From contig JAEUIE010000022.1 in assembly GCA_016795155.1 (NCBI GenBank), positions 1 through 64,000 on the forward strand: DNA of 64,000 bases, written 5' to 3'. This DNA comes from Planctomycetia bacterium. GTDB taxonomy: Bacteria; Planctomycetota; Planctomycetia; Gemmatales; HRBIN36. Numbering within the stretch: the stretch's first letter is position 1; every line of letters begins with the position of its first letter. Shown here in pieces: positions 1 through 64,000 of this stretch. The position numbers were made by a program, and so were the translations under genes. The notes beneath the pieces are model-generated. The model was not told where the DNA came from. It saw only the letters and a program-made list of their open reading frames with translations, and searched no databases.

Positions 1-1
1 T

Positions 2-130
2 CGCAAACGCAAGCCACGCACCAAGGAAGCATGTGATCAACTCTGCGGCCAGTGCCTCGACTGGTTCTCGCCTAATGAATGCGCCAACTACCTCCGACAT
101 GCAGGATATGCGCCGCAAGAATGGAACTGA
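2..130 (+). CDS. Transposase C-terminal fragment, IS630-like (partial, cut by window edge)
   Basis: The first 42 codons read without interruption to a TGA. They end in a basic stretch followed by a helix and the pattern DWFSPNECANYLRHAGY. A WF..C.Y-type ending after a C-terminal helix is typical of IS630/Tc1-type transposases, whose last residues lie beyond the catalytic DDE core. The 5' part lies outside the window, so I cannot tell whether the element is intact. A degenerate 120-bp repeat starts 8 bp after the stop. No terminal inverted repeat was recognised. The family call is an inference from a short tail and could be wrong. Confidence 0.45.
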   Translation, partial: RKRKPRTKEACDQLCGQCLDWFSPNECANYLRHAGYAPQEWN

Positions 131-137
131 AAATGCT

Positions 138-255
138 CTAGGGGAGAAGGGTTAGGGATCAGGGGTTTCAAATTGATGTTTATTCATCGTGTTTCACATT
201 CGGGTTAATTTCAAGTATCACCCCGGACCCTCTTATAAAAGTGAGAGGGGAGAAT
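138..255 (-). repeat. Degenerate copy of the ~140-bp two-hairpin repeat
   Basis: Read on the minus strand this matches the elements at 39503-39644 and 41034-41177. The shared blocks, in order, are a GGGGAGAAGGGTTAGGGAT arm, a central ATTCGGGTT core, and a CACCC..GACCCTCT..GAGAGGGGAGAA arm. The arms here are less perfect than in the other two copies, so this is an older copy. It lies between a transposase end and the 3' end of the next gene. Confidence 0.6.
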
Positions 256-279
256 TAGATATTATTCAGTCAGATCCTC

Positions 280-819
280 TTATTCTTCCTTTAGCTGATC
301 CTCGGCATCTAGCAAAAATTGTTCAACTTCCTCTGCGGAAATGCCCATGAGCATCGGTGGTTCGAGCCGTAATTCTTTCACAGTGGAAATATCGTTTCCC
401 GCTCGCAGGTAACTGTATAAACCCTGCATCGCAGGACTTCGATCCGAGAGGTTATGGAGAGCCGCGAGGCTGGCAAACTTCGTGAACTGACTATGAGCAG
501 CAGCCGCAGCAATTTGATTTGCCAGTCGAAAATGTGGTATTTGCGCAGTTGCATAGGAGACCAACTCACCTTGCTGATTCATCACTAAAAAGCTGGTAGG
601 AAAGTCTTTCAATCCCAGTTCTTTCAACATCAGATAGCCGAGTGCAATGGGAACCAGCCGAATTGCCAGCTTCGCTTCCTCTCGCGAAACCTTACCTCCA
701 TCGATGAGTCCGTGTTCGAGGAGTTCTTCTGATATCTCCGGAAAATGCTTGACTGCATCGAGCAGGTACAGAACCCGCATGCCGAACGCTTCATCGCTTC
801 GTGTGGTTGCATTGTCCAT
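280..819 (-). CDS. Conserved-looking hypothetical protein, 179 aa
   Basis: I do not recognise the family. The product is a soluble, mostly helical protein with an acidic C terminus (EVEQFLLDAEDQLKEE) and no signal peptide or membrane segment. Its start lies only 6 bp after the stop of the membrane kinase gene, so it is probably translated from the same transcript as the LptD-like protein and the kinase, and it could be a partner of the kinase. Alternative frames across the region are shorter and lack comparable codon regularity. No motif supports a function. Confidence 0.75.
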   Translation of the reverse strand: MDNATTRSDEAFGMRVLYLLDAVKHFPEISEELLEHGLIDGGKVSREEAKLAIRLVPIALGYLMLKELGLKDFPTSFLVMNQQGELVSYATAQIPHFRLANQIAAAAAHSQFTKFASLAALHNLSDRSPAMQGLYSYLRAGNDISTVKELRLEPPMLMGISAEEVEQFLLDAEDQLKEE

Positions 820-825
820 ACGGCC

Positions 826-3414
826 TTATCCTGCAAGCGATTGCTTGCGATAAAAGTTCCAGACCCAGGCGAACTTCGCCAGGAGGAGCGCCAATACGAT
901 GGCTGCCCCAATCCAGATTTTTTCTCCAGATTCAATCACCCAGTAGTTGATCCAGCCACTGAACTGGCTCCAGTGTCTGGGACGATGACTGGGGTACCTG
1001 GTGAGTGGCCGATAGGGTTCACCTTCGGAATTTTTGCGCCAGAAAACAGGTGATACTGAAATCTGCTGAAGCACAGCAGCATCATCCAGTTTGACCATCT
1101 CACCGCCAGAAGTGGTGATAAGTCCCCTCAGCAGTTCAGCAGACATGTGTGGGTTCAACTGATAGATAGCGCTGTCAAGCAACACTGCATGAAACTGCTC
1201 TGCTCCCGGCTTCCCCAGTGCGGGTAGAGATTTTTCATCGAAAGGCATGTCGACCGGCTTGGTCCAAGGCACACGGACTTGTGCTTCAGCCAGGGCAATC
1301 GTCTGGGCTGTTCCATCAAAAACCTGGTTGAGCCTGATCTTCTTGTCAGGTTCAAACAGTGCAGACTTCCCTGCAAAACCCTGAATGGCTGTGGTGTAGT
1401 GGTCGTGTTCGCCTCGGCCGAACCATAAGGTTGCTGGCAGTGATTCGTCAAAAATCTCCGGCATCTCGGCCAGGAGTGCTTTGTTGTGCTCGCTGTCCCA
1501 GGGTTCATCCAGATGAAATTTCCTGTAAAGTTGCTCCTGCTCCAGAAAAGGCAAGATGCTGACTCGCCAACTGAGCAAAGGCTCGCCAGTTGTCTTGTCG
1601 ACGATATTGGATGGGAAGTGGCCAAACGTCATTTGATAGCTGAGCAGGGCCGATCCTACTTCCCGCATGCCGAAGAAGAGCCTGCCGGTTTCCAAAGCCT
1701 GCCGATCTACACGCTGGAGAATCGGAATGAACCCGAGCAGAAGCAGGCAGACAATCAAAATTCCCCATTCCCACCGGTGAACCCGAAACCGAGGTGCATC
1801 ATCATCTTCATCACTGGTGCGAGTTCGCCTGCTCTTCATGGGGATAACGGGCTGTTCAGTCCAATCAACGGGCACGCCACCACCCAGATGATGCTTGCAA
1901 TAGACGCATCGAGTCTTGCTTTTGGCGTTGAGACGTTGACAGGATGGGCATTTCCAGCTCTTGCGAGCCTTGATGACCGGCGCCTTGATTTCATCTCCCT
2001 TGAGCCAGCGATGCAGATCAAGAGCCATGGCTGCCAGCGATTCATATCGCTCGCCTGGTTGCCTGTGAAGCGATTTCATGATGATTGCTTCCAGGCCCAA
2101 AGGAACAGTCTTGTCCTGTTCACGCAGCGGAACAATTTGAAGTGATGGATCGCGTAATTGCGCCAACAACTCCATCATCTTTCCCTTAAGTGGCCGTTTC
2201 TCTGTCAACAATTGGTAACCCACCACTCCCAGGCTGAACTGATCACTGGCAAAATGGACCTTCTCGGCAATCCCCATTGCCTGTTCAGGCGACATGTAGG
2301 CTGGGGTGCCGACGATCGCTCCCTCCACTGTTTTGTCGGCTCCCGTTTCCGTTTCACTACTGTCGGGTTTCAGCTTGCGTTTCTTTGCTAAGCCAAAGTC
2401 CATGAGCCGGACTCGGTTCTGCTTATCCACCATGATGTTGGCAGGCTTGACATCGCGATGCAGAATACCCTGCTCATGGGCGGCATGCAGCGCCAATGCC
2501 AGGTCACGCAGCCACTTGGCCACCTGCTGATGATTCGGTCGATATCGCTCCACCTGTTGATGAAGCGGCACGCCGTCCACCCATTCCATCGCAATGAACG
2601 ACTGTCCTGGCTCCGCTGAGCAATCAAAGACGGTCACGATGTTGGGATGTTGCAACTTGGCAGCAGCTTTGGCCTCGCGGACAAACCGTTCTACCTGATC
2701 CTGCTGATCCGTACGTTTGGGAACCTTGAGGGCGACATCCCGTTCCAGTGTTGGATCGTATGCCTGGTAGACAATACCAAATGATCCTTGTCCCAGCTCT
2801 TTTCTGATGATGAACCGTCCCACTGTCCGACTGGAATCTTGTGGTGGCGTTCCACCACCTGCCGATATGCCCTCATCCGTCGTTTGAAACGCATAGGTTT
2901 CCGTGGCTTCCTCATCATGATCCGGATCGGGTAGCGCCTTGCTACTCATGGAATGCCTGTGCAGTTGCATCTCCAGCCGAGTTGCAATGGCAGGGAAACG
3001 CTTGACATATTCATCCATGGTGAATTTTTGTGCCAATGCCTCCCGATGGTTCACCTCATTAAGGATGAGCCCCAACAGGAGTTCAGTTTCCTGTTCAATT
3101 GCCGGATAATGCTTCAGATAGTGTTCCACCAACAGGCCTTGGCCACTCTGCCAGCGTACATCCTGATCCTGCTGGATTTTCTGGATTAACTGCTGCAAAG
3201 GCAGTAGATTCCATGCATCGAGCGGCAAATCCAGATGGTCCAAATCCAGTCTCCAACAGGCATTTCCAAGAAGACGGTTGATGGCACTGATACAAGTTGA
3301 GCGCAGACTGCTTTCCACATACAGCAGGAACGGAACTTTCCATAGTTTTATGCATGCAACTACATTACACAAACAATAAATTGGTAAGATTGAGGAATCA
3401 ACATAAAGATTCAA
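826..3414 (-). CDS. Transmembrane Ser/Thr protein kinase with zinc-ribbon and DUF1559-like extracytoplasmic domain
   Basis: This is a Hanks-type kinase fused to a prepilin/DUF1559-like domain. In order: an N-terminal region with the planctomycete pre-kinase pattern (about 70-150); the kinase domain about 200-470, with glycine loop LGQGSFGIVY, catalytic HRDVKPAN at about 319 and DFG at about 339; a four-Cys zinc ribbon at 489-506 (CPSC...CVYC); a membrane segment about 550-566; a region with DUF1559 hallmarks (ALLSYQMTFGHFPSN, LLSWRVSILPFLEQEQLY) at about 590-630; and a second hydrophobic helix near 840-858. The kinase faces the cytoplasm and the DUF1559-like part should face outward. The listed start is a TTG without a clear ribosome site; a GTG at 3318 is an alternative. 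The gene begins 21 bp after the LptD-like gene. Confidence 0.88.
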   Translation of the reverse strand: MNLYVDSSILPIYCLCNVVACIKLWKVPFLLYVESSLRSTCISAINRLLGNACWRLDLDHLDLPLDAWNLLPLQQLIQKIQQDQDVRWQSGQGLLVEHYLKHYPAIEQETELLLGLILNEVNHREALAQKFTMDEYVKRFPAIATRLEMQLHRHSMSSKALPDPDHDEEATETYAFQTTDEGISAGGGTPPQDSSRTVGRFIIRKELGQGSFGIVYQAYDPTLERDVALKVPKRTDQQDQVERFVREAKAAAKLQHPNIVTVFDCSAEPGQSFIAMEWVDGVPLHQQVERYRPNHQQVAKWLRDLALALHAAHEQGILHRDVKPANIMVDKQNRVRLMDFGLAKKRKLKPDSSETETGADKTVEGAIVGTPAYMSPEQAMGIAEKVHFASDQFSLGVVGYQLLTEKRPLKGKMMELLAQLRDPSLQIVPLREQDKTVPLGLEAIIMKSLHRQPGERYESLAAMALDLHRWLKGDEIKAPVIKARKSWKCPSCQRLNAKSKTRCVYCKHHLGGGVPVDWTEQPVIPMKSRRTRTSDEDDDAPRFRVHRWEWGILIVCLLLLGFIPILQRVDRQALETGRLFFGMREVGSALLSYQMTFGHFPSNIVDKTTGEPLLSWRVSILPFLEQEQLYRKFHLDEPWDSEHNKALLAEMPEIFDESLPATLWFGRGEHDHYTTAIQGFAGKSALFEPDKKIRLNQVFDGTAQTIALAEAQVRVPWTKPVDMPFDEKSLPALGKPGAEQFHAVLLDSAIYQLNPHMSAELLRGLITTSGGEMVKLDDAAVLQQISVSPVFWRKNSEGEPYRPLTRYPSHRPRHWSQFSGWINYWVIESGEKIWIGAAIVLALLLAKFAWVWNFYRKQSLAG

Positions 3415-3435
3415 AGCCTACAAGTGCTTCGATCG

Positions 3436-6400
3436 CTACTGAATCGCACTTGGGTCAAGTTGTGCCAGGCCTGGCGCGATGGCTCGCATGTGGCGGGTCG
3501 GGCCCATCACTGTCGGGTACACCTCAAACGTTGCGTTGAAGTTGTCCCGCAGGGGGTCCCAACCTAATCCCAGACTCACCTGCAGATCGGAACCGGTGCG
3601 GGTAATCATCAGCGATTGTCCCAGATTCTGCGACTCGCCAAAGTTGTAAGACGATGACCACGTGAAGGCATACTTCGGATTGATGATATACGTTGTGCTG
3701 AAGACAGTAGCGCTGGTGCCTACCGGATCAAGATAGTAGTAGCCCAGGTAGAAGCGAAGCCTGTCAGTACGTTCAGTCAGGATGCCAATGTTGACACTGC
3801 GTGAGCCGCCTTCAAACGGATCGAAATAACCCTGCGAAAGGATGCTCGTCCGTTCGCCGATCTGCCAGCGGAAATCGTAATCAATCAGGCCGAAGGGATG
3901 GCCATAATTATCCCGGCCTTCATCCGGGAACCACGTGGCAAAGATATCCAGGCTCATCCAGTCGACGATGCGTTCAGCTTCCTCGCTGCCACGCTTGGTC
4001 TGCCAGCGATTGCGAACGCCAAAGCGGACATATTCCATGTCATCGAGATTATCAGGTGAATTGAGGTAACCTCGCCGCAAGGCATAGAGCTGCGGATCAT
4101 ACAGTGGCGAAGTTGCCAGGTTAAGATTGAGATTGTTCGCCAGGCGATACGTACGCAGATCGCGCCGGGCCTGATCGGTGGGATCATCATCCAGGCGATC
4201 CAGCAGAGGAAGTCGGCGGAAATCGACATTGCTGCGGGTGTAGCGGTAATCAGCCTCCACGCTCAGCTTGTGATACATGCCGCGAACGTTGAAGAAATCA
4301 CTTTGCACATTGGAATAGAGGCGTGAGAAAGGCAAGGCGCCTCGCAAGCCACCGCCATAATAGAACCTGCCGCCATCAGCACCCGACATATCATCGCTGT
4401 AATAAGCGAGATCAGCCAAGCCGTACGGCGTGAGGTTCATGATGCCCAGGTTGATGGGCAGATCGAGTTCGTTCATGAAATCAACACGGCCCAGCCAGAA
4501 CGAATCACGGTTGGGCATATCGCTCGATGGAGGCAAAGGCCGATATCGGGCAAACTCATTCGGAAAAACCGTGTCGAAATAAGCTTGATCCAGATCGCTT
4601 GTCGCATGGAACTGATATATACCTGCGCTGGCGTGGCCATAATAGGTCATCGTGCGGAACAAATCCTGCCCGATGAGCCACAGGTCGCCACGAGGCAATG
4701 CAGCACCTTCGTTAACCCAGTTGCGGATGTTCGGCTTCACCAGGGCACTCATGGCAAACTGCTCGTTCTGATATTTGAGCAGTGCAAATGTTTCCTGATT
4801 CAAGTCTTCATCGTACTGACGCTTCCACCATTGTTCGTAGAAATTACGATCACTCTGGTAACCGACCTGGGCCTGAAACGACCAGAACTCGGTCAGTTCC
4901 TGCCTATGCCTGAACGTAGCCAGGCCGCGGATATCATTAGGCACCGCAGGTTGACGCAATTGGGCTAGTTGATCAAAGTCAGCATAATCCCATTGAAGAT
5001 GTCCACGCAGGAATGTGTCGTAGCGGCCTGGGAAGCCCAGTGCTCCGACACCCTGTGTTTGAAATTCAGTAATAAGCCCCAGACCACGGCGGCTATAAAA
5101 CAGCGGATTCAGATTCCAACGAGTCTGCGTGCCTTTATCCAACCCGAACATTTCCATGGCATCGAGTTGCACTTCCATACCGGTGCCGAAGATGCTGTCA
5201 GACTTGAAGCGAACGCCTTCAAGTGGTCCGAGCGGATCGCGTAGATCGCCTTCGGTATGGCTGAGCGCTCCGATGGTGAGATCCATGAATTTGAACTGAA
5301 CGTTGTCGGCTTTACCAAAAATCTGGGCATCTTCCGCAGTCGTGTTCTGAATCTGATCAAAGGCAGTGGTTCCAAAGAGGCCTCTGCGAGGCACATCCTG
5401 CAGTTGCACTGCCATGGTGCCTGCCATCACCTTCAGATCAGGATCGCTGGGCAACCGGCTGGCGAAGAAGACAGCATCGCTTGCTGAGAAATTGTTCAGA
5501 TCGAGTTGTCTGACTTCTGCCGCCTGCACATGGATGGGTATAGCCAGGCCAGGCAGGCGGTAGATTAGTTCGCATTTGCTCAGCAGTGCAGTGTTGCGAC
5601 CGAGATCGTAGTAGCCTCGATCTGCCAGAACGAGTTGATCGACATTCGCCGAGGGGCCGGAGAGTCTGCGGTAGCGGATTTCCACATGCCCTTCGAGGTA
5701 GATTTCGATCTGTTCTTTTTTGAAGTTGCTGAAGTTGGGAATGCCCTGGCCTGGGTTACCGGTGATGCCCTTGGCCCAGATGACCGCCCGATCGGTGCTG
5801 ATATCGATGATGTTGTTGCTGTCGCCAGCATAGAGAGTGATGCCACCCCAGATCATGACCGTGTATTCATTCGGATTGCTCGGCAGAATGCGATACTGGT
5901 ACGACGATGAGGTGCGTGAGGCGATGCCCAGCGTGCTGGATCGCTGCAGGACGCTGGCGACATCGGGCGATGGACTGATGGGATCCTGCCCGAAATCACG
6001 TTCGCGTTGTTCGACTTTCTGCTGCACTAAACCGGGGCTGTTCGGCAACTCGTTGGCAGGAATGGGTGCGAGCCTTTCGGGTGTCTGTACTGTTTTGCTG
6101 GCAACCGATTGCGAAGTATTTAATGCAGGTGGCGAAAGCAGTACCGCCCGTGCACGAGCATAGACCGCATCTTTCAGATCTGGCTGGCCCGAAGTTTTCT
6201 CCGGGGCAATGATGCGCAACTCGCCCGACATGTTCCAGTTCAGGCTCAACTTATCCAACTGTTGTTTAGGCTGGCTTTTTTCTTCGAGCGTGATAGGCCC
6301 TTCAGCATAGATGACGGCATGCGTTTCTTCACCGCTGGCCACCTTGCTGACCCACAGATAAACGTCTTTCAGCTTGATGCGGGTGAGGCCGCGTTCGATG

Positions 6401-6594
6401 CTGACATTGCCCTTGGCATAAAGGCCGTGGTAGGCGTCTTCCGACCAGCCTTGCACGGAATCAGCATAAATAGTGATGGGTTTGCTGTCAGGCGAAGATG
6501 AAGATGGCGCAGCGGTCTGTTGAGCAGCCAGGATCACCGTGGCGCTGAACAAGACCAGCAACAGGGTTTGCAGAGACCGTCCCCGATGCAACAA
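3436..6594 (-). CDS. lptD: LptD/OstA-like LPS-assembly outer membrane protein
   Basis: A large outer-membrane protein of the LPS-transport/organic-solvent-tolerance family. The mature N terminus has OstA/LptA-like repeats (ITIYADSVQGW, GLYAKGNVSIERG), and a second such stretch lies near residue 270-330 (YTVMIWGGITLYAGD). The C-terminal half is rich in aromatic beta strands, as expected of the barrel that inserts LPS in the outer leaflet. I chose a TTG start at 6594 because GGGAGGGAG lies 7 nt upstream and the product then begins with a clean signal peptide (LLLVLFSATVILAA). The frame stays open to 6672 but has no ribosome site there. The gene heads a probable three-gene minus-strand unit, and lpxA at 21677 fits an LPS-producing cell. 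Confidence 0.85.
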   Translation of the reverse strand: MLHRGRSLQTLLLVLFSATVILAAQQTAAPSSSSPDSKPITIYADSVQGWSEDAYHGLYAKGNVSIERGLTRIKLKDVYLWVSKVASGEETHAVIYAEGPITLEEKSQPKQQLDKLSLNWNMSGELRIIAPEKTSGQPDLKDAVYARARAVLLSPPALNTSQSVASKTVQTPERLAPIPANELPNSPGLVQQKVEQRERDFGQDPISPSPDVASVLQRSSTLGIASRTSSSYQYRILPSNPNEYTVMIWGGITLYAGDSNNIIDISTDRAVIWAKGITGNPGQGIPNFSNFKKEQIEIYLEGHVEIRYRRLSGPSANVDQLVLADRGYYDLGRNTALLSKCELIYRLPGLAIPIHVQAAEVRQLDLNNFSASDAVFFASRLPSDPDLKVMAGTMAVQLQDVPRRGLFGTTAFDQIQNTTAEDAQIFGKADNVQFKFMDLTIGALSHTEGDLRDPLGPLEGVRFKSDSIFGTGMEVQLDAMEMFGLDKGTQTRWNLNPLFYSRRGLGLITEFQTQGVGALGFPGRYDTFLRGHLQWDYADFDQLAQLRQPAVPNDIRGLATFRHRQELTEFWSFQAQVGYQSDRNFYEQWWKRQYDEDLNQETFALLKYQNEQFAMSALVKPNIRNWVNEGAALPRGDLWLIGQDLFRTMTYYGHASAGIYQFHATSDLDQAYFDTVFPNEFARYRPLPPSSDMPNRDSFWLGRVDFMNELDLPINLGIMNLTPYGLADLAYYSDDMSGADGGRFYYGGGLRGALPFSRLYSNVQSDFFNVRGMYHKLSVEADYRYTRSNVDFRRLPLLDRLDDDPTDQARRDLRTYRLANNLNLNLATSPLYDPQLYALRRGYLNSPDNLDDMEYVRFGVRNRWQTKRGSEEAERIVDWMSLDIFATWFPDEGRDNYGHPFGLIDYDFRWQIGERTSILSQGYFDPFEGGSRSVNIGILTERTDRLRFYLGYYYLDPVGTSATVFSTTYIINPKYAFTWSSSYNFGESQNLGQSLMITRTGSDLQVSLGLGWDPLRDNFNATFEVYPTVMGPTRHMRAIAPGLAQLDPSAIQ

Positions 6595-6612
6595 GCGCAG
6601 ACTCCCTCCCGT
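6594..6612 (-). promoter_or_regulatory. Strong ribosome binding site deciding a TTG start
   Basis: On the minus strand GGGAGGGAG is followed by 7 nt and TTG. This supports starting the LptD-like protein at 6594 rather than at the more distal codon at 6672. Confidence 0.6.
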
Positions 6613-6728
6613 CAACGCCGAGGCGTGTGCCCAATCCGTGGGCGAGAGGGCATATGCCACGAGTTGCAGCAAGTGTCAAGGTGAAGGATGGGAAGAGTTA
6701 GGATGTGGAAGCTGGGGGGGATGTGAAA

Positions 6729-6830
6729 GTAGTCATCATTCTCCGAATGATGACCGACAGTGCAATGTTGGGACGAATGTTCCTATTGTTTTCGCGCGTT
6801 ATGGTCATCATGCGGAGCATGATGACTACT
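6729..6830. repeat. REPIN-like pair of inverted palindromes
   Basis: Two 23-nt palindromes occur at 6732-6754 and 6804-6826. Each has perfect 10-bp arms, GTCATCATTC/GAATGATGAC and GTCATCATGC/GCATGATGAC, around a 3-nt loop. The loops are TCC and GGA, reverse complements of each other, so the second palindrome is the same unit inverted. The shared flanks (AGTAGTCATCAT outside, ATGATGACC inside) make the whole 102 bp an inverted repeat with a 49-bp centre. The right end overlaps the stop codon of the prenyltransferase gene. This is the architecture of REP doublets (REPINs). Confidence 0.75.
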
Positions 6831-7716
6831 ATCCAAACCACTGCACGCCGGTGTACTGAATCATCCAATACGATAGCAGCCAGAGTAGCGTGCAGCCTTG
6901 CATCACCCGGTCGTGATAAATGATACGGTTGGGTTCGATGCGATATTTTGGATGAGTCAGCCGCCGTCGATAATGAAGTATCATGAACACAATGAAAGGC
7001 ACCGTCAACACTTGGGTCGGGTGATAAAACTTTGAGCCTGGCAGGAGTAGCATCAAAGCGTAGCAGATCATGGCGAGGGCTGATGCGATATCGAGTGCGC
7101 CATCGAGAAACGATAGGGAGTAATGATCGAGCACGGGTCGCCGTTGGGAAATTTCGACAGGTTTTTCCAATGCAACCAACTCAGCCCGTCGCTTGGCGAA
7201 ACCTAAAAACAGTGACAGGAAAAAGGTAAACAGAGTCAGCCAGGGGCTGGGCAGCAGATCGAGGACGTAAAGCCCGGCCAGCAGGCGGAGAATGAACCCG
7301 GAGGCAATGCAGAAAGCATCAATCACCGGCAAGTGTTTCAGCTTGAAGGAGTAGGCCAGATTGATTGCTAGATATGCCAATGCACAAAAGCCTACGCTGG
7401 GTTTCAAGCTGAATGCCAGCGTCAAGGACGTTGCTGCCAACATCAATGCTGCCAGTGCTGCAGCATGCTTGCTGATTTGCCCGGCTGCAATGGGCCGGTT
7501 TTTCTTTTTGGGATGCTGCCTATCATGTTCGAGGTCGAACAGGTCGTTCACAACATAGATGGCGGAAGAAATCAGGCAGAATGCCAAGGCGACGAGGAGT
7601 GCATAGGCCAATTGATCCCAGGCGGAATAAAAGAACACCCCCGCCAGGCAGACCAGATTCTTGATCCAATGTGCCGGTCTGAGCAGGCGATACCAATTGT
7701 AGATGGTAGCGGGCAT
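6829..7716 (-). CDS. UbiA-family prenyltransferase, decaprenyl-phosphate phosphoribosyltransferase type
   Basis: A polytopic membrane enzyme of the UbiA superfamily. The first aspartate motif reads NDLFDLEHDRQHPKKK, with RPIAAG just after. A second conserved loop (YSFKLKHLPVIDAF) is followed by a long run of membrane helices. The HPKKKNRP pattern is typical of the branch that transfers phosphoribose from PRPP to polyprenyl phosphate, a step toward decaprenyl-phosphoryl-arabinose-type donors, rather than of quinone prenyltransferases. I start at the ATG at 7716, giving about 295 aa, because the upstream extension is hydrophilic and atypical. No partner epimerase is adjacent. The substrate assignment is from motifs only. 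Confidence 0.82.
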   Translation of the reverse strand: MPATIYNWYRLLRPAHWIKNLVCLAGVFFYSAWDQLAYALLVALAFCLISSAIYVVNDLFDLEHDRQHPKKKNRPIAAGQISKHAAALAALMLAATSLTLAFSLKPSVGFCALAYLAINLAYSFKLKHLPVIDAFCIASGFILRLLAGLYVLDLLPSPWLTLFTFFLSLFLGFAKRRAELVALEKPVEISQRRPVLDHYSLSFLDGALDIASALAMICYALMLLLPGSKFYHPTQVLTVPFIVFMILHYRRRLTHPKYRIEPNRIIYHDRVMQGCTLLWLLSYWMIQYTGVQWFG

Positions 7717-7917
7717 GATAAGATAAGTTCTATCAGCCAGGGGACACAATGAAGTAACCAGACAGCCAAGGCGTCTCACCCCGGAATGCTCATCGTTCCT
7801 CCCCTTCACCAATTCTCCACAGCTTATTCACGGGACATGTAGTGTCAGCTGTTTAACATATCCTCTAGTATCGTCTGCATTCATTTGAATGCGATTCTGT
7901 TTCCTGGAGGGATGGTT

Positions 7918-8760
7918 ATGCGGTTTTGGAAAACAGCTTTGGCCTGCCTGTTTGCCTGCACTCTCTGCGGTGTGGCACAGGCCCAGGTGATCACCCAGTG
8001 GAATTTCAACTCGCCGGTGCCAGATAACAACACAGCTACTGGAACGGACGTTCCTTCCATAGGAACCGGTACCATTTCCACTTTGAATCTGGCACAGTCC
8101 TTTACCTTCGCCAGCGGTTCCGCCAGTGGTGGCTCTTCCGATCCGGCAGGCACTAACGATAACTCCGGCTTTCAGACAACAGGCTATCCAGCACCACAAT
8201 CAGGTAATGAAACCGCGGGCATAACTGTACTCACCTCCACTGTCGGCTTCTCCAACATTACTGTCAGTTGGGATCAGCGGCACAGCAACTCCGCATCTCG
8301 CTTTGTCGCCTTCTACTACACTACCGATGGCGCCAATTTCACCCGCCTGGCTCTTTCGGCACTCAACTCCAACCCTGGCACAACGCCTTCCGGTGGAGCC
8401 CCAGCCAGCACTGCTGGTGGCTACGGAGCCAACGGAACCTTTTCAGCGTTTGATGAAACCGTCACCGGAGCTGGCGACGACTGGTTTAATGGCCGCAGCG
8501 TCAACCTGACAGGCATTGCAGGTGTGGACAATAACCCCAACTTCGGTTTCCAGATTGTTGCCTCCTTCGACGCTGGCACCAATTATCTGGGCAGTGGCTC
8601 CACCGCTTATGCCACCACAGGCACTTGGCGGTTCGATATGATCACCGTTTCTGCTGCTGTACCCGAACCTTCCGCTTATGCCCTGTGCTTGGTTACCCTG
8701 GCAGGTGTTGGTGTGGTGCGATACCGCAAGAAGTTCTGGAATCGCAAGGAAGTCGCGTAA
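7918..8760 (+). CDS. PEP-CTERM sorting domain protein, 280 aa
   Basis: A secreted surface protein. It begins with a signal peptide (FWKTALACLFACTLCGVAQA), has a long Gly/Ser/Thr/Asn-rich beta-type body, and ends with the exosortase signal VPEPSAYALCLV, a hydrophobic helix and a basic tail (RYRKKFWNRK). Exosortase is expected to remove the C-terminal segment. The start at 7918 is preferred over in-frame ATGs upstream because GGAGG lies 7 nt before it. The body resembles lamin-tail-associated or choice-of-anchor proteins only in composition, so no specific role can be given. A strong palindromic terminator follows. Confidence 0.88.
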   Translation: MRFWKTALACLFACTLCGVAQAQVITQWNFNSPVPDNNTATGTDVPSIGTGTISTLNLAQSFTFASGSASGGSSDPAGTNDNSGFQTTGYPAPQSGNETAGITVLTSTVGFSNITVSWDQRHSNSASRFVAFYYTTDGANFTRLALSALNSNPGTTPSGGAPASTAGGYGANGTFSAFDETVTGAGDDWFNGRSVNLTGIAGVDNNPNFGFQIVASFDAGTNYLGSGSTAYATTGTWRFDMITVSAAVPEPSAYALCLVTLAGVGVVRYRKKFWNRKEVA

Positions 8761-8781
8761 AGAAACGATCGGAAAACAAAC

Positions 8782-8811
8782 AAACCCACGGACTGCAGTC
8801 CGTGGGTTTTT
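8782..8811. terminator. Bidirectional intrinsic terminator
   Basis: A perfect 24-bp palindrome (arms ACCCACGGACTG/CAGTCCGTGGGT, 8784-8807) is flanked by A-rich and T-rich tracts on both sides. It serves the PEP-CTERM gene on plus and the copper-protein gene on minus, which converge here. A nearly identical stem follows trigger factor at 48001-48024. Confidence 0.85.
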
Positions 8812-8828
8812 GCTTTTGGTGAAAAGTT

Positions 8829-9845
8829 TTACTTCAGCATCGCCTTCACGGTCCCCAGATCAGTTACACTGCCTGCAGCCAGCGAAACGGTTTTCTGATC
8901 CCGCTTGCTGTAGCCGGGCAGATAACCTGTTTCATGCCAGACGATTACTTTGCGATTGCCCGCTGGAATGTTCTTGATCTCGAACTTGCCGTCTTTATCG
9001 GTTACGGCAAAGTAGGGATGATCGAAGCACCAGCCGAAGCCCTTCATCCACGGGTGTGAGCCACACGCTACCGACATGGCATTGGTTTCTGCATCGAGTT
9101 TGATGGTCTTCTCCGTTCCGGGCGGAATCTGAACATTCAAATCGTTCTTCAACCCCTTGATGACCACATTGTGTGCAACAGGGTCTGGATTCTTGGCAGT
9201 AATTTCCTGGCCAGCTCGGATGGCAAAAATGCGCGGTGTAAAGACACAGTAAGGCTGATCGAGCACGAACGGGGCAGGGGCCTTTTGATCAGGATGAACC
9301 GGTAATGTTTCGCCACGGTCCGGAGCGATGAATACTACCACGCCTGCTAGTCCCTTGTTGCTGGGGTTCACGTCCCAGACTTTATCTGTGAGTGCACCTT
9401 TCGCCAGGCAATGAGCCTGATCAGAAGTGACTTTGGATTCTTCTGCCTTGGGAATCACATCGCCGGCGAATACCACCTGTCCCTTGAGGGTGGCCCAACC
9501 TTCGGCAGCAGCAACATGGGCAGGAGCGATCGTGGTTACGACCGGCTTTGCAGTAGTAGATGGTGTGGCATCCTCACAGCATTCGTCAGATATAGTTTTG
9601 TTGGTGGAAGACACCAGGGTTGCAGCACGGGAGTTTTTGGAGCAGCAGTTGGGTGTCGTGCTTGCAGTTACGTCGGAAGCACAGCAATCGCTTTCATCTT
9701 GGATCACTTCAATCTGGGGCATCGAGCAGCAGGGTGTTTTCTGCTGACAGCTTTGGTAATACGAAGAAGCCTCCCAGCCGGTGTAGCCCAGGCAAGCTAG
9801 GCCAGCCAGCAACAATCCGGATTTTACAACGGGACAACAAAGCAT
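8829..9845 (-). CDS. Membrane-anchored, Cys-pair-rich cupredoxin-like protein, 338 aa
   Basis: An N-terminal hydrophobic anchor (about residues 8-24) is followed by a flexible segment holding four Cys-Cys pairs at about 39-40, 54-55, 67-68 and 89-90, plus CC at 3-4. A globular region follows, resembling the methylamine-utilisation/blue-copper family. Candidate type-1 copper ligands are visible: His in DPVAHNVVI, then Cys, His and Met in ACGSHPWM. The C terminus looks like a carboxypeptidase-regulatory-type beta domain (GKFEIKNIPAGNRKVIVWHE). The ATG at 9845 has GGAG 7 nt upstream. Likely roles are copper binding or electron transfer outside the cytoplasmic membrane. The CC-repeat segment is unusual for the family. 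Confidence 0.72.
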   Translation of the reverse strand: MLCCPVVKSGLLLAGLACLGYTGWEASSYYQSCQQKTPCCSMPQIEVIQDESDCCASDVTASTTPNCCSKNSRAATLVSSTNKTISDECCEDATPSTTAKPVVTTIAPAHVAAAEGWATLKGQVVFAGDVIPKAEESKVTSDQAHCLAKGALTDKVWDVNPSNKGLAGVVVFIAPDRGETLPVHPDQKAPAPFVLDQPYCVFTPRIFAIRAGQEITAKNPDPVAHNVVIKGLKNDLNVQIPPGTEKTIKLDAETNAMSVACGSHPWMKGFGWCFDHPYFAVTDKDGKFEIKNIPAGNRKVIVWHETGYLPGYSKRDQKTVSLAAGSVTDLGTVKAMLK

Positions 9846-10035
9846 GGTGCAACTCCAGATGGAGGGTTTTGATACCACGGTATTGTAGCATTGGTGGTGG
9901 GATTGCAAAGCCAATGAAGGCATACAGCAAAAGGATAATCCGAATTACCTGTTAATGTTTTATGCCGTTGGCAGTACTCAAAAATAGCCAACTCCTGATG
10001 TTTCAGGAGTTCACCATTTATCTTCTGAGGTTGAC

Positions 10036-10821
10036 ATGTTTATTTCAGCGAGATTGTTGTGTCTTGGTATACTTCTTGTCGGGTTAATGTCTGGTGCAAA
10101 AGTTCTGGCAGCAGATGTACCCAATCTGCGTGGTACCTACACCGGAGTACTGCTGGATACCGCAAGCCGAACCGTTCGTGGTGTGTCCATTCCGTACATC
10201 GAGCAAGACAGCTTGCGTCGTCTGTCAGGCGACATGATCATTGATGGCACCAGCAATACCCGCTTTCCCATTGCAGGCACGGTGGCGGCCAGCGGCGTTT
10301 GCACCTGCATCGGCCGCAGTGGCGAAACCAGCCTGGTGTATCAGGCTCAATGGGAGAAACTGGGCAATGGAGCAGGCGGCTTGTTTGGCTCAGCATCGTT
10401 TCAGTCGCCATCACTGAAAAGCAACGGCACACTGTTTCTGTTCCGACCGATGACGGCTGGTACTTTACCCAAACCACAGGTACTGGGCAATTATGAAGGC
10501 AGCTTTCGCAGCACGATAACAGGGGTGACAGGTTCGCTCGCAGCTCAAATCACCGATGGTACCAGTAACACATTCACCGTAAATCTGGCAATGACCAACG
10601 GCCGAATCACAACTCCATATGTCTGTGCAGGAGATGTGGCATCTGATGGTTTATTCGTGGGTATGGGTGTCAGTGCTGACGGCAGCGTTGCCATCATCCG
10701 TGGCTACATTGAGCAGGATAACCTGCGTGGAGGTCTGCAACTGATCGGCGAAGTTCAGATTAAATCAGCGGCAGGCAGACCACTCGATACACAATCCATT
10801 ATTGCCATTCTGATTGGGTGA
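10036..10821 (+). CDS. Secreted protein with an internal duplication, 261 aa, unknown function
   Basis: A signal peptide (ARLLCLGILLVGLMSGAKVLAA) precedes a beta-rich mature protein. The motifs DGTSNT (residues 70-75 and 174-179) and YIEQD-x-LR (54-61 and about 224-231) each occur twice, as do GTYTG/GNYEG openings. The protein therefore seems built from two related halves, with the YIEQD motif swapped relative to DGTSNT. Three cysteines are present (CTC near 89-91 and VC near 197). I do not recognise the family. A strong hairpin terminator follows, and no neighbour is close enough to suggest an operon. Confidence 0.75.
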   Translation: MFISARLLCLGILLVGLMSGAKVLAADVPNLRGTYTGVLLDTASRTVRGVSIPYIEQDSLRRLSGDMIIDGTSNTRFPIAGTVAASGVCTCIGRSGETSLVYQAQWEKLGNGAGGLFGSASFQSPSLKSNGTLFLFRPMTAGTLPKPQVLGNYEGSFRSTITGVTGSLAAQITDGTSNTFTVNLAMTNGRITTPYVCAGDVASDGLFVGMGVSADGSVAIIRGYIEQDNLRGGLQLIGEVQIKSAAGRPLDTQSIIAILIG

Positions 10822-10833
10822 GAAAAACACAAA

Positions 10834-10894
10834 GAGCCACGACTCCTAACAGTTGCCTCTCCCAACAACTGAACGAGTCGTGGCTCCAGGTTTT
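10834..10894 (+). terminator. Intrinsic terminator with a 12-bp perfect stem
   Basis: GAGCCACGACTC (10834-10845) pairs with GAGTCGTGGCTC (10875-10886). The long loop contains a second small stem (CAGTTG/CAACTG), and a short T run (TTTTG) follows. Confidence 0.7.
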
Positions 10895-11171
10895 GCTCAA
10901 TCAGGCACATGTTGTCAGTCAGGCCTCTCCCTCCTGAAAGCCAACATGGTCCGTGATCGATGCTAACTCTTAAAGCACCCGCCGTGCCAAAGTTTATTTA
11001 ATCAGTACTATTAACTATATGATTGGCATAAGTCATTAAATACAAATAACATATGTTGTTTGAATTCAACACGATTACAATGTTGTCTTTGCCTTTTTTC
11101 ACATCAATTCTGCCTGTTTGTTAGGCAACCTGCCCGGATTACGGTCAATCCAAGCAGGTAATCTCAGCGAA
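10895..11171. other. AT-rich intergenic stretch, no gene seen
   Basis: This stretch contains runs such as TTTATTTAATCAGTACTATTAACTATATG and no open frame with coding character. It lies between the terminator of the secreted protein and the 3' end of the ABC permease, so no promoter is needed here for either neighbour. A small unannotated RNA cannot be excluded. Confidence 0.5.
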
Positions 11172-12236
11172 TTATTGCCAGCGGAAAATTCTCAGAGCAA
11201 TGGCAAACGTCACGAGACCCCACAGCAGTAATCCTAAAAGTTTCCAGCTTATATCTATCAGCCCGGCTGATTCATTCATCACCGCACGAAGCGCATCATT
11301 CAGAAGAGTCAATGGCAGTGCCCGGATGAACGGTTGCACTGCTTCAGGGTAACGATCTGCACTGAAGAAGACTCCGCTGAGCACCCACATCGGCAACATC
11401 ACCAGGTTCATCAGACCTGAGGCGGCTTCCAGCGTCTTGGCCCGGCTGCCTACCAATAACCCGATGCCGGAGAACGTTATTCCACCAATGACAATGCACA
11501 ATACCACCAGAAGAAAACTGCCCTGTATGCGTACATCGAATATGAAATAGGAAAAAATCAGCAGCATCAAAACTTCAGGCAGCATGAATAAGAAACGGCT
11601 CGTCATGATGGCGAGCAGGAAATCGGCCCGGCGCATAGGCGTAGCCAGGAAGCGTTTGAGTAACTTTCTCAGCCGCATATCAACGATGGCAAACCCCACG
11701 CCGAACATGCCTCCACCCATCAGCCCCATGCCCAGCAGGCCTGGCACCAGGAAGTCGATATACCTGCCTCCTCGTTCATTAAACACATGCGTTACATGCG
11801 TCATGGAATCCTTACGGCCTTTCGCCTTCTGCAATACATCGTCTACAGCTTTCTCCGCCAGGCTGCTTTCCGGGCGTAACGGGTCAGAGAGATATGCCAC
11901 CTCAACACCATTCGGCTGACCCGATTGAATCACCAAACTGGTTTTTCCTGTTCGCAACCGTTTTTTACAATCCTCAAATGGCGCTCGATGCAGTTTGAAC
12001 CGCTCACCTTCTGCCTTCAATGCTGCTTCAACAAACGATGCATGCGGCCCCTCTTCGATATCCACCAGGTATAGTTCATCAGCTTTCTTTTCACGGAAGG
12101 CAATGCCCAGTACCAGCGTCATGAGCAAGGGAAAGCCGTACACCCAGAAAACAGCCTCGGGTTCCCGCAAAAACTCGCGTAAACGTGCCAAAGTCAGTTG
12201 TTTGAACGGTTCCCAGCGTGATGCAGCAGTATTCAC
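11172..12236 (-). CDS. ABC-2 type transporter permease, 354 aa
   Basis: The membrane subunit of an ABC-2 exporter. It has an N-terminal helix (AVFWVYGFPLLMTLVLGIAF), a large extracytoplasmic loop of about 130 residues, then five hydrophobic helices in the C-terminal half (including the LVPGLLGMGLMGGGMFGVGF segment), the usual plan for ABC-2/DrrB-NodJ-like permeases. Its GTG start overlaps the TGA of the ATPase gene by 4 bases (GTGA), so the two are translationally coupled. The substrate cannot be told from sequence; drugs, lipids and polysaccharides are all exported by this family. Confidence 0.88.
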   Translation of the reverse strand: MNTAASRWEPFKQLTLARLREFLREPEAVFWVYGFPLLMTLVLGIAFREKKADELYLVDIEEGPHASFVEAALKAEGERFKLHRAPFEDCKKRLRTGKTSLVIQSGQPNGVEVAYLSDPLRPESSLAEKAVDDVLQKAKGRKDSMTHVTHVFNERGGRYIDFLVPGLLGMGLMGGGMFGVGFAIVDMRLRKLLKRFLATPMRRADFLLAIMTSRFLFMLPEVLMLLIFSYFIFDVRIQGSFLLVVLCIVIGGITFSGIGLLVGSRAKTLEAASGLMNLVMLPMWVLSGVFFSADRYPEAVQPFIRALPLTLLNDALRAVMNESAGLIDISWKLLGLLLWGLVTFAIALRIFRWQ

Positions 12237-13183
12237 GAGTTGGCTCCTTCATCACGCAGGTGTCTGCCGGTGAGTTTCACGAAAACATCTTCCAGGGTAG
12301 CCGTGTGTGTTGCCAGGCTGGTGACCTGACGCTGATTCTGCCTGGTCCACTCGAGCAGCGCAGGCAAGGCGACATGCACTTCTTTCACCACCATGGTGAA
12401 CCGCTGGCCTTCCCGTCTCACTTCCGTTGATGCAGGTATGGTCTTCAGCGATTCCAGATCACTTTCCTGATGCACATCAAACTCAAATTCGAGAACGTGC
12501 CCGCCCCCGAGTTCATCTATGAGTTGCCTTGGCTTTCCCAAAGCTATCATCTTGCCATGATCAACTACGCCGACCCGGTCACAGAGCTTTTCTGCCTCAT
12601 CCATGTAATGGGTAGTAATCAGGATAGTTTTGCCTCGGTCTTTATACCCTTGAATGATGTCCCAAAGTTGTCTTCTTGATTGGGGATCAAGGCCAGTAGT
12701 TGGTTCATCGAGAAAAAGCAGATCAGGCTGGCCAACGATGGCACAGGCAACTGCCAGCCGTTGTTTCTGTCCGCCTGAAAGTTTCCCCACCCAGGTTTTC
12801 ACCTTTTCCTGCAGGCTGACTGCCTGGATGGCCTCATCCGGTGGCGTGCCGTTGGCGTAAAAGCTGCGAAACAATTGAACTGTCTCGCCCACGCTCAACT
12901 TTTCAGAAAGTTTAGTTTCCTGCAGTGAGATGCCAATGCGTTCGCGAATGCTGGTGCCATGCTGTTTCCAGGTCATGCCCAGCACTTCAACTTCTCCGCT
13001 GGTGGGTTCCAGCAGGCCTTCCAGAATTTCAATCGTGGTGGTTTTGCCTGCTCCATTGGGGCCTAAGAGGCCAAAACATTCCCCCGATTCTATCTCCAGG
13101 TCCAGCCCTCGTACCGCTTCCACCGGCGGTTTGGCAGGGTAAGTCTTCTTGAGGCCCTGACAACGTATCGCAACAGACCTCAT
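12233..13183 (-). CDS. ABC-2 type transporter ATP-binding subunit, 316 aa
   Basis: The ATPase partner of the downstream permease. Walker A is GLLGPNGAGKTTT, the signature is LSGGQKQRLAVA, Walker B is LLFLDEPTTGLD, and the H-loop lies in ILITTHYMDEAE. The C-terminal 80 residues form the extension usual in the CcmA/NodI/DrrA group (LEDVFVKLTGRHLRD). The ATG has AGGAG 6 nt upstream. It is the first gene of a two-gene minus-strand operon. Confidence 0.93.
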   Translation of the reverse strand: MRSVAIRCQGLKKTYPAKPPVEAVRGLDLEIESGECFGLLGPNGAGKTTTIEILEGLLEPTSGEVEVLGMTWKQHGTSIRERIGISLQETKLSEKLSVGETVQLFRSFYANGTPPDEAIQAVSLQEKVKTWVGKLSGGQKQRLAVACAIVGQPDLLFLDEPTTGLDPQSRRQLWDIIQGYKDRGKTILITTHYMDEAEKLCDRVGVVDHGKMIALGKPRQLIDELGGGHVLEFEFDVHQESDLESLKTIPASTEVRREGQRFTMVVKEVHVALPALLEWTRQNQRQVTSLATHTATLEDVFVKLTGRHLRDEGANS

Positions 13184-13365
13184 GGAAGACTCCTGGAGTG
13201 GTAGGGAGTTATTCAGCCAACTGGAGAGAATCTCGATATATTGCAGGTTCGCGAGATTCAGACGGAAGCGACAAGCCGCCTCATTTTTGTAGGAATTGTT
13301 CGGTTCTCATGAAAACACATTTCTCCGACTTTTGCATAAAAATGATGAAATTACCTGTTTTGAAC

Positions 13366-13393
13366 TTTGCAATCATGCTCAATCTGCTATAAG
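13366..13393 (+). promoter_or_regulatory. Possible sigma-70-type promoter
   Basis: TTTGCA and TATAAG are separated by 16 bp, about 60 bp before the start of the next secreted protein. This is a weak pattern match in an AT-rich intergenic region. Confidence 0.25.
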
Positions 13394-13452
13394 TTCTTAT
13401 GAGAGAGACAGTTTATCTATCTTTCATAGGTTCACCGACAGGAAAGGGACCC

Positions 13453-14013
13453 ATGAACAAGACATCATTCGTTCGTAAAATCCTCACCACTGCTTTGGTA
13501 CTCGTGGCACTGCTTCCGGTACCCGCTTTGGCTATTACTTTTCTGGGTGGCTGGCAGTTCTTCGCCACACATCCCGGTATTACTTCCCAAACATTCACTG
13601 ATGACTTTAACAACTACGGCCTGACGATCAGCATGGGTGCTGTTGCAGCTCCTTCCGGCGTCACCAAGGTTTCTGTCACTGCTATTCGTGATTTCCGTGT
13701 TACCGATCCCAGCGAACTGGTTCGCATCAGTCACAGCTTCGGTAGCTACATTCAGGATGGCAGCATCAACGTCAACGTTTCCATTCAACGATACGGCGTG
13801 GCGAATGATCCGTTCAATTTCCCGCCCTACAGCTTTATTACTCAGAATCCTGCACTGCAATACAATCCTTCGCTGAACGATTTCTTCAAACAGAACACTC
13901 TCGCAGCAGCTACCTACCGCATGGCGGTTACCATTACCTACACTCGCTCTGGTGCTACCACCTCATCATGGAACAATTCTTCGCCTCACGTTTTCAATTT
14001 CCGTGGTGTATAA
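13453..14013 (+). CDS. Small secreted protein, 186 aa, unknown function
   Basis: A signal peptide (about residues 8-27, ending VPALA) precedes a beta-rich, aromatic protein with no cysteines and no sorting tail. The ATG at 13453 is chosen because a purine-rich GGAAAGGG lies 5 nt upstream; the frame is open further upstream without a ribosome site. It stands alone between the ABC operon (divergent) and the O-antigen ligase gene, and has its own terminator. I do not recognise the family. Confidence 0.75.
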   Translation: MNKTSFVRKILTTALVLVALLPVPALAITFLGGWQFFATHPGITSQTFTDDFNNYGLTISMGAVAAPSGVTKVSVTAIRDFRVTDPSELVRISHSFGSYIQDGSINVNVSIQRYGVANDPFNFPPYSFITQNPALQYNPSLNDFFKQNTLAAATYRMAVTITYTRSGATTSSWNNSSPHVFNFRGV

Positions 14014-14035
14014 GAATTCCTGATTGATCCATTTC

Positions 14036-14074
14036 ACTACCCGGCTAGCTTACTGCTATCCGGGTAGTTTTGTT
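14036..14074 (+). terminator. Intrinsic terminator
   Basis: ACTACCCGG (14036-14044) pairs with CCGGGTAGT (14060-14068), followed by TTTGTTTTC. Confidence 0.8.
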
Positions 14075-14093
14075 TTCATAACGTAACGAAATC

Positions 14094-16859
14094 ATGAATC
14101 GACAATCTCGCACTACCATACAGCCCTCGCCAAGCCTGCTGCATCGGGTGGATTTGGTACTCGATGGACTCATGGAATTGGTACTGCTGGCTATCGTGCT
14201 CATCACGCCTTGGCTGTTCGGGGGCTACCACAATTATTTCCAGCATCTGGCCTGTGCAGGGCTGTCGATTGCGCTTGTTCTCTGGGCCATCAAGCAGATC
14301 ATTCACTGGCAGCTCAAACTGCATTTCTGCATTGCATCACTGCTGCTGGTCGTGTTGTTTGTAGTTTCGTCTTTCAGTTTGCTATCGTTACCTCCTGCAA
14401 CACTGAAATCCATCTCGCCTGAGGTAGCATCGTGGTATCAGAAGTTTCTCCCCCGTCAGCAGGAACAGATGGAGCAGGGGGGAATCAATGAGCCTGCACC
14501 ATTCCCTCCCGGCACTACTCTCAGCATTTACCCCGGTGCAACACAGCAGGCACTGCTGGAACTGCTGGCTGTCATGGTGGTCTTCCTCCTGGTTCGGCAT
14601 AGCCTGGCCGATCCTGAGCGGTTCAAGCGATTTGCCTGGGCCATGGTTATCAATGGTTGCCTGCTTTCCATCTTCGCACTGTTGCAGAAACTTCGAGCAA
14701 CGGGGAACACCATCTACGGAATCGGTGTTGCCGGTGAACCGTTCGGTCCGTTCATCAACCGCAATCATTTCGCAACCTATGTGAATATCTGCATTTTCCT
14801 GGGGCTGGGCCTGTTTATCAGCCAGATGCGCAGCCGGAAAACGCAATACCGAACTGGCATGGATGGGCAGCGGCAGCCCATCAGCTACAGCACGGATAGT
14901 TGGAGTGAAATCCTGCAGCACCCGATCGCCATGTGGCTGCTGATTCCCATTGCCACCTGCATGACTGGTGTGCTGGCCAGCCTTTCGCGTGGCGGTATTC
15001 TGGCCCTGGTTTCCGGTTTGGCCCTTACCCTGTTAATCTGGCGGCGACGGGCAGGTGGCAGAAATCTCGCTGCCTTGATTCTGATTCCAGTACTGGCCAT
15101 GGGTATCCTTGCCTGGTTTGGCGCTTCGCCAACCATCGCCCGACTGGAACAGGAACAGGCTGTTGCGATGGAAGGCAGGTTCAGCATCTGGCAGTCGGCA
15201 TGGGAAATCGGCAGGAATTTCCCCCTGATGGGGACTGGTTTTGGCACCTTTACCCACGTGGAACCAGTCTATCGCCCTGCCGGCGTTGATCAGATCATCG
15301 CTCATTTACATGCACACAATGAATATCTGGAAGCGTTTGCTGAAGGTGGCGTGTTGAGGCTGCTTATCACTCTGGCCCTGGTATGGCTGGTGCTGCGGGC
15401 TGGCTGGCTGGCTCTGCATCCACAATCTGGCATTCGCGATACCGGCATGATTCTCGGGGCCTGGGCTGCCTGTGTCACGGTGGCTCTACACAGTGTCGTT
15501 GAGTTTGGCATACATCTGCCTGCCATTGCCAGCGCTCTCGCCATGACGGGCGGATTCCTGCAGGCATTGTCCCGCAAACGACTCGACGATGGAGATACAG
15601 ACACCTTGATCCGAAGCAGGTTCCTCGGTTTGGGGCCGGTCATCGCAGCAGTCTTTGCTGGAACACTGGCACTTATCCTGTTCACCGGTTCCTGGCGATA
15701 CTGGCAAAGCGAGTGGTTCCGTGAGCGAGGCCTTCTTGCCATGCAGCAGGGCAAAGACAAAAACGATCTCGATGCCTTCCAGCGAGCCGTCGATCTTCTT
15801 GACATGGCCATTTATTGTGCACCGGCACATGCACGCGTTCGCATGGAACGCTACGAAGTGGAACAGCAGCGGCTCGTCAAAGTCGAGGAACATGCACGCA
15901 TTGACCTGAGCCGTCGGCTGACGGCACAGGCCCTTGTTCGTATTCCAACGAGTCTCACGGGCATGACAGTCATCCCGCTCGGTCTCTTTGCCGAGGATGC
16001 CCTGCTGCCATACCTGGTACAGGCCAGCATGGCGGAAGACTTGCGAAAATCGCATCAGACATCCTGGAATATGCAGGCACATCAAATCCGTACGGCCCGT
16101 AACTGTTGCCCGGTGCTGTGGAAACCGCACCTGGCGATCGCAGAGCACGTTCCGCCGGCCAACGCCACTCTGCAGGAGAAAGACCTTCAGCTTTACTGGA
16201 AGATCTGCGATAGCCTTTCAGCCTATCTTGATCGCATCAAGCTGTTGCAGCCACATCGTGCCGAAACCTGGTATCTGGCTGGTCAACTGGAATGGCTCAA
16301 CGGTCAGCGCGTTGCAGCCATCGCCAGCTGGCGTCGATGTCTCGAACTTTCCGATGAGTTTATCGCGCAGATTGTTATCAGTTGTCATCAGGATGCTCTC
16401 CAACCAGAAATGAGGTTGTCGCGGGAAGAGGTCATGACCCGTTTGCTGCCTCCTTCTTCCGCATCCCAACTGGTCAGTGCTGCCTGGGCGCTCCATCCTG
16501 AGGCCAAAGAGGTGGAAGCTCGCAAACCTTACATGGAACGGGCTATCGAACTGCTCGAAAAACGGGAAGATGTACTGTCCCCCGAAAACCAGTTTATCTA
16601 CGGCATGGCATTGTGGGGCGTGGATAAACGGGAACAGGGTTTGCAGAACCTGCTCATCGCCGTGCGTGCCAGGCCACTGCAGACCGAATGGCGACTCAAC
16701 CTCGGCCGGCTCTATTTTGAGCTAGAAAAGTACGCCGATGCCCGGGAACAGTTACAGATGGTGTTACGCCAACAGCAGGGCAACAAAATTGCTGAACTCT
16801 TGTTGCAAAAACTCGACGAACTTCAACGCCCCGGTACGAATAAGGATGTTAAAAGATAA
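14094..16859 (+). CDS. O-antigen ligase family membrane protein with C-terminal TPR region, 921 aa
   Basis: A polytopic protein of the Wzy/WaaL (O-antigen ligase/polymerase) superfamily. Many hydrophobic helices lie between residues about 25 and 530. The family's central loop is visible as FGPFINRNHFATYVN and, after the large extracytoplasmic loop, HLHAHNEYLEAFAEGG. After the last helix (about 515-535) roughly 380 residues form helical repeats of TPR character. Planctomycetes commonly carry this fused form. It should act at the cytoplasmic membrane, joining or polymerising lipid-linked glycans. No glycosyltransferase cluster is next to it, so the substrate is unknown. Confidence 0.82.
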   Translation: MNRQSRTTIQPSPSLLHRVDLVLDGLMELVLLAIVLITPWLFGGYHNYFQHLACAGLSIALVLWAIKQIIHWQLKLHFCIASLLLVVLFVVSSFSLLSLPPATLKSISPEVASWYQKFLPRQQEQMEQGGINEPAPFPPGTTLSIYPGATQQALLELLAVMVVFLLVRHSLADPERFKRFAWAMVINGCLLSIFALLQKLRATGNTIYGIGVAGEPFGPFINRNHFATYVNICIFLGLGLFISQMRSRKTQYRTGMDGQRQPISYSTDSWSEILQHPIAMWLLIPIATCMTGVLASLSRGGILALVSGLALTLLIWRRRAGGRNLAALILIPVLAMGILAWFGASPTIARLEQEQAVAMEGRFSIWQSAWEIGRNFPLMGTGFGTFTHVEPVYRPAGVDQIIAHLHAHNEYLEAFAEGGVLRLLITLALVWLVLRAGWLALHPQSGIRDTGMILGAWAACVTVALHSVVEFGIHLPAIASALAMTGGFLQALSRKRLDDGDTDTLIRSRFLGLGPVIAAVFAGTLALILFTGSWRYWQSEWFRERGLLAMQQGKDKNDLDAFQRAVDLLDMAIYCAPAHARVRMERYEVEQQRLVKVEEHARIDLSRRLTAQALVRIPTSLTGMTVIPLGLFAEDALLPYLVQASMAEDLRKSHQTSWNMQAHQIRTARNCCPVLWKPHLAIAEHVPPANATLQEKDLQLYWKICDSLSAYLDRIKLLQPHRAETWYLAGQLEWLNGQRVAAIASWRRCLELSDEFIAQIVISCHQDALQPEMRLSREEVMTRLLPPSSASQLVSAAWALHPEAKEVEARKPYMERAIELLEKREDVLSPENQFIYGMALWGVDKREQGLQNLLIAVRARPLQTEWRLNLGRLYFELEKYADAREQLQMVLRQQQGNKIAELLLQKLDELQRPGTNKDVKR

Positions 16860-17011
16860 AAGTCAGAACAAAACCTATTGATTATTTCGCCCTCACCTTT
16901 TCCCTGTGGATCCTCTTTTCTTATTCTGTAGCCCACGGGGTAGTCTGAGTTTATAATAACGATACCCATATTGCCAGCGTCGGGTGACGTTGGCCTGCTT
17001 ATGACTTCCGC

Positions 17012-19255
17012 ATGGTGCATTTCATGAAGTTTTCTCTGCTGACTGGTGCACCGCATCATCTTATCATCCGTGTAATTCTGCTGTCGTGGGTGATGTTCGC
17101 GTGCCTGGCCTCTGTACCTTCACCCCTTGCTGCCCAGCCTGTAGACGGTGAATGGTTTGTCGTTCCTGGCGAAATTACCACCGAAGTCTATCGCACTATC
17201 CGCAATGATACCGAGCGGGCCATCAAGCGTGGCGTGCAGAAAATCGTCTATGAATTTCAATCCCGTGAGTTGAGCGAGTTCGGCCCCTGTCTCGATCTTT
17301 CCACATTTCTGCTCGAAGGCATTCAAGGCCGCATTCAAACATTTGCGGTCATCGATGGCCCCATTAACGGACACGCCTGCCTGGCGGTGCTGGCTTGCCG
17401 ATCTATCTATGCCACACCACGCGCCAGCCTGGGGTTCGATCAGCGTGCACTCGAAAAAAGCGGCCAGGTTGATGTGACCAAAGTTGCTGCCTACATGAAA
17501 GTAGGCGAAAACCGTGGCAGGCCAGTGGCGTTGCTCTTGAAGATGCTCAAGCCCGAACTGATCGTCTACCGCTTTGATCGCGATGGTCTGCAGTTCCGCC
17601 TGAACAAACAGCAGTGCGATGAATTCAACCTGCCGGTTTCCGACAAGCACCTGCTGGGCAAAGACGATGCTCGCGTGCAGCCTCAGGAATATCTGCGAGC
17701 AGGCACACCAGGAATTTACCAGGCCGATGAAGCGGAAAAGCTGAGCCTGATCAACCGCGTGTATCAGACGAAGGCAGAAATTGCCACCCGTATAGGAGTG
17801 CCCATGGGGCGTAGTCCGCTACCGGAGCATCCCAAAGCGGCTGTCATTGAAATCACCGGTGATGTGGGCAATGGTACTTATGAAATGGCTCAGGATAAAA
17901 TCCGACGGGCTATTCGTGAGAACGTTGATTGCATCATTTTTCACCTGATCAATATGAACGGCGGACCCGAAACGGTTGCCTCTGCAACCCAGATGGCAAA
18001 CGAACTGCTCGACAAAACACGAGGCGAACGCCGTATCAAAACCGTTGCCTATATCCCTGAAAGCTGTCTGGGTACTGCCAACTTCATTGCCCTGGCTTGT
18101 GATGAAATTGTTATGGGTCCGCAAGCAAAAATAGGCGATATGAACAATCTCGTTTACGAAAAACCCAACCAGCCATTCGAGCGCAATCTCATCAACGAAC
18201 GTCAACAGAGCCTGATCAATATCTGCAGCAAGTCGGGAGTTCCTGAAGTCATTGTGAAAGGTATGTTTCAGCCTGATCTGGAAATCGTTCAGGTGCAGGA
18301 AGTACCCGATCCGAACAAGCCGGAACAGAATCTTGCCATCCAGCTCAAGGACAAAGTGGAACTCCGGCCAGGCTGGAATGAACTGGGTGTAGTGAAGAGA
18401 AAAGGCCAGTTGATGGTGCTCGATGCCAAGCAGGCTGTGGCTATCGGCCTGGCTCGCACTTATCTGCAGACCAAGGATGCCGCCGGCGCTGCTCCTTCCA
18501 TTAATGAAGTGTTTACGCTGTATGGCATCTCTGCAGGCGATGTCGTGGTTATGCGTGCGAGCTGGCTCGATAATCTTGTTTTGTTCCTTCAGCATCCCGC
18601 GACCACCACCCTGCTGGCCATTCTCGCTTTCCTGGGGCTGATTCTCGAAATCAAAGCGCCGGGTACCACGGTGCCCATCATTGTTTCCGCCTGCTGCTTC
18701 CTGCTGCTGTTTTGGGCGCATTCGTGGCTGTCCGGTCAGGTGAATGCTCTGGCTATCCTGCTCTTTCTACTCGGAGTGGTATTGCTGGGAGTGGAAGTCT
18801 TCGTACTTCCCGGTTTCGGTGTCACTGGTGTCAGTGGCATCATTCTCATCCTGCTGGCCCTGTCTCTGGTCGTCGTCAAGCAATGGCCTCAGACTCCCGA
18901 AGAATACAAGACATTGGGGCAGAACTTCAGCATCTTCAGCGGTGGATTGATTCTGTCCATCATTGGGGCGTTTGCCATCGCCCGTTTCCTTCCCAGCGTG
19001 CCGATGTTCAACTGGCTGATTCTGCCAGCGCCTGATGAAGACAACAGCGAAGCGGCGGGTACCATTCCACCCGCGTCATCGCCCAATCTGCTGGGTGCCG
19101 TTGGGACTGCTGTCACCGAATTGCGCCCGGCTGGCCGCGCCTGCTTTGGCGATGAATATATTGATGTCACCACCGAAAGTGGTTTTGTCGAAGCCGGCAA
19201 GCGTGTGCAGATTATTGAAATTGATGGATTACGCGTGGTAGTCAAACCTGTTTAA
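17012..19255 (+). CDS. NfeD-like protein with two ClpP-fold domains, 747 aa
   Basis: A long-form NfeD protein: signal peptide, two ClpP/crotonase-fold domains (about 45-235 and 270-490), four to five membrane helices (about 520-655) and a C-terminal OB fold (about 685-747, ending VQIIEIDGLRVVVKPV). In active NfeD proteases the catalytic Ser sits in an A-S-A-G-like motif before the helix. The corresponding segments here read INGHACLAVLAC and LGTANFIALACDE, with no Ser at that position, so both domains look catalytically inactive. It is followed 9 bp later by a short NfeD and then a FloA flotillin, the classical partnership. The initiator could also be the ATG at 17024. Confidence 0.83.
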   Translation: MVHFMKFSLLTGAPHHLIIRVILLSWVMFACLASVPSPLAAQPVDGEWFVVPGEITTEVYRTIRNDTERAIKRGVQKIVYEFQSRELSEFGPCLDLSTFLLEGIQGRIQTFAVIDGPINGHACLAVLACRSIYATPRASLGFDQRALEKSGQVDVTKVAAYMKVGENRGRPVALLLKMLKPELIVYRFDRDGLQFRLNKQQCDEFNLPVSDKHLLGKDDARVQPQEYLRAGTPGIYQADEAEKLSLINRVYQTKAEIATRIGVPMGRSPLPEHPKAAVIEITGDVGNGTYEMAQDKIRRAIRENVDCIIFHLINMNGGPETVASATQMANELLDKTRGERRIKTVAYIPESCLGTANFIALACDEIVMGPQAKIGDMNNLVYEKPNQPFERNLINERQQSLINICSKSGVPEVIVKGMFQPDLEIVQVQEVPDPNKPEQNLAIQLKDKVELRPGWNELGVVKRKGQLMVLDAKQAVAIGLARTYLQTKDAAGAAPSINEVFTLYGISAGDVVVMRASWLDNLVLFLQHPATTTLLAILAFLGLILEIKAPGTTVPIIVSACCFLLLFWAHSWLSGQVNALAILLFLLGVVLLGVEVFVLPGFGVTGVSGIILILLALSLVVVKQWPQTPEEYKTLGQNFSIFSGGLILSIIGAFAIARFLPSVPMFNWLILPAPDEDNSEAAGTIPPASSPNLLGAVGTAVTELRPAGRACFGDEYIDVTTESGFVEAGKRVQIIEIDGLRVVVKPV

Positions 19256-19264
19256 GGACTCACT

Positions 19265-19801
19265 ATGACCTGGGCGATTATTGCCATCCTGGCGGGTATC
19301 TTGTTTCTGGTGCTGGAAGTCTTTCTGCCCTCAGCCGGGCTCTTACTCATTCTCTCGCTGTTCTCCTTTGGAGCTGGCGTCGTGCTCATTTTCTTCACTC
19401 CCGAAAGCGAAGGTGGCGGACAGCGTGCCGGCATCATGACCATCGTCGGGTTGCTGGTGCTGTTGCCTGTTGTCGGTGGAGGTTTGTTCTACTGGTGGCC
19501 TCACACACCGATGGGCAGAGCTGTATTTTTGAAACAGCCTACCGAAGAAGAATCTGCCGTGGTCACCGAAGCTCAGCAGGCTTTTGAAAAACTCTATGAT
19601 CAGGTTGGCAAAACGGTCACGCTGCATCAACCATCCGGTGCCACCGAAATCCAGGGCAAACGTTACGATAGCACCACACAGGGCATCTTTGTCGAAGCCG
19701 GCCAACTCGTCCGTGTCATCGGCGTATCAGGCAGCCAACTGATCGTACGACCACTCGGCAGACAGGAACTGACAGATCTGCCAACTGATCTGACCAGTTG
19801 A
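19265..19801 (+). CDS. Short NfeD-family membrane protein, 178 aa
   Basis: Two or three hydrophobic helices (residues about 3-45 and 56-78) are followed by a C-terminal OB-fold domain (GKTVTLHQPSG, VEAGQLVRVIGVSGSQLIV). This is the short NfeD1b type, which lacks the protease domain and works with flotillin-like proteins. AAGGA lies 6 nt before the ATG, and the gene starts 9 bp after the long NfeD gene, so the two are cotranscribed. The role in membrane-domain organisation is family knowledge. Confidence 0.87.
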   Translation: MTWAIIAILAGILFLVLEVFLPSAGLLLILSLFSFGAGVVLIFFTPESEGGGQRAGIMTIVGLLVLLPVVGGGLFYWWPHTPMGRAVFLKQPTEEESAVVTEAQQAFEKLYDQVGKTVTLHQPSGATEIQGKRYDSTTQGIFVEAGQLVRVIGVSGSQLIVRPLGRQELTDLPTDLTS

Positions 19802-19945
19802 TAAATCTTTCCTGTGTTATCGACACCATCGATACTAAACTCTCATCGGTTTCGTTTCAGACCAGATAAACTGCTTGACTCTGTCCCCGTACTGGTGACA
19901 ATCGTAAGACAACTGTGAATCAGCAGAAAGAGGAAAGGTTTCCCC

Positions 19946-21016
19946 ATGCTCGATATGTTCAGCACGATGAATCTGTTTGCCCAGGCACCTGCCAACATGA
20001 AGACCAGCGACATCGTCTGGTATGTTGGCCTGGCCATTGTTGCCATCATAGCTCTGGTGCTGATCCTGCTCTTCTTCAAGTTCTTCAACTTGTGGATTCA
20101 GGCCTGGCTGACCGGCGCCAACATCAGCATACCCACCCTGGTGGGCATGATGCTGAGAAAAGTCAACTATGCCATGATTGTCCAGCAGAAGATCGCTCTT
20201 ACTCAGGCTGGTGTGCGAGTTGAAAATCGTGACCTCGAAGCACACTACCTCGCACGAGGAAATGTGCCCAAGACTGCCGCTGCGGTTATTGCTGCTTACA
20301 AAGCCGGCATTGAACTCCCTTGGAAAACCGCTGCTGCCATCGATCTCGCCGGTCGTGATGTTTACGATGCAGTGCGAACCAGTGTGAATCCCAAAGTGAT
20401 TGATTGCCCTGATCCTACCAAGGGCGCCCGGACACTGGATGCCGTCGCCAAGAATGGTATTCAACTCAAGGTCAAAGCCCGCGTGACAGTGCAGACTAAA
20501 CTCGAACGCCTCGTCGGTGGTGCCACTGAGGACACGATCATCGCCCGCGTGGGGCAGGGTATCGTTTCCGCAATCGGCTCGGCAGATGATCATAAGGCAG
20601 TGCTGGCTAATCCAAGCATTATCTCCCGCGAAGTGCTTGATAAAGGTCTCGATGCCGCCACCGCGTTCCACATCGTTTCCATCGATATTGGCGACGTGGA
20701 AGTAGGCGAGAATGTGGGTGCCAATCTGCAGGCTGCCCAGGCTCAGGCCGATTTGAAAGTCGCCCAGGCCAAAGCTGAAGAGCGACGTGCCGCTGCGGTG
20801 GCCCGCGAACAGGAAATGCGTGCACTCGTTGAAGAAAACCGGGCCAAGGTCGTGGAAGCTGAATCTCAGGTGCCACAAGCCCTTTCCTCAGCCATCCGCG
20901 AAGGCAAAATGGGTGCGATGGATTACTACAACATGCGCAACTTGATCTCCGACACCGAAATGCGCAGTTCAATTGCCGGTACCGGTGCTAATCAAACCCG
21001 TGCCAGCATTACCTGA
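19946..21016 (+). CDS. floA: Flotillin-like protein FloA, 356 aa
   Basis: A bacterial flotillin (FloA/YqfA family). An N-terminal membrane hairpin or helix ([20 protein letters not shown]) is followed by the PHB domain, with family signatures such as [18 protein letters not shown] and [20 protein letters not shown]. An Ala/Glu-rich coiled coil (about 255-310: [19 protein letters not shown]) and the terminal [16 protein letters not shown] motif follow. FloA scaffolds membrane microdomains. The length is normal for the family, and AAAGAGGAAAGG precedes the ATG. Its position downstream of two NfeD genes matches the conserved NfeD-flotillin linkage. Confidence 0.94.
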
Positions 21017-21028
21017 AATAAACCGTAG

Positions 21029-21058
21029 CAGGGTCGCCTGGTACTCCACTCGACCCTG
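21029..21058 (+). repeat. TACTC-loop hairpin, copy a
   Basis: CAGGGTCG and CGACCCTG flank a 14-nt interior containing TGG-TACT-CCA. It lies between floA and the next gene and leaves that gene's ribosome site (GGAG) free. The family has three further copies (21559, 21621, 30146). Confidence 0.65.
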
Positions 21059-21070
21059 CGGAGACCAAAT

Positions 21071-21526
21071 ATGGCCAAGGCGCGACCCTCTTCATCTGAA
21101 ATAGATCGTTTCCTGGAAGAAGTAAACCGGCGCAAACAGCAGGCCCGGCAAGCTGCGCCGCAGCCACCCGTTCAACAGGCACCACCTAAACCCAAGGCCA
21201 AGTCCGCAACGCCGCGCATTCAGAAAGTACAACAACATCAGATCGAACAGCACCAGGTGCAGCAGCGGCAGGTCGTTATCCGGGAGCCTGTCGAGAATGC
21301 CCTGGTGTTGAATGAAATGCCTGATCCGATCAAGGAAACGGTTACCAAGCCGAAGAAATCGGCATACCAGTTGGATGCGCCTGTCGTCTCGTTGCCTCGT
21401 GGAACCGAATCTGCCCCGATTCATCATGCCAAGGCGTTGATGAAATCACGCGATGGCATGCGGGCAGTGTTCGTGATGAACGAACTGCTCAGCCCGCCCC
21501 GTTGCAAGAGACCATTCGGGCGATGA
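21071..21526 (+). CDS. Gln/Pro-rich hypothetical protein downstream of floA, 151 aa
   Basis: A soluble, low-complexity protein: a basic helical start (SSEIDRFLEEVNRRKQQAR), a Pro/Ala/Gln-rich stretch (about 33-55) and a Gln/His/Val repeat (about 61-80, QQHQIEQHQVQQRQVV). The C-terminal 50 residues look more ordered (APIHHAKALMKSRDGMRAVFVMNELL). GGAG lies 7 nt before the ATG. It lies 54 bp after floA and is likely cotranscribed, so it may be an adaptor of the FloA/NfeD system. I recognise no family, and the order-disorder description comes from composition only. Confidence 0.75.
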   Translation: MAKARPSSSEIDRFLEEVNRRKQQARQAAPQPPVQQAPPKPKAKSATPRIQKVQQHQIEQHQVQQRQVVIREPVENALVLNEMPDPIKETVTKPKKSAYQLDAPVVSLPRGTESAPIHHAKALMKSRDGMRAVFVMNELLSPPRCKRPFGR

Positions 21527-21558
21527 TCTGAGAGTTATTGCAGTAAGGTGTGACAGGG

Positions 21559-21652
21559 CAGGGTCGTAACGTTACTCCGTTTCGACCCTGATTCACTGCG
21601 ATGATGTTGACACAGTCAAACAGGGTCGAGATGGAGTACCATCACGACCCTG
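21559..21652. repeat. Inverted pair of TACTC-loop hairpins, copies b and c
   Basis: Copy b (21559-21590) and copy c (21621-21652) are each 32 nt with CAGGGTCG/CGACCCTG outer arms. Copy c is inverted relative to b, and a 30-bp spacer separates them. Inside the arms the stems differ but stay paired (AACG/CGTT in b, GATG/CATC in c read inverted) around the same TACTC. The pair lies between the convergent ends of the FloA operon and lpxA and could also act as a two-way terminator. Confidence 0.7.
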
Positions 21653-21676
21653 CCAATACTAACTCAGCTAATATCG

Positions 21677-22501
21677 TTAAGCAGCCATATCCAGGGCGTG
21701 GGCCGTACCTTCCACACAGCCGTTGATGCCGCGCTTCGATTCACGCACAAACTGGACAAACTCCTGCACTACGTCAATATGCCCCAGTTCTGCCTCAATA
21801 ACCGATATGGCAGTAGGCACCGAAAGATGCTGCAGATACATGATGTGATAGACCCGGCGGATGGCATTGATCTGCACCGTGGTCAGTCCGGCACGTCGCA
21901 TGCCGATGATATTCACACCCACCACATGGTTGATGTTCTGCTGAATGATAAAGGGCGGAACATCCTTGGTGGTTCCCGAAGTTCCCGAGAGGAACGACAG
22001 TCGGCCCAGCTTGCAGAACTGGTGCACTGCTGCATTGCCAGAAATGAAGACATTGTCAGCGAGTTCCCCGTGCCCACCAATGAGGGCATTATTGGCGAGG
22101 ATGCACTTATTGCCGATCTTGCAGTCATGGGCAATATGAGCGCCGGCCATCAGGTAATTGCCGCTGCCAACTTTCGTCGTCCATGAACCAGTGGTACCAC
22201 GATGAATGGTGACATTCTCGCGGAAGATATTGTTATCGCCGATTTCCACACTGGTCGGCTCGTTTTTGTACATGAAGTGCTGAGGCTTCTCGCCGATGAT
22301 GGCGTTACTGAAGACCTCGTTGCCTTCGCCCAGGGTGAGCGGCCCAATCAGATGCGAACGTGCATGCAGTATGCACCCCGCTCCAATGCGGACTCGGCCT
22401 TCAACTATACAGAAAGGCCCAATCACCACATCATCTGCAATGATAGCTTCCGACGAGACAATTGCAGTAGAATGGATATGAGCGGAACGGGTACCTGACA
22501 T
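21677..22501 (-). CDS. lpxA: Acyl-ACP--UDP-N-acetylglucosamine O-acyltransferase
   Basis: The first enzyme of lipid A synthesis, moving an acyl chain from acyl-ACP to the 3-OH of UDP-GlcNAc in the cytoplasm. The product has 274 aa, close to the usual length, with left-handed beta-helix hexapeptide repeats across residues about 8-190. The catalytic His is in MAGAHIAHDCKIGN, the conserved IHRGT and HQFCKLGR segments are present, and a helical C-terminal domain follows. The ATG is preceded by GGGAGGG at 9 nt. No other lpx gene is adjacent, but together with the LptD-like protein it indicates an LPS outer membrane. Confidence 0.94.
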   Translation of the reverse strand: MSGTRSAHIHSTAIVSSEAIIADDVVIGPFCIVEGRVRIGAGCILHARSHLIGPLTLGEGNEVFSNAIIGEKPQHFMYKNEPTSVEIGDNNIFRENVTIHRGTTGSWTTKVGSGNYLMAGAHIAHDCKIGNKCILANNALIGGHGELADNVFISGNAAVHQFCKLGRLSFLSGTSGTTKDVPPFIIQQNINHVVGVNIIGMRRAGLTTVQINAIRRVYHIMYLQHLSVPTAISVIEAELGHIDVVQEFVQFVRESKRGINGCVEGTAHALDMAA

Positions 22502-22677
22502 AAATCGAGCCCTCCCTGGCTGGATTATGCATCGATGAGATTAGACGATATAGCTCAGGTAGTCTTGGAAAGCTAGGCCAATTGTCCCAAAATTAACCGT
22601 GGATACTGCTCCAGTGTGGTTCTGTGCTTTTGCCAAACCCGTTGCGATCCATTACTTTACGGAAAAATGAAGATCGC

Positions 22678-25600
22678 ATGCCAGCAACTTTACCTTACTC
22701 CGGTTTGACGTCTGATCAGGTTTCTGCCAGCCGTTCACAACATGGCGACAATGTGCTCACGCCTGCCAAGCGTGAACCGTGGTGGAAACTCTACCTCGAA
22801 AAATTCAATGATCCCGTCATTCGCATCCTCATTATTGCCGCCGTTATTGCCATTACTGCAGGCATTTATCATGGCGATTACATCGAAGGCGTGGGGATAC
22901 TGCTAGCCATTGTCCTCTCGACCTTCCTGGCTTTCTGGAATGAGTTTCGTGCCAGCAAAGAGTTCGATCTGCTCAACCGTCTCGATGATGATGTGCCAGT
23001 GCAGGTCATTCGAGATTTCGAGGTGGCACGAATTCCCAAACGCGATGTCGTAGTACGAGATATTCTGCTGGTTGAGATCGGTGAGGAAGTTCCTGCCGAT
23101 GGCAATCTGCTAGAGACTGTTAATCTGCAGATTGATGAATCTCGGCTGACAGGCGAATCGGTGCCAGTTACGAAATCTGCCAACCCTGCACCTGCCACAC
23201 AGGAACGGGAGGAAGCTGCCTACGCCCGCAACCGGTTGCTGCGAGGTACCTTTGTTGCTGATGGCCGCGGCATCCTCGAAGTCACTGCAGTGGGCGATCA
23301 TACCGACATTGGCAAAACAGCCCGGGCTGCCAGCGAGGAAGTCAAGGAAGTAACGCCACTGAACAAGCAACTGGCGCGCCTCAGCAAGCTCATCGGTGTG
23401 CTCGGTATGTGCTTTGCCATCATTACTTTCTTCGGCTTACTGCTCCAGGCCTGGCTCAGCCGACGCATCATTCTCAGTGATGAGCAATGGGTCTTCACCT
23501 GGCTGACCATCTCCAGCGTATTCCTCGCCATGATCCGCGTCTGGCTGCCCATGGTTTACGACGGATTGGAAATGCTCCGCATCAAGGTCAGCAAACCCGA
23601 TTGGCTCGAATCCGAATCGATCATGAACTGGATCGGTGCCTTACTGGCTGGCGGTCTGCTTTTTGTCATAGGGGTCTTTCTCCTCGCATCACTCGGCTGG
23701 ATTACTTATCAGCCCAGCACCTGGCTCACCGGCAACGTCGGTGAAATGCTTCTCCGCTACTTCATGGTCTCGGTCACTATCATCGTGGTGGCTGTGCCCG
23801 AAGGCCTGGCTATGAGTGTGACACTCGCTCTCGCCTATTCGATGCGACGCATGGCGGCCAGCAACAACCTCGTTCGCCGGATGCATGCCTGCGAAACCAT
23901 TGGCGCTGCCACCGTGATCTGCACTGATAAAACCGGCACGCTCACCATGAACCAGATGCGCGTTCATGCCGTACATGTTCCAGTTCTATGGGGACAGGAA
24001 CCAGGGCCAAAAGGCACTGATAAAGCGGATTGGCTACAGCACCAGACCGCCGGGCTGCTTATCGAAGGGCTGTGCGTTAACAGCACGGCGCATTTGAGCG
24101 AGCAGGCTGGGCAAACCAATCCTGTAGGGAATCCCACCGAAGCTGCAACGCTTCTTTGGCTGCATGACCAGGCAATCGACTACCGCACCTGGCGGCTGCG
24201 GTTTCGTGTTGTCAGGCAATGGACATTCTCCACCGAACGCAAATGCATGGGCACCTTTGGCAAAGCGCCAAAAATGGATTCGGGCATTCTGCATCTCAAA
24301 GGCGCTCCCGAAATTGTTCTGGAGAAATGCCAATTTGTTCTGCAGGATGGTGCCAAACAGCCGCTTCAACCGCACGACAAGTTGGCCATTGATAAGCAAC
24401 TGAAAGAGTATCAGTTGCGTGGCATGCGGACGCTCGGCATTGCCTATCACGATGCTGTAACCACCACCATCAACGATGATACCAGGCTGGAAGACATCAC
24501 ACGCGACATGGTTTGGCTCGGCTTTTTCGCGATTCACGATCCCATTCGACCAGAAGTGCCACAGGCCATGCTCGATTGCCAGCAGGCGGGTGTCAAAGTC
24601 AAAATGGTAACCGGCGACAATCCTGCCACTGCCAGGGAAATCGCCAGGCAGATTGGCTTGTGGAACGATCAGGATGACAAGGTAAAAGGCCGCATCATCA
24701 CCGGCCCCGAATTCGCTGCCCTGAGCGATCAACAGGCCTTGGAGGAAGTCGATCTGCTCAAAGTGATGGCACGAGCCAGGCCGATGGACAAACTCCGTCT
24801 TGTGAAACTGCTCAAGCAGAAGGGCGAAGTGGTTGCAGTCACGGGCGATGGCACCAACGATGCCCCGGCCATGAACTATGCCGATGTGGGCCTGGCCATG
24901 GGCAAGACAGGAACCGCGGTCGCCAAGGAAGCCAGCGATATCATCCTGCTCGATGATTCATTCAAGAGCATCGTCAACGCCATCTGCTGGGGCCGGTCTC
25001 TGTATCAGAACATCCAAAGGTTTCTGCTGTTTCAGTTAACCATCAATCTTTCAGCGCTCACCCTGGCACTGCTGGCTGCGTTTGTTACCGGGGGCAGCAC
25101 ACCACTGACCGTCATGCAGTTGCTCTGGGTGAACCTGATTATGGATACTTTTGCAGCATTAGCGCTGGCTAGTGAACCACCCGACCCGACCGTGATGCAG
25201 AAGCCGCCACGCCATCCCGATGATTTCATCATCACGCCTGCTATGACCCGCCGTATCCTGGCGATGGGAGCTTTCTTCGTCGTACTGCTTACCGGCCTGC
25301 TGTTCTGGTTCCAGTCGCAAGGCAGCTTTGATTACGAAGCGGCGCAACACATACTACGTGATGTACATTCGAGTGAAATTGAAAAGGAAGCAGCACATGC
25401 TACCCAGCAACGGCTTTCCATCTTCTTCACGTTCTATGTGATGCTCCAGTTCTGGAACCTGTTCAATGCCCGGCGGTTTGGGCAATCCCGCTCAGTGTTT
25501 GATCATCCCTTTGAAAATGGCTACTTCTGGGGCATTGCCCTGGCCATTCTCATCGGACAGTTCATCATCACTCAGTTCGGCGGCGCAGTGTTTTCGACCT

Positions 25601-25707
25601 ACCCACTGACCGCAACGCAATGGCTTTGGATCATTGTCATCAGTTCTGGCGTATTAATCATCGGTGAAGCAAATCGATGGTATAAACGTACCTACTTGGA
25701 GAAGTGA
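22678..25707 (+). CDS. Calcium-translocating P-type ATPase (PMCA-like)
   Basis: A P2-type cation pump of about 1009 aa. It has an N-terminal cation-ATPase domain (LTSDQVSASRSQHGDNVLTP), the TGES-type actuator motif (LTGESVPVTK), the ion-site sequence VPEGLAMSVTLALAYSM, the phosphorylated aspartate in CTDKTGTLTMNQ, KGAPE in the nucleotide domain, the hinge TGDGTNDAPA, and C-terminal helices with NLIMDTFAALALASEPP. VPEGL is the calcium-pump form rather than that of heavy-metal pumps. Between the actuator domain and the VPEGL helix lies an additional stretch of about 100 residues with extra hydrophobic segments. The ATG at 22678 is preferred to a GTG at 22624 because the family homology begins there. 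Confidence 0.92.
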   Translation: MPATLPYSGLTSDQVSASRSQHGDNVLTPAKREPWWKLYLEKFNDPVIRILIIAAVIAITAGIYHGDYIEGVGILLAIVLSTFLAFWNEFRASKEFDLLNRLDDDVPVQVIRDFEVARIPKRDVVVRDILLVEIGEEVPADGNLLETVNLQIDESRLTGESVPVTKSANPAPATQEREEAAYARNRLLRGTFVADGRGILEVTAVGDHTDIGKTARAASEEVKEVTPLNKQLARLSKLIGVLGMCFAIITFFGLLLQAWLSRRIILSDEQWVFTWLTISSVFLAMIRVWLPMVYDGLEMLRIKVSKPDWLESESIMNWIGALLAGGLLFVIGVFLLASLGWITYQPSTWLTGNVGEMLLRYFMVSVTIIVVAVPEGLAMSVTLALAYSMRRMAASNNLVRRMHACETIGAATVICTDKTGTLTMNQMRVHAVHVPVLWGQEPGPKGTDKADWLQHQTAGLLIEGLCVNSTAHLSEQAGQTNPVGNPTEAATLLWLHDQAIDYRTWRLRFRVVRQWTFSTERKCMGTFGKAPKMDSGILHLKGAPEIVLEKCQFVLQDGAKQPLQPHDKLAIDKQLKEYQLRGMRTLGIAYHDAVTTTINDDTRLEDITRDMVWLGFFAIHDPIRPEVPQAMLDCQQAGVKVKMVTGDNPATAREIARQIGLWNDQDDKVKGRIITGPEFAALSDQQALEEVDLLKVMARARPMDKLRLVKLLKQKGEVVAVTGDGTNDAPAMNYADVGLAMGKTGTAVAKEASDIILLDDSFKSIVNAICWGRSLYQNIQRFLLFQLTINLSALTLALLAAFVTGGSTPLTVMQLLWVNLIMDTFAALALASEPPDPTVMQKPPRHPDDFIITPAMTRRILAMGAFFVVLLTGLLFWFQSQGSFDYEAAQHILRDVHSSEIEKEAAHATQQRLSIFFTFYVMLQFWNLFNARRFGQSRSVFDHPFENGYFWGIALAILIGQFIITQFGGAVFSTYPLTATQWLWIIVISSGVLIIGEANRWYKRTYLEK

Positions 25708-25766
25708 TTGGTGGGTCAGAATTCCAATTCTGACAGTGTCGAGCGAAATAAACGTATTATCATCGA

Positions 25767-25874
25767 GGACAGGTTCGGAGACCTGTCCCACATAATCGTT
25801 GGTCACGATTGTATCGTGATAGCGTCGAGCAATGACTTACTCCATCATCGCCGACGACACGTTGAAAACGTGTC
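25767..25874. repeat. Cluster of three short palindromes
   Basis: GGACAGGT/ACCTGTCC (25767-25788, 6-nt loop), TCACGAT/ATCGTGA (25803-25819) and GACACGTT/AACGTGTC (25856-25874, 3-nt loop) lie in a row between the calcium-pump gene and the convergent lipoprotein gene. The last one recurs inverted at 28690-28708. They may terminate both genes, but T tracts are absent. Confidence 0.6.
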
Positions 25875-25889
25875 CCAAAGATCACACCC

Positions 25890-26624
25890 CTACCGTCCCA
25901 CCTTGAAATCCGCCTGCACATGGAAAACCCCATCCTTCTGTTTCACCGGCTTAACGACAACGCAGCCGTGCCGAACGGAATCTTTCCGTTTCTCTGCAGT
26001 CAGCATCGGGTCGTCTTCAAACTGAATCTCAGTATGCAGCAGCTCTTGCAATATGCCTGGCTTGCTGATGGCTACATGCACATGCTGAGGCAGATCGGTT
26101 TGCGGATAACTCGCCGGGCGAATGGAGCGGAACGAATAACGGCCTTTGTCATCGGTCTTCAGATAGGTGAAGAGGCGGGCGTGCTGAAAATCGCCACCGT
26201 TGCCGGTGATGTGTGCAGCCTTGTCTGAATACCAACCCTTGGCGCTAGTGTGATAGAGATAAATCAATGCCCCGCTGATCGGCTGACCCTGGACATCCTT
26301 CACCACGCCTTCGAAAAGAAACTTCTCGCCTGGTTCCTTCTCGGTCACCATGGTCACAGTGCCCGGCTTGGCATGATCGCGTATCAGGTGCCTGAAGCGG
26401 GGCCAGGCATGGGCAGGCATATATTTGTCATCGGAAAGCAACACGGAAATACTCTTGCCCGATTGCAATGCTTGCTCTGCATCGTCGATGAGTTCCTTCA
26501 CTATGTCGGGTTCTGTTTTGCCTGGTGGCAGCGTCTGCCTTGGTTCATTTTGCAGCGCTTCGGTGCAGCCTGTCATCAGCATCCAGGAAAGGAACGCAAC
26601 AGCCGGGGAGAGATGTGCAGACAT
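25890..26624 (-). CDS. Intradiol-dioxygenase-like lipoprotein, 244 aa
   Basis: The fold resembles catechol/protocatechuate intradiol dioxygenases. Candidate Fe(III) ligands are Tyr in LIYLYHTSAKGWY, Tyr in RPASYP, and the paired His in LPQHVHVAIS. The N terminus is a lipoprotein signal with a lipobox ending TGC, so the mature protein should be lipid-anchored outside the cytoplasm, which is unusual for an aromatic-ring dioxygenase. I start at 26624, where GAGGG lies 5 nt before the ATG. No aromatic-degradation genes adjoin it. The enzyme may act on another substrate, or the domain may be structural. Confidence 0.72.
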   Translation of the reverse strand: MSAHLSPAVAFLSWMLMTGCTEALQNEPRQTLPPGKTEPDIVKELIDDAEQALQSGKSISVLLSDDKYMPAHAWPRFRHLIRDHAKPGTVTMVTEKEPGEKFLFEGVVKDVQGQPISGALIYLYHTSAKGWYSDKAAHITGNGGDFQHARLFTYLKTDDKGRYSFRSIRPASYPQTDLPQHVHVAISKPGILQELLHTEIQFEDDPMLTAEKRKDSVRHGCVVVKPVKQKDGVFHVQADFKVGR

Positions 26625-26774
26625 GATGACCCTCGCATCAGGTAGTGCAGCCACCGCGCAGCACGACAACTCCGTGCAGTGTGCCGCTTATTGTCTAGAC
26701 GAGGTTAAAATGGAAGAGTGGACAACGATTTGAAAAATGAGTGGTTTGTCACTCATCTCTTATTCATAAAAAAA

Positions 26775-26910
26775 TTGCCGCGGCAGGGCGAGACGGGAGA
26801 GGCTGATCCAACGCACAAAGAGCGGATGTTTATGGCTGCTCCTTCCGGCCTGACCAGGTTCACAAAGCCCCATTGCGTGGGTCCCCTCCCGCCTCGCCGC
26901 ACCGCGGCAA
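26775..26910 (-). ncRNA. ffs: Signal recognition particle RNA (small bacterial type)
   Basis: On the minus strand the apical SRP domain is unmistakable: ACCTGGTCAGGCCGGAAGG followed by AGCAGC (26834-26859). That is the 4.5S GGUCAGG...GGAAGGAGCAGC signature bound by Ffh. The ends TTGCCGCGG and CCGCGGCAA pair, closing a long rod of about 136 nt, and a run of seven T follows the 3' end (26768-26774 on plus), giving a natural terminator. The RNA is transcribed on its own between two minus-strand genes. It targets membrane and secreted proteins with Ffh/FtsY. The exact ends are inferred from the closing stem. Confidence 0.92.
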
Positions 26911-26950
26911 CGCAGAATTGTGAATCGTCACGAAATTGTAGAGTTGAACG

Positions 26951-27020
26951 CTGCAAGTATCAAGTAGATATATTTGAGTTCTCAGCACTTAGCACTCAGG
27001 ACTTAGCACTATACTTGCAG
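26951..27020. repeat. AGCACT-type tandem repeat inside an inverted repeat
   Basis: CTCAGCACTTAGCACTCAGG followed by ACTTAGCAC (26981-27009) is a tandem of AGCACT-like units. It is enclosed by perfect 10-bp arms CTGCAAGTAT (26951-26960) and ATACTTGCAG (27011-27020). The right arm covers the last codons and stop of the carboxylase gene. A related tandem occurs at 46298-46405. Confidence 0.55.
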
Positions 27021-28607
27021 CACTCCCGTCTTAAACGGCTTGCCTTCATCCACCCGGCTGGCGACCTGGAACGCTTCAATCAGCACATCCCGCGTGTGTT
27101 CAGGATCAAGAATGCCATCGACCCATAACCGCGAAGCGGCATATCGCACATCGGTTTTCTCATCATAAGCTGCTTTGACTTTCTTGCGAAGTTCTTCCAG
27201 TTCCTCCGCTTCAGGGTTCTTGCCTTGCCGTTTCAGAGCGCTAACCTGAACATCCAGCAGCGTGTTGGCCGCCTGGGCGCCACCCATCACCGCATACTTG
27301 CACGTAGGCCATGCAAAGATGAACCGTGGATCAAATGCTTTGCCACATAGGGCATAGTTGCCTGCTCCATAAGAACCAGCGAGGATCACTGTGATCTTCG
27401 GCACCACGCTGTTGGAGATCGCATTCACCAGCTTGGCACCCGCCTTGATGATACCGGCCTGCTCCGAATCGCGACCGACCATGAAGCCATTGACATCCTG
27501 CAGAAAGAGCAGCGCGGTACGGGTCTGGTTACAGTCCATGATGAAGCGGGCAGCTTTGTCCGCAGCGTCGACATAAATCACTCCGCCGTATTCGAGCGCA
27601 CCCTTGGAATTCTTGCTCCGTTTTTTTTGATTGGCGATGATACCGACTGGAATGCCGCCAATCTTTGCGTAGCCACACACCAGCGTCTGGCCAAACTCGG
27701 CTTTGTATTCATCAAACACGCCACCATCGACCAGGTGGCCGGTGATCAGGTCACGAACGTCGTATTCCTTGCGACCATCAATATCGATGATGGTGTTGAT
27801 CTCTTCCACTGGTTTGGTGGCTGGCTCAAAAGGTTGTTCAGGCACCGCATAGCTGGCGGGCAGCAGGGCAATCAGTCGACGCAGCCGCTTGATGCAGCTT
27901 TCATCGTCCGCTTCACGGAAATCAATGGTGCCTGAAATGGAGGCATGCATCTTCGCCCCGCCCAGGTCTTCGTGATCCACCGTCTGCCCGATGGCAGCTT
28001 TCACGAGTGCCGGGCCGGCCAGATACAAACCTGAACCTTCCGTCATCAGCAACTTATCGCACAGCACAGGCAGGTAGCCTCCGCCCGCTACGCAGTTGCC
28101 CATGATCGCCGAATACTGCGGCAAACCATCCGCGGAAAAGACCGCGTTGTTGCGGAATATTCTGCCGAAGTCATCTTCATCCGGAAATACCTCATCCTGC
28201 AAAGGCAGAAACACGCCCGCCGAATCAACCAGGTAGACGAGAGGCAAATGGTTCGCTTGGGCAATTCGCTGGGCACGGAGCACCTTTTTGGCGGTCATCG
28301 GAAAGAACGCACCAGCCTTGACCGTTGCATCGTTGGCGATGATCATCACCCGCCGCTTTTCCACCGTGCCGACGCCAGTCACCACACCTGCCGACGGAGC
28401 GCCGCCCCATTCTTCATACATGCCCCAGGCAGCCCATAAACCGAGTTCCAGAAACTTGACTTTCTTGCCTTCATGGTCGCACAGTTTGTTAATGCGTTCG
28501 CGAGCGGTCAGTCGCCCTTTTTCATGCTGCCTTTCGATCGCTTTCTTGCCGCCACCCAGGACAATCTGCTTTGCCTCGGTCTCTATTTTCGCTACCAGTT
28601 CACGCAT
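27009..28607 (-). CDS. Acyl-CoA carboxylase carboxyltransferase (beta) subunit, 532 aa
   Basis: The carboxyltransferase half of a biotin-dependent acyl-CoA carboxylase. Family marks include KGRLTARERI near the N terminus, the N-domain oxyanion region around GNCVAGGGYLPVLCDK, and the C-domain GSYGAGNYALCGKAFDPRF and WPTCKYAVMGG segments. Overall similarity is to methylcrotonoyl-/geranyl-CoA carboxylase beta chains rather than propionyl-CoA carboxylase, and AtuA-type genes occur 12 kb away. No biotin carboxylase subunit lies next to it; the accB-accC pair at 59.7-61.6 kb is the only one in the window. The true substrate is therefore uncertain. Confidence 0.88.
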   Translation of the reverse strand: MRELVAKIETEAKQIVLGGGKKAIERQHEKGRLTARERINKLCDHEGKKVKFLELGLWAAWGMYEEWGGAPSAGVVTGVGTVEKRRVMIIANDATVKAGAFFPMTAKKVLRAQRIAQANHLPLVYLVDSAGVFLPLQDEVFPDEDDFGRIFRNNAVFSADGLPQYSAIMGNCVAGGGYLPVLCDKLLMTEGSGLYLAGPALVKAAIGQTVDHEDLGGAKMHASISGTIDFREADDESCIKRLRRLIALLPASYAVPEQPFEPATKPVEEINTIIDIDGRKEYDVRDLITGHLVDGGVFDEYKAEFGQTLVCGYAKIGGIPVGIIANQKKRSKNSKGALEYGGVIYVDAADKAARFIMDCNQTRTALLFLQDVNGFMVGRDSEQAGIIKAGAKLVNAISNSVVPKITVILAGSYGAGNYALCGKAFDPRFIFAWPTCKYAVMGGAQAANTLLDVQVSALKRQGKNPEAEELEELRKKVKAAYDEKTDVRYAASRLWVDGILDPEHTRDVLIEAFQVASRVDEGKPFKTGVLQV

Positions 28608-28689
28608 GGGAGAAGCCTTTCACAAGGATGCAAGGCTTGTGATAGAGGCTACGCTGTTAGTTGCCAACTTTTTCAGAACGTTTCCGTGG

Positions 28690-28708
28690 GACACGTTTTC
28701 AACGTGTC
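28690..28708. repeat. GACACGTT palindrome, second copy
   Basis: GACACGTT-TTC-AACGTGTC is the same unit as 25856-25874, inverted (the loop reads GAA there). It lies in the divergent spacer between the carboxylase and the TlpA-like gene. Confidence 0.6.
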
Positions 28709-28786
28709 ATTATTCTTGCACCCTGTCCCCACGCCCCTCGCCGCATACACATAACACCAGCCATTCAATCAACAAGGAGTATCCCA

Positions 28787-30097
28787 ATGCGTTATGCCAC
28801 GTGGATGCTGTGCATGGGAATCCTCTTGGCAGGATCCATGCAGGCCGATGATCCGCCGGCCCAAAAATCTGTACAGGATGAAGTTCAGAAACAGCTAAGT
28901 GCCATTCAATCCGAATGGAACACCAAGCGGGGCGAGTTCTTCAAGAAATTCCAGGAAATCAACGATCAGAATGAACGAGCCAAGTTTTATCAGAAGGAAG
29001 CACCCAAATTTGACACTTATGCCGAGCGTGTGCTGAAGCTGGCTAACGAAAACCCCACTGCACCCAAGGCTGCAGATGCTGTGCTCTGGTGTTTCATGAA
29101 TGGTGTGGAAGGCAAGCAGGAAGAGGCCTGTGCCAAGTGGCTCAAAAGCTGGATTACCAGGACCGATCTTCCTGCGCTCAATCAGCAGTTGAAACGATAC
29201 TACTATCTCAACAACCGCGAGGTCATTGCTGCAGTCTTTGAGAAGGTAAAATCCGCAGGTAAGAATGAACACGCAGTACCACTTCTGGTCTGGGTCTCCC
29301 GTCAGGGTGTCTATTCCGACCAGGCGGCCAAGGTCGCAGGCGATGCTCAGAAGCTGATGCTCGATCAGTTTATTGAAGCACCTGAATTGGGTGATGTCTG
29401 CATGTCATTGGCCGATTCCGAAGATGCCAAAGCAACAGAGACATTGAAGAAAATTCTCGACAAGACCAAGCATGAGGATGTCAAAGCCAAGGCGTGCCTG
29501 GCCCTGGGCAAGCAATATGCCAAGAAGGAACTTACCCACCCCGATGCAGAGAAAATGTTCGAACGCGTTCTGAAGGAGTTTCCCAAGCTCGATAAGAATG
29601 TCAAGAACATGGCATCGGGAGAGCTGAATGAACTCAAGTTTCTCTCGGTAGGCAAACCCGCCTTGGAAATCGCAGGCAAAGATCTCGACGACAAGGAATT
29701 CAAACTGTCTGATTACAAAGGCAAAGTGGTGCTGCTCGATTTCTGGGGCTTCTGGTGAGGCCCCTGCGTGGCGATGATCCCTCACGAGCGGTCGCTTGTG
29801 AAACGCCTCGAAGGTAAGCCCTTTGTCATCATCGGCGTCAATTCCGATACCTATAACGATGGCTTCAAGAAGAACATGGAGAAACATCAGGTCACTTGGC
29901 GTTCGTTCAAAAACGAAAGAGAAGGGGACGCTGGTGCGATTGCAACACAATGGAACGTCCGCGGCTGGCCCACGCTCTATCTGATCGATCACCAGGGCAT
30001 CATCCGCAACAAGTGGCTAGGCAGCCCCGGCGACAAAGTGCTCGATGAAGCCATCGAAACGCTTGTCAAGAATGCCGAGGCGGAGACGAAGAAATAA
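28787..30097 (+). CDS. Secreted TlpA/thioredoxin-like selenoprotein, in-frame TGA read as Sec (436 aa)
   Basis: A signal peptide (LCMGILLAGSMQA, cleaved near residue 20) leads into about 260 helical residues and a C-terminal TlpA-type thioredoxin domain (about 285-436). The active site reads GFW-TGA-GPC: the TGA at 29756-29758 occupies the first Cys of WCGPC, residue 324. The same frame continues with CVAMIPHERSLVKRL, VIIGVNSD, the cis-Pro stretch WNVRGWPTLYLIDHQG and a normal end. A hairpin with a GGTC loop follows 31 nt after the TGA. AAGGAG lies 7 nt before the ATG. The expected role is an extracytoplasmic thiol-disulfide oxidoreductase with a selenenylsulfide. The alternative is a nonsense mutation; no selA, selB or tRNA-Sec gene lies in the window. 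Confidence 0.82.
29770..29807 (+). promoter_or_regulatory. Candidate bacterial SECIS element
   Basis: TCACGAGC (29782-29789) pairs with GCTTGTGA (29794-29801) through 8 bp with one G-U, leaving a four-base loop GGTC. This equals the GGUC apical loop that SelB recognises in the E. coli fdhF SECIS. A lower stem GGCG (29770-29773)/CGCC (29804-29807) is separated by an asymmetric internal loop containing unpaired U. The loop starts 31 nt after the TGA, inside the spacing known for bacterial SECIS elements. It overlaps coding sequence, as these elements must. Confidence 0.75.
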
Positions 30098-30145
30098 AGC
30101 GTGGGACTCGTTTGTAACGTGTTAAAACAAACGGTCAGCCTGTGC

Positions 30146-30177
30146 CAGGGTCGTAACTATACTCAGTTTCGACCCTG
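30146..30177 (+). repeat. TACTC-loop hairpin, copy d
   Basis: CAGGGTCG/CGACCCTG arms enclose T-AACT-ATACTC-AGTT-T. The inner stem (AACT/AGTT) differs from copy b (AACG/CGTT) by compensating bases. It follows the selenoprotein gene by 48 bp and may serve as its 3' hairpin. Confidence 0.65.
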
Positions 30178-30272
30178 GAATTTTAACAGCGTAATTCGTC
30201 ACATCAACCTACGCCTACCGTCGCTAACTCGCACTCGTATAACGAAACAAACGTGTTCGTTCTGGAGCTGCC

Positions 30273-31280
30273 ATGAGTGGTCCATCGCCAGCATTGTTTT
30301 TTGATACCCTCAGTGCCTATCAGCGGACCGAAGCCCTGAAGGCAGGCATCGAACTCGGAATTTTCACACAGATTGCACGGGGACATCAGACGGCGGCACA
30401 GCTTGCTATGGCGTGCCAAGCAGCCGAGCGTGGCGTTCGCATTCTTGCCGACACCCTGACGATTATCGGGTTTCTGAACAAAGAGGGAGAACGCTATTCG
30501 CTGACGCCTGATTCACAGGTGTTTCTGGATAAGCAGTCACATGCGTATCTTGGTGGTGCGGTGCAATTCATGCTGGCGCCAAATTTGAAAGAAGGTTTCT
30601 ACCAGTTGACTGCAGCGGTGAAACGCGGGGGTACAGCTATCTCCGAAGAGGGTACCGTCTCGCATGATAACCCGATCTGGGTCGATTTTGCCCAAGCCAT
30701 GGGCCCGCTCATGACTTTGCCTGCAGAATTACTGACGAAACTGGCAGGTGATGTGACAGACAAGCCTTTGCGCGTGCTCGATGTTGCAGCAGGGCATGGC
30801 ATGTTCGGTATTGCCTTTGCCAGGCGATTTCCCAAGGCGACGGTGACGGCGCTCGACTGGCCCAACGTGCTGAAGGTTGCTCAGGCAAATGCCCGGCAGG
30901 CGGGTGTAGAAGAGCGGTACACTTTGAACCCCGGCAGTGCTTTTGATGTAAACTGGGGCGGACCTTACGATGTGGTGCTGCTGACCAATTTCCTGCATCA
31001 CTTTGATAAGCCAACATGCGAGCAACTCGCTGCGAAGGCTCATCAGGCACTGGCGCCAGGCGGATGTGCCATCACGCTCGAGTTTATCCCAGAAGAAGAT
31101 CGCATCTCGCCACCTTCTACCGCGAGCTTTGCCCTGGTCATGCTGGCCAGCACGGCACGAGGCGATGCATACACCTATGCAGAATTGGAGCAGATGTTCG
31201 CCCGATGCGGCTTCGCTCGAAGCGAATTCCACCCTCTTCCACCCACTAATCAGCAGGCTGTGGTGTCATACAAACGATGA
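30273..31280 (+). CDS. SAM-dependent O-methyltransferase-like protein, 335 aa
   Basis: A class I methyltransferase with an N-terminal winged-helix dimerisation region (about 10-90: AGIELGIFTQIARGHQTAAQLA), as in the hydroxyneurosporene/plant-type O-methyltransferase family. The SAM motif I is VLDVAAGHGMFGIAFA (about 167), followed by VTALDWPNVL and the LLTNFLHHFD segment. GGAG lies 5 nt before the ATG. It stands alone; the substrate is likely a small hydroxylated metabolite but cannot be told. Confidence 0.85.
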   Translation: MSGPSPALFFDTLSAYQRTEALKAGIELGIFTQIARGHQTAAQLAMACQAAERGVRILADTLTIIGFLNKEGERYSLTPDSQVFLDKQSHAYLGGAVQFMLAPNLKEGFYQLTAAVKRGGTAISEEGTVSHDNPIWVDFAQAMGPLMTLPAELLTKLAGDVTDKPLRVLDVAAGHGMFGIAFARRFPKATVTALDWPNVLKVAQANARQAGVEERYTLNPGSAFDVNWGGPYDVVLLTNFLHHFDKPTCEQLAAKAHQALAPGGCAITLEFIPEEDRISPPSTASFALVMLASTARGDAYTYAELEQMFARCGFARSEFHPLPPTNQQAVVSYKR

Positions 31281-31485
31281 CATTCAATGCAGCTCGATAA
31301 AGTCTTTACCGCAAAATATTCACGACAAATATCGAAGCGCAGTGAAATCATTAACAGACGAACTTAGCTGTAAATCGAGAACAAGAATTTGAATGATTCA
31401 CGTTCTTCCTGCGTAGTAATGATAACTGTTGTTATTGACTTTAACTTTGGATTGGGTATATCCTGCAATAGACGAGGGAAGAAGG

Positions 31486-31812
31486 ATGCGTTTTGCTCAA
31501 TTAGCCAAACTAATTCTAATATGCTATTTGTTGCATTTTAGCTGCGCTACTTTCTTTCCAGGCATAGTTAAATCTTCAATTTCACAACCGTCTCACACGG
31601 GCCTACCTGCCGACAGTTCCGAAATACCGGTTCCATGTGAAGGATGTTGGGAAAGTGGTAAAATTGTAGATACTGACTTCAAAGATTACATCACAGATGC
31701 TATTGGGACTCAATGTGTTGTAAGAATCGAGTCCAGATTAAGTGAAAGTCACTTTTCCGAATTCAAGTCTTCTCGAGATTTGCTCACTTCCATTAATCGT
31801 CTCCAGATTTGA
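31486..31812 (+). CDS. Small hypothetical secreted protein, 108 aa
   Basis: A short gene in an AT-rich stretch. The product begins with a hydrophobic segment (LAKLILICYLLHFSCATFF), possibly a signal or lipoprotein signal, and has a CEGC motif (PVPCEGCW). GAAGAAGG immediately precedes the ATG and GAGGGA lies a little further up. I do not recognise it. Codon and base use look more AT-rich than in flanking genes, so it may be a recent arrival or a degraded gene. Confidence 0.45.
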   Translation: MRFAQLAKLILICYLLHFSCATFFPGIVKSSISQPSHTGLPADSSEIPVPCEGCWESGKIVDTDFKDYITDAIGTQCVVRIESRLSESHFSEFKSSRDLLTSINRLQI

Positions 31813-32091
31813 ACTGCCAAGTCTCGAAGTATCTCATCATCATGATGTCGCAAACAACTAGTGTTGTTGCGCAATCTTGTGATCAGTGATCTAATTCGCC
31901 ATCCAACCGCTCGAAACTATTCCAATCTTTTTGATGCTCCGACATCTTGCGCTCATGGGTCAAGCAGGTCTTCGTGATGAAGTCAGCTTCCTGGTCAATT
32001 GAGATCAATGAGCAGTAACCTGATGTTTCCCTACGTGTGGTATCCAATGACTGAATCCGCAAGACAACGCCTGTTTTCCACGAAACTGAAA
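31813..32091. other. AT-rich spacer before the RND operon
   Basis: No convincing gene. Open frames on both strands are short and overlap the 5' end of the efflux operon. The stretch probably holds the operon's promoter and leader, but I cannot place -35/-10 boxes with confidence. Confidence 0.4.
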
Positions 32092-33294
32092 ATGAACGAG
32101 AATCAAATGTCTGGCCTTGCACTTCCGGCGATTCGCCTGAAACGAACGTCATACTGCTTATGGATGCTGCTGGGTTGGCTGGTGCTCACCCTCGCCGGAT
32201 GCAACAAGCATAAGGAACATTCGGAATCGGTCCATCATAAGGTTGTAGTCACAACACCTAAGCAAATGGATGTTGTCGTTACTCAACAATATGTATGCCA
32301 GATTCACTCGCATCGGCACATTGAAATCCGAGCCTTGCAGGAAGGCTATCTTGAGCAGATTCCTGTCAAAGAAGGGCAGACAGTCAAGGCAGGGGATGTC
32401 TTGTTTAAAGTTCTACCAACTCTCTACAAGACCAGACTGGATGCAGAAAAGGCAGAGGCAGAACTGGCACTTCTGGAATTGAATAACACCAAAAGACTGC
32501 ATGAGCAGAAAGTCGTGTCCATTCAGGAAGTTGCGCTGTTCGAAGCCAAGCTGGCTCGAGCCAAAGCCAAAGTGGCGCAGGCAGAAGCGGAATTTAACTT
32601 TACAATTGTCAAAGCTCCGTACGATGGCATCATTGATCGTTTGCGACAGCAGCAAGGCAGCCTGGTCAAGAAAGAAGATTTGTTGACTACTCTTTCAGAT
32701 AACAGCCTGATGTGGGTCTATTTCAATGTGCCTGAAGCACGTTATCTCGAATATATGTCCAATTCCGATCAGGAAAAACAATCAACAGATTCCGTCAACA
32801 ATCGCAAGATTCTTCAACGCTATCCCGATGATAAAGACAATCGCCAGATTGAACTCGTCCTGGCCAACGGGAGCAAGTTTTCTCAGACCGGAAAGATTGG
32901 AGCAATTGAAGCTGATTTCAATAATGAAACGGGAAATATTGCCTTTCGGGCAGACTTCGTCAATCCAGATGGACTGTTGCGAAATGGGCAAACGGGAAAT
33001 GTCCTGATTCATCAAAAGCTGCATGATGCCCTGGTCATTCCTCAGCGGGCAACCTTTGAAATTCTGGACAAGCGATTCGTCTATGTCCTTGACAAGGACA
33101 ACGTCGTGCAGCAACGCGAGATTGTGATCGAACAGGAATTGGATGACATTTTTGTGATTAAGAAGGGACTGGATGCAAAGGATCGATTCGTTGTGGAAGG
33201 TGTTCGCCAGGTGCACCATGGCGATAAGGTCTCTGATTACGAATTAAAAGAAGCAGATGAAGTGCTGTCCAAGCAGAAGTATCACTCCGAATAG
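32092..33294 (+). CDS. RND efflux periplasmic adaptor (MFP) lipoprotein
   Basis: An AcrA/MexA-type adaptor linking inner-membrane pump and outer-membrane channel. A lipoprotein signal (LLGWLVLTLAGC) anchors it. The biotinyl-lipoyl-like halves lie around GYLEQIPVKEGQTVKAGDVL and FTIVKAPYDGIIDRL, with an alpha-helical hairpin between them (about 115-170). The beta-barrel and membrane-proximal domains follow. The start is uncertain: 32092 gives a reasonable signal, but other in-frame ATGs exist and no strong ribosome site is visible. It is the first gene of a three-gene RND set. Confidence 0.9.
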   Translation: MNENQMSGLALPAIRLKRTSYCLWMLLGWLVLTLAGCNKHKEHSESVHHKVVVTTPKQMDVVVTQQYVCQIHSHRHIEIRALQEGYLEQIPVKEGQTVKAGDVLFKVLPTLYKTRLDAEKAEAELALLELNNTKRLHEQKVVSIQEVALFEAKLARAKAKVAQAEAEFNFTIVKAPYDGIIDRLRQQQGSLVKKEDLLTTLSDNSLMWVYFNVPEARYLEYMSNSDQEKQSTDSVNNRKILQRYPDDKDNRQIELVLANGSKFSQTGKIGAIEADFNNETGNIAFRADFVNPDGLLRNGQTGNVLIHQKLHDALVIPQRATFEILDKRFVYVLDKDNVVQQREIVIEQELDDIFVIKKGLDAKDRFVVEGVRQVHHGDKVSDYELKEADEVLSKQKYHSE

Positions 33295-33338
33295 CCTACA
33301 TCATATCGAAGTCCTGATCAGCGAGAACGTACCGAGCC

Positions 33339-36300
33339 ATGTTCACTAAAATCCTTTACCGGCCAGCACTGGCAATTGTCATTTCGATCATCTTGTTATT
33401 TCTGGGTGTGTTGGGAATTTATACCCTTCCCATTGCGCAGTTCCCCTCCATCACGCCACCTACCGTGGAAGTAGCTATTGCCTACCCTGGCGCCAGTGCA
33501 AATGTGCTGGTGGATTCCGTTCTGATCCCACTGGAGCAATCCATCAACGGCGTTCAGAATATGCGTTACATCGTTTCCGATGCAACCAGTGCCGGCGAAG
33601 CCACCATTCGAATCTTCTTCGAGCCGGGAACGGATCCCAATATCAACGTGGTGAATGTGCAGAACCGTGTCAACATTGTGATGAACCGGTTGCCTCCCCT
33701 GGTTCAACGGGAAGGTATTCTCGTCAGCCAGGTTGTTCCAAGCATGCTGATGTATGTCAATATCTACAGCACGGCTCCGAACACGGATCAGAAATTCCTT
33801 TACAATTTTGCCAATGTCAATGTGATGCCTGCGATCAAGCGAATCCAGGGCATCGGGCTTCCCCGTAATCTGGGCAACCGCGCCTATGCGATGCGAATCT
33901 GGCTCAAGCTGGATCGTATGCGCGCTTACAAAATATCGTCTGAAGATGTCATGAAAGCGCTGGCAGAACAAAGCGTGATTGGCTCACCGGGCCGACTCGG
34001 CCAGGCTACAGGCAAGACTTCGCAATCACAGGAATACGTCTTGACCTACATCGGCCGATACAACAAGCCGGATCAGTATGCCAATATTATTCTCCGAGCT
34101 AATCCCGAAGGAGAGATACTTCGACTCAAGGATGTTGCAGATGTTGAACTGGGATCAGAGTTTTTCGACATCTATTCCGATCTCGATGGCCATCCTGCAG
34201 CATCCATTATCTTGAAGCAGAGTCCCGGCTCCAATGCTACTGCGGTGATTGAGGAAATCAAAAAAGAACTCGAGCAGATCAAGAAAGAGTCATTTCCTCC
34301 CGGAATGGATTACGAGCTTGCTTATGATGTCTCCAAGTTTCTGGACGCCTCCATTGAAAAAGTGCTGCACACGCTTCTGGAAGCATTTGTCCTGGTTTCA
34401 CTGGTCGTTTATATGTTTCTGGGTGATTTGCGATCAACGCTGATCCCGATCCTGGCAGTTCCCGTCTCCCTCGTGGGAGCATTCTTTTTCATGCAGATGT
34501 TCGGGCTTTCCATCAATCTCATCACCTTGTTTGCCCTGGTGCTGGCGATTGGTATTGTCGTGGATAATGCCATCGTGGTCGTCGAAGCAGTTCATGTCAA
34601 GATGCATGAAAAGCACCTTTCGCCGTATCGAGCAACCTGGGAAGTTCTCCATGAAGTCAGCGGCGCCATCATTGCTATCACCCTGGTGATGACATCCGTC
34701 TTTGTGCCGGTAACCTTTATTCCCGGACCTGTCGGAACATTCTACCGTCAATTCGGAATTACGATGGCAACATCCATCGTTCTTTCGGGTATCGTTGCCC
34801 TGACGTTAACTCCAGTTCTCTGCGCGATGATCCTCAAGCCTCTTCATCAATCCAATGGACATTCGAATTCTGAAAGGAAGCGGCGCTCAATCCTTGGTAC
34901 AGTGATCTTTGCCCTGGGAGGATTACTGGTACTGGGCCTGGTCACCTATCTGGCATATTACTTGTGGGGCAAAGTGGGTTTTATCCTGCTGGCAGTTCCT
35001 GTGCTGAGGCGTCCTTTTGATTATGCAGTGGAGAAAATTACCAGTGGATATACCGGGATTCTTCGATGGATCGTAACCAGTCGATTACTGACTGTGTCCT
35101 TTGTTGGCAGCTTTATCGCCGGTATCTATGTGGTTGGCTTGATGTTGCCTACCAGTTTTATCCCAGGTGAAGATCAGGGAATTATCTATGCCGTAATCCA
35201 GACACCTCCTGGCTCCACTCTGGAATACACCAATGCCAAATCACATGAGTTGCAGAAAGCTGCGAAGGAACTCGACGAAGTCAGCTCCGTCACGTCCCTG
35301 GCGGGTTATGAAGTGCTGACGGAAGGACGAGGATCGAATGCCGGTACCTGCATTATCAATCTGAAAAACTGGTCTGAACGCAAACGGACTGCCCGCGAAC
35401 TGATGGAAGAACTCGAAAAGAAATGCCACGCGATAACCGATGTCAAAATCGAGTTCTTTGAACCTCCAGCAGTGCCAGGCTTCGGAGCTGCAGGAGGCTT
35501 CTCCATGCGGCTCCTCGACAAGACCAATTCAACCGATTACAAACAACTTGGCGAGGTAACCGCGAAGTTCATGACAGCGCTGGAAAAACGTCCTGAACTC
35601 AGCAATCTGTTTACCTTCTATACTGCCGACTTTCCTCAATACGAATTGATCATCAACAATGATGTTGCCATGCAGAAGGGTGTTTCGATTGGCAAGGCAC
35701 TGGATAATCTCAACATCCTCATTGGTAGCACCTACGAGCAGGGTTTCATACTCTTTGGGCAGTTCTTCAAAGTGTATGTACAGTCAGCGCCTGAGTTCCG
35801 CCGCTTTCCGGAAGATCTGAACAATTTATTCATCAAGAATGATCATGGCGAGATGGTTCCCTACACTTCCTTCCTTTCAGTCAAAAAGAGGCAGGGGCTG
35901 AATGAAATCACTCGCTATAACCTCTATCCTTCCGCCTCAATCCAGGGAGCTCCCGCTCATGGGTTCAGTAGCGGGCAGGCCCTGCAAGCCATTCAGGAAG
36001 TTGCTGCACAGACCCTGCCGCAAGGATATGGCATCGGCTGGGAAGGTCTTTCCTATGATGAATCGAAAAAGGGAAATGAAGCTCTCTACATCTTCCTCAT
36101 TGTGATTGCCTTTGTGTATCTCATTCTGGTTGCACAATACGAAAGTTTCATACTGCCATTGGCTGTCATTCTTTCCCTGCCTATCGGGGTTTTTGGCTCA
36201 TTCTTTTTCCTGGAGTTGCTGGGGTTGGCGAACGACGTCTATGCACAGATTGGCATGGTCATGCTCGTGGGACTTCTCGGAAAGAATGCGATCTTGATTG

Positions 36301-36653
36301 TGGAATTTGCCGTCCAACGCCACAGGGATGGCTTGAGTTTCAAGGAAGCTGCCATTGAAGGCGGAAAGCTCAGATTCAGACCGATTCAGATGACCTCTTT
36401 TGCATTCATTGCTGGACTGGTTCCACTGGTGATTGCCACAGGCGCTGGAGCCATCGGAAACCGTACGATTGGAACCACTGGTGTTGGCGGTATGCTCGTA
36501 GGTACGGTCTTTGGGGTTATGGTTATTCCAGGGCTGTATTATCTGTTTGGCGTACTCTCAGGAGGAAAGAAATTCCTTCGAGACGAGGTGGATGAACCAC
36601 TCAGTGAACTTTTTGAACACAATGCCATAGCTCCGGAGAACAACGACCACTAA
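33339..36653 (+). CDS. RND multidrug efflux pump, AcrB/HAE-1 type, 1104 aa
   Basis: An inner-membrane proton-driven pump. It has the family start (FTKILYRPALAIVISIILL), the YPGASANVLVDSVLIPLEQ porter motif, and the transmembrane motif LFALVLAIGIVVDNAIVVVE, whose Asp belongs to the proton relay, plus GMVMLVGLLGKNAILIVEFA. At about 1100 aa it is somewhat longer than AcrB. The extra residues fall in a hydrophobic insertion after the sixth helix (about 505-560: SILGTVIFALGGLLVLGLV). It follows the adaptor by 44 bp. Confidence 0.94.
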   Translation: MFTKILYRPALAIVISIILLFLGVLGIYTLPIAQFPSITPPTVEVAIAYPGASANVLVDSVLIPLEQSINGVQNMRYIVSDATSAGEATIRIFFEPGTDPNINVVNVQNRVNIVMNRLPPLVQREGILVSQVVPSMLMYVNIYSTAPNTDQKFLYNFANVNVMPAIKRIQGIGLPRNLGNRAYAMRIWLKLDRMRAYKISSEDVMKALAEQSVIGSPGRLGQATGKTSQSQEYVLTYIGRYNKPDQYANIILRANPEGEILRLKDVADVELGSEFFDIYSDLDGHPAASIILKQSPGSNATAVIEEIKKELEQIKKESFPPGMDYELAYDVSKFLDASIEKVLHTLLEAFVLVSLVVYMFLGDLRSTLIPILAVPVSLVGAFFFMQMFGLSINLITLFALVLAIGIVVDNAIVVVEAVHVKMHEKHLSPYRATWEVLHEVSGAIIAITLVMTSVFVPVTFIPGPVGTFYRQFGITMATSIVLSGIVALTLTPVLCAMILKPLHQSNGHSNSERKRRSILGTVIFALGGLLVLGLVTYLAYYLWGKVGFILLAVPVLRRPFDYAVEKITSGYTGILRWIVTSRLLTVSFVGSFIAGIYVVGLMLPTSFIPGEDQGIIYAVIQTPPGSTLEYTNAKSHELQKAAKELDEVSSVTSLAGYEVLTEGRGSNAGTCIINLKNWSERKRTARELMEELEKKCHAITDVKIEFFEPPAVPGFGAAGGFSMRLLDKTNSTDYKQLGEVTAKFMTALEKRPELSNLFTFYTADFPQYELIINNDVAMQKGVSIGKALDNLNILIGSTYEQGFILFGQFFKVYVQSAPEFRRFPEDLNNLFIKNDHGEMVPYTSFLSVKKRQGLNEITRYNLYPSASIQGAPAHGFSSGQALQAIQEVAAQTLPQGYGIGWEGLSYDESKKGNEALYIFLIVIAFVYLILVAQYESFILPLAVILSLPIGVFGSFFFLELLGLANDVYAQIGMVMLVGLLGKNAILIVEFAVQRHRDGLSFKEAAIEGGKLRFRPIQMTSFAFIAGLVPLVIATGAGAIGNRTIGTTGVGGMLVGTVFGVMVIPGLYYLFGVLSGGKKFLRDEVDEPLSELFEHNAIAPENNDH

Positions 36654-36955
36654 ATCTGATACGAGCAGCAGTTCTCATTTCCGGCAATGGTTCTTGCAAT
36701 ACTTTGGATACATGAATGGCCAATGTTGCGCACCCGGTGCGTCGTCACAAGGCATCAATTACATGAGAATTTCTGAATAGATTATGCCTTTTCAGTGCTC
36801 TCAAACCGGACAAAATGACGATTACCATGATTGTGTGGGTCAGGGAACCTTGAGTTCCTGCTCATGCAATGTGAGAAAGCCTCGATGCCACAGATGGCGT
36901 GACCGTGCCAATGCACCGCATGGTTCTTGTGGCGGGTAAACTTGGCAGGATGCTG
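36654..36955. other. Spacer inside the RND operon, no gene called
   Basis: About 300 bp separate the pump from the outer-membrane factor. It holds a short hairpin (GGGAACC..GTTCCTG near 36843) and a minus-strand frame rich in His that I did not accept. It may contain a separate promoter for the channel gene. Confidence 0.4.
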
Positions 36956-38458
36956 ATGATGTTCTCCAGTTTGAATAACAGACCTGGCAAACACCATAAG
37001 TTTGTCACACATGGCAGTATCCTTTTATCATTCTCCATCGTGATGTCATCATGCCAGATTCCCAATCTCCGGCAAGCAGAGACGGGTCCGGAAACGCCTT
37101 CGAGTTTTACTGGTAGCAGCAGCAGCGGAGAAAGTTCAGCACAACTCCATGTTGATCAGTTTTTCAACGACCCAATGCTGATTCGATTGATGAATGAAGC
37201 CCTGACTAATAACCAGGAACTTAAAATACTGGCTGAAGAGATTGAAATAGCCAACAATGATATCGATGTACGAAGAGGAGCCTACCTCCCTTTTGTTAAC
37301 ATGAAAGCTGGTGCAGGATTCGAAAGGTCGAGCGCATTTACACCGCTGGGTACCGCTGAACGAGAATTGCAATACCAGCCGGGCAGGAATTACCCGGATC
37401 CACTCCCCGATTTTCTGCTGGCTGCGAATGTGAGCTGGGAAGTTGACATCTGGCGAAAATTGAGAAATGCCAGAGACGCTGCTACCCTTCGCTACCTCGC
37501 CACCAGTGAGGGAAGAAATTACGTCGTTACCCGTCTGGTTGCTGAAGTTGCTGAAAAATATTACGACCTCATGGCTTTGGATAACAAACTGAAAACACTG
37601 GAACAGACTATCGAACTGCAAAAGGAAAGCTTGCGCATTGCCAAAGCTAAAAAGGAAGCTGGGAGAGATACCGAACTGGCAGTGCAGCGATTCCAGGCTG
37701 AGGTGAATAAGAACCAGAGTGAAACACTCATGGTGAAACAGGAAATCATTGAAGTCGAGAACCGCATCAATTTTCTTGCTGGTCGGTTTCCCCAGCCTGT
37801 TGAACGAGCATCTGCAGGATTCCTTGACCTCAAAATACAGGCTGTCAATACTGGTATTCCATCCCAGCTTCTTCAAAATCGTCCCGATATCAGGCAGGCG
37901 CAACGTCAACTGGAAGCGGCAGGGCTTGATATAGAAATCGCCAAAGCTGAATTCTATCCCTCTCTCGACATCATTGGAGGCATTGGCTTTCGGGCATTCA
38001 ATCCAAAATACTTTTTCAATCCAGACGCATTGATTGCCAATACTGCTGGCGAATTGACTTCTCCCCTGATCAACAAGCTGGCCATACAGGCGGAATACCG
38101 TAACGCGAATGCCAGGCAGTTGCAGTCGGTTTACAACTATCAGCGAATTATCCTCGATGCCTTCACTGAAGTCATCAACCGCGTATCCATGGCGGATAAT
38201 TATGGGAAGAGCATTGAAATCAGGAAACAACAGTTGACTGCTCTTGAAGCATCGGTAAACACGGCAACCAACCTTTTTCAGAACGCACGCGCAGAATACA
38301 GCGAGGTATTGTTTGCGCAACGTGATCTGCTGGAAGCCAGAATGGTCTTGATTGAAACAAAACGAAAGCAACTCTCAGCCATGGTCAATACCTACCAGGC
38401 ACTCGGTGGTGGCGTTGCTCAATCCAGTAATGCACAGACACCACCTGCAAGCCAGTAG
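36956..38458 (+). CDS. Outer-membrane efflux factor, TolC/NodT family lipoprotein
   Basis: The outer-membrane channel of the RND system. It has a lipobox-like VMSSC after a hydrophobic run, then two TolC-type repeats of coiled-coil and strand. Family landmarks are VSWEVDIWRKLRNARDAA (about 160) and the second-half NRPDIRQAQRQLEAAGLDI and AKAEFYPSLDIIGGIG. A helical Gln-rich end closes the second repeat. AGGA lies 5 nt before the chosen ATG, but several nearby ATGs in frame make the start uncertain. Together with the two preceding genes it completes a tripartite pump. Confidence 0.9.
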   Translation: MMFSSLNNRPGKHHKFVTHGSILLSFSIVMSSCQIPNLRQAETGPETPSSFTGSSSSGESSAQLHVDQFFNDPMLIRLMNEALTNNQELKILAEEIEIANNDIDVRRGAYLPFVNMKAGAGFERSSAFTPLGTAERELQYQPGRNYPDPLPDFLLAANVSWEVDIWRKLRNARDAATLRYLATSEGRNYVVTRLVAEVAEKYYDLMALDNKLKTLEQTIELQKESLRIAKAKKEAGRDTELAVQRFQAEVNKNQSETLMVKQEIIEVENRINFLAGRFPQPVERASAGFLDLKIQAVNTGIPSQLLQNRPDIRQAQRQLEAAGLDIEIAKAEFYPSLDIIGGIGFRAFNPKYFFNPDALIANTAGELTSPLINKLAIQAEYRNANARQLQSVYNYQRIILDAFTEVINRVSMADNYGKSIEIRKQQLTALEASVNTATNLFQNARAEYSEVLFAQRDLLEARMVLIETKRKQLSAMVNTYQALGGGVAQSSNAQTPPASQ

Positions 38459-38540
38459 TTCTTCCCAGGATTCGGACGCACTTTTTCGGATAGCCTTGCT
38501 GTGCAGACTTGACTTAGTTTTGCCGGAAACGCGAGGAAGG

Positions 38541-38570
38541 TTGTTGTTTCGGTATTAACCGAAACAACAA
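38541..38570. terminator. Hairpin between convergent genes
   Basis: TTGTTGTTTCGG (38541-38552) pairs perfectly with CCGAAACAACAA (38559-38570) around a 6-nt loop. It lies between the RND operon and the convergent PEP-CTERM gene and probably terminates both. Confidence 0.7.
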
Positions 38571-38588
38571 TCAATATTCGATACTCTA

Positions 38589-39416
38589 CTACCCAATCAC
38601 CTCATCCAAAGCCCGCTGCCGTCTTCTTCTTCGTTGCCAGACCACGCTCGCTGCCACCACGCTGCTGCCAATCATCAGAGCCCACGTCGTTGGTTCAGGA
38701 ACAGCGAAGGTAGCAATCTCAAAAGTGTATCGGTAAAAGGGACTGATGATTTCACCGCCACCCGCTGCTTCGGTGCGTGTGCCACTGATCCGAAAATCGA
38801 TGTCATAAATACCCGGAGCAGAAAAGGCCATGTTGAAATTGTTCTGGGTGCCGGCAAAGCGGGTAAACGAAGTGATGTTCTGATCAGTCGAAAGCAAGAT
38901 CGTACCCAGGTTTCCCAGCGCACTGTTGAACGGATCATCATTGCTGTAATAGGAAAACGCACCGGGGTTCGTGATGCCCGCCACCGACATGGTAATCGTG
39001 AACTGGTTATTGACCAACACGCCATTAGGCACACTGAACGAGGCGACCCCCATGATCAATCGAGTAACCGGATCACCATTCTGAGGCGTGGCCCGGAACA
39101 GTTGGTTAGGCCCCACACCAACAAAAGACCAACTGGTGGGCACCGGTCTAGTGAAAAGATGCTGTGGCCCACCCACCAGGAAAGTCGCTCCGCCTGGCGC
39201 GTCAAACACAAAACGTCCCAGTGAACTGCTGAACGCTGCATCATACACCGTCTGGGTCGATTCATCATTGATTTGCACAATCCAGAACGGATTGTTGACG
39301 TTCGTGTTGTTGAACCCGAGTTCCAGAAACGAAATCTGGCCCTGGGCAATAACGTCTTGTGCCTGAAGACAAACCGTCGAAAAGCAGGCCAGAAGCAGTG
39401 AGGCAATATATTTCAT
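38589..39416 (-). CDS. PEP-CTERM sorting domain protein, 275 aa
   Basis: A surface-directed protein. The signal peptide KYIASLLLACFSTVCLQAQ leads into a beta-rich body (VYDAAFSSSLGRFVFDAPGG) and the C-terminal exosortase signal VPEPTTWALMIGSSVVAASV followed by an Arg-rich tail. It is unrelated in its body to the PEP-CTERM protein at 7918. No ribosome site stands out. It belongs to the exosortase substrate repertoire; the exosortase is elsewhere. Confidence 0.87.
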   Translation of the reverse strand: MKYIASLLLACFSTVCLQAQDVIAQGQISFLELGFNNTNVNNPFWIVQINDESTQTVYDAAFSSSLGRFVFDAPGGATFLVGGPQHLFTRPVPTSWSFVGVGPNQLFRATPQNGDPVTRLIMGVASFSVPNGVLVNNQFTITMSVAGITNPGAFSYYSNDDPFNSALGNLGTILLSTDQNITSFTRFAGTQNNFNMAFSAPGIYDIDFRISGTRTEAAGGGEIISPFYRYTFEIATFAVPEPTTWALMIGSSVVAASVVWQRRRRRQRALDEVIG

Positions 39417-39502
39417 GATGTTCGCAAGATAGAATAAGTGCCAGACCCTTAGACGTTTCCAGTGTAGCCAAAGTTCCCCCAGGCTACAAGAATAACAGTG
39501 GT

Positions 39503-39644
39503 GTTCTCCCTCTTCCCCATGGGGAGAGGGGCTGGGGGTGAGGGATTATTAATGGTGTTTAACCCGATTGTTTGAACAAAAGGGTTGAATACAAGATGAA
39601 CCCCCTCATCCTTAACCCTTCTCCCCAACGGGGAGAAGGGAACC
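39503..39644 (+). repeat. ~140-bp two-hairpin repeat, copy 1
   Basis: The left arm is CTCTTCCCCATGGGGAGAGG with GGGTGAGGG after it. The core is AACCCGATTGTTTGAACAA. The right arm is CCCTCATCCTTAACCC with CTCCCCAACGGGGAGAAGGG. The two ends are approximate inverted repeats of each other. It lies just upstream of the AtuA-like gene and matches copy 2 at 41034. Confidence 0.75.
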
Positions 39645-39665
39645 AAATACTCTCCCGGAATCATC

Positions 39666-41018
39666 ATGCGTTCTTCTCTCCGCATTGGTAATGGCTGTGG
39701 CTTCTGGGGCGACAACGTCGATGCCCCCATCGAACTCGCTCGCGATGGCAAGCTCGATTACCTCACACTCGAATACCTCGCTGAATTGACCATGTCGATT
39801 CTGGCCCTACTCAAGCAGCGCGATCCGCAATTCGGCTACGCTCACGATTTCCTCGGCGTGCTTAAACGCCTGGTGCCTCACCTGCAACAACAGCCACCAT
39901 TGAAAGTCATCACTAATGCAGGCGGCATGAATCCGCTGGCATGTGGCCAACAGGCTCGCACCATTCTCGACCAGTCTGAACTCAAAAGTTACAAAGTCGG
40001 TGTGGTCACTGGCGACGATCTGCTGCCTCGACTCGATGAACTGCAAGCTGCCGGGCATCCGCTCATTAATCTCGATACCGGTGAACCGCTTGAAAAGATT
40101 CGTTCCAAGATCGTTTCCGCTAATGCCTACATGGGTTCACAGCCCATAGTCGAAGCATTGCAGCGTGGTGCCAACGTCGTCGTCACCGGTCGTGTGGCCG
40201 ATGCCTGCTTGACCGTCGGCCCGGCTATTCACGAGTTCGGCTGGAAATGGGACGACTGGGCCAAGCTCTCCTCCGCCACGGTAGCAGGACACTTGATTGA
40301 ATGCGGAGCCCAGGCGACCGGCGGCTTGTGGGAACACTGGAACACGACGCCCGACTTCGCCAATGTAGGCTATCCCATTGCAGAGTTCGCTCCCAGCGGC
40401 GATTTCATCATCACCAAGCCGGAACGCACCGGCGGAGTTGTCAACCTGCAAACCGTGGCGGGCCAGTTGCTTTATGAAGTCAACAATCCTGCTGCCTATT
40501 ACACTCCCGATGTCGTTTCCGATTTCACCAGCATTGCACTGAAAGACCTGGGCCAAAACCGTGTTGAGGTTACCAAGGCTCAAGGCAAACCTGCACCCGA
40601 CAAGCTCAAAGTCTCCATCGCCTACCGCGATGGTTTCATGAGCAGTGGCACCCTGGCCATTTACGGTGGCAATGCTCCCGAGAAAGCACGCCAGGCTGGG
40701 CAGGTGATTCTTGATCGCCTCAAACGGGCTGGCTTCACCTATGCCCGTACCAATATTGAAACCATCGGTGCCGGTGCTGTCGTGCCGCTCGGCAATGACA
40801 AGAGCCAGGCTACAGAAGTGATGCTCCGTGTGGCAGTGCACGATCCGAACAAGGCTGCGGTCGAACGCTTCACCAAGGAATTCGCCCCGCTGGTGACCGC
40901 TGGCCCGCCCGGTACCACCGGTTATACCACCGGCCGACCCGCCGTCCGCGAAGTCTTCGCCTACTGGCCCGCTCTAATTGAGCGGTCAGTGGTGAAGCCA
41001 CAGGTGGATATACTTTAG
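39666..41018 (+). CDS. AtuA-like acyclic terpene utilisation protein (DUF1446), 450 aa
   Basis: A DUF1446/AtuA family protein, identified by RIGNGCGFWGDN at the N terminus, DYLTLEYLAELTM, ITNAGGMNPLACG and VVTGRVADACLTVGPA. The family occurs with acyl-CoA carboxylases and enoyl-CoA hydratases in citronellol/geraniol and related branched-chain pathways; its chemistry is not established. Here the C-terminal ferredoxin-like part is encoded separately by the next gene. The ATG lies 22 bp after a 140-bp repeat and has only a weak ribosome site. Confidence 0.85.
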   Translation: MRSSLRIGNGCGFWGDNVDAPIELARDGKLDYLTLEYLAELTMSILALLKQRDPQFGYAHDFLGVLKRLVPHLQQQPPLKVITNAGGMNPLACGQQARTILDQSELKSYKVGVVTGDDLLPRLDELQAAGHPLINLDTGEPLEKIRSKIVSANAYMGSQPIVEALQRGANVVVTGRVADACLTVGPAIHEFGWKWDDWAKLSSATVAGHLIECGAQATGGLWEHWNTTPDFANVGYPIAEFAPSGDFIITKPERTGGVVNLQTVAGQLLYEVNNPAAYYTPDVVSDFTSIALKDLGQNRVEVTKAQGKPAPDKLKVSIAYRDGFMSSGTLAIYGGNAPEKARQAGQVILDRLKRAGFTYARTNIETIGAGAVVPLGNDKSQATEVMLRVAVHDPNKAAVERFTKEFAPLVTAGPPGTTGYTTGRPAVREVFAYWPALIERSVVKPQVDIL

Positions 41019-41033
41019 GAGTATGAGGAATAA

Positions 41034-41177
41034 CTTCTCCCCTCTCCCCACGGGGAGAGGGGGCCAGGGTGAGGGGTTGATAATCGTATTCAACCCGATT
41101 GTGTAAGAACAATCTGGTTTAACATGGAGAAGAAACCCTCATCCCTAACCATTCTCCCCAAGGGGGAGAAGGGAACC
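41034..41177 (+). repeat. ~140-bp two-hairpin repeat, copy 2
   Basis: Same orientation and plan as copy 1: CTCTCCCCACGGGGAGAGG, a core with CAACCCGATTGTGTAAGAAC, then CCCTCATCCCTAACC and TCTCCCCAAGGGGGAGAAGG. The two copies bracket the AtuA-like gene as direct repeats. Confidence 0.75.
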
Positions 41178-41196
41178 AAACAGTACAGAGACTACC

Positions 41197-41547
41197 ATGC
41201 AAACCATCCCCCTTCACGACATCGCACACAGCCGCTCTGGCGACAAGGGCAACCATGCCAACGTTGCTATCCTCGCGTACACTGCCGCAGGCTACGACTG
41301 GATCAAACAGCATGTGACGACGAATGCGATTGAGCAGTTCTTCGCTTCACTCGGCTCCAGCAAAGTGGAACGTTTCGAGGCGGCCAATGTGAACGCACTC
41401 AACTTCATGCTCTACGATGCCCTGGGTGGAGGTGCCAGTCGTTCCCTCCGCATTGATACTCAGGGTAAAGCCCTGGGCCAGGCCGTGCTCCAAATGCGTA
41501 TTCCCAAACCCGACAACCTCGATGCCATGACCTATTCAAAACAGTGA
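41197..41547 (+). CDS. AtuA C-terminal ferredoxin-fold-like protein, 116 aa
   Basis: A small protein matching the domain that forms the C terminus of full-length AtuA proteins: HDIAHSRSGDKGNHANVAIL at the start and NVNALNFMLYDALGGGASRS later. In this genome it is a separate gene, split from the DUF1446 part by the second 140-bp repeat. The two probably form one functional unit. It is followed 7 bp later by an enoyl-CoA hydratase. Confidence 0.85.
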   Translation: MQTIPLHDIAHSRSGDKGNHANVAILAYTAAGYDWIKQHVTTNAIEQFFASLGSSKVERFEAANVNALNFMLYDALGGGASRSLRIDTQGKALGQAVLQMRIPKPDNLDAMTYSKQ

Positions 41548-41554
41548 GATACTT

Positions 41555-42379
41555 ATGTCCTCTTCCGTCATCCTCATCAATCATCAGCCTCATGCCACGA
41601 TCATTGCCATCAATCGTCCCGAACGGCGTAATGCCCTCAACCGCGAACTGGTAACCGCATTGACCAATGCATTCCAGGCCGCGTTGACCGATCAGAGCCG
41701 CTGCCTGATTCTGACTGGTACCGAAAAAGCCTTCTGTGCAGGCATGGATCTGGCCGAGCTATCCGAAACACTCGATAAACCCGATGAAGCCCAGCGGGTC
41801 CATGAAGATGCAGGCAGGCTTTCGAACCTGTTCGAATTGATCTATTCCCACCCCAAGCCGACGATTGCTGCCGTGAACGGTGCTGCTGTAGCAGGTGGTG
41901 CCGGGCTTGTCTCCGTCTGCGATCTGGCGATAGCCGACCCCGGTGCCAAACTGGGCTATCCCGAAGTAAAACGTGGACTGGTCGCTGCCATGGTAATGCC
42001 CCATCTGCTCCGTCTGGTCGGAGAGCGGGCCGCCCGCGACCTGCTCCTCACCGGCCGACTCGTTGATGCCAGCGAAGCCTTCCGTATGGGCTTTATCAAC
42101 GAAGTGGTGGATGCCAACCTCACTGCCAATGATGAAGCACTGGGCATCAAGCCGGCAACCTCAGCTCTCGACCGTGCATTAGCCATTGCCAAAGAACTGG
42201 GCGAAAGCTCTCCCAATGCGTTAACCATCACCAAAAGACTGCTTGCCGAATGCCGTGCCGGTGCCGCTGCCAACTCCGGCCTGGCCCGCGAAAGTGCCGA
42301 TGCCCGGCTGCACATTGAAGCCAAATCAGGCCTCAAAGCGTTTCTGGATAAGAAACCTGTGCCTTGGGTGAAGCCGTAA
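41555..42379 (+). CDS. Enoyl-CoA hydratase/isomerase family protein, 274 aa
   Basis: A crotonase-fold enzyme. The oxyanion-hole signature is visible as FCAGMDLAELSE and AAVNGAAVAGGAGLVSVCDLAI, and the usual catalytic acid region is YPEVKRGLVAAMV. It probably hydrates a 2-enoyl-CoA or cleaves a hydroxyacyl-CoA in the pathway of its AtuA neighbours. The length and the C-terminal helix (SADARLHIEAKSGLKAFLDK) are normal. The start follows the previous gene by 7 bp, suggesting cotranscription. Confidence 0.9.
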   Translation: MSSSVILINHQPHATIIAINRPERRNALNRELVTALTNAFQAALTDQSRCLILTGTEKAFCAGMDLAELSETLDKPDEAQRVHEDAGRLSNLFELIYSHPKPTIAAVNGAAVAGGAGLVSVCDLAIADPGAKLGYPEVKRGLVAAMVMPHLLRLVGERAARDLLLTGRLVDASEAFRMGFINEVVDANLTANDEALGIKPATSALDRALAIAKELGESSPNALTITKRLLAECRAGAAANSGLARESADARLHIEAKSGLKAFLDKKPVPWVKP

Positions 42380-42485
42380 TCCCTGCTCGTTTCACCCAAC
42401 TTCCAAAATCCATGATTGACAAGCCTCACCCGCTCGCGTAGTCTCTGCCTGAAGAGCATTACCCAACCAGCAGGAAAGAACGTCG

Positions 42486-44207
42486 ATGAACAGTGGAAAT
42501 ATGCGGCTTTTTATTGCGTGCTTCATTGCACTCATTGCCACGTCGTTTGGTTTCATCATTCGTGCCCTGACGATGGATACCTGGGCAGCCGAATTTGGCT
42601 TCAGCGAAACACAGAAAGGTGAAATCTTCGGCGTTGGCCTCTGGCCCTTCGCGATCAGTATCGTTCTCTTCAGCCTGATCATCGACAAAATCGGTTATGG
42701 AAAGGCAATGTTCTTTGCCTTCATCTGTCACCTTGGTTCCATTGCCCTCACCATCTACGCTTACAAATTCAAGCCTGCCGCCGGCTTGCCTGCCGCTGAA
42801 GCAGATCAGATGCGGCAATCAGCCTACTGGATTCTTTACTTTGCCAACTTTATTGTCGCCTTGGCCAATGGCACCGTGGAAGCAGTGATCAATCCCGTTG
42901 TAGCCACCATGTTCTCTCGCGATAAAACCAAATGGCTCAACATCCTGCACGCAGGTTGGCCCGGCGGACTGGTCCTTGCCGGCTTGCTAGTCATCGGCAT
43001 GAAAAACTACGCTCCTGAGCTTCAGCTCATTCCCGATGCTCCCGTCTGGTGTACGCGAGTGCTATTGCTGGCTATTCCTGTCGTTCTGTACGGCTTATTG
43101 ATGCTGGGCTGCAAATTCCCCGTTAATGAGCGTGTTGCAGCGGGAGTTTCCTACCGCGATATGCTCAAGGAAGTCGGCTTCCTGGGCGCTCTGGTGGTTA
43201 CCTCACTGATCGTTTTCGAAGTGACCCGCGTTCTCGAAGGCATGGATGCAGTCAAGTTGTTCGGCGGTGCTGAGTGGAGCAAGGTGGTCTATACGCTTGA
43301 GTTAGGCAAATTCCAGTTCCCCATTGAAATGAAACTCGCTGTCAAGCTCGGCATCATTCTCGGCATCAGCCTGCTCTTCGGTCTGTGGGTACTTTCCCTG
43401 GGCCGTTTCATGTTCTTCTTCCTCATGCTAATCATGATTCCGCTGGCTATCACCGAACTGGGTACCGACACCTGGATCACCAGCCTGATGGAACCTGAAA
43501 TGGCAGCCCTCGGCATCAGCATGGGTGTAGGCAAACTCGATCCGGCCTGGGTGCTCATATATACCTCAGCCATCATGATGATCCTGCGACTCTTCTTCGC
43601 AGGCCCCATCGTGCACAAGCTCACTCCGCTGGGTCTGCTCGCAGTCAGTGCCTTGATTGCCGCTGTTGGCCTGATGGCACTCTCCAAATCGACAGGCATC
43701 ATGATTCTGGTGGCTGCGACCCTCTATGGTTTTGGCAAGACTTTCTTCTGGCCAACCATGCTGGGCGTGGTCTCGGAACAGTTTCCCAAGGGTGGTGCCC
43801 TCACGCTCAACATGATGGGTGGCGTGGGTATGCTTGGAGTCGGTGTGCTCGGTGCTGCCTTGCTCGGTAACATCCAGGATCAGAACATTGATTCCACACT
43901 CAAGAAAGAACACACCGCACTGCACGACAAGGTGATGGGACAGACCAAGGCGAGTCTGTTTGGCCCATATCAGCCCATCGATAATGACAAGCTGGCCAAA
44001 CTCTCGGACGATGACAAAAAGACGGTCAAGGATATTCAGGATGGCTCCAAGAAGAGCGCTCTCTTCTCGCTCACTGATATTTCCGTCGTCGTCTTCCCGA
44101 TCTTCATGCTCGTCTGCTACCTCATCCTGATCCTCTACTTCAAGGGCAGGGGAGGCTACAAGGCAGAACTGCTCCCCACCGGTCAACCCGCCGGCGGCTT
44201 CCACTAA
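42486..44207 (+). CDS. Major facilitator superfamily transporter, 573 aa
   Basis: An MFS carrier with about twelve hydrophobic helices. The first half has the motif-A-like loop between helices 2 and 3 (IIDKIGYGKAMFF). An unusual charged segment of about 70 residues (NIQDQNIDSTLKKEHTALHD to DIQDGSKKSAL) lies before the last helix, and total length is above the family norm of about 400-450. AGGAAAG is just upstream of the ATG. Nearest family types are sugar or organic-anion carriers; the substrate is unknown. Confidence 0.85.
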   Translation: MNSGNMRLFIACFIALIATSFGFIIRALTMDTWAAEFGFSETQKGEIFGVGLWPFAISIVLFSLIIDKIGYGKAMFFAFICHLGSIALTIYAYKFKPAAGLPAAEADQMRQSAYWILYFANFIVALANGTVEAVINPVVATMFSRDKTKWLNILHAGWPGGLVLAGLLVIGMKNYAPELQLIPDAPVWCTRVLLLAIPVVLYGLLMLGCKFPVNERVAAGVSYRDMLKEVGFLGALVVTSLIVFEVTRVLEGMDAVKLFGGAEWSKVVYTLELGKFQFPIEMKLAVKLGIILGISLLFGLWVLSLGRFMFFFLMLIMIPLAITELGTDTWITSLMEPEMAALGISMGVGKLDPAWVLIYTSAIMMILRLFFAGPIVHKLTPLGLLAVSALIAAVGLMALSKSTGIMILVAATLYGFGKTFFWPTMLGVVSEQFPKGGALTLNMMGGVGMLGVGVLGAALLGNIQDQNIDSTLKKEHTALHDKVMGQTKASLFGPYQPIDNDKLAKLSDDDKKTVKDIQDGSKKSALFSLTDISVVVFPIFMLVCYLILILYFKGRGGYKAELLPTGQPAGGFH

Positions 44208-44227
44208 AAAATCCTCTTCCCCATTTA

Positions 44228-44252
44228 GCCCCCGACTCTTCAAGTCGGGGGC
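44228..44252 (+). terminator. Hairpin after the MFS gene
   Basis: GCCCCCGACT pairs perfectly with AGTCGGGGGC around CTTCA. The T tract is absent, so it is either a weak terminator or a repeat. A second GC-rich hairpin (GGCCC/GGGCC) lies near 44330. Confidence 0.5.
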
Positions 44253-44413
44253 GGGTGCGTGCGGTGATGATTGTCAACTACGATATTCCCTTGCAATAAC
44301 ATTACACCTTCGCGCGGTCACGCCCCCGGCCCGAAGGGCCGAGGGCCAAATAGCATCGGAAATTCCACCGCAAATACCAATGCAATCACAACGCAAAATT
44401 CTAAAATGCGAGT

Positions 44414-45199
44414 ATGCCATCAGGTCGTTCACTTACATTTCTCGGTACAGGTACGTCAACCGGTGTTCCTGTTCTCGGTTGCGATTGCAAGGTGTGTACC
44501 TCCACCAACCCATGCAACCATCGTTATCGCAGCAGCGTGCTACTGAATGTACCGCAAGGCAGAATCCTCATCGATACACCGCCTGAACTGCGTCTGTCGC
44601 TGCTGCGTGAGAAAGTGCCTTTCGTTCACGCTATCCTGCTCACCCATTTCCACGTCGACCATCTCTATGGCCTGGATGATGTCAGGCTGTTTCCCCGTCA
44701 TCTGGAAAGACCGCTGCAGGTTTACTGCAATGAGGAAACTGAAGCGGTAGTCCGCAAGGTCTTCGCCTATGCCTTTGCCGACGGCGTGGAGCATCTGCCT
44801 CGAGGTATGTTGCCGCAGATTCAGTTTATTCGAGTTGAACCGGGCGTTCCGTTTGAAGTGCTGGGCGAAAAAATCACACCGGTATACCTGGAGCATGGAA
44901 GGTTCAATGTGCTCGGCTACCGCATCCACAACCTCGCCTATTGCACGGATGTCAGCAGAATACCCAACAACAGCAAAGATCTACTCACCGGGCTGGATAC
45001 GCTGATTCTAGATTCACTACGGCGTCGGCATCATCCCGCCCATCTTTCGCTGGAACAGGCAATTGATACGGTGCGGGAACTGCAACCGAGCAAGGCTTAT
45101 TTCACGCACATCAGCCATGAAATGGATCATGCCGAAATCAGCAACGAATTGCCAGAGCATATTAAGTTGGCATACGACGGGTTAAAAGTGGATTTCTAA
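44414..45199 (+). CDS. MBL-fold metallo-hydrolase (PhnP-like), 261 aa
   Basis: A metallo-beta-lactamase-fold phosphodiesterase-like enzyme. The metal motif is THFHVDHLYGLDD, with later ligands in YLEHGRFNVLGYR, YCTDVSRIP and HISHEMDH. The opening TFLGTGTSTGVPVLGCDCKVC carries the cysteines typical of PhnP/GloB-like members. It probably cleaves a cyclic phosphodiester. The gene ends 2 bp before the guanylyltransferase gene, so they form an operon. Confidence 0.9.
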   Translation: MPSGRSLTFLGTGTSTGVPVLGCDCKVCTSTNPCNHRYRSSVLLNVPQGRILIDTPPELRLSLLREKVPFVHAILLTHFHVDHLYGLDDVRLFPRHLERPLQVYCNEETEAVVRKVFAYAFADGVEHLPRGMLPQIQFIRVEPGVPFEVLGEKITPVYLEHGRFNVLGYRIHNLAYCTDVSRIPNNSKDLLTGLDTLILDSLRRRHHPAHLSLEQAIDTVRELQPSKAYFTHISHEMDHAEISNELPEHIKLAYDGLKVDF

Positions 45200-45201
45200 A
45201 G

Positions 45202-46293
45202 ATGGCTACTCACGCGATCATCATGGCAGGTGGAGGCGGAACGCGGTTCTGGCCACGCAGTCGGGCTGCCAGACCCAAGCAGTTTTTGAAACTGACTGGC
45301 GACCGTTCGCTCATTCAAATTGCCTTTGACCGGATAGAAGCGATAGCCAGGCCGGAACATCGCTGGGTCGTCACGGGCAGCAGCATGGCAAGCCTGGTGC
45401 ATGAACAGTTGCCTGACTTGCTGCCAGATCGCTTGGTGCCTGAACCGATGGGGCGCGATACCGCAGCCTGCATCGGCGTGGCTGCTGCACTCGTTGCCCA
45501 GGCCGATCCTGATGCGGTCATGGTGGTAACCCCGGCAGATCATGTCATTGAGCCGATTGCATTGTTTCAAAAGGTAGTCTCTGCAGCGGTGGAACTCACC
45601 CAGGAACATCCACAGGCATTGGTAACATTCGGTATTCCGCCAACCTATGCCGCAACAGGCTTTGGCTACATCGAACGAGGAGAAAAGTTGCCAGGCCGCA
45701 GCGGCGTCGAAGCTTTTCGCATCAAGGCATTCAAGGAAAAACCCGATGCGGTAACAGCACAGCAGTATATCAATGCGGGTTGTTTTTACTGGAATTCCGG
45801 CATCTTTGTCTGGCGTGCTGCCACGATTCTGGCTGAACTGAAGCGGCTGCATCCCACCTTGCATGATGCGGTACAGCGAATCGCAGCAGCCTGGCCCACG
45901 CCCGATCGGCTGGAAGTCTTTCGCAGGGAATTTGAACCGCTCAAACGCATCAGCATTGATTATGCCGTAATGGAACATTGCCAGCAGGGTCTGGTGCTAC
46001 CTGCCCCATTCAGTTGGGATGATGTAGGAAGCTGGCAGGCCCTGGAACGACACTTCCCGCAGGATGAACTTCACAACACGGTCATCGGCGCTGAGCATAT
46101 CAAGCTCGATACCAGTCGATGCATTGTGATGGGTGACCACACTACCGGCCAGATCATCGCCACGGTGGGTGTGGAGGATTTACTGATCGTTCGCGAAGGC
46201 CCCTACACGCTGATTGCCCGTCGCGATGATGAAGCGGGCATCAAAAAACTGGTCGAGCATCTCAAGGAGAAAAAACGGGAAGATTTGCTTTAA
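45202..46293 (+). CDS. manC: Mannose-1-phosphate guanylyltransferase, 363 aa
   Basis: Makes GDP-mannose from mannose-1-phosphate and GTP for glycan synthesis. The nucleotidyltransferase signature is MAGGGGTRFWPRSR, and further marks are EPMGRDTAACIGVAA, VVTPADHVI, FKEKPDAVTAQQY, GCFYWNSGIFVW and FSWDDVGSW. The C-terminal beta-helix part is present and there is no isomerase domain. The start lies 2 bp after the MBL gene. It serves the cell's glycan/LPS machinery (see lpxA, the LptD-like protein and the O-antigen ligase). Confidence 0.92.
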   Translation: MATHAIIMAGGGGTRFWPRSRAARPKQFLKLTGDRSLIQIAFDRIEAIARPEHRWVVTGSSMASLVHEQLPDLLPDRLVPEPMGRDTAACIGVAAALVAQADPDAVMVVTPADHVIEPIALFQKVVSAAVELTQEHPQALVTFGIPPTYAATGFGYIERGEKLPGRSGVEAFRIKAFKEKPDAVTAQQYINAGCFYWNSGIFVWRAATILAELKRLHPTLHDAVQRIAAAWPTPDRLEVFRREFEPLKRISIDYAVMEHCQQGLVLPAPFSWDDVGSWQALERHFPQDELHNTVIGAEHIKLDTSRCIVMGDHTTGQIIATVGVEDLLIVREGPYTLIARRDDEAGIKKLVEHLKEKKREDLL

Positions 46294-46297
46294 AGAC

Positions 46298-46405
46298 AAG
46301 TGCTCGGTGCTGAGTGCTCCGTTCTCAGTGAGAATAGGATATTTTGACATTTCCTAATGAATTAGCCACTAAGTTGAGCACTGAGCACCCAGCACTGAGC
46401 ACTTT
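46298..46405. repeat. Inverted AGTGCT/AGCACT tandem repeats
   Basis: AAGTGCTCGGTGCTGAGTGC (46298-46317) and GAGCACTGAGCACCCAGC with CACTGAGCACTT (46376-46405) are tandem heptamer-like repeats facing each other around an AT-rich centre of about 45 bp. They can fold into a long imperfect hairpin. Related units are at 26981-27009. Confidence 0.6.
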
Positions 46406-46473
46406 GTATTCTCTGGCCTTTCACCCCTGTTTCCCTACATTATTAGTTCGTTAGTTAGACAATATTAGCAGAA

Positions 46474-46497
46474 GCCGCGCCGTGGCGCGGCATTTTT
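46474..46497 (+). terminator. GC-rich hairpin plus T run just before the trigger factor start
   Basis: GCCGCGCC-GT-GGCGCGGC is a perfect 8-bp stem, followed by ATTTTTG. It ends 16 nt before the ATG and 3 nt before GGAG. It can terminate the upstream manC transcript or act as a leader attenuator. Confidence 0.65.
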
Positions 46498-46513
46498 GTC
46501 GGAGTAGTCAGCA

Positions 46514-47980
46514 ATGGCGAGCGAAGTCCTTGAGACACCTGCAAGCACCGAGCCTGAGAAGCCCAAGCCGCTCACCCAGGAAGTTACCATTCAGGATGCC
46601 GGCCCCTGCCTGAAGCATGTCAAGGTAGTGGTGGCTGCCAACGACATCAGCGAGCGCGTTCAAAGCAAATTCAAGGAAATGATGCCAGAAGTGCACACCC
46701 CCGGCTTCCGCCCAGGCAAGGCCCCTCGCAAGCTGGTCGAAAAGCAGTTCCACAAGGAAGTGACAGATCAGCTCAAAGGCGAACTGCTGCTCCAGAGCCT
46801 GGAACAACTGGCTGATGATTACAAGCTCAACCCCATTTCTCAGCCTCAGATTGATCCGTTCAAGGTCGATATGCCCAAAGACGGGGCACTCACCTATGAA
46901 TTTGATGTCGAAGTCGCACCGGAGTTCGATCTGCCCGATTACAAGGGGCTGAAGATCAAGCGGCCAACCCGAACCTTCACTGATGCTGACATTGCCGACG
47001 CCCAGACCAAGTTCCTGCGTCGCTTTGCTACCACCGAAGACAAAGATGGCCCTGCTGCTATGGATGACATTGTCGTCGCTGATGTCGTAGTGAAAGACGG
47101 CGACAACCAGCTTTCCACCTTCGAAAACCTGCAGCTGCGAGTCGATCCTCAGTTGGCCTTCAAGGATGGCATCGCTGAGCAGTTTGGCAAGAGCATCGTA
47201 GGCGCCAAGCCAGGCGATGAGAAAATCGCTGACATCACTCTTTCCAACGCACTGGCTGATGAAAACCTGCGTGGCAAGAAGGTGAAAGGCCATTTCAGCA
47301 TCAAGAGCGTTTCCAAAGTCGTGATGCCTGAACTGAGCGAAGCATTCCTCAGCGAACTGGGTGTAGACAACGCCGATGGACTGAAGGAAAAGATCAAGGA
47401 AGCACTCGAACGCCAGTTGCAGTATGAACAGCGCCAGCAGGCCCGCAGCCAGGTGCTCGAAATCCTGGCTGGTTCCGCCACCTGGGATCTTCCCCTTGAT
47501 CTGCTCCGCCGTCAGGCTTCCAAGACCCTCAATCGCCGCGTCATGGAAATGCGTAGCTCAGGCTTCTCGGAACCAGAAATTCGCAGCCAGCTGGCACTCC
47601 TTCAGCAGGATGCGATGGCCACCACAGCTCGTGGCTTGAAAGAATACTTCGTTCTGCAGAAGATTTCCGAAGTTGAGAAGATTGATGTTGAAGATGATGA
47701 CATCACGCAGGAAATCGAAACCATGGCTGAGGCCAGTGATGAATCGCCTCGCAAGGTGCGTGCCCGCATTGAACGTGAGAACATGATGGAAGCCCTCATG
47801 ACTCAAGTTCTCGAACGCAAGACCCTCGACTTCGTCCTCTCCAGTGCGGTCTATGAAGATGTTCCCCTGGATGCCAAGCCCATGGCGAATGTTGCCTCCA
47901 TCGAAGGCAGTGCATCAGGCAGCGAGGAAGAAGTGCTTCCTGCTCTGGAAACCGCTGAAACCGAGAAAGAAAAAGAGTAA
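46514..47980 (+). CDS. tig: Trigger factor, ribosome-associated chaperone
   Basis: The product has 488 aa. The N-terminal ribosome-binding domain carries the FRPGKAPRKLVEKQF loop, a version of the GFRxGKxP signature. The PPIase-like domain follows (about 175-255), then the long helical arm region, where the ELGVDNADGLKEKIKEALE segment is typical. The C-terminal tail is extended and acidic (SASGSEEEVLPALETAETEK). GGAG precedes the ATG by 9 nt. It binds nascent chains at the exit tunnel. Confidence 0.9.
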   Translation: MASEVLETPASTEPEKPKPLTQEVTIQDAGPCLKHVKVVVAANDISERVQSKFKEMMPEVHTPGFRPGKAPRKLVEKQFHKEVTDQLKGELLLQSLEQLADDYKLNPISQPQIDPFKVDMPKDGALTYEFDVEVAPEFDLPDYKGLKIKRPTRTFTDADIADAQTKFLRRFATTEDKDGPAAMDDIVVADVVVKDGDNQLSTFENLQLRVDPQLAFKDGIAEQFGKSIVGAKPGDEKIADITLSNALADENLRGKKVKGHFSIKSVSKVVMPELSEAFLSELGVDNADGLKEKIKEALERQLQYEQRQQARSQVLEILAGSATWDLPLDLLRRQASKTLNRRVMEMRSSGFSEPEIRSQLALLQQDAMATTARGLKEYFVLQKISEVEKIDVEDDDITQEIETMAEASDESPRKVRARIERENMMEALMTQVLERKTLDFVLSSAVYEDVPLDAKPMANVASIEGSASGSEEEVLPALETAETEKEKE

Positions 47981-48000
47981 ACACACTCTACTATTCAGAA

Positions 48001-48036
48001 ACCCACGGACTGCTGTCTGTGGGTTTCTTCGTTTTA
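48001..48036. terminator. Bidirectional terminator between tig and the HtrA gene
   Basis: ACCCACGGAC pairs with GTCTGTGGGT (48015-48024, one G-U), followed by TTCTTCGTTTT. It is a close relative of the palindrome at 8784-8807. Confidence 0.8.
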
Positions 48037-49104
48037 CTTTCGAATATTGGGAAACCGAACCGAATAATCTTCAATCGGGCACTGAACCACTACCCTGCGT
48101 CGTTCCCGCCAGACCACAAACGTGGCTGGTTTGCCGATGGGCAAACTGCTGATCATGTTAATACAGTGGTTTTCATTGCGAATAACCTGCTGATTCACCT
48201 CCAGAATAACATCACCTCGCTGCAACCCGGCATTACCAGCCGGGCCATCGCGGCGGACATCTTCAATCAAGGCTCCCCAGCCTCGGTCGAGTCCCAACTT
48301 CAGTGCCTCAAAGGGTTCCAGTGAAACCGCCAGTTGTACGCCAATGTAACCTCGTGATACAAAGCCCTTGTCAATCAATTGCTCTGCAGCCTTCTTGAAA
48401 TAATTGATGGGAATGCTGAAGGAAATACCATTGCTGCCACCACTGGGCGATGCAATAGCGGTGTTGATGCCGACCACTTCGCCCTTGAGATTGATCAATG
48501 GCCCGCCACTGGAACCGGGGTTGATCGCTGCATCGCTTTGAATGAAATCCTTGATGTGAATCTCGGAACCCAGGCTGACCTGTCCACGCCCCAAAGCACT
48601 GACGATGCCATGCGTAAGAGATTGGCTGAGACCGAATGGCGAACCGATGGCCAGTATCCATTGCCCCTGTTGTAACTCATCGCTGTTCCCAATAGCTGCA
48701 GAAGCAAGGTTATCATTGGTATCAAGATGCAGCACAGCAATATCTGCAGCAGGGTACGTCCAGACCTTTTTGGGTTTGATCAGCTTGCCATCCGCCAGTT
48801 GCAGAATGATATTCTCAGGTTGCGAATACTCGACAATATGGTTGTTGGTAAAGACATAGTAGCCTGGCCGGTTATCGAGTTTGACAATGACGCCCGATCC
48901 TGAATCTTCCAGTTGCTTCTTGACGCTTTGGACAGTTTGTGTTTTACGCGCTTCGATGGAAACCACCGATGGAGCCAGCTTCCTGGCAACCAATTGGAAA
49001 CGTTCGCTGAGTGCTACCACATCGGTGACAACCGGTGGCGATTGGGCAATACTCCACGAACTGGAGATGCAGAAGACTGCGGTGATTATCAGCAGGCGAA
49101 TCAT
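48034..49104 (-). CDS. HtrA/DegP-like trypsin-type serine protease with PDZ domain, 356 aa
   Basis: An exported protease for protein quality control. Signal peptide IRLLIITAVFCISSSWSIA. The catalytic triad is visible as His in YVFTNNHIVEY, Asp in AADIAVLHLDTNDN and Ser in NPGSSGGPLINLKG. One PDZ domain follows (about 255-345: RGYIGVQLAVSL, GPAGNAGLQRGDVILEVNQQ). Having a single PDZ, it resembles DegS-like or planctomycete HtrA forms. The ATG at 49104 is preferred because GGAG lies 7 nt upstream; the frame is open further. Confidence 0.92.
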   Translation of the reverse strand: MIRLLIITAVFCISSSWSIAQSPPVVTDVVALSERFQLVARKLAPSVVSIEARKTQTVQSVKKQLEDSGSGVIVKLDNRPGYYVFTNNHIVEYSQPENIILQLADGKLIKPKKVWTYPAADIAVLHLDTNDNLASAAIGNSDELQQGQWILAIGSPFGLSQSLTHGIVSALGRGQVSLGSEIHIKDFIQSDAAINPGSSGGPLINLKGEVVGINTAIASPSGGSNGISFSIPINYFKKAAEQLIDKGFVSRGYIGVQLAVSLEPFEALKLGLDRGWGALIEDVRRDGPAGNAGLQRGDVILEVNQQVIRNENHCINMISSLPIGKPATFVVWRERRRVVVQCPIEDYSVRFPNIRK

Positions 49105-49162
49105 GGCAATACTCCGCAGACAAAAGTAACCTGACAGCCCATGCAAAAAGTCATGCGTTCGG

Positions 49163-49202
49163 GTGCCACGGTTTGCGTGTACTCACGCTAACCGTGCAAT
49201 TC
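49163..49202. repeat. CCACGGTTTGCGTG repeat, copy 1
   Basis: GCCACGGTTTGCGTG-TACT-CACGCTAACCGTGC is a near-perfect palindrome with one internal mismatch. It recurs at 50341-50370 with the loop deleted. It lies upstream of the HtrA gene. Confidence 0.65.
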
Positions 49203-49311
49203 ACCGCAGAGTAACTATTGTGGGCTTACCTGGATGCCATTGTACCTGTTCAAGCCGTCTGACTCAGGATCAGTTGCAGCAGAATCGTGGAAAATGCAGA
49301 TATAAAAGACT

Positions 49312-49339
49312 GCAAGCCGGTCGAAACCGACCGGCTTGC
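49312..49339 (-). terminator. Terminator of the DksA-like gene
   Basis: GCAAGCCGGTCG pairs perfectly with CGACCGGCTTGC (12 bp) around a 4-nt loop. On the minus strand it is followed by AGTCTTTTATAT. Confidence 0.8.
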
Positions 49340-49360
49340 CCAGGTGTTACAGTTTGTCAG

Positions 49361-49816
49361 TTAGTCATGTTCCAGCGCAGCCAGATCGAGCTTGCTGGGT
49401 TCGTCGTGGTAACGACGGGCAGAATCGTAGACATTTTCCCAGTTACCACGTCGATTGTCATGGAAATCAGCTGGGTTCCTTTCGAGTTCCCGCTGACAGG
49501 GCATGCAATACACACTGTAAGGCAGTGCATTCAGCCGTGCCACTACGATTTTCTTCGAGCAATGCTCGCAGATACCGTAGGTCCCGTGTTTAAGCTTGGA
49601 AATCGCCTTCTCGATGAGCGTCAGCTCACGAGATTCGATCTCCGCAAGGGAGCTGTTCACTTCCTCAGCGCCGCTGTCAAACGCAGCGTCGGCTTCATCG
49701 CCCGTTGAATCGCCTATATTCAAATCGGCCAAATCCCGTGCCAGGATGGCGCGGAGAGAATCTCGACGTTCAACCAGGCGCTGATGAAGCTTCAGTAAAG
49801 CATCATTTCGTGCCAT
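49361..49816 (-). CDS. DksA/TraR-family zinc-finger protein, 151 aa
   Basis: A transcription regulator of the DksA type that would bind RNA polymerase in its secondary channel. A helical N-terminal part (LLKLHQRLVERRDSLRAIL) is followed by an acidic region with GDEADAAFDS, then a C4 zinc finger (CEHC...CMPC) after KLKHGTYGI. A charged tail of about 40 residues extends beyond the finger. GGAG lies 8 nt before the ATG at 49816. Whether it senses ppGpp like E. coli DksA cannot be told; many family members do not. Confidence 0.88.
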   Translation of the reverse strand: MARNDALLKLHQRLVERRDSLRAILARDLADLNIGDSTGDEADAAFDSGAEEVNSSLAEIESRELTLIEKAISKLKHGTYGICEHCSKKIVVARLNALPYSVYCMPCQRELERNPADFHDNRRGNWENVYDSARRYHDEPSKLDLAALEHD

Positions 49817-49831
49817 AGTTGTTCTCCTCAA

Positions 49832-50340
49832 GGTGATAGACCAGTTGTTGAGACATTATTCGCCAAACCAGCGAGAACGTTTCAACTAAAAGGTGAATTG
49901 ACAGGAGCAAGGATCATGCCATTCACTGGAGAATTGTTGTTCTGCTGGTCAGTTTTTGGATATACTGCCGCAGGATTCGTTTCTTCTTGTCTCACACTAA
50001 ATGCGCGACAGGGAGAAACTTGCAAGCCTTGTATCACAATCAGGCAATCCTTTGCCAATTTGGCACATCATTCTGGTGCAGTGCGGTTCGTTAAGCTGTA
50101 ACTTAGCGTTGTGTTGTTGTCCAACCCTAGCGCACTTTACAGGCTCATGCTGTGAGAAATGCCATATTTCAATGAAATACCATGGCAACGAAATCACTTC
50201 CACTGCCACGAGTGGTACCATTAACACCATAGACGATGGGAATTTGAATTAGTTCAGCATAATCGTAAAAATCATGATTGCTTAACTATTGCATGGAGCA
50301 ATGAATCGACTTCTCCCATAGGAAATCCCGCAAGACGTGT
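49832..50340. other. Half-kilobase region without a convincing gene
   Basis: Small open frames on both strands lack ribosome sites, signal peptides or familiar motifs. The region includes AT-rich sequence and ends at a dispersed repeat. A small RNA or decayed gene is possible; I see nothing specific. Confidence 0.45.
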
Positions 50341-50370
50341 GCCACGGTTTGCGTGCACGCTAACCGTGCC
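50341..50370. repeat. CCACGGTTTGCGTG repeat, copy 2
   Basis: GCCACGGTTTGCGTG is followed directly by CACGCTAACCGTGCC, the same arms as 49165-49199 but sharing one central CACG. Both copies are followed by AATTCA. Confidence 0.65.
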
Positions 50371-50406
50371 AATTCATTACATATAAACGTTTGCGGGCTG
50401 AATGAG

Positions 50407-51645
50407 TCATCGTTTATCCGCAATCCGGTACAAATGGCTTCTCGTGCGAAGTATCAAACTGTTATCAACAATAGCAGGTGAGGCATTGCCACCGGTTTCC
50501 AGCTTATTTTCCGCTAATAAGCGGTATTCCTTGCCCGGAGCCAGCACCAGTGTGTTGCCTTCCTGATTCATGAAAAACAGCTTTCCATCTCCATAGACCG
50601 GCGAGGCCCAGAAGTTACCTGCATGCCGTTTCTGCCAGAGTTCCTTGCCATTGCTGGCATCGAGACAGGTTACAATACCTGCATCGCTGATCATGTAAAT
50701 GAAGCCATCGATTAAAATCGGAGAACTACGCTTGGGAACCGTTTTAGTATTGGTCCATGTCGGCTTACGTTCTGCAGAACCAGTATCAGGCACAGCAATC
50801 AGATTGCTGGGGCCATCACCTGTAGTGAAATAAAAGTGTCCCAGGCCATGCAGTACCCTGGCAGACGCATTCATGCCACCATGCCGTACATGCCAGAGTT
50901 CTTCACCCGTTTTCGGGTTATAGGCCATGCTGGCCACTGCTCCTGGGCTGATCATCTGCACAACCCCGTTGATCTTGAACAATCCCGGTGTGCTGTAGGC
51001 CTTCTTGTTGTCGCCGTTACTGGTCTTGTAGTCCGTGCTGCGCTCTTTCTTCCAGACGGTTTTGCCGTCAGTTTTACTGATTGCAGCAAGATACTGCTGA
51101 TCCACACCATCAAAACTCAATAGCAGCAGGTCTTCAAATAAGACGACCGAAGAGCCTGGACCGCGAAAGTGATCGCAGGGAAAGTCGCGACGTTCCCAAA
51201 CCTTGGCGCCATTAACAGTATCCAGGCAGGCTGTGCCATATGAACCAAAGTGGACATACACCCGACCCGGTTCGATGGCTGGCGAACAGGAGGCATAGCT
51301 GTTCGTCGCATGGCAGAACTCAGGCTTCTCCACATCAAACACCTTGATGTTGTGAAGAATAGAACCTGATTGAAGATCAACGCACACGGCATATAGTTGC
51401 TTGCCATCTTCCGGAGCGGTGGTCAGCCAGATTTGATTGTTTAGAACTACCGGTGAAGACCAGCCTTTGCCATGAATGGCCGTCTTCCATCGGATGTTCT
51501 CTTTCTCACTCCAGGTTTGTGGAAGCGTGGTACCTGGTGCAGCGTGGCCAGTTCCATGGTTGCCACGATATTCAGTCCAATGGTCACCCGCTGTGAGGGC
51601 AACTGTCACGATGCATAAGAGGATGAGTACCAGACCGTTACGCAT
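50407..51645 (-). CDS. PQQ-binding-like beta-propeller (BamB-like) secreted protein, 412 aa
   Basis: An eight-bladed-type propeller of the PQQ/BamB family, common in planctomycetes as an extracytoplasmic protein. The signal peptide is NGLVLILLCIVTVALTAGD. Repeated blade motifs include NIRWKTAIHGKGWSSPVV, DGKTVWKKERS, NPKTGEELWHVRHG and DASNGKELWQKRHAGNF. The ATG at 51645 has GAAGG 5 nt upstream and lies 2 bp from the stop of the preceding small membrane gene, so the two are coupled. Function is unknown; related planctomycete proteins lie near sulfatases or DUF1501 genes, as here. Confidence 0.88.
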   Translation of the reverse strand: MRNGLVLILLCIVTVALTAGDHWTEYRGNHGTGHAAPGTTLPQTWSEKENIRWKTAIHGKGWSSPVVLNNQIWLTTAPEDGKQLYAVCVDLQSGSILHNIKVFDVEKPEFCHATNSYASCSPAIEPGRVYVHFGSYGTACLDTVNGAKVWERRDFPCDHFRGPGSSVVLFEDLLLLSFDGVDQQYLAAISKTDGKTVWKKERSTDYKTSNGDNKKAYSTPGLFKINGVVQMISPGAVASMAYNPKTGEELWHVRHGGMNASARVLHGLGHFYFTTGDGPSNLIAVPDTGSAERKPTWTNTKTVPKRSSPILIDGFIYMISDAGIVTCLDASNGKELWQKRHAGNFWASPVYGDGKLFFMNQEGNTLVLAPGKEYRLLAENKLETGGNASPAIVDNSLILRTRSHLYRIADKR

Positions 51646-51646
51646 G

Positions 51647-52093
51647 TTAACCTTCAGGAACAGCTGAGGAACCGGATGCAGAGTGAGATGATGGTATAAG
51701 CTTGCGGGCAAACACTGTGAGAAGGGCGATTAACGCGAGGCCTGCCAGTGTACCCCACCAGCGCCGCTGCTGAACCTCTTCATGGGTACGGCCTGCAGCT
51801 TGCTCTGTCATTTGAGATTCGATGGTAAAGGCAACTTCGGTACGATGTCCACCCCCGGCATGAACCTGCAGAACATATTTTCCTGGATCAGGTGCGGGCA
51901 TGGTGCACAGTCCACGATCATCCGTCTTCGATTCGCGGATAACTATGTCGTTCTGCAGGATTCGCACGTTTGCCAAATCAGCTGGAGTATCATTATCGAA
52001 CCAGGCTTCGATCTGCAACTGGTTCCCTTGCCGCTCTACTTTAGCGCAAAGATCGTGAAGAACAAAAGTAAGCAATAGAAGAAATACCATCAT
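51647..52093 (-). CDS. Small membrane-anchored beta-domain protein, about 148 aa
   Basis: A signal or anchor segment (MVFLLLLTFVLHDLCA) precedes a compact beta domain with the pattern of carboxypeptidase-regulatory/CbiL-like modules (FDNDTPADLANVRIL, TDDRGLCTMPAPDPGKYVL, GGGHRTEV). A C-terminal membrane helix (WWGTLAGLALIALLTVFA) ends near the cytoplasmic tail. Two consecutive Met codons make the exact start uncertain. It lies between the DUF1501 gene and the propeller gene and is probably cotranscribed with both. Modules of this kind occur in metal-uptake proteins, but I cannot assign that here. Confidence 0.72.
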   Translation of the reverse strand: MMVFLLLLTFVLHDLCAKVERQGNQLQIEAWFDNDTPADLANVRILQNDIVIRESKTDDRGLCTMPAPDPGKYVLQVHAGGGHRTEVAFTIESQMTEQAAGRTHEEVQQRRWWGTLAGLALIALLTVFARKLIPSSHSASGSSAVPEG

Positions 52094-52126
52094 GACATGG
52101 TACAAAGTACGACGGAAGATTTGAAA

Positions 52127-53485
52127 CTAAATCAATTCAGAGACGGGATTTCCTTCTACCAGATACTGTGGCCTGCCGGTTGGATCATTGATGGTGGTCT
52201 TGGTGGTATCGATTCCCAGCACATGATAGAGCGTGGCTACAATGTCCGCGAAATGTACCGGTCGATCCTTGGCATATTCTCCCAAACGATTCGTGGAGCC
52301 GATCACCTGTCCGGTTTTCAGTCCTCCACCAGCCAGCAATGCGCAACTGACCTGTGACCAATGATCGCGGCCTGCTTCCTTATTGATGCGGGGAGTGCGG
52401 CCAAATTCGCCCCAGACAGCGATACAGACATCGTTCAGCATGCCCCGCTGTTCCAGATCTTCTATCAATGCGGAAAGGCATTGATCCAGCTTGGCACCAT
52501 GATCTCGTACCAATTGGAAGTTCTGGCCATGGCTGTCCCATCGACCATAGCTAAGAGTAACTACACGCACACCAGCTTCGATCAGACGGCGGGCAATCAG
52601 AAATTGTTCGTTGCAGGTTGGGGCGCCATCGTACTGGAACTGATAGGGCTTACCATCACCATAGCGATCACGTATTCGTGGATCTTCCTTCGACAAATCA
52701 AGGGCATCCACCAGTCGGCTGGAGGTGAGCACATCAAAAGCACGCTGGCTGGCGTGGTCAGCGCCTGCCAGGATGCCTGAAGCATCAATTTCCTTGCGCA
52801 GTCCGTCAAAACTGCTGCATAGCTTGCGACGGTCATTCAGTTGTTCGAGGGAAACGCCTTTGAGAGTCATATTGGCCATGCCCGGGCCATCTGGCTTGAA
52901 CGGGGCATAGGTTGGCCCCAGAAAGCCATACGCACCCGGGTCTGACCATGGGGTATGCTGCGTGCGTGCTGCCAGTCCCACGAAACTCGGTACCGCAGGG
53001 TCAACCGGTCCCAGCAGCCTGGCTGACGCTGCCCCGATGCTGGGCCGGCCACCCAGAGCAGTCAAGGCACTCGGGCCATTGCTCGGCCAACCGGTAAAAC
53101 ACTGATGCGATGCATGTTCATCACGCAAGCCCACCACAGAACGAATCACTGCACAATGATTCATCTTCCGGGCCAGCCGAGGAAACACCTCACAGATTTC
53201 GATGCCCGAAACATTGGTTTTGATGGGCTTCATTTCCCCCCGAATTTCGGAAGGTGCATCCATCTTCAGATCAAAAAGGTCCTGATGAGGCGGCCCACCA
53301 CCAAGAAAGACGTTGATGACTGCTTTGTGTCGGGTGGCCTTGTTATTGGCATTGGCCTCATTCTGCATCAGGGTGGAAAGGTTCAGCCCACCTGCCAATA
53401 CACCTAATCCGCCAATTTTCAGGAAGTTGCGTCGAGTAACACCATCGCAAAGCGTGGAGGAGGATCGACCAAAGAGGGTGAGCAT
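52127..53485 (-). CDS. DUF1501 domain protein with Tat signal, 452 aa
   Basis: A member of the large planctomycete DUF1501 family, related in fold to sulfatases/alkaline-phosphatase-type hydrolases. The twin-arginine signal TRRNFLKIGGLGVLAGG near residues 18-34 indicates folded export. Typical family segments are VFLGGGPPHQDLFDLK, FPRLARKMNHCAVIRSV, WDSHGQNFQLVRDHGAKLDQ and CIAVWGEFGRTPRIN. GGAG lies 8 nt before the ATG. It heads the group with the small membrane protein and the propeller protein. The enzymatic role of the family is unproven. Confidence 0.92.
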   Translation of the reverse strand: MLTLFGRSSSTLCDGVTRRNFLKIGGLGVLAGGLNLSTLMQNEANANNKATRHKAVINVFLGGGPPHQDLFDLKMDAPSEIRGEMKPIKTNVSGIEICEVFPRLARKMNHCAVIRSVVGLRDEHASHQCFTGWPSNGPSALTALGGRPSIGAASARLLGPVDPAVPSFVGLAARTQHTPWSDPGAYGFLGPTYAPFKPDGPGMANMTLKGVSLEQLNDRRKLCSSFDGLRKEIDASGILAGADHASQRAFDVLTSSRLVDALDLSKEDPRIRDRYGDGKPYQFQYDGAPTCNEQFLIARRLIEAGVRVVTLSYGRWDSHGQNFQLVRDHGAKLDQCLSALIEDLEQRGMLNDVCIAVWGEFGRTPRINKEAGRDHWSQVSCALLAGGGLKTGQVIGSTNRLGEYAKDRPVHFADIVATLYHVLGIDTTKTTINDPTGRPQYLVEGNPVSELI

Positions 53486-53685
53486 GGAGTTGTCTCCGCG
53501 TCAGGCAGTCAGGTAGGCAGTTAAGTGCAGCAGGGTCCGTAGGAGCTGGACCGGTCAGCAGAACACCTAATTCATTGTCGTCTTTAAGGATAGCCGAACT
53601 GCGATGAATTGCAAGTGAGAACTCAGTTCAGACCCGGCTTCTAGACATTAAGCCTTTTAGAACCCTTCCAGGTGTTTCAAATGAA

Positions 53686-53712
53686 ACAAGGCGAAGCAGA
53701 GCTTCGCCTTGT
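53686..53712 (-). terminator. Terminator of the kinase-TlpA gene
   Basis: ACAAGGCGAAGC pairs perfectly with GCTTCGCCTTGT around AGA. On the minus strand TTTCATTTG follows the stem. Confidence 0.75.
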
Positions 53713-53740
53713 TACATGGATAATGGGGATGGCGGGTAGC

Positions 53741-56335
53741 TTATCTCTTCGTCTCGAGTGCGGTTTCTGCAATTCTCACTACACTATCTACCATAAAATC
53801 AATCTCTCGCGTATCCGGCACACCCGTCCAGACTTTTCTGATCTCACCACGATGATCTACCAGGATCATGGTTGGGACAGTATTGATATTCAATGCTTTG
53901 GTTACCAGGGTCCCGTCAGGCAGTTTATTCTTGAATGATCTTCGATTCTGTTTGTAGGCTGCCAACCCTTTGGCAATGACCTGCTCATTGGTATCGGTAT
54001 TAACGCCAACCATAACGAAGGGGCGACCATTGTGCCGTGTGATGAGTGAATTATCGTAGAAAAACATACTCACACAATCAGGTGAATGATACCCCCAGAA
54101 GCTGATCAGCACGACTTTGCCGTCATTTTCTGAAAGTTTCATGCTCCTTCCATCGAGGTCTTCACCCACAATATCAACCATCTTGCTGCCAGCCTTCAGT
54201 AGTGAGCTGTTCGAAGTGGTATTGAGCGCACCCGGTGAGGGAGGATTTGATGCCGGTGCTGAACCAGTTCCTGTTCCGTTCGAATTCACATTGAATGAGC
54301 CGCCACCTGGTTGATTCGTGTTACGATTAGCAGGTGCCTGGCGTGAGTTATTATTCTTAGCTGGAATATTTCGGTTAACAGCAGGCTTCCAGTTTGATCC
54401 AGCATTCTCCACTGATGGTCGCTGGGTTGCTGGTTGTCCAGAACTATTGCTCGAAGGAGCAGTGCCAGGAGGAACCTGATTATTGGAAGTACCTCCAGAA
54501 GTAACTGGTAATGGTTGCCCACCTCCCAGAGTTGGCCGGTTGGCAGGAGAAGTGTTCGTGCCGATTCCAGGAGCATTGGTGTTGTTAGTGTTCGATCCGG
54601 GTACTGGACTGCTGCCAGTGGTAGGGTCATCGTAGTTGGCACTTCGTCCCAACGCACCTGTTCCAACGTTCGAATTACCGGTGTTGTTTCCGGGATTATT
54701 TTCTGGAGGCTTCGACGCCAGTTTGTCCTGTGATGAATCAGAAGTACCAGAATTGGAAGTCGTTGGAATGCCTGGTGGTGGATCATTGTTACCTGGTATT
54801 CCCGGAGGTGTATCGGTTGATGGCTTCTGAGCAGTTTCAGGATCAGCTTGAGGTTTTTCCTCCTTATCATTCTTGTTATTACCAAGAGTGATGCGTCCGA
54901 AACTATTGCCGGATCCTACATCTGTTCCGGGTTTGGGATTCTGATTATTAGCAGCATTCCTGTGAGCCTTTTCAATATCTGTCTGCATGCGCTTGATGAT
55001 GTCCTCAGCCTTGTAACTGATCTCTTCTTTGCGCTCTGCACTTACACCAGAGAATAGTGCTACCAACCCCCAAATGCCGCCTACAAGAATGAGCAACGAA
55101 GCAGCAATGACAATCCACTTCGTCATATCGCTCTTGCTCTGTTTCTTTTTGAACTTCTTGCTTCGTGGCAACTTCTTGGTAATCCGCTTGGTTGAAGCGG
55201 TGTCATGAACCCTGACGTCGGCAGTCGTGTTGGCAAAAGAACCCGTTGTCGGCTGTTCAATCGGAGCAGTGCTGATGTCATTCAGTATGGTCACATCGGT
55301 TATCAGGCTTGCCGTTGGATTGGTCAGACTTCGAAGTGCAGAGATGACTTCATCCGGCGTTGAAAACCGTTGTGAAGGCTGTTTTGCAAGCATCCGGGTG
55401 ACAATCTCAGACAGGGCAACGGGGATTTCGGGCCTGATGTGATGAACCGGGGTAGGCATCTGCAACTGATGCTGCACCAGTTTCTGCGCAGGTGTGCCAT
55501 GGACTGGTGATTGACCTGTCAGAAGTACATGGGCTGTTGCACCCAGACTGTAAATATCTGCACGAATGTCGATCGCAGCATTGGCGATAGCTTGTTCGGG
55601 CGAAACAAAATCAATTGACCCCTGCACATCCTTGCCTTCCGACAGGTCTGCTGTCAGGTTATCGTCCCTCTTCTCTAACGATCTTGCCAATCCAAAGTCG
55701 AGAATCTTGACTTGCCCGGATTTTTCCAGGAGCAGATTGGCAGGCTTGATATCGCGATGTACAAAACTACGCTCGTGGGCATGCTGCAAGCCGCGACAAA
55801 CCTGAATCAGAATATTGCAGACAGCTTTCCAGGGAAGGAACCCTTTTTTCTCCACCAGTTTCTGCAGATTGGTGCCATCCACATATTCCATGACCAGGTA
55901 ATGGCAGCCTTCGTGCTCATTCACATCATGTGCTTTGACAATATTGACGTGGTCCAATGTCGCTACAGAACGTGCTTCACGATAGAATCGCTCAACCGCC
56001 AGCTGATCCTTGAGTCGATCTTCGGGGAGGATTTTGATCGCAACCCGTCGTCCCATTTTCTTGTGTTCGGCCAGGTAAACAATACCCATGCCACCCACAC
56101 CCAGTTTGCTTTGAATGTGATAGGGGCCTATGGTCAAGCCTTTGTACTTTCCGGCTTTGAGGAACTTGGCCTGAAATTCCGTGAGAAGCTTGCTGCGTAC
56201 GAAGAACTGGCACAGTCGCGCGGTATCATCCGTATCGCCTGAGTAATTCATCAAGGCGTCGTCGAGTTCTTTCTGCGTCAGCAATTCACTCTTTTTCAGA
56301 CTTTCAAGGAATGAATTAGCGGTGTCAGTTGGCAT
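53741..56335 (-). CDS. Transmembrane Ser/Thr kinase fused to a TlpA-like thioredoxin domain, 864 aa
   Basis: In order: a short helical N terminus; a Hanks kinase about 70-340 (LGVGGMGIVYLAEHK; HRDIKPAN at 193-200; DFG at about 213); a basic juxtamembrane stretch (RSKKFKKKQSK); a membrane helix about 405-428; an Asn/Pro/Gly/Ser/Thr-rich linker of about 270 residues; and a TlpA/thioredoxin-type domain about 735-864. The domain's active-site segment is FWGYHSPDC, so the first redox position (751) is Ser and only Cys754 remains. It is clearly related to the Sec-containing protein at 28787 (GVNTDT, RRSFKN, cis-Pro TVPTMILVDHRG). AGGAGG lies 5 nt before the ATG. The outer domain may sense or bind thiols without acting as an oxidoreductase. 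Confidence 0.9.
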   Translation of the reverse strand: MPTDTANSFLESLKKSELLTQKELDDALMNYSGDTDDTARLCQFFVRSKLLTEFQAKFLKAGKYKGLTIGPYHIQSKLGVGGMGIVYLAEHKKMGRRVAIKILPEDRLKDQLAVERFYREARSVATLDHVNIVKAHDVNEHEGCHYLVMEYVDGTNLQKLVEKKGFLPWKAVCNILIQVCRGLQHAHERSFVHRDIKPANLLLEKSGQVKILDFGLARSLEKRDDNLTADLSEGKDVQGSIDFVSPEQAIANAAIDIRADIYSLGATAHVLLTGQSPVHGTPAQKLVQHQLQMPTPVHHIRPEIPVALSEIVTRMLAKQPSQRFSTPDEVISALRSLTNPTASLITDVTILNDISTAPIEQPTTGSFANTTADVRVHDTASTKRITKKLPRSKKFKKKQSKSDMTKWIVIAASLLILVGGIWGLVALFSGVSAERKEEISYKAEDIIKRMQTDIEKAHRNAANNQNPKPGTDVGSGNSFGRITLGNNKNDKEEKPQADPETAQKPSTDTPPGIPGNNDPPPGIPTTSNSGTSDSSQDKLASKPPENNPGNNTGNSNVGTGALGRSANYDDPTTGSSPVPGSNTNNTNAPGIGTNTSPANRPTLGGGQPLPVTSGGTSNNQVPPGTAPSSNSSGQPATQRPSVENAGSNWKPAVNRNIPAKNNNSRQAPANRNTNQPGGGSFNVNSNGTGTGSAPASNPPSPGALNTTSNSSLLKAGSKMVDIVGEDLDGRSMKLSENDGKVVLISFWGYHSPDCVSMFFYDNSLITRHNGRPFVMVGVNTDTNEQVIAKGLAAYKQNRRSFKNKLPDGTLVTKALNINTVPTMILVDHRGEIRKVWTGVPDTREIDFMVDSVVRIAETALETKR

Positions 56336-56528
56336 AGCGACCTCCTGTGGAAGGATAGGTCAGTCATCAAGTTAAGGCAAATACTGTAACCTGAGAAAAT
56401 AAAAAAACATTACCCTCTCTTCGAATATCATTTTTGATGTGATTACTCGACTGATATGCTGATCAATAGTAGTTCTTCCAGGTAATTGGTCATAAGCCAC
56501 GCTGTCGCGAGACATGGAGCAATTGAAA
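56336..56528. promoter_or_regulatory. Divergent promoter region
   Basis: An AT-rich spacer of about 190 bp (AAAATAAAAAAACATTACC) between the minus-strand kinase gene and the plus-strand unknown-fahA pair must hold promoters for both. No boxes can be placed with confidence. Confidence 0.4.
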
Positions 56529-57290
56529 ATGCCACAAGCGGTATCTCCAGCCCTGCATGCTCTCCTTCATGGCATTATAGACTATGCTGGTATGTTCCCT
56601 CCAGCACATTTATCCTGTTTTGCTGCGATTGAGAAGTTTCAGCAGTATTTACAACATGAACATGCCTGGATGCTTCGATGGTTTGTAATCAATTCTACTG
56701 ACATGAATAAAGTATCGGCAGAGTTGAAGTCGCATTTGTCGGTGTTGGCTGAAGACGATGTTCAAGGCGTCGCTGCAGTCGAAACGAGACGGATACTTGC
56801 CGTTGATAAACCAGTCTATTGTGAAGTGCCACTCAATGATTTAGCTAAGGTAAAAGAAACAGGTTGCTTCGCCAAAATACGGACAGGCAGTGTTAAGCCG
56901 GAAGGTATACCAAGTGTCGAAGTTGTGGCAGACTTCATCATCCAATGTGCTGAGTTACGGTTGCCATTCAAGGCGACAGCAGGATTGCATCACCCGGTGC
57001 GTGCAGTCTACCCATTGACCTACGCACCAGATTCACCTCGTGCCACCATGCACGGCTTTCTGAATGTCTTCATGGCTGCATCGTTCGCCTGGCATGGGGA
57101 TCGAGATATTCTTCCCATACTGTGTGAAGAGGATCCCGATGCATTTCATTTTGATCTACACCTTGCGTGGAAGGATCGCACGCTTAGCCAATCCCAGATT
57201 CACGAAGCAAGAAAACAGTTTGCCCATGCCTTTGGGTCATGTTCCTTTGAAGAACCTGTTCAAGACCTGCAAGCACGAGGATGGTTATGA
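56529..57290 (+). CDS. Hypothetical protein translationally coupled to fumarylacetoacetase, 253 aa
   Basis: I do not recognise a characterised family. The protein is soluble, with alternating strands and helices (ALLHGIIDYAGMFPPA, VYCEVPLNDLAKV, FKATAGLHHPVRAVYP, HGFLNVFMAASFAWHGD), suggesting an alpha/beta barrel-like fold. The AGLHHP and DYAGMFPP segments look like conserved functional loops. GGAG lies 9 nt before the ATG at 56529; an ATG 15 nt earlier is possible. Its stop overlaps the start of fahA (ATGA), so it should act in or near tyrosine/homogentisate breakdown. That role is inferred only from coupling. Confidence 0.78.
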   Translation: MPQAVSPALHALLHGIIDYAGMFPPAHLSCFAAIEKFQQYLQHEHAWMLRWFVINSTDMNKVSAELKSHLSVLAEDDVQGVAAVETRRILAVDKPVYCEVPLNDLAKVKETGCFAKIRTGSVKPEGIPSVEVVADFIIQCAELRLPFKATAGLHHPVRAVYPLTYAPDSPRATMHGFLNVFMAASFAWHGDRDILPILCEEDPDAFHFDLHLAWKDRTLSQSQIHEARKQFAHAFGSCSFEEPVQDLQARGWL

Positions 57291-58474
57291 TTGATCAGAC
57301 ACATGATCCCGCATTGCGAAGCTGGGTGGAATCAGCGAATAAACCGGATTGCGATTTCCCCATTCAAAACCTACCGTTAGGTGTCTATCAGCCTCGTGGT
57401 GGTTCGCCTCGCATTGGAGTCGCCATTGGAGACAGCATCCTCGATGTCAGCAGTTGGCTGCCTGGGCAGACACTCAATCAGTATTGTGCGATGAATGTTG
57501 AAGATCGGCAGGCACTTCGATCTGAATGGAGCAGATTGTTATCCAGCGACTCGAAGAAAACGAATCTGCATTTACAGTCTGAATGCGAGATGCTGTTGCC
57601 CATGGCTATCGGCGACTTCACCGATTTTTATGCATCCATTCATCATGCCACCAACGTTGGCAGCATGTTTCGTCCAGATAATCCCTTGTTACCCAATTAC
57701 AAGCATGTGCCTATTGCCTATCATGGGCGATCATCGACTATTGTGGTGAGTGGCACTGATATTCGACGACCCACGGGACAATTGGGCGAAGGCAAGTTTG
57801 GGCCAAGCCAGGAACTCGATTACGAAACCGAGTTGGGAGTTTATCTTGGCCCCGGCAACAAACAGGGTGAGCCGATACCAGCAGGTCAGGCGAGGAAACA
57901 TCTGGTTGGCGTCTGTCTGGTCAATGACTGGTCGGCACGCGACATTCAGCGTTGGGAATATCAGCCATTAGGCCCCTTCCTTGCAAAAAATTTCGCAACC
58001 TCCGTTTCTCCGTGGATGATAACCTTGGAGGCGCTGGAACCGTTTCGAACAGAAGCATCAGCACATGATGTTCCTGTTTTGCCTTACCTGAAAGAACCAA
58101 GCCAGGGTGCGTTTGATATCACGGTTGAAACGCTGCTCAAATCCAAATCCATGAATCAACCTCATTTGGTCAGTCGAGCATCGTTCGCATCCATGTATTG
58201 GACACTGGGCCAGATGCTTACCCATCATGCATCGAACGGTTGTGCAATTCGCCCCGGCGACCTGATCGCCAGCGGCACCATTTCCGGACCAGATAAAAGC
58301 AACCGAGGCTGTCTTCTTGAACTGACCTGGCGTGGGAAGGAGCCTTTGGTTCTCCCAGATGGTGAGCAACGCACCTTCCTCGAAAATGGGGATGAGGTTG
58401 TGATGACTGCATTTTGCCAGCGTGAGGGCTACGTTCGAATTGGCATGGGTACGTGCCGGGGAACCGTAGTTTAA
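57287..58474 (+). CDS. fahA: Fumarylacetoacetase
   Basis: The last enzyme of tyrosine/homogentisate catabolism, splitting fumarylacetoacetate into fumarate and acetoacetate. Family marks: the N-terminal domain (FPIQNLPLGVYQ), the catalytic region FYASIHHATNVGSMFRPDN with the active-site His, PIAYHGRSSTIVVSGT, the metal site ELDYETELGVYLGPGN and VCLVNDWSARDIQRWEYQPLG. The product has 395 aa, close to the bacterial and eukaryotic FAH length. The ATG at 57287 overlaps the stop of the previous gene, and GAGG lies 6 nt upstream. Confidence 0.94.
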   Translation: MIDQTHDPALRSWVESANKPDCDFPIQNLPLGVYQPRGGSPRIGVAIGDSILDVSSWLPGQTLNQYCAMNVEDRQALRSEWSRLLSSDSKKTNLHLQSECEMLLPMAIGDFTDFYASIHHATNVGSMFRPDNPLLPNYKHVPIAYHGRSSTIVVSGTDIRRPTGQLGEGKFGPSQELDYETELGVYLGPGNKQGEPIPAGQARKHLVGVCLVNDWSARDIQRWEYQPLGPFLAKNFATSVSPWMITLEALEPFRTEASAHDVPVLPYLKEPSQGAFDITVETLLKSKSMNQPHLVSRASFASMYWTLGQMLTHHASNGCAIRPGDLIASGTISGPDKSNRGCLLELTWRGKEPLVLPDGEQRTFLENGDEVVMTAFCQREGYVRIGMGTCRGTVV

Positions 58475-58544
58475 TCCGCATTCCGCTGGCATCCTGCAAA
58501 GAACCAGTTATGCTGTTCAAAGAATTACACCAGCAGGATCATGT

Positions 58545-59669
58545 ATGATCGAGAAATTACTGGAACCATTGCCTCATCCTTATGAACAGCGTCGTGATCG
58601 TCTGGCCAGCATGATCGAGAAGATTGGCCTGCAGGGAATTCTCGTTACCAATCCAACCAATGTTCGATATCTCACCGGCTTTACCGGCGACTCTACCTAC
58701 TTGCTGCTGAATTCCTCGTTGACACTTCTGATCAGTGATGGGCGGTATACTCAGCAGTTGCAGGAAGAGTGCCCCGGCGTTGAATTGTACATTCGCCCTG
58801 CCGGGCAAAAACTTCCAGCCGCTGCCATCAGTCGGTTACAGAAAACGGGTTGGAAAAGTATTGGCTGTGAAGCAATACACCTGACGATCTTTGAATTCGA
58901 GATGTATCGTTCCGGATTGCCTGCTGTTCACTGGAATGCATTGGGAGATGCAGTCGAACAGTTACGCATGATCAAAGATGAATCGGAAATTATCGCTATT
59001 CAGCATTCTATTCAGGTTGCTGAACAATCATTTACCCGATTCAAACAGTACTTAAGGCCGGTAGATAGTGAACTGGCCCTTTATCATCGCATAGAGATGC
59101 TCTTGCGTGATGGTGGTGCAGAGCAGGGCAGTTTCCCGGCAATTATTGCTGCAGGTCCTCGTGCCGCCTTGCCTCATGCACCTCCAACCAGGCAAATTAT
59201 TGCAGAACAGGAATTATTGCTGGTCGATTGGGGTGCTCGAACCGATGGTTATGTCTCTGACTTGACCAGAACCTTACCCCTTCATAAAAACATAACTTCA
59301 AGGCTGAAGCCAATCTACGACGCTGTGCTGGTCGCTCATGAAGCTGCTGCAGCTGCCATCAAACCGGGTATTCCTGGTTCTGCCATTGATGTTGCTGCTC
59401 GCACTGAAATTGAAGCTAGGGGATTGGTTCCCTACTCGCATGGTTTAGGACATGGCATCGGCCTCGATGTTCATGAAGCGCCACAAATGAGACTGGGTAT
59501 GGAGACCATTCTCCAACCCGGAATGGTGGTGACGATTGAGCCTGGTATCTACCTCCCTGAATGGGGAGGAGTGAGAATTGAGGATAACTATCTGATTACT
59601 CCCGGCGGTGCCCAGCGACTCTCCACATTGCCAAGAGATTTTGAAGCAATGGAAGTCTACTGGTCATAA
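58545..59669 (+). CDS. Xaa-Pro aminopeptidase/dipeptidase (M24 family), 374 aa
   Basis: A creatinase-fold metallopeptidase that cleaves peptide bonds before proline. The N-terminal creatinase domain (ILVTNPTNVRYLTGFTGD) is followed by the M24 catalytic domain. The five metal ligands are Asp and Asp in LLVDWGARTDGYVSDLTR, His in HGLGHGIGLDVHE, Glu in VTIEPGIYLP and Glu in GVRIEDNYLIT. AGGA lies 6 nt before the ATG. In many bacteria this gene directly precedes accB-accC, as here. Confidence 0.93.
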   Translation: MIEKLLEPLPHPYEQRRDRLASMIEKIGLQGILVTNPTNVRYLTGFTGDSTYLLLNSSLTLLISDGRYTQQLQEECPGVELYIRPAGQKLPAAAISRLQKTGWKSIGCEAIHLTIFEFEMYRSGLPAVHWNALGDAVEQLRMIKDESEIIAIQHSIQVAEQSFTRFKQYLRPVDSELALYHRIEMLLRDGGAEQGSFPAIIAAGPRAALPHAPPTRQIIAEQELLLVDWGARTDGYVSDLTRTLPLHKNITSRLKPIYDAVLVAHEAAAAAIKPGIPGSAIDVAARTEIEARGLVPYSHGLGHGIGLDVHEAPQMRLGMETILQPGMVVTIEPGIYLPEWGGVRIEDNYLITPGGAQRLSTLPRDFEAMEVYWS

Positions 59670-59739
59670 CCTCCGGTTGGATATTGAAGATTTACGCTTT
59701 TATGTGAGTCACGAACTCACTCACAGGGAGAATGCCAAC

Positions 59740-60255
59740 GTGGCTGACCCAAAGAAAACTGAGAATAGCAACATGCCTCGGCCATTTGATGTTCAAGTGG
59801 TTGATCATCTCGTCAAATTGATGAGCCAGCATGAATTAACTGAAGTGCACCTGGAAGAAGGCGATCAGGTCATTCGCCTTCGTCGCGGTCCGAAACATGT
59901 TGCCGTGGCAACCATGCCTGTTGCAGCACCTGCCGCTCCTGTTGCAGCAGTTACAGCAGCTCCTGCTCCAGCTTCTCCAGCAGCATCGGAACCGGCTCCA
60001 ACTCCCGGGAAAAAACAGATAACCATCAAGAGTCCGACCCCCGGTACCTTCTACCGTGCCTCCGGCCCTGATGCTGAACCCTTTATCAAAGTCGGCTCCA
60101 AGGTTAAACCTGACACGGTAGTTTGCATCATTGAAGCGATGAAAGTTTTCAATGAGATTCCTGCAGAGGTTTCAGGTACCGTTGCATCTATCAAAGTAGA
60201 TGACAAAGCACCCGTGGAATACGGTCAAGTCCTTTTCCTGGTTGATCCGGATTAA
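59740..60255 (+). CDS. accB: Acetyl-CoA carboxylase biotin carboxyl carrier protein
   Basis: The carrier subunit of acetyl-CoA carboxylase. An N-terminal region (VDHLVKLMSQHELTEVHLEE) is joined by an Ala/Pro-rich linker (about residues 60-90 of the chosen form) to the biotinyl domain. The biotinylated Lys is in CIIEAMKVFNEI. The GTG at 59740 has AGGGAG 9 nt upstream; an ATG at 59773 is an alternative. It precedes accC by 9 bp and overlaps neither neighbour when this start is used. Confidence 0.9.
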   Translation: MADPKKTENSNMPRPFDVQVVDHLVKLMSQHELTEVHLEEGDQVIRLRRGPKHVAVATMPVAAPAAPVAAVTAAPAPASPAASEPAPTPGKKQITIKSPTPGTFYRASGPDAEPFIKVGSKVKPDTVVCIIEAMKVFNEIPAEVSGTVASIKVDDKAPVEYGQVLFLVDPD

Positions 60256-60264
60256 TCGAAACTG

Positions 60265-61638
60265 ATGTTCAAGCGCATCCTCGTTGCTAATCGTGGTGAA
60301 ATTGCCTTACGGGTGATTCGGGCCTGTCGTGATCTGGGCATCCAGGTAGTTTCCGTATTCAGCGAAGCAGATCGCGATGCACCCTATGTCAAGCTGGCCG
60401 ATGAAGCCATTTGTATCGGTCCACCTCCCGCGGCAGAGAGCTACTTGCATATTGGTCGTATCATAGCTGCTGCTGAACTGGCCGATGTGCAGGCTATACA
60501 TCCGGGATATGGCTTCCTTTCAGAGAATGCACACTTCGCCCAGATATGTCGCGATTGTCGCATTGAATTTATCGGCCCACCTGCCGATGCCATGAAAAAA
60601 CTGGGCAACAAGAATGAAGCCAAGAAGATTGCCCGTGCTGCCAAGGTCCCATTGGTTCCCGGCTCAGAAGGGCTGATTACCAAAGACGAAGAAGCCATCA
60701 AAATCGCAGCACAGATTGGTTACCCGGTGCTGGTCAAAGCTGCCGCCGGTGGCGGTGGTCGTGGCATGCGGGTCGCCCATAATGAAATCAGCCTGAAAAC
60801 CGGTTTGAAACAGGCACGGCAGGAAGCCGAAGCTGCATTCAAGGATGGCAGCGTCTTTCTCGAGAAATATGTCGAGCAGCCTCGCCACGTCGAAGTGCAG
60901 TTCATTGGAGACACCAAGGGCACCGTAGTTCATCTGTGGGAACGCGATTGTTCACTGCAACGTCGTCATCAGAAACTGGTTGAAGAATCTCCAGCACCAC
61001 ATCTGCCAAACAAAGTTCGTGAAGAAATGTGCCAGGCTGCTGTTCGACTCGCGAAGACAGCAGGCTACTATAACGCCGGTACCTGCGAGTTTCTCGTAGA
61101 CAAAGATCACAAGTACTACTTCATCGAAGTGAATTCACGCATCCAGGTTGAACATCCTGTCACAGAACTGGTGACGGGTATTGATCTCGTCAAAGAACAG
61201 ATTCGCGTGGCAGCGGGCGAACCGCTCTCCTTCACTCAGAAACAAGTGGTACATCGTGGATGTGCCATCGAATGCCGTATCAATGCTGAAGACCCGGCAC
61301 GTGAGTTTGCTCCATCACCGGGAACCATCAGCCGCTGGCAGACTCCTGGCGGGCCGGGTGTCAGGCTTGATACGCATGTTGTGACTGGCTACCGTGTCCC
61401 TCCCAATTATGATTCCATGGTAGCCAAGCTGCTGGTGCATCAGCCTACACGGGCTGAAGCCATTGCCACGATGCGACGAGCTCTCCGCGAGTTCGCGGTC
61501 GAAGGCATCAAAACCACCATTCCTCTCCATAAAGAAATCTTCGAGCTTGCCAACTTTGTAGAAGGTCATGTGGATACCACCATGATCGAACGCTATCTTG
61601 CAGGCAAATCGAAGGAACGTCCCGCACTCAAAAGCTAA
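60265..61638 (+). CDS. accC: Acetyl-CoA carboxylase biotin carboxylase subunit
   Basis: The ATP-grasp enzyme that carboxylates the biotin on AccB for fatty-acid synthesis. Full-length at 457 aa: N-terminal [20 protein letters not shown], the glycine-rich ATP loop [34 protein letters not shown], and the catalytic [14 protein letters not shown] segment. The carboxyltransferase subunits accA and accD are not in the window. It follows accB by 9 bp. Confidence 0.96.
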
Positions 61639-61711
61639 CTCTGTTCAGCCTGCTGCTTTTTTCCAAAAGTTGGTAGCTGTCAGAGTGAGCATTTATTCAG
61701 GAGTTTGTTTG

Positions 61712-62782
61712 ATGCGCGTAGGTCTATTGACTGGCGGTGGCGATTGTCCAGGCCTGAATGCAGTGATTCGTGCAGTAGTCCGCAAGATCAGTAACGCAGG
61801 TGGTGAATGCATCGGGTTTCTCGAAGGCTGGCGCGGCCTGGTGGAAGATCATAGTCGGCCGCTGGAGCCACGCGAAACCGACCGCATCATCGGTCTGGGA
61901 GGCACCATCCTCGGTTCATCACGCACTAATCCCTTTAAGAAGGGTGAAAAGTGCGAAGCAGTAACCAAGGTGCTGGATACGATCAAGAAGCATGAACTGA
62001 CTGCTCTCGTGGCCCTCGGCGGCGAAGATACACTGGGTGTTGCCCACAAATTGCACCATCTTTATCAGGTGCCTGTCGTGGGCGTTCCCAAAACCATCGA
62101 CAACGATCTGAACGCAACCGATGTCACCTTTGGTTTTGACACGGCACTGAACATCGTCATGGAAGCAGTAGATCGTCTGCGAACCACTGCAGATTCCCAT
62201 CGACGAATTATTGTCGTGGAAACCATGGGCCGTCATGCGGGCTGGATTGCCTGCCTCTCTGGCATGGCGGTTGGCGCTGATTACATCATGTTGCCAGAAG
62301 TAACAACCGATGTAGAGCATCTCTGTGCAACTTTGCTCAAGAACAAAGAAGAAGGTAAAACGCATGGCATCGTGATTGTCAGTGAAGGTGCCAGGCTGCC
62401 TGAAGTTGGCATGGTGACCAGCGTCGGCGAGTACGATGAATTTGGCCACGTTCGATTAGGTGGCATTGGCGATGTCGTAGCCAAGATCATTGAACAGCAG
62501 ACCAAAATCGAAACACGTTGTGTAATCCTGGGCCACCTCCAGCGAGGCGGCGCTCCCAGTGCCGCTGATCGTGTGCTGGCAACACGCTATGGCATCAAAG
62601 CTGCTGAATTAGTGCTGGATGGCCAATGGGGACAGATGGCAGCCCTCAAAGGCGGGCAGATTACCTCCGTACCATTGGCAGAAGCTGTCACTGCGCTCAA
62701 ACGACAGGATATGCGTTACTATCAGGAAGCAGCTGAGTGGTTTCCCGGCGCCAACATGACCGAAAAGACACAGGAGAATTAG
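61712..62782 (+). CDS. pfkA: 6-phosphofructokinase, probably PPi-type or mixed group
   Basis: Phosphorylates fructose-6-phosphate. The N terminus is RVGLLTGGGDCPGLNAVIRA, with the loop ILGSSRTNPFK, the phosphate-donor segment VALGGEDTLGVAHKL, PKTIDNDLNATDVTFGFD with the catalytic Asp, and ETMGRHAGWIA. ATP enzymes have Gly at the GGDG position. The acidic residue here (GGED) and Lys in PKTIDND are the pattern of pyrophosphate-dependent or mixed-substrate enzymes. CAGGAG lies about 7 nt before the ATG at 61712; the frame is open to 61598 inside accC but without support. Confidence 0.9.
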   Translation: MRVGLLTGGGDCPGLNAVIRAVVRKISNAGGECIGFLEGWRGLVEDHSRPLEPRETDRIIGLGGTILGSSRTNPFKKGEKCEAVTKVLDTIKKHELTALVALGGEDTLGVAHKLHHLYQVPVVGVPKTIDNDLNATDVTFGFDTALNIVMEAVDRLRTTADSHRRIIVVETMGRHAGWIACLSGMAVGADYIMLPEVTTDVEHLCATLLKNKEEGKTHGIVIVSEGARLPEVGMVTSVGEYDEFGHVRLGGIGDVVAKIIEQQTKIETRCVILGHLQRGGAPSAADRVLATRYGIKAAELVLDGQWGQMAALKGGQITSVPLAEAVTALKRQDMRYYQEAAEWFPGANMTEKTQEN

Positions 62783-62799
62783 GACAGGTAAACCGTCGT

Positions 62800-62829
62800 A
62801 GGGTTATGCATTTGCCTATGCATAACCCT
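62800..62829. terminator. Hairpin after pfkA
   Basis: AGGGTTATGCAT pairs perfectly with ATGCATAACCCT around a 6-nt loop. No T run follows on either side, so termination is likely but not certain. It sits between pfkA and the convergent DinB-like gene. Confidence 0.6.
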
Positions 62830-62902
62830 GCAAAGCAAGACTGTTCCTGCACACCCAGCAGCCGCGTGGAGAGTAACGAGTTACTCTGACACATTTATCC
62901 CC

Positions 62903-63421
62903 TCACCCCTCTTTTTTAACCAACTCAATCTGTGCCAGATGATGCTTGCAATGCCAGGCATACGCTCCCAGTGCTTCACCAAGAGAAACCACGGTTTGAT
63001 GTTCCGGGTGAAAATACGACTGGAGAAAATCCTGTTCGTGCATGTTTTCCAGCACACGCACCCATCGGGTATGCAGTGCATCCAGTAAATTCAACGAGAT
63101 GACGACATCGGTGGTTTGCGGCTCCTCCAGCGATGACCAGCGTGTTTCGTCATAAGGTTTAATCGTCGGTCTGATCTCTGTCAGTGCCATTTTGAATCGA
63201 ATATAGGCGTTGACATGGCTGTCTGCCAGGTGATGGACAATCTGTTGCACGGTCCAGTTGCGATATTTCGTTTTGAGTTGCTCAGGAGTGAGACCTTCAA
63301 CCACCTGTCGCAGTTTTTTCGGGAATTGCTTAATGATGTTGATCAGTTCACTCCGTTGCTGCTCGGTTGGTTTTGGGTTGGCTACATAGGAACCAGCAGG
63401 ATTCTCCGGTCGATCAGGCAT
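62903..63421 (-). CDS. DinB/YfiT-like metal-dependent protein, 172 aa
   Basis: A four-helix-bundle protein of the DinB superfamily, closest in pattern to YfiT/BstA (bacillithiol transferase-like). The metal-site His residues are in VQQIVHHLADSHVNAYIRFK and in AYAWHCKHHLAQIEL. TVQQIVHHLADSH is the family signature near residue 57. The length is normal. It may be a thiol transferase or an uncharacterised hydrolase; no thiol-biosynthesis gene is adjacent. Confidence 0.88.
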   Translation of the reverse strand: MPDRPENPAGSYVANPKPTEQQRSELINIIKQFPKKLRQVVEGLTPEQLKTKYRNWTVQQIVHHLADSHVNAYIRFKMALTEIRPTIKPYDETRWSSLEEPQTTDVVISLNLLDALHTRWVRVLENMHEQDFLQSYFHPEHQTVVSLGEALGAYAWHCKHHLAQIELVKKEG

Positions 63422-63447
63422 GGATTTCTCCTGAAACTCATTTTGTT

Positions 63448-63482
63448 CACCCCTCTCCCCTTTAGGAGTTGAGGGTGAGGGG
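63448..63482. repeat. Half copy of the ~140-bp repeat
   Basis: CCCCTCTCCCCTTTAGGAG followed by GAGGGTGAGGG is the outer hairpin arm of the elements at 39503 and 41034, without the core or the second arm. It lies in the divergent spacer before panC. Confidence 0.5.
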
Positions 63483-63543
63483 GCATGGTGAAAGCCGTTC
63501 TAATAACAATGTACAAACAACCTGGTTGTGTTACGATAAGGTC

Positions 63544-64000
63544 ATGAATACCACTATCGTCTCAACAGTCCGGGAATTACGTCAAGCAGTTCATCAATCA
63601 AGAAAGAAGAGACAACGTATTGGCTTTGTGCCAACCATGGGAGCATTACATGCCGGACATGTGAGCTTGATAAAGCGATCAGTGGAAGAATGTGATTATT
63701 CCATTGTCTCCATCTTTGTGAATCCCACGCAATTCAGACCAAGCGAAGATTACCATAAGTATCCACGCACGCTCGAGAAAGACGTTGAAATGTGCAACCA
63801 GGCTGGTGCACAACTGGTATTCACGCCGAGTGTGGAAGAAATGTATGGCAAAGCCAGTTTTGCCGCTGGCGAGCGGGCGCGCAGCACGTTTGTGGAAGTG
63901 CCGGACATATCCGATATCTTGGATGGCAAATCCCGCCCGGGACATTTCCGTGGCGTGGCAACGGTTGTCAATAAACTGTTCAACCAGGTCTTGCCCGATA
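63544..64000 (+). CDS. panC: Pantothenate synthetase, N-terminal part (runs off the window)
   Basis: Joins pantoate and beta-alanine using ATP in pantothenate/CoA synthesis. The reading frame starts at ATG 63544 and is open to the end of the window. It shows the adenylyl-transfer motif [17 protein letters not shown], then [20 protein letters not shown] and [20 protein letters not shown], all PanC signatures. AAGG lies close to the ATG. About half to 60 percent of a usual PanC is visible; the rest is beyond the edge. Confidence 0.93.

Follow-up and report, generated by a model that had tools for sequence, protein, structure and literature searches.

A putative receptor kinase with a DUF1559 domain as its outer part in a Planctomycetia bacterium

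Receptor kinases of the PknB/PASTA type combine an N-terminal cytoplasmic Hanks-type kinase with a membrane helix and an extracytoplasmic C-terminal domain. In planctomycetes, according to the text of a survey of their serine/threonine kinases (STKs), 70-80% of these proteins have membrane regions and all kinase domains are predicted to be cytoplasmic, while the commonest accessory domains are mostly periplasmic; the counts given there are 105 accessory domains and 307 architectures, and similar architectures may have several origins (PMC11032199). DUF1559 (SBP_bac_10), in turn, is described in the text of another study as a domain of unknown function, apparently restricted to Planctomycetes, which constitutes the largest paralog group of Planctopirus limnophila, with 68 members, two of them essential (PMC10632474). 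Elsewhere in the text of published reports, 91 proteins of T. immobilis carry it together with an N_methyl motif (PMC8567305), the family is termed solute binding and is regulated under shocks (PMC2754498), one plasmid gene pair is mentioned (PMC5352709), and kinases and DUF1559 proteins are given as separate large families (PMC4807772). Searches of open-access article text did not turn up a description of DUF1559 as a kinase ectodomain.

We analyzed a stretch of 64,000 nucleotides, hereafter the window, from one contig of a 5.28-Mb assembly in 68 contigs (G000:C22:1-64000). An earlier sequence-only reading had drawn attention to an open reading frame at 826-3414(-), in which a kinase, a zinc ribbon, a membrane helix, a DUF1559-like region and a second helix at the end were said to form a single protein behind an lptD-like gene. 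The frame is indeed present and, counted from its first TTG at 3414, is the longest one possible (862 residues, the numbering used throughout); the features of the locus are collected in Table 1.

Table 1. Features of the kinase-DUF1559 locus, in window coordinates
Feature	Position	Strand	Residues, evidence and remarks
179-aa gene, function unassigned	280..819	-	ORF; 6 bp behind kinase gene
Kinase-DUF1559 gene	826..3243	-	Most likely start TTG-3243, about 805 aa; ORF, codon likelihood jump, GGAG
Membrane helix 2	862..918	-	Residues 833-851; hydropathy; in C-terminal tail
DUF1559 (SBP_bac_10) domain	1084..1755	-	About residues 554-777; PF07596, alignment, profile
Membrane helix 1	1708..1764	-	Residues 551-569; hydropathy, prepilin-helix-like
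C4 zinc ribbon	1894..1962	-	Residues 485-507; C-x2-C-x10-C-x2-C
Hanks-type protein kinase domain	2035..2805	-	Residues 204-460; PF00069 E 1.1e-45
N-terminal region common to some order kinases	2953..3201	-	Residues 72-154; blastp
LptD-like gene	3436..6672	-	Upstream of kinase gene; homologs, PF04453 in aligned members

The start of the gene probably lies further downstream than the first TTG. The codon likelihood stays at about zero over residues 1-60, rises at residue 61 and then amounts to 5-7 per 20 codons over residues 61-140; the codon table was built from window genes, at first with the kinase-DUF1559 gene itself included from about residue 139 on, and the same rise near residue 61 was obtained after its removal. 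TTG-3243 (residue 58) is preceded by GGAG 7 nt upstream, and N-terminal similarity to other kinases begins at residues 55-76 in five loci and, weakly, at residue 36 in one. A start at TTG-3414 is thus unlikely, and TTG-3243 is the most likely one, leaving weaker hydrophobic segments seen by hydropathy at residues 4-33 within a doubtful N-terminus. When the ORF was divided into 40-codon blocks, frame 0 had the best score in 19 of the 22, those at the kinase/DUF1559 junction included, the exceptions being the block from residue 161 and the last two (801-862), so that the fusion is a single coding frame up to about residue 800. The coding signal is weak over the last 60 residues, making the tail with helix 2 less sure than the rest.

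The catalytic domain is that of a Hanks-type Ser/Thr kinase with intact-looking motifs: GxGxxG, VALK, HRDVKPAN and DFG are all found in the translation, and the best PDB sequence matches of the domain are PknB structures (2e-41). Blastp hits to the region ahead of it, at 28-33% identity, were obtained in six of 29 further kinase loci. The four cysteines of the ribbon can be read directly in the sequence, and their spacing, W-x-C-x2-C-x3-N-x6-C-x2-C, agrees with the RanBP2-type consensus; the match to the corresponding Pfam model, PF00641, is weak and stays under the cut-off (E 0.11, 12.2 bits vs 27). A second long kinase ORF is located in the window at 53741-56335, with its Pkinase match at 55355-56122.

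The identity of the outer domain was confirmed by a profile search, in which PF07596 matched residues 583-723 with E 5.1e-20 and 73.1 bits, well above its gathering cut-off of 23.3. Its extent had been underestimated at residues 575-700: an alignment with 16 relatives carries the domain on to about residue 777, and a profile built from 31 proteins of the collected loci, chosen for their prepilin motif and not each checked for DUF1559, matched residues 554-651 with 45 bits, 682-716 with 13 bits and 740-777 with 8 bits. As judged from these alignments, DUF1559 is present at full length in the window kinase. Its occurrence outside prepilins, which had been regarded as unusual, is not so in this genome, where six more of the 28 DUF1559 matches reside in long ORFs of 571-1133 aa. 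A single-sequence model of the C-terminal half (pLDDT 40) was too poor for a fold search, and a profile of the DUF1559 relatives, when run against PDB, found pilins weakly at E 0.08-0.6, with unrelated chains scoring better.

Hydropathy bears out both membrane helices expected for this protein, one after the ribbon and the other at the end. The match to the prepilin profile begins at residue 554, inside helix 1, and at profile position 18, as compared with position 31 or later (at least 31) in seven other fusions to kinases or sigma factors; with a shorter profile the respective positions are 12 and at least 24. Only eight of 67 aligned proteins, the window kinase included, match from position 18 or earlier, and a profile restricted to the first 62 prepilin residues, which comprise the helix, yielded only 12.1 bits on the window protein. 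Helix 1 is therefore likely, though not proven, to be homologous to the prepilin helix, part of the resemblance being hydrophobic similarity. Within residues 529-862 there is no match either to the prepilin cleavage/methylation motif TIGR02532 or to the H-X9-DG motif TIGR04294, the stretch aligned with the latter being FHAVLLDSAIY, while a paralog from the same genome (L003) exceeds the cut-off for both. In our reading, the kinase and the ribbon occupy the place of the former prepilin leader and its cleavage motif. A hydrophobic tail matching helix 2 was seen in none of the 16 aligned homologs, three loci (L044, L046 and L101) having longer tails of other composition.

We sought other proteins of this kind in 102 genomes of the order. 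When residues 380-862 were used as a query, with the best 15 candidates scored per genome, no other protein joining a kinase tail to DUF1559 was present among the matches listed, and of these only the query itself started before query residue 155 (ORF residue 534). A search with the full protein, for which the best nine candidates per genome were scored, returned nearly exclusively kinases and cannot show absence; all 32 loci from a scan of named genomes were likewise matched in the kinase part only. ORFs in which DUF1559 follows some other N-terminus are nevertheless common. Of 90 non-redundant ORFs, 66 were kept after exclusion of 23 prepilin-type rows and a single ORF of 1955 aa, and were aligned with the window protein and annotated with Pfam. 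All 67 match PF07596, three match Pkinase and five match sigma-70 region 4. The three kinase-DUF1559 fusions are the window protein, L192 (genome G071) and L199 (genome G037), and in each of the five others (L044, L046, L054, L194 and L197) a hydrophobic segment lies between an ECF sigma factor and DUF1559. Several long DUF1559 proteins of the order (L042, L045, L053, L056, L057 and others) have in common an unnamed region of some 350 aa N-terminal to DUF1559. C-terminal DUF1559 also follows regions resembling ABC2-type permeases (L186:613-4029 and L187:3467-6883), for which the permease matches are weak and under the cut-off. Since a motif screen for fusions detected L192 and missed L199, which was found later by Pfam, more fusions may exist; the set was drawn from top matches and long ORFs and provides examples rather than frequencies.

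Beyond the order, a phylum sample comprised 14 of 392 genomes with E up to 1e-30, our own included, the best five candidates being scored per genome. A kinase HRD motif was present in the DUF1559 ORF of none of its 14 rows from other genomes. Six stretches covering seven of the 14 rows, selected for long ORFs, were fetched whole, and Pfam recognized BlaR1 in two of them, where a BlaR1-type M56 peptidase is joined to DUF1559 (L284:1560-4313 and L285:2426-5170); in L278, a zinc ribbon match under the cut-off accompanies DUF1559. Overall, a hydrophobic segment lies between the output domain and DUF1559 in ten other fusions with a kinase, sigma factor, BlaR1-type or ribbon part. When a tree was built from 34 rows of kinase domains, grouping of the three kinase fusions into one clade was rejected (AU p 3e-6), with the reservation that this group, although defined by the fusion itself, was subjected to the test after the tree had been seen and that the window kinase has a long branch (0.98). 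By this rejection, the combination of kinase and DUF1559 has probably arisen more than once.

On the basis of its sequence features, we favor the view that the protein is a transmembrane receptor Ser/Thr kinase in which DUF1559 serves as the sensory ectodomain, and consider it reasonably probable. Its cytoplasmic part would consist of the helical N-terminal region, kinase and C4 ribbon, helix 1 would span the inner membrane, the entire DUF1559 domain would be exposed outside, and helix 2 would lead back to the cytoplasm. DUF1559 would bind a ligand or a partner in the envelope. Receptors of the PknB type are activated via pairing of their kinase domains, and binding might alter the pairing of the window kinase in the same manner, thereby switching autophosphorylation and phosphorylation of substrates. 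The topology, sensing, activation by dimers, ligand and targets are all inferred. That kinases, sigma factors and BlaR1-type proteins have repeatedly acquired DUF1559 on the outer side suggests a sensory role. More speculatively, DUF1559, an expanded family and a hallmark of planctomycetes, could be a prepilin-derived sensory module that was repeatedly joined to kinases, ECF sigma factors, BlaR1-type proteases and perhaps permeases, with the window kinase possibly reading the state or load of a prepilin or pseudopilus pool of the inner membrane through helix packing, and with LptD uninvolved; we put this forward only tentatively. The association with kinases, sigma factors and BlaR1-type proteases turns an extracytoplasmic sensor function of DUF1559 into a testable guess, for which the kinase or sigma output could provide an assay of DUF1559 binding.

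It is also conceivable, if rather unlikely, that DUF1559 acts as a membrane anchor or place-finding module, e.g. directing the kinase to pseudopilus or prepilin sites, and that the input enters through the N-terminal region or the ribbon. The prepilin-like character of helix 1 would fit such a role, and a cytoplasmic input is made plausible by the presence of the N-terminal region in other kinases of the order and by CxxC pairs which also accompany the kinases of L192 and L199. An anchor, however, would hardly account for preservation of the entire DUF1559 domain beyond the helix, and in most other fusions DUF1559 is situated far from the hydrophobic segment and would be needless for anchoring.

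A recent neutral shuffling of domains with no selected function is less probable still. The kinase domain does sit on the long branch mentioned above, and no ortholog of the fusion appeared among the matches listed from the 102 genomes of the order, as would be expected of a young and unselected combination; against it, the catalytic motifs are intact, the coding signal runs through the fusion, and similar combinations are found elsewhere.

The sequence-only reading had also envisaged a kinase reporting on envelope status and linked to outer-membrane assembly, with the lptD-like gene only 21 bp away. The neighbor probably is LptD. Its product in the window has no Pfam or NCBIfam match, and a profile of 20 LptD-like members found no LptD among PDB sequences, while LptD-like genes are present in 61 of 61 order genomes, our own included, and PF04453 hits with E values of up to 1, the best being 9.2e-11, were obtained for 11 of these 20 members. 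The two genes adjoin on the same strand, which is what a functional tie to LptD would lead one to expect. The 21-bp spacing, however, holds only for the first TTG; with the coding signal setting in at residues 58-61 and GGAG placed ahead of TTG-3243, the gap is probably about 192 bp. A terminator scan, which gave 12 predictions vs 7.6 expected (sd 3.1), placed one weak terminator just behind lptD (3432-3411), and a promoter scan gave five predictions vs 6.4 expected; neither scan enters into our reading of the locus.

Conservation of the linkage was surveyed at 61 lptD loci drawn from 60 further genomes of the same order (the locus of G002 being split), six of the same family and none of the same genus. 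A blastp search with the kinase domain of the window protein, at E up to 1e-5, detected no kinase within the downstream flank captured for any of them, this flank reaching at least 1 kb at 57 and at least 3 kb at 51 of the 61 loci; at one locus (L233), a kinase is encoded on the opposite strand, some 3.6 kb away on the other side of lptD. With this composition of the sample, loss of the lptD-kinase pair is indistinguishable from its late arrival. The genome holds 115 Pkinase matches, some of them pieces of one gene, so that a kinase next to lptD is unsurprising. On the evidence of the captured flanks we rejected an lptD-linked kinase, a connection to outer-membrane assembly being very improbable; the LptD-like gene looks like a chance neighbor, and what survives of the earlier proposal is an envelope-reading kinase, supported by its anatomy and by the recurrence of such fusions. 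In G002, which belongs to the same family, a DUF1559 ORF without a kinase (L108:4135-5133) follows the lptD fragment at a distance of 1.5 kb.

The gene on the other side follows the kinase gene at the close distance noted previously. Weak homologs of its 179-aa product occur in seven of 101 other order genomes, and the flanks fetched around them contained no kinase or DUF1559 match, for which reason this protein was dropped as a candidate partner of the kinase. Its single-sequence structure model (pLDDT 49) was too poor for a fold search. An RHS-repeat ORF adjoins the homolog at two of five scanned loci (L213 and L216), and there are hints that the product may be a small RHS-associated protein.

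Finally, although the assembly is in 68 contigs and the gene lies 826 bp from the contig end with which the window starts, an assembly or frame artefact merging two genes is scarcely credible, given a single open frame with coding signal over the junction and the same order of kinase, hydrophobic segment and DUF1559 in G071 and G037.

Comparison with known systems shows that the window kinase follows the same plan as the PknB/PASTA receptor kinases, PknB being its best PDB sequence match, but has an extra terminal helix and no Pfam match to the PASTA family, and its score against the PASTA kinase equivalog NF033483 (244 bits) falls below the cut-off of 450. Like DUF1559 prepilins it contains DUF1559 at full length, and its first membrane helix resembles theirs; it differs from them in the absence of TIGR02532 and TIGR04294 matches and in the replacement of the leader by kinase and ribbon. 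L192 and L199 exhibit the same succession of kinase, hydrophobic segment and DUF1559; in contrast to the window kinase, their CxxC pairs precede the kinase, more than 300 extra residues separate the hydrophobic segment from DUF1559, and their kinase domains do not form one clade with that of the window protein. The planctomycete STKs, as presented in the text of the survey, combine a kinase and a membrane helix with an accessory domain in the periplasm, the arrangement proposed here for the window kinase; a term search found neither DUF1559 nor SBP in its main text, and its figures or supplements may list DUF1559 (PMC11032199). The window kinase is thus a rare variant of the kinase with an accessory ectodomain, in which the plan is ordinary and the outer domain is unusual.

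Follow-up and report, generated by a model that had tools for sequence, protein, structure and literature searches.

The 864-residue protein encoded on the minus strand of the 64,000-nucleotide stretch of planctomycete DNA analysed here (the window) is a membrane Ser/Thr kinase that carries a TlpA/ResA-like thioredoxin domain at its C-terminus. On balance, we favour the reading that sequence comparison gives of a receptor-type kinase whose outside domain lacks thiol-disulfide activity and is most likely a non-catalytic binding domain. Classical thiol-disulfide sensing is impossible in a second copy of the protein encoded in the same genome (the paralogue) and is unlikely in the window copy, where the one Cys that is retained may still permit some thiol chemistry.

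Architecture of the kinase and its thioredoxin-fold domain

The window protein matches the Pfam Pkinase profile (PF00069) over residues 72-327 with an E-value of 5e-53 and a score of 180.5 bits against a cut-off of 31.7. Its catalytic motifs are intact, with a GVGGMGIV glycine loop, VAIK, HRDIKPAN, DFG and SPE, and the profile score together with the catalytic Lys, HRD and DFG identifies it as a Ser/Thr protein kinase. It does not belong with the PASTA kinases of the PknB/Stk1 type, as it scores 310 bits against the NCBIfam cut-off of 450 and the Pfam scan returned no PASTA domain. A single transmembrane helix and a linker connect the kinase to the thioredoxin domain (Table 1). The earlier note had estimated this linker at roughly 270 residues, close to the length found when counting starts after the membrane helix. 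It had placed the thioredoxin domain at 53741-54110, which is correct as to location but not as to the start; the first ~27 residues of the domain were cut off. The window's only Rfam match is a small bacterial SRP RNA (RF00169, 44.9 bits) at 26793-26889 on the minus strand.

Table 1. Positions in the window of the kinase gene, its parts and the selenoprotein used for comparison
Feature	Position	Strand	Basis or remark
Whole gene, 864-residue membrane Ser/Thr kinase with TlpA-like domain	53741..56335	-	
N-terminal region, ~71 residues	56123..56335	-	many paralogous kinases match from residues 1-8 onwards
Pkinase domain, residues 72-327	55355..56122	-	Pfam match and intact catalytic motifs
Transmembrane helix, residues 408-426, preceded by a Lys/Arg-rich stretch	55058..55114	-	hydropathy 2.54
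Asn/Pro/Ser/Gly-rich linker, 289 residues, no Cys	54191..55057	-	
TlpA/ResA-like thioredoxin-fold domain, residues 716-864	53744..54190	-	Pfam; sequence and fold matches to ResA
Ser751 codon TCA, position of the attacking Cys/Sec	54083..54085	-	
Cys754 codon TGT, remaining (resolving) Cys	54074..54076	-	
TlpA-type selenoprotein, UGPC	28661..30097	+	TGA at 29756-29758

Redoxin, Thioredoxin_8 and AhpC-TSA all exceed their Pfam gathering scores on residues 714-842, Redoxin with 36.8 bits against a cut-off of 26.6. The solved structures closest to the domain by sequence are those of ResA. AlphaFold2, supplied with 22 related domains alongside, produced a model with a mean pLDDT of 96.3 and a pTM of 0.91, for which the top Foldseek match was ResA (1st9; TM-score 0.81 normalized to the query and 0.89 to the target, E-value 7e-13). 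Profile and fold match to ResA thus place the domain among the TlpA/ResA-like thioredoxin folds, and its fold is confidently predicted to be intact.

The active-site motif reads FWGYHSPDC, with Ser751 in the position of the attacking Cys or Sec. The kinase-linked TlpA domain with an SPDC motif that the earlier note had described is therefore present, although that note overlooked the His that replaces the Trp normally preceding the motif, as well as the loss of the PHER motif and of two other conserved Trp residues. Cys754 is the sole extracytoplasmic Cys of the protein. The domain shares its fold, its sequence family (Redoxin, AhpC-TSA, Thioredoxin_8) and the cis-Pro with the extracytoplasmic thiol-disulfide oxidoreductases ResA, TlpA and CcmG. 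Unlike these enzymes, which have a CxxC or UxxC motif, it has SPDC and is tethered to a kinase by a membrane helix and a long linker.

Fused relatives and the distribution of change

Across the seven genomes of the family, the kinase closest to the window kinase (62% identity) is the paralogue, a 648-residue protein of the same architecture whose TlpA domain lies at G000:C44:188315-188767 (L042, also L006). Its motif, FWGFWDPHS, has lost both active-site Cys residues (DPHS), and the protein has no extracytoplasmic Cys at all; the reading frames of both copies are intact. Two genomes of a sister genus each encode a fusion of the same architecture (G001:C33 and G005:C59). When the kinases of the seven genomes are ranked by their match, precisely these four proteins take the first four places. 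In the kinase tree they form a single clade (support 100/99), with the window kinase and the paralogue as sisters (98/95), and in this planctomycete kinase-TlpA fusion clade the TlpA domain is C-terminal and follows one membrane helix. Synteny was rejected as proof of orthology for the sister-genus fusions since their neighbours differ, and orthology is accordingly taken from the kinase tree only. While the sister-genus proteins share the kinase clade and domain order of the window copy, they differ from it in retaining both CPHC and PHER, in coming from genomes without SelB and in having linkers of 103 residues each. The long disordered linker is not conserved among the four fusions, and the contrast between 289 residues in the window copy and 29 in the paralogue gives no hint of a single receptor geometry conserved between them.

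A separate fusion, G042:C55, joins a TlpA domain to an unrelated kinase through a repeat region and keeps CGYC. The earlier note had asked whether kinase-TlpA fusions always lack the first Cys, and had said that its sensor idea would weaken if fused relatives usually kept CxxC. With CPHC in the sister-genus fusions and CGYC in the independent one, fusion alone does not go with Cys loss; the step from fusion to a redox-dead sensor is weakened, and what the note had named as counting against its idea is in part what is seen. The class-wide search covered 398 genomes and listed the strongest matches, so additional kinase-TlpA fusions may exist. Apart from G042:C55, the other high-scoring TlpA matches in long frames had sigma-factor, protease, zinc-ribbon or repeat partners in place of a kinase. 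Contigs of 84,980 species scanned with the TlpA domain alone gave no relative; a scan of these contigs with the whole protein gave 79 loci, all of them kinase matches and none with an in-frame TlpA domain. Among these loci, L189 had a long matched range (72-833) but was ruled out as a fusion by HMM. Viral contigs gave no match. We found no report of kinase-thioredoxin fusions in the open-access literature, nor does thioredoxin come up in a 2024 survey of the kinases of planctomycetes.

To place the missing Cys in context we compared 79 TlpA-like domains from this and related genomes, a set picked by similarity to the window or fused domains and not unbiased. The first position is Cys or Sec in 75 of these (39 CxxC, 21 UxxC and 15 UxxU). 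Four depart from this, namely the window domain (SxxC), the paralogue (DxxS) and two unrelated non-kinase proteins, both with a lost active site: SGAS behind a protease-like domain in L048 (G057:C1257) and GGPW behind a sigma-factor-like N-terminus in L129 (G097:C139). The SPDC form of the window copy is known from the one genome of its genus that the comparison covered.

The kinase domains of all four fusions are 47-50% identical to outgroup kinases. Identity of the TlpA domains to outgroup TlpA domains is 49-51% for the sister-genus fusions, 36.6% for the window copy and 30.3% for the paralogue. The sister-genus fusions keep 47 of the 53 conserved columns each, the window domain 33 and the paralogue 24. 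Change has therefore accelerated strongly in the TlpA domain of both copies of this genome and not in the kinase, and the loss of Cys belongs to this genome's lineage. Missing from both copies are Cys36, PHER at 44-47, W83 and W100. Both keep G24, V26, F31, W32, N64, D66, the cis-Pro106, T107, D112, G115 and R118. The loss of the active-site face together with retention of the fold core indicates that in this lineage the constraint of catalysis was lifted from the domain but its fold was maintained.

The acceleration fits relaxed constraint as well as new function. Under the former, which we regard as rather unlikely but as the main rival to a binding domain, the kinase had no need of its TlpA domain after the duplication, and the domain has been drifting, the lost Cys being an early sign of a dying passenger. 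The strong acceleration of both copies, their different degeneration (SPDC versus DPHS) and the unstable linker length are all consistent with such decay. However, both frames are intact and the fold of the window copy is predicted at a pLDDT of 96. Undirected decay should also affect the fold core and the active-site face alike, which is not the pattern seen in either copy.

A putative binding role for the extracytoplasmic domain

In the binding-domain reading, the ancestral kinase-TlpA fusion would have been redox-competent, with Cys or Sec at its active site. Following the duplication in this lineage, catalysis would have been shed by both copies and the fold kept as a scaffold, putatively for a peptide, a periplasmic protein or a small ligand. 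Binding would then alter receptor clustering and hence trans-activation of the kinase, as has been proposed for other membrane Ser/Thr kinases whose sensor domain lies outside, such as PknD. The window protein resembles the receptor kinases PknB/Stk1 and PknD in its cytoplasmic kinase, one membrane helix and C-terminal outside domain. That domain is a disarmed thioredoxin fold in the window kinase, however, and neither PASTA nor propeller; PknD, with an outside beta-propeller, is itself an example of a non-PASTA sensor (PMC6107167). Thioredoxin folds that have been kept after loss of active-site Cys residues also occur in TMX2 (SNDC), in TMX5 and ERp44 (CRFS) and in the b-type domains of PDI, and some inactive or one-Cys thioredoxin-fold proteins of the PDI family serve as binding domains (PMC7563315). 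These are eukaryotic PDI-family proteins without a kinase, and are unrelated to the window protein beyond the fold.

As a redox sensor, the window copy would have to work with a single thiol: an intermolecular or mixed disulfide of Cys754 would cluster the kinase, much as has been considered for the PDI-family proteins TMX2 (SxxC) and TMX5 (CxxS). We consider this quite improbable. The second Cys in ResA/TlpA structures is buried and poorly reactive, and the paralogue has no extracytoplasmic Cys with which to share the mechanism, so that thiol chemistry cannot be common to both copies. The case for a single-thiol sensor is that Cys754 has been kept, as the only Cys outside the membrane, and that TMX2 is a natural SxxC precedent within the thioredoxin family (PMC7563315). 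The sensor interpretation of the earlier note thus holds insofar as an extracytoplasmic thioredoxin fold, intact by prediction and lacking its catalytic residue, is attached to a membrane kinase; redox sensing, a rule of Cys loss, and the sisterhood and shared clients considered below find no such support.

A binding role would make the protein an instance of an extracytoplasmic enzyme domain turned putative receptor domain, with an enzyme-like state surviving in the sister genus and a single genome carrying two copies that were disarmed in different ways. It offers a concrete, testable case of sensor-domain acquisition by bacterial receptor kinases. A planctomycete genome encodes some hundred Ser/Thr kinases and, to our knowledge, almost none of their signals are known.

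The window selenoprotein and the selenium context

The TlpA-type selenoprotein encoded elsewhere in the window has the motif FWGFWUGPC. As the earlier note had observed, its thioredoxin domain aligns with that of the kinase; BLASTP gave 39% identity over 150 aa with an E-value of 6e-39 in a single comparison, a likeness far beyond chance. The selenoprotein domain is the best other match to the window domain in the genome, yet its margin over other relatives is small, with 39.5% identity compared to 38.9% for a CPHC fusion and 34-39% for seven other relatives. The domain tree did not bear out the specific sisterhood that the note had implied: it was compatible both with a grouping of all four fused domains (p-AU 0.57) and with a pairing of the window domain and the selenoprotein (p-AU 0.45). 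Both degenerate copies have long branches in this tree, and no starred set joins the window domain and the selenoprotein. The selenoprotein would accordingly appear to be only a generic relative of the window domain.

That the thioredoxin domain of the kinase competes for, or reads out, the clients of the selenoprotein is very unlikely: their identity and their shared predicted location outside the cytoplasm (the N-terminus of the selenoprotein is signal-like) are compatible with the idea, but that identity is generic, sisterhood fares no better in the tree than its alternative, the genes lie 24 kb apart without a common operon, and the loss of the conserved, client-facing active-site face makes a common client surface improbable.

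In this genome SelB exceeds the curated cut-off (401.9 bits), and there is also a good tRNA-Sec. In the two CPHC genomes no SelB was found above the cut-off, tRNA matches were weaker and of serine-tRNA length, and all TlpA relatives found have Cys. Five TlpA-like selenoprotein candidates occur in the genome: the one in the window (29642-30097, UGPC) and those at G000:C22:102641 (UGPC), C62:34185 (UPPC), C5:92022 (UGPC) and C55:50101 (UINC). The tRNA-Sec, at G000:C5:90415-90508, lies ~1.5 kb upstream of the UGPC TlpA-type selenoprotein at 92022-92456.

A single base separates the Ser751 codon, TCA, from TGA, whereas two separate it from either codon for Cys; this permits rather than demonstrates a Sec ancestor of the window Ser. 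The fused domain could then descend from a UxxC TlpA, with a TGA to TCA change disarming it here, after which it came to bind the ligand in a pair of receptor kinases; the sister genus, having lost SelB, would have swapped Sec for Cys. We regard this origin as doubtful. SelB, tRNA-Sec and the four other UxxC TlpA-like domains of the genome support it weakly, because the branch is long, the tree lacks resolution and TCA is common in the gene (22 of 72 Ser codons).

The UxxU domains in the comparison set form a recurrent subfamily of TlpA-like domains, each encoded with two TGA codons in frame (e.g. FWSEFUGFURAFWPHERS). UxxU has been reported in the Prx-like 2 family from marine metagenomes (PMC2398784), and we found no report of it in TlpA-like proteins in the literature. 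The subfamily occurs in Gemmatales and other Planctomycetia (loci L068, L134-L142, L146, L147, L161, L167 and L168). In its members Thr usually precedes the cis-Pro-Thr; in most of the other forms that residue is Trp, Phe or Tyr.
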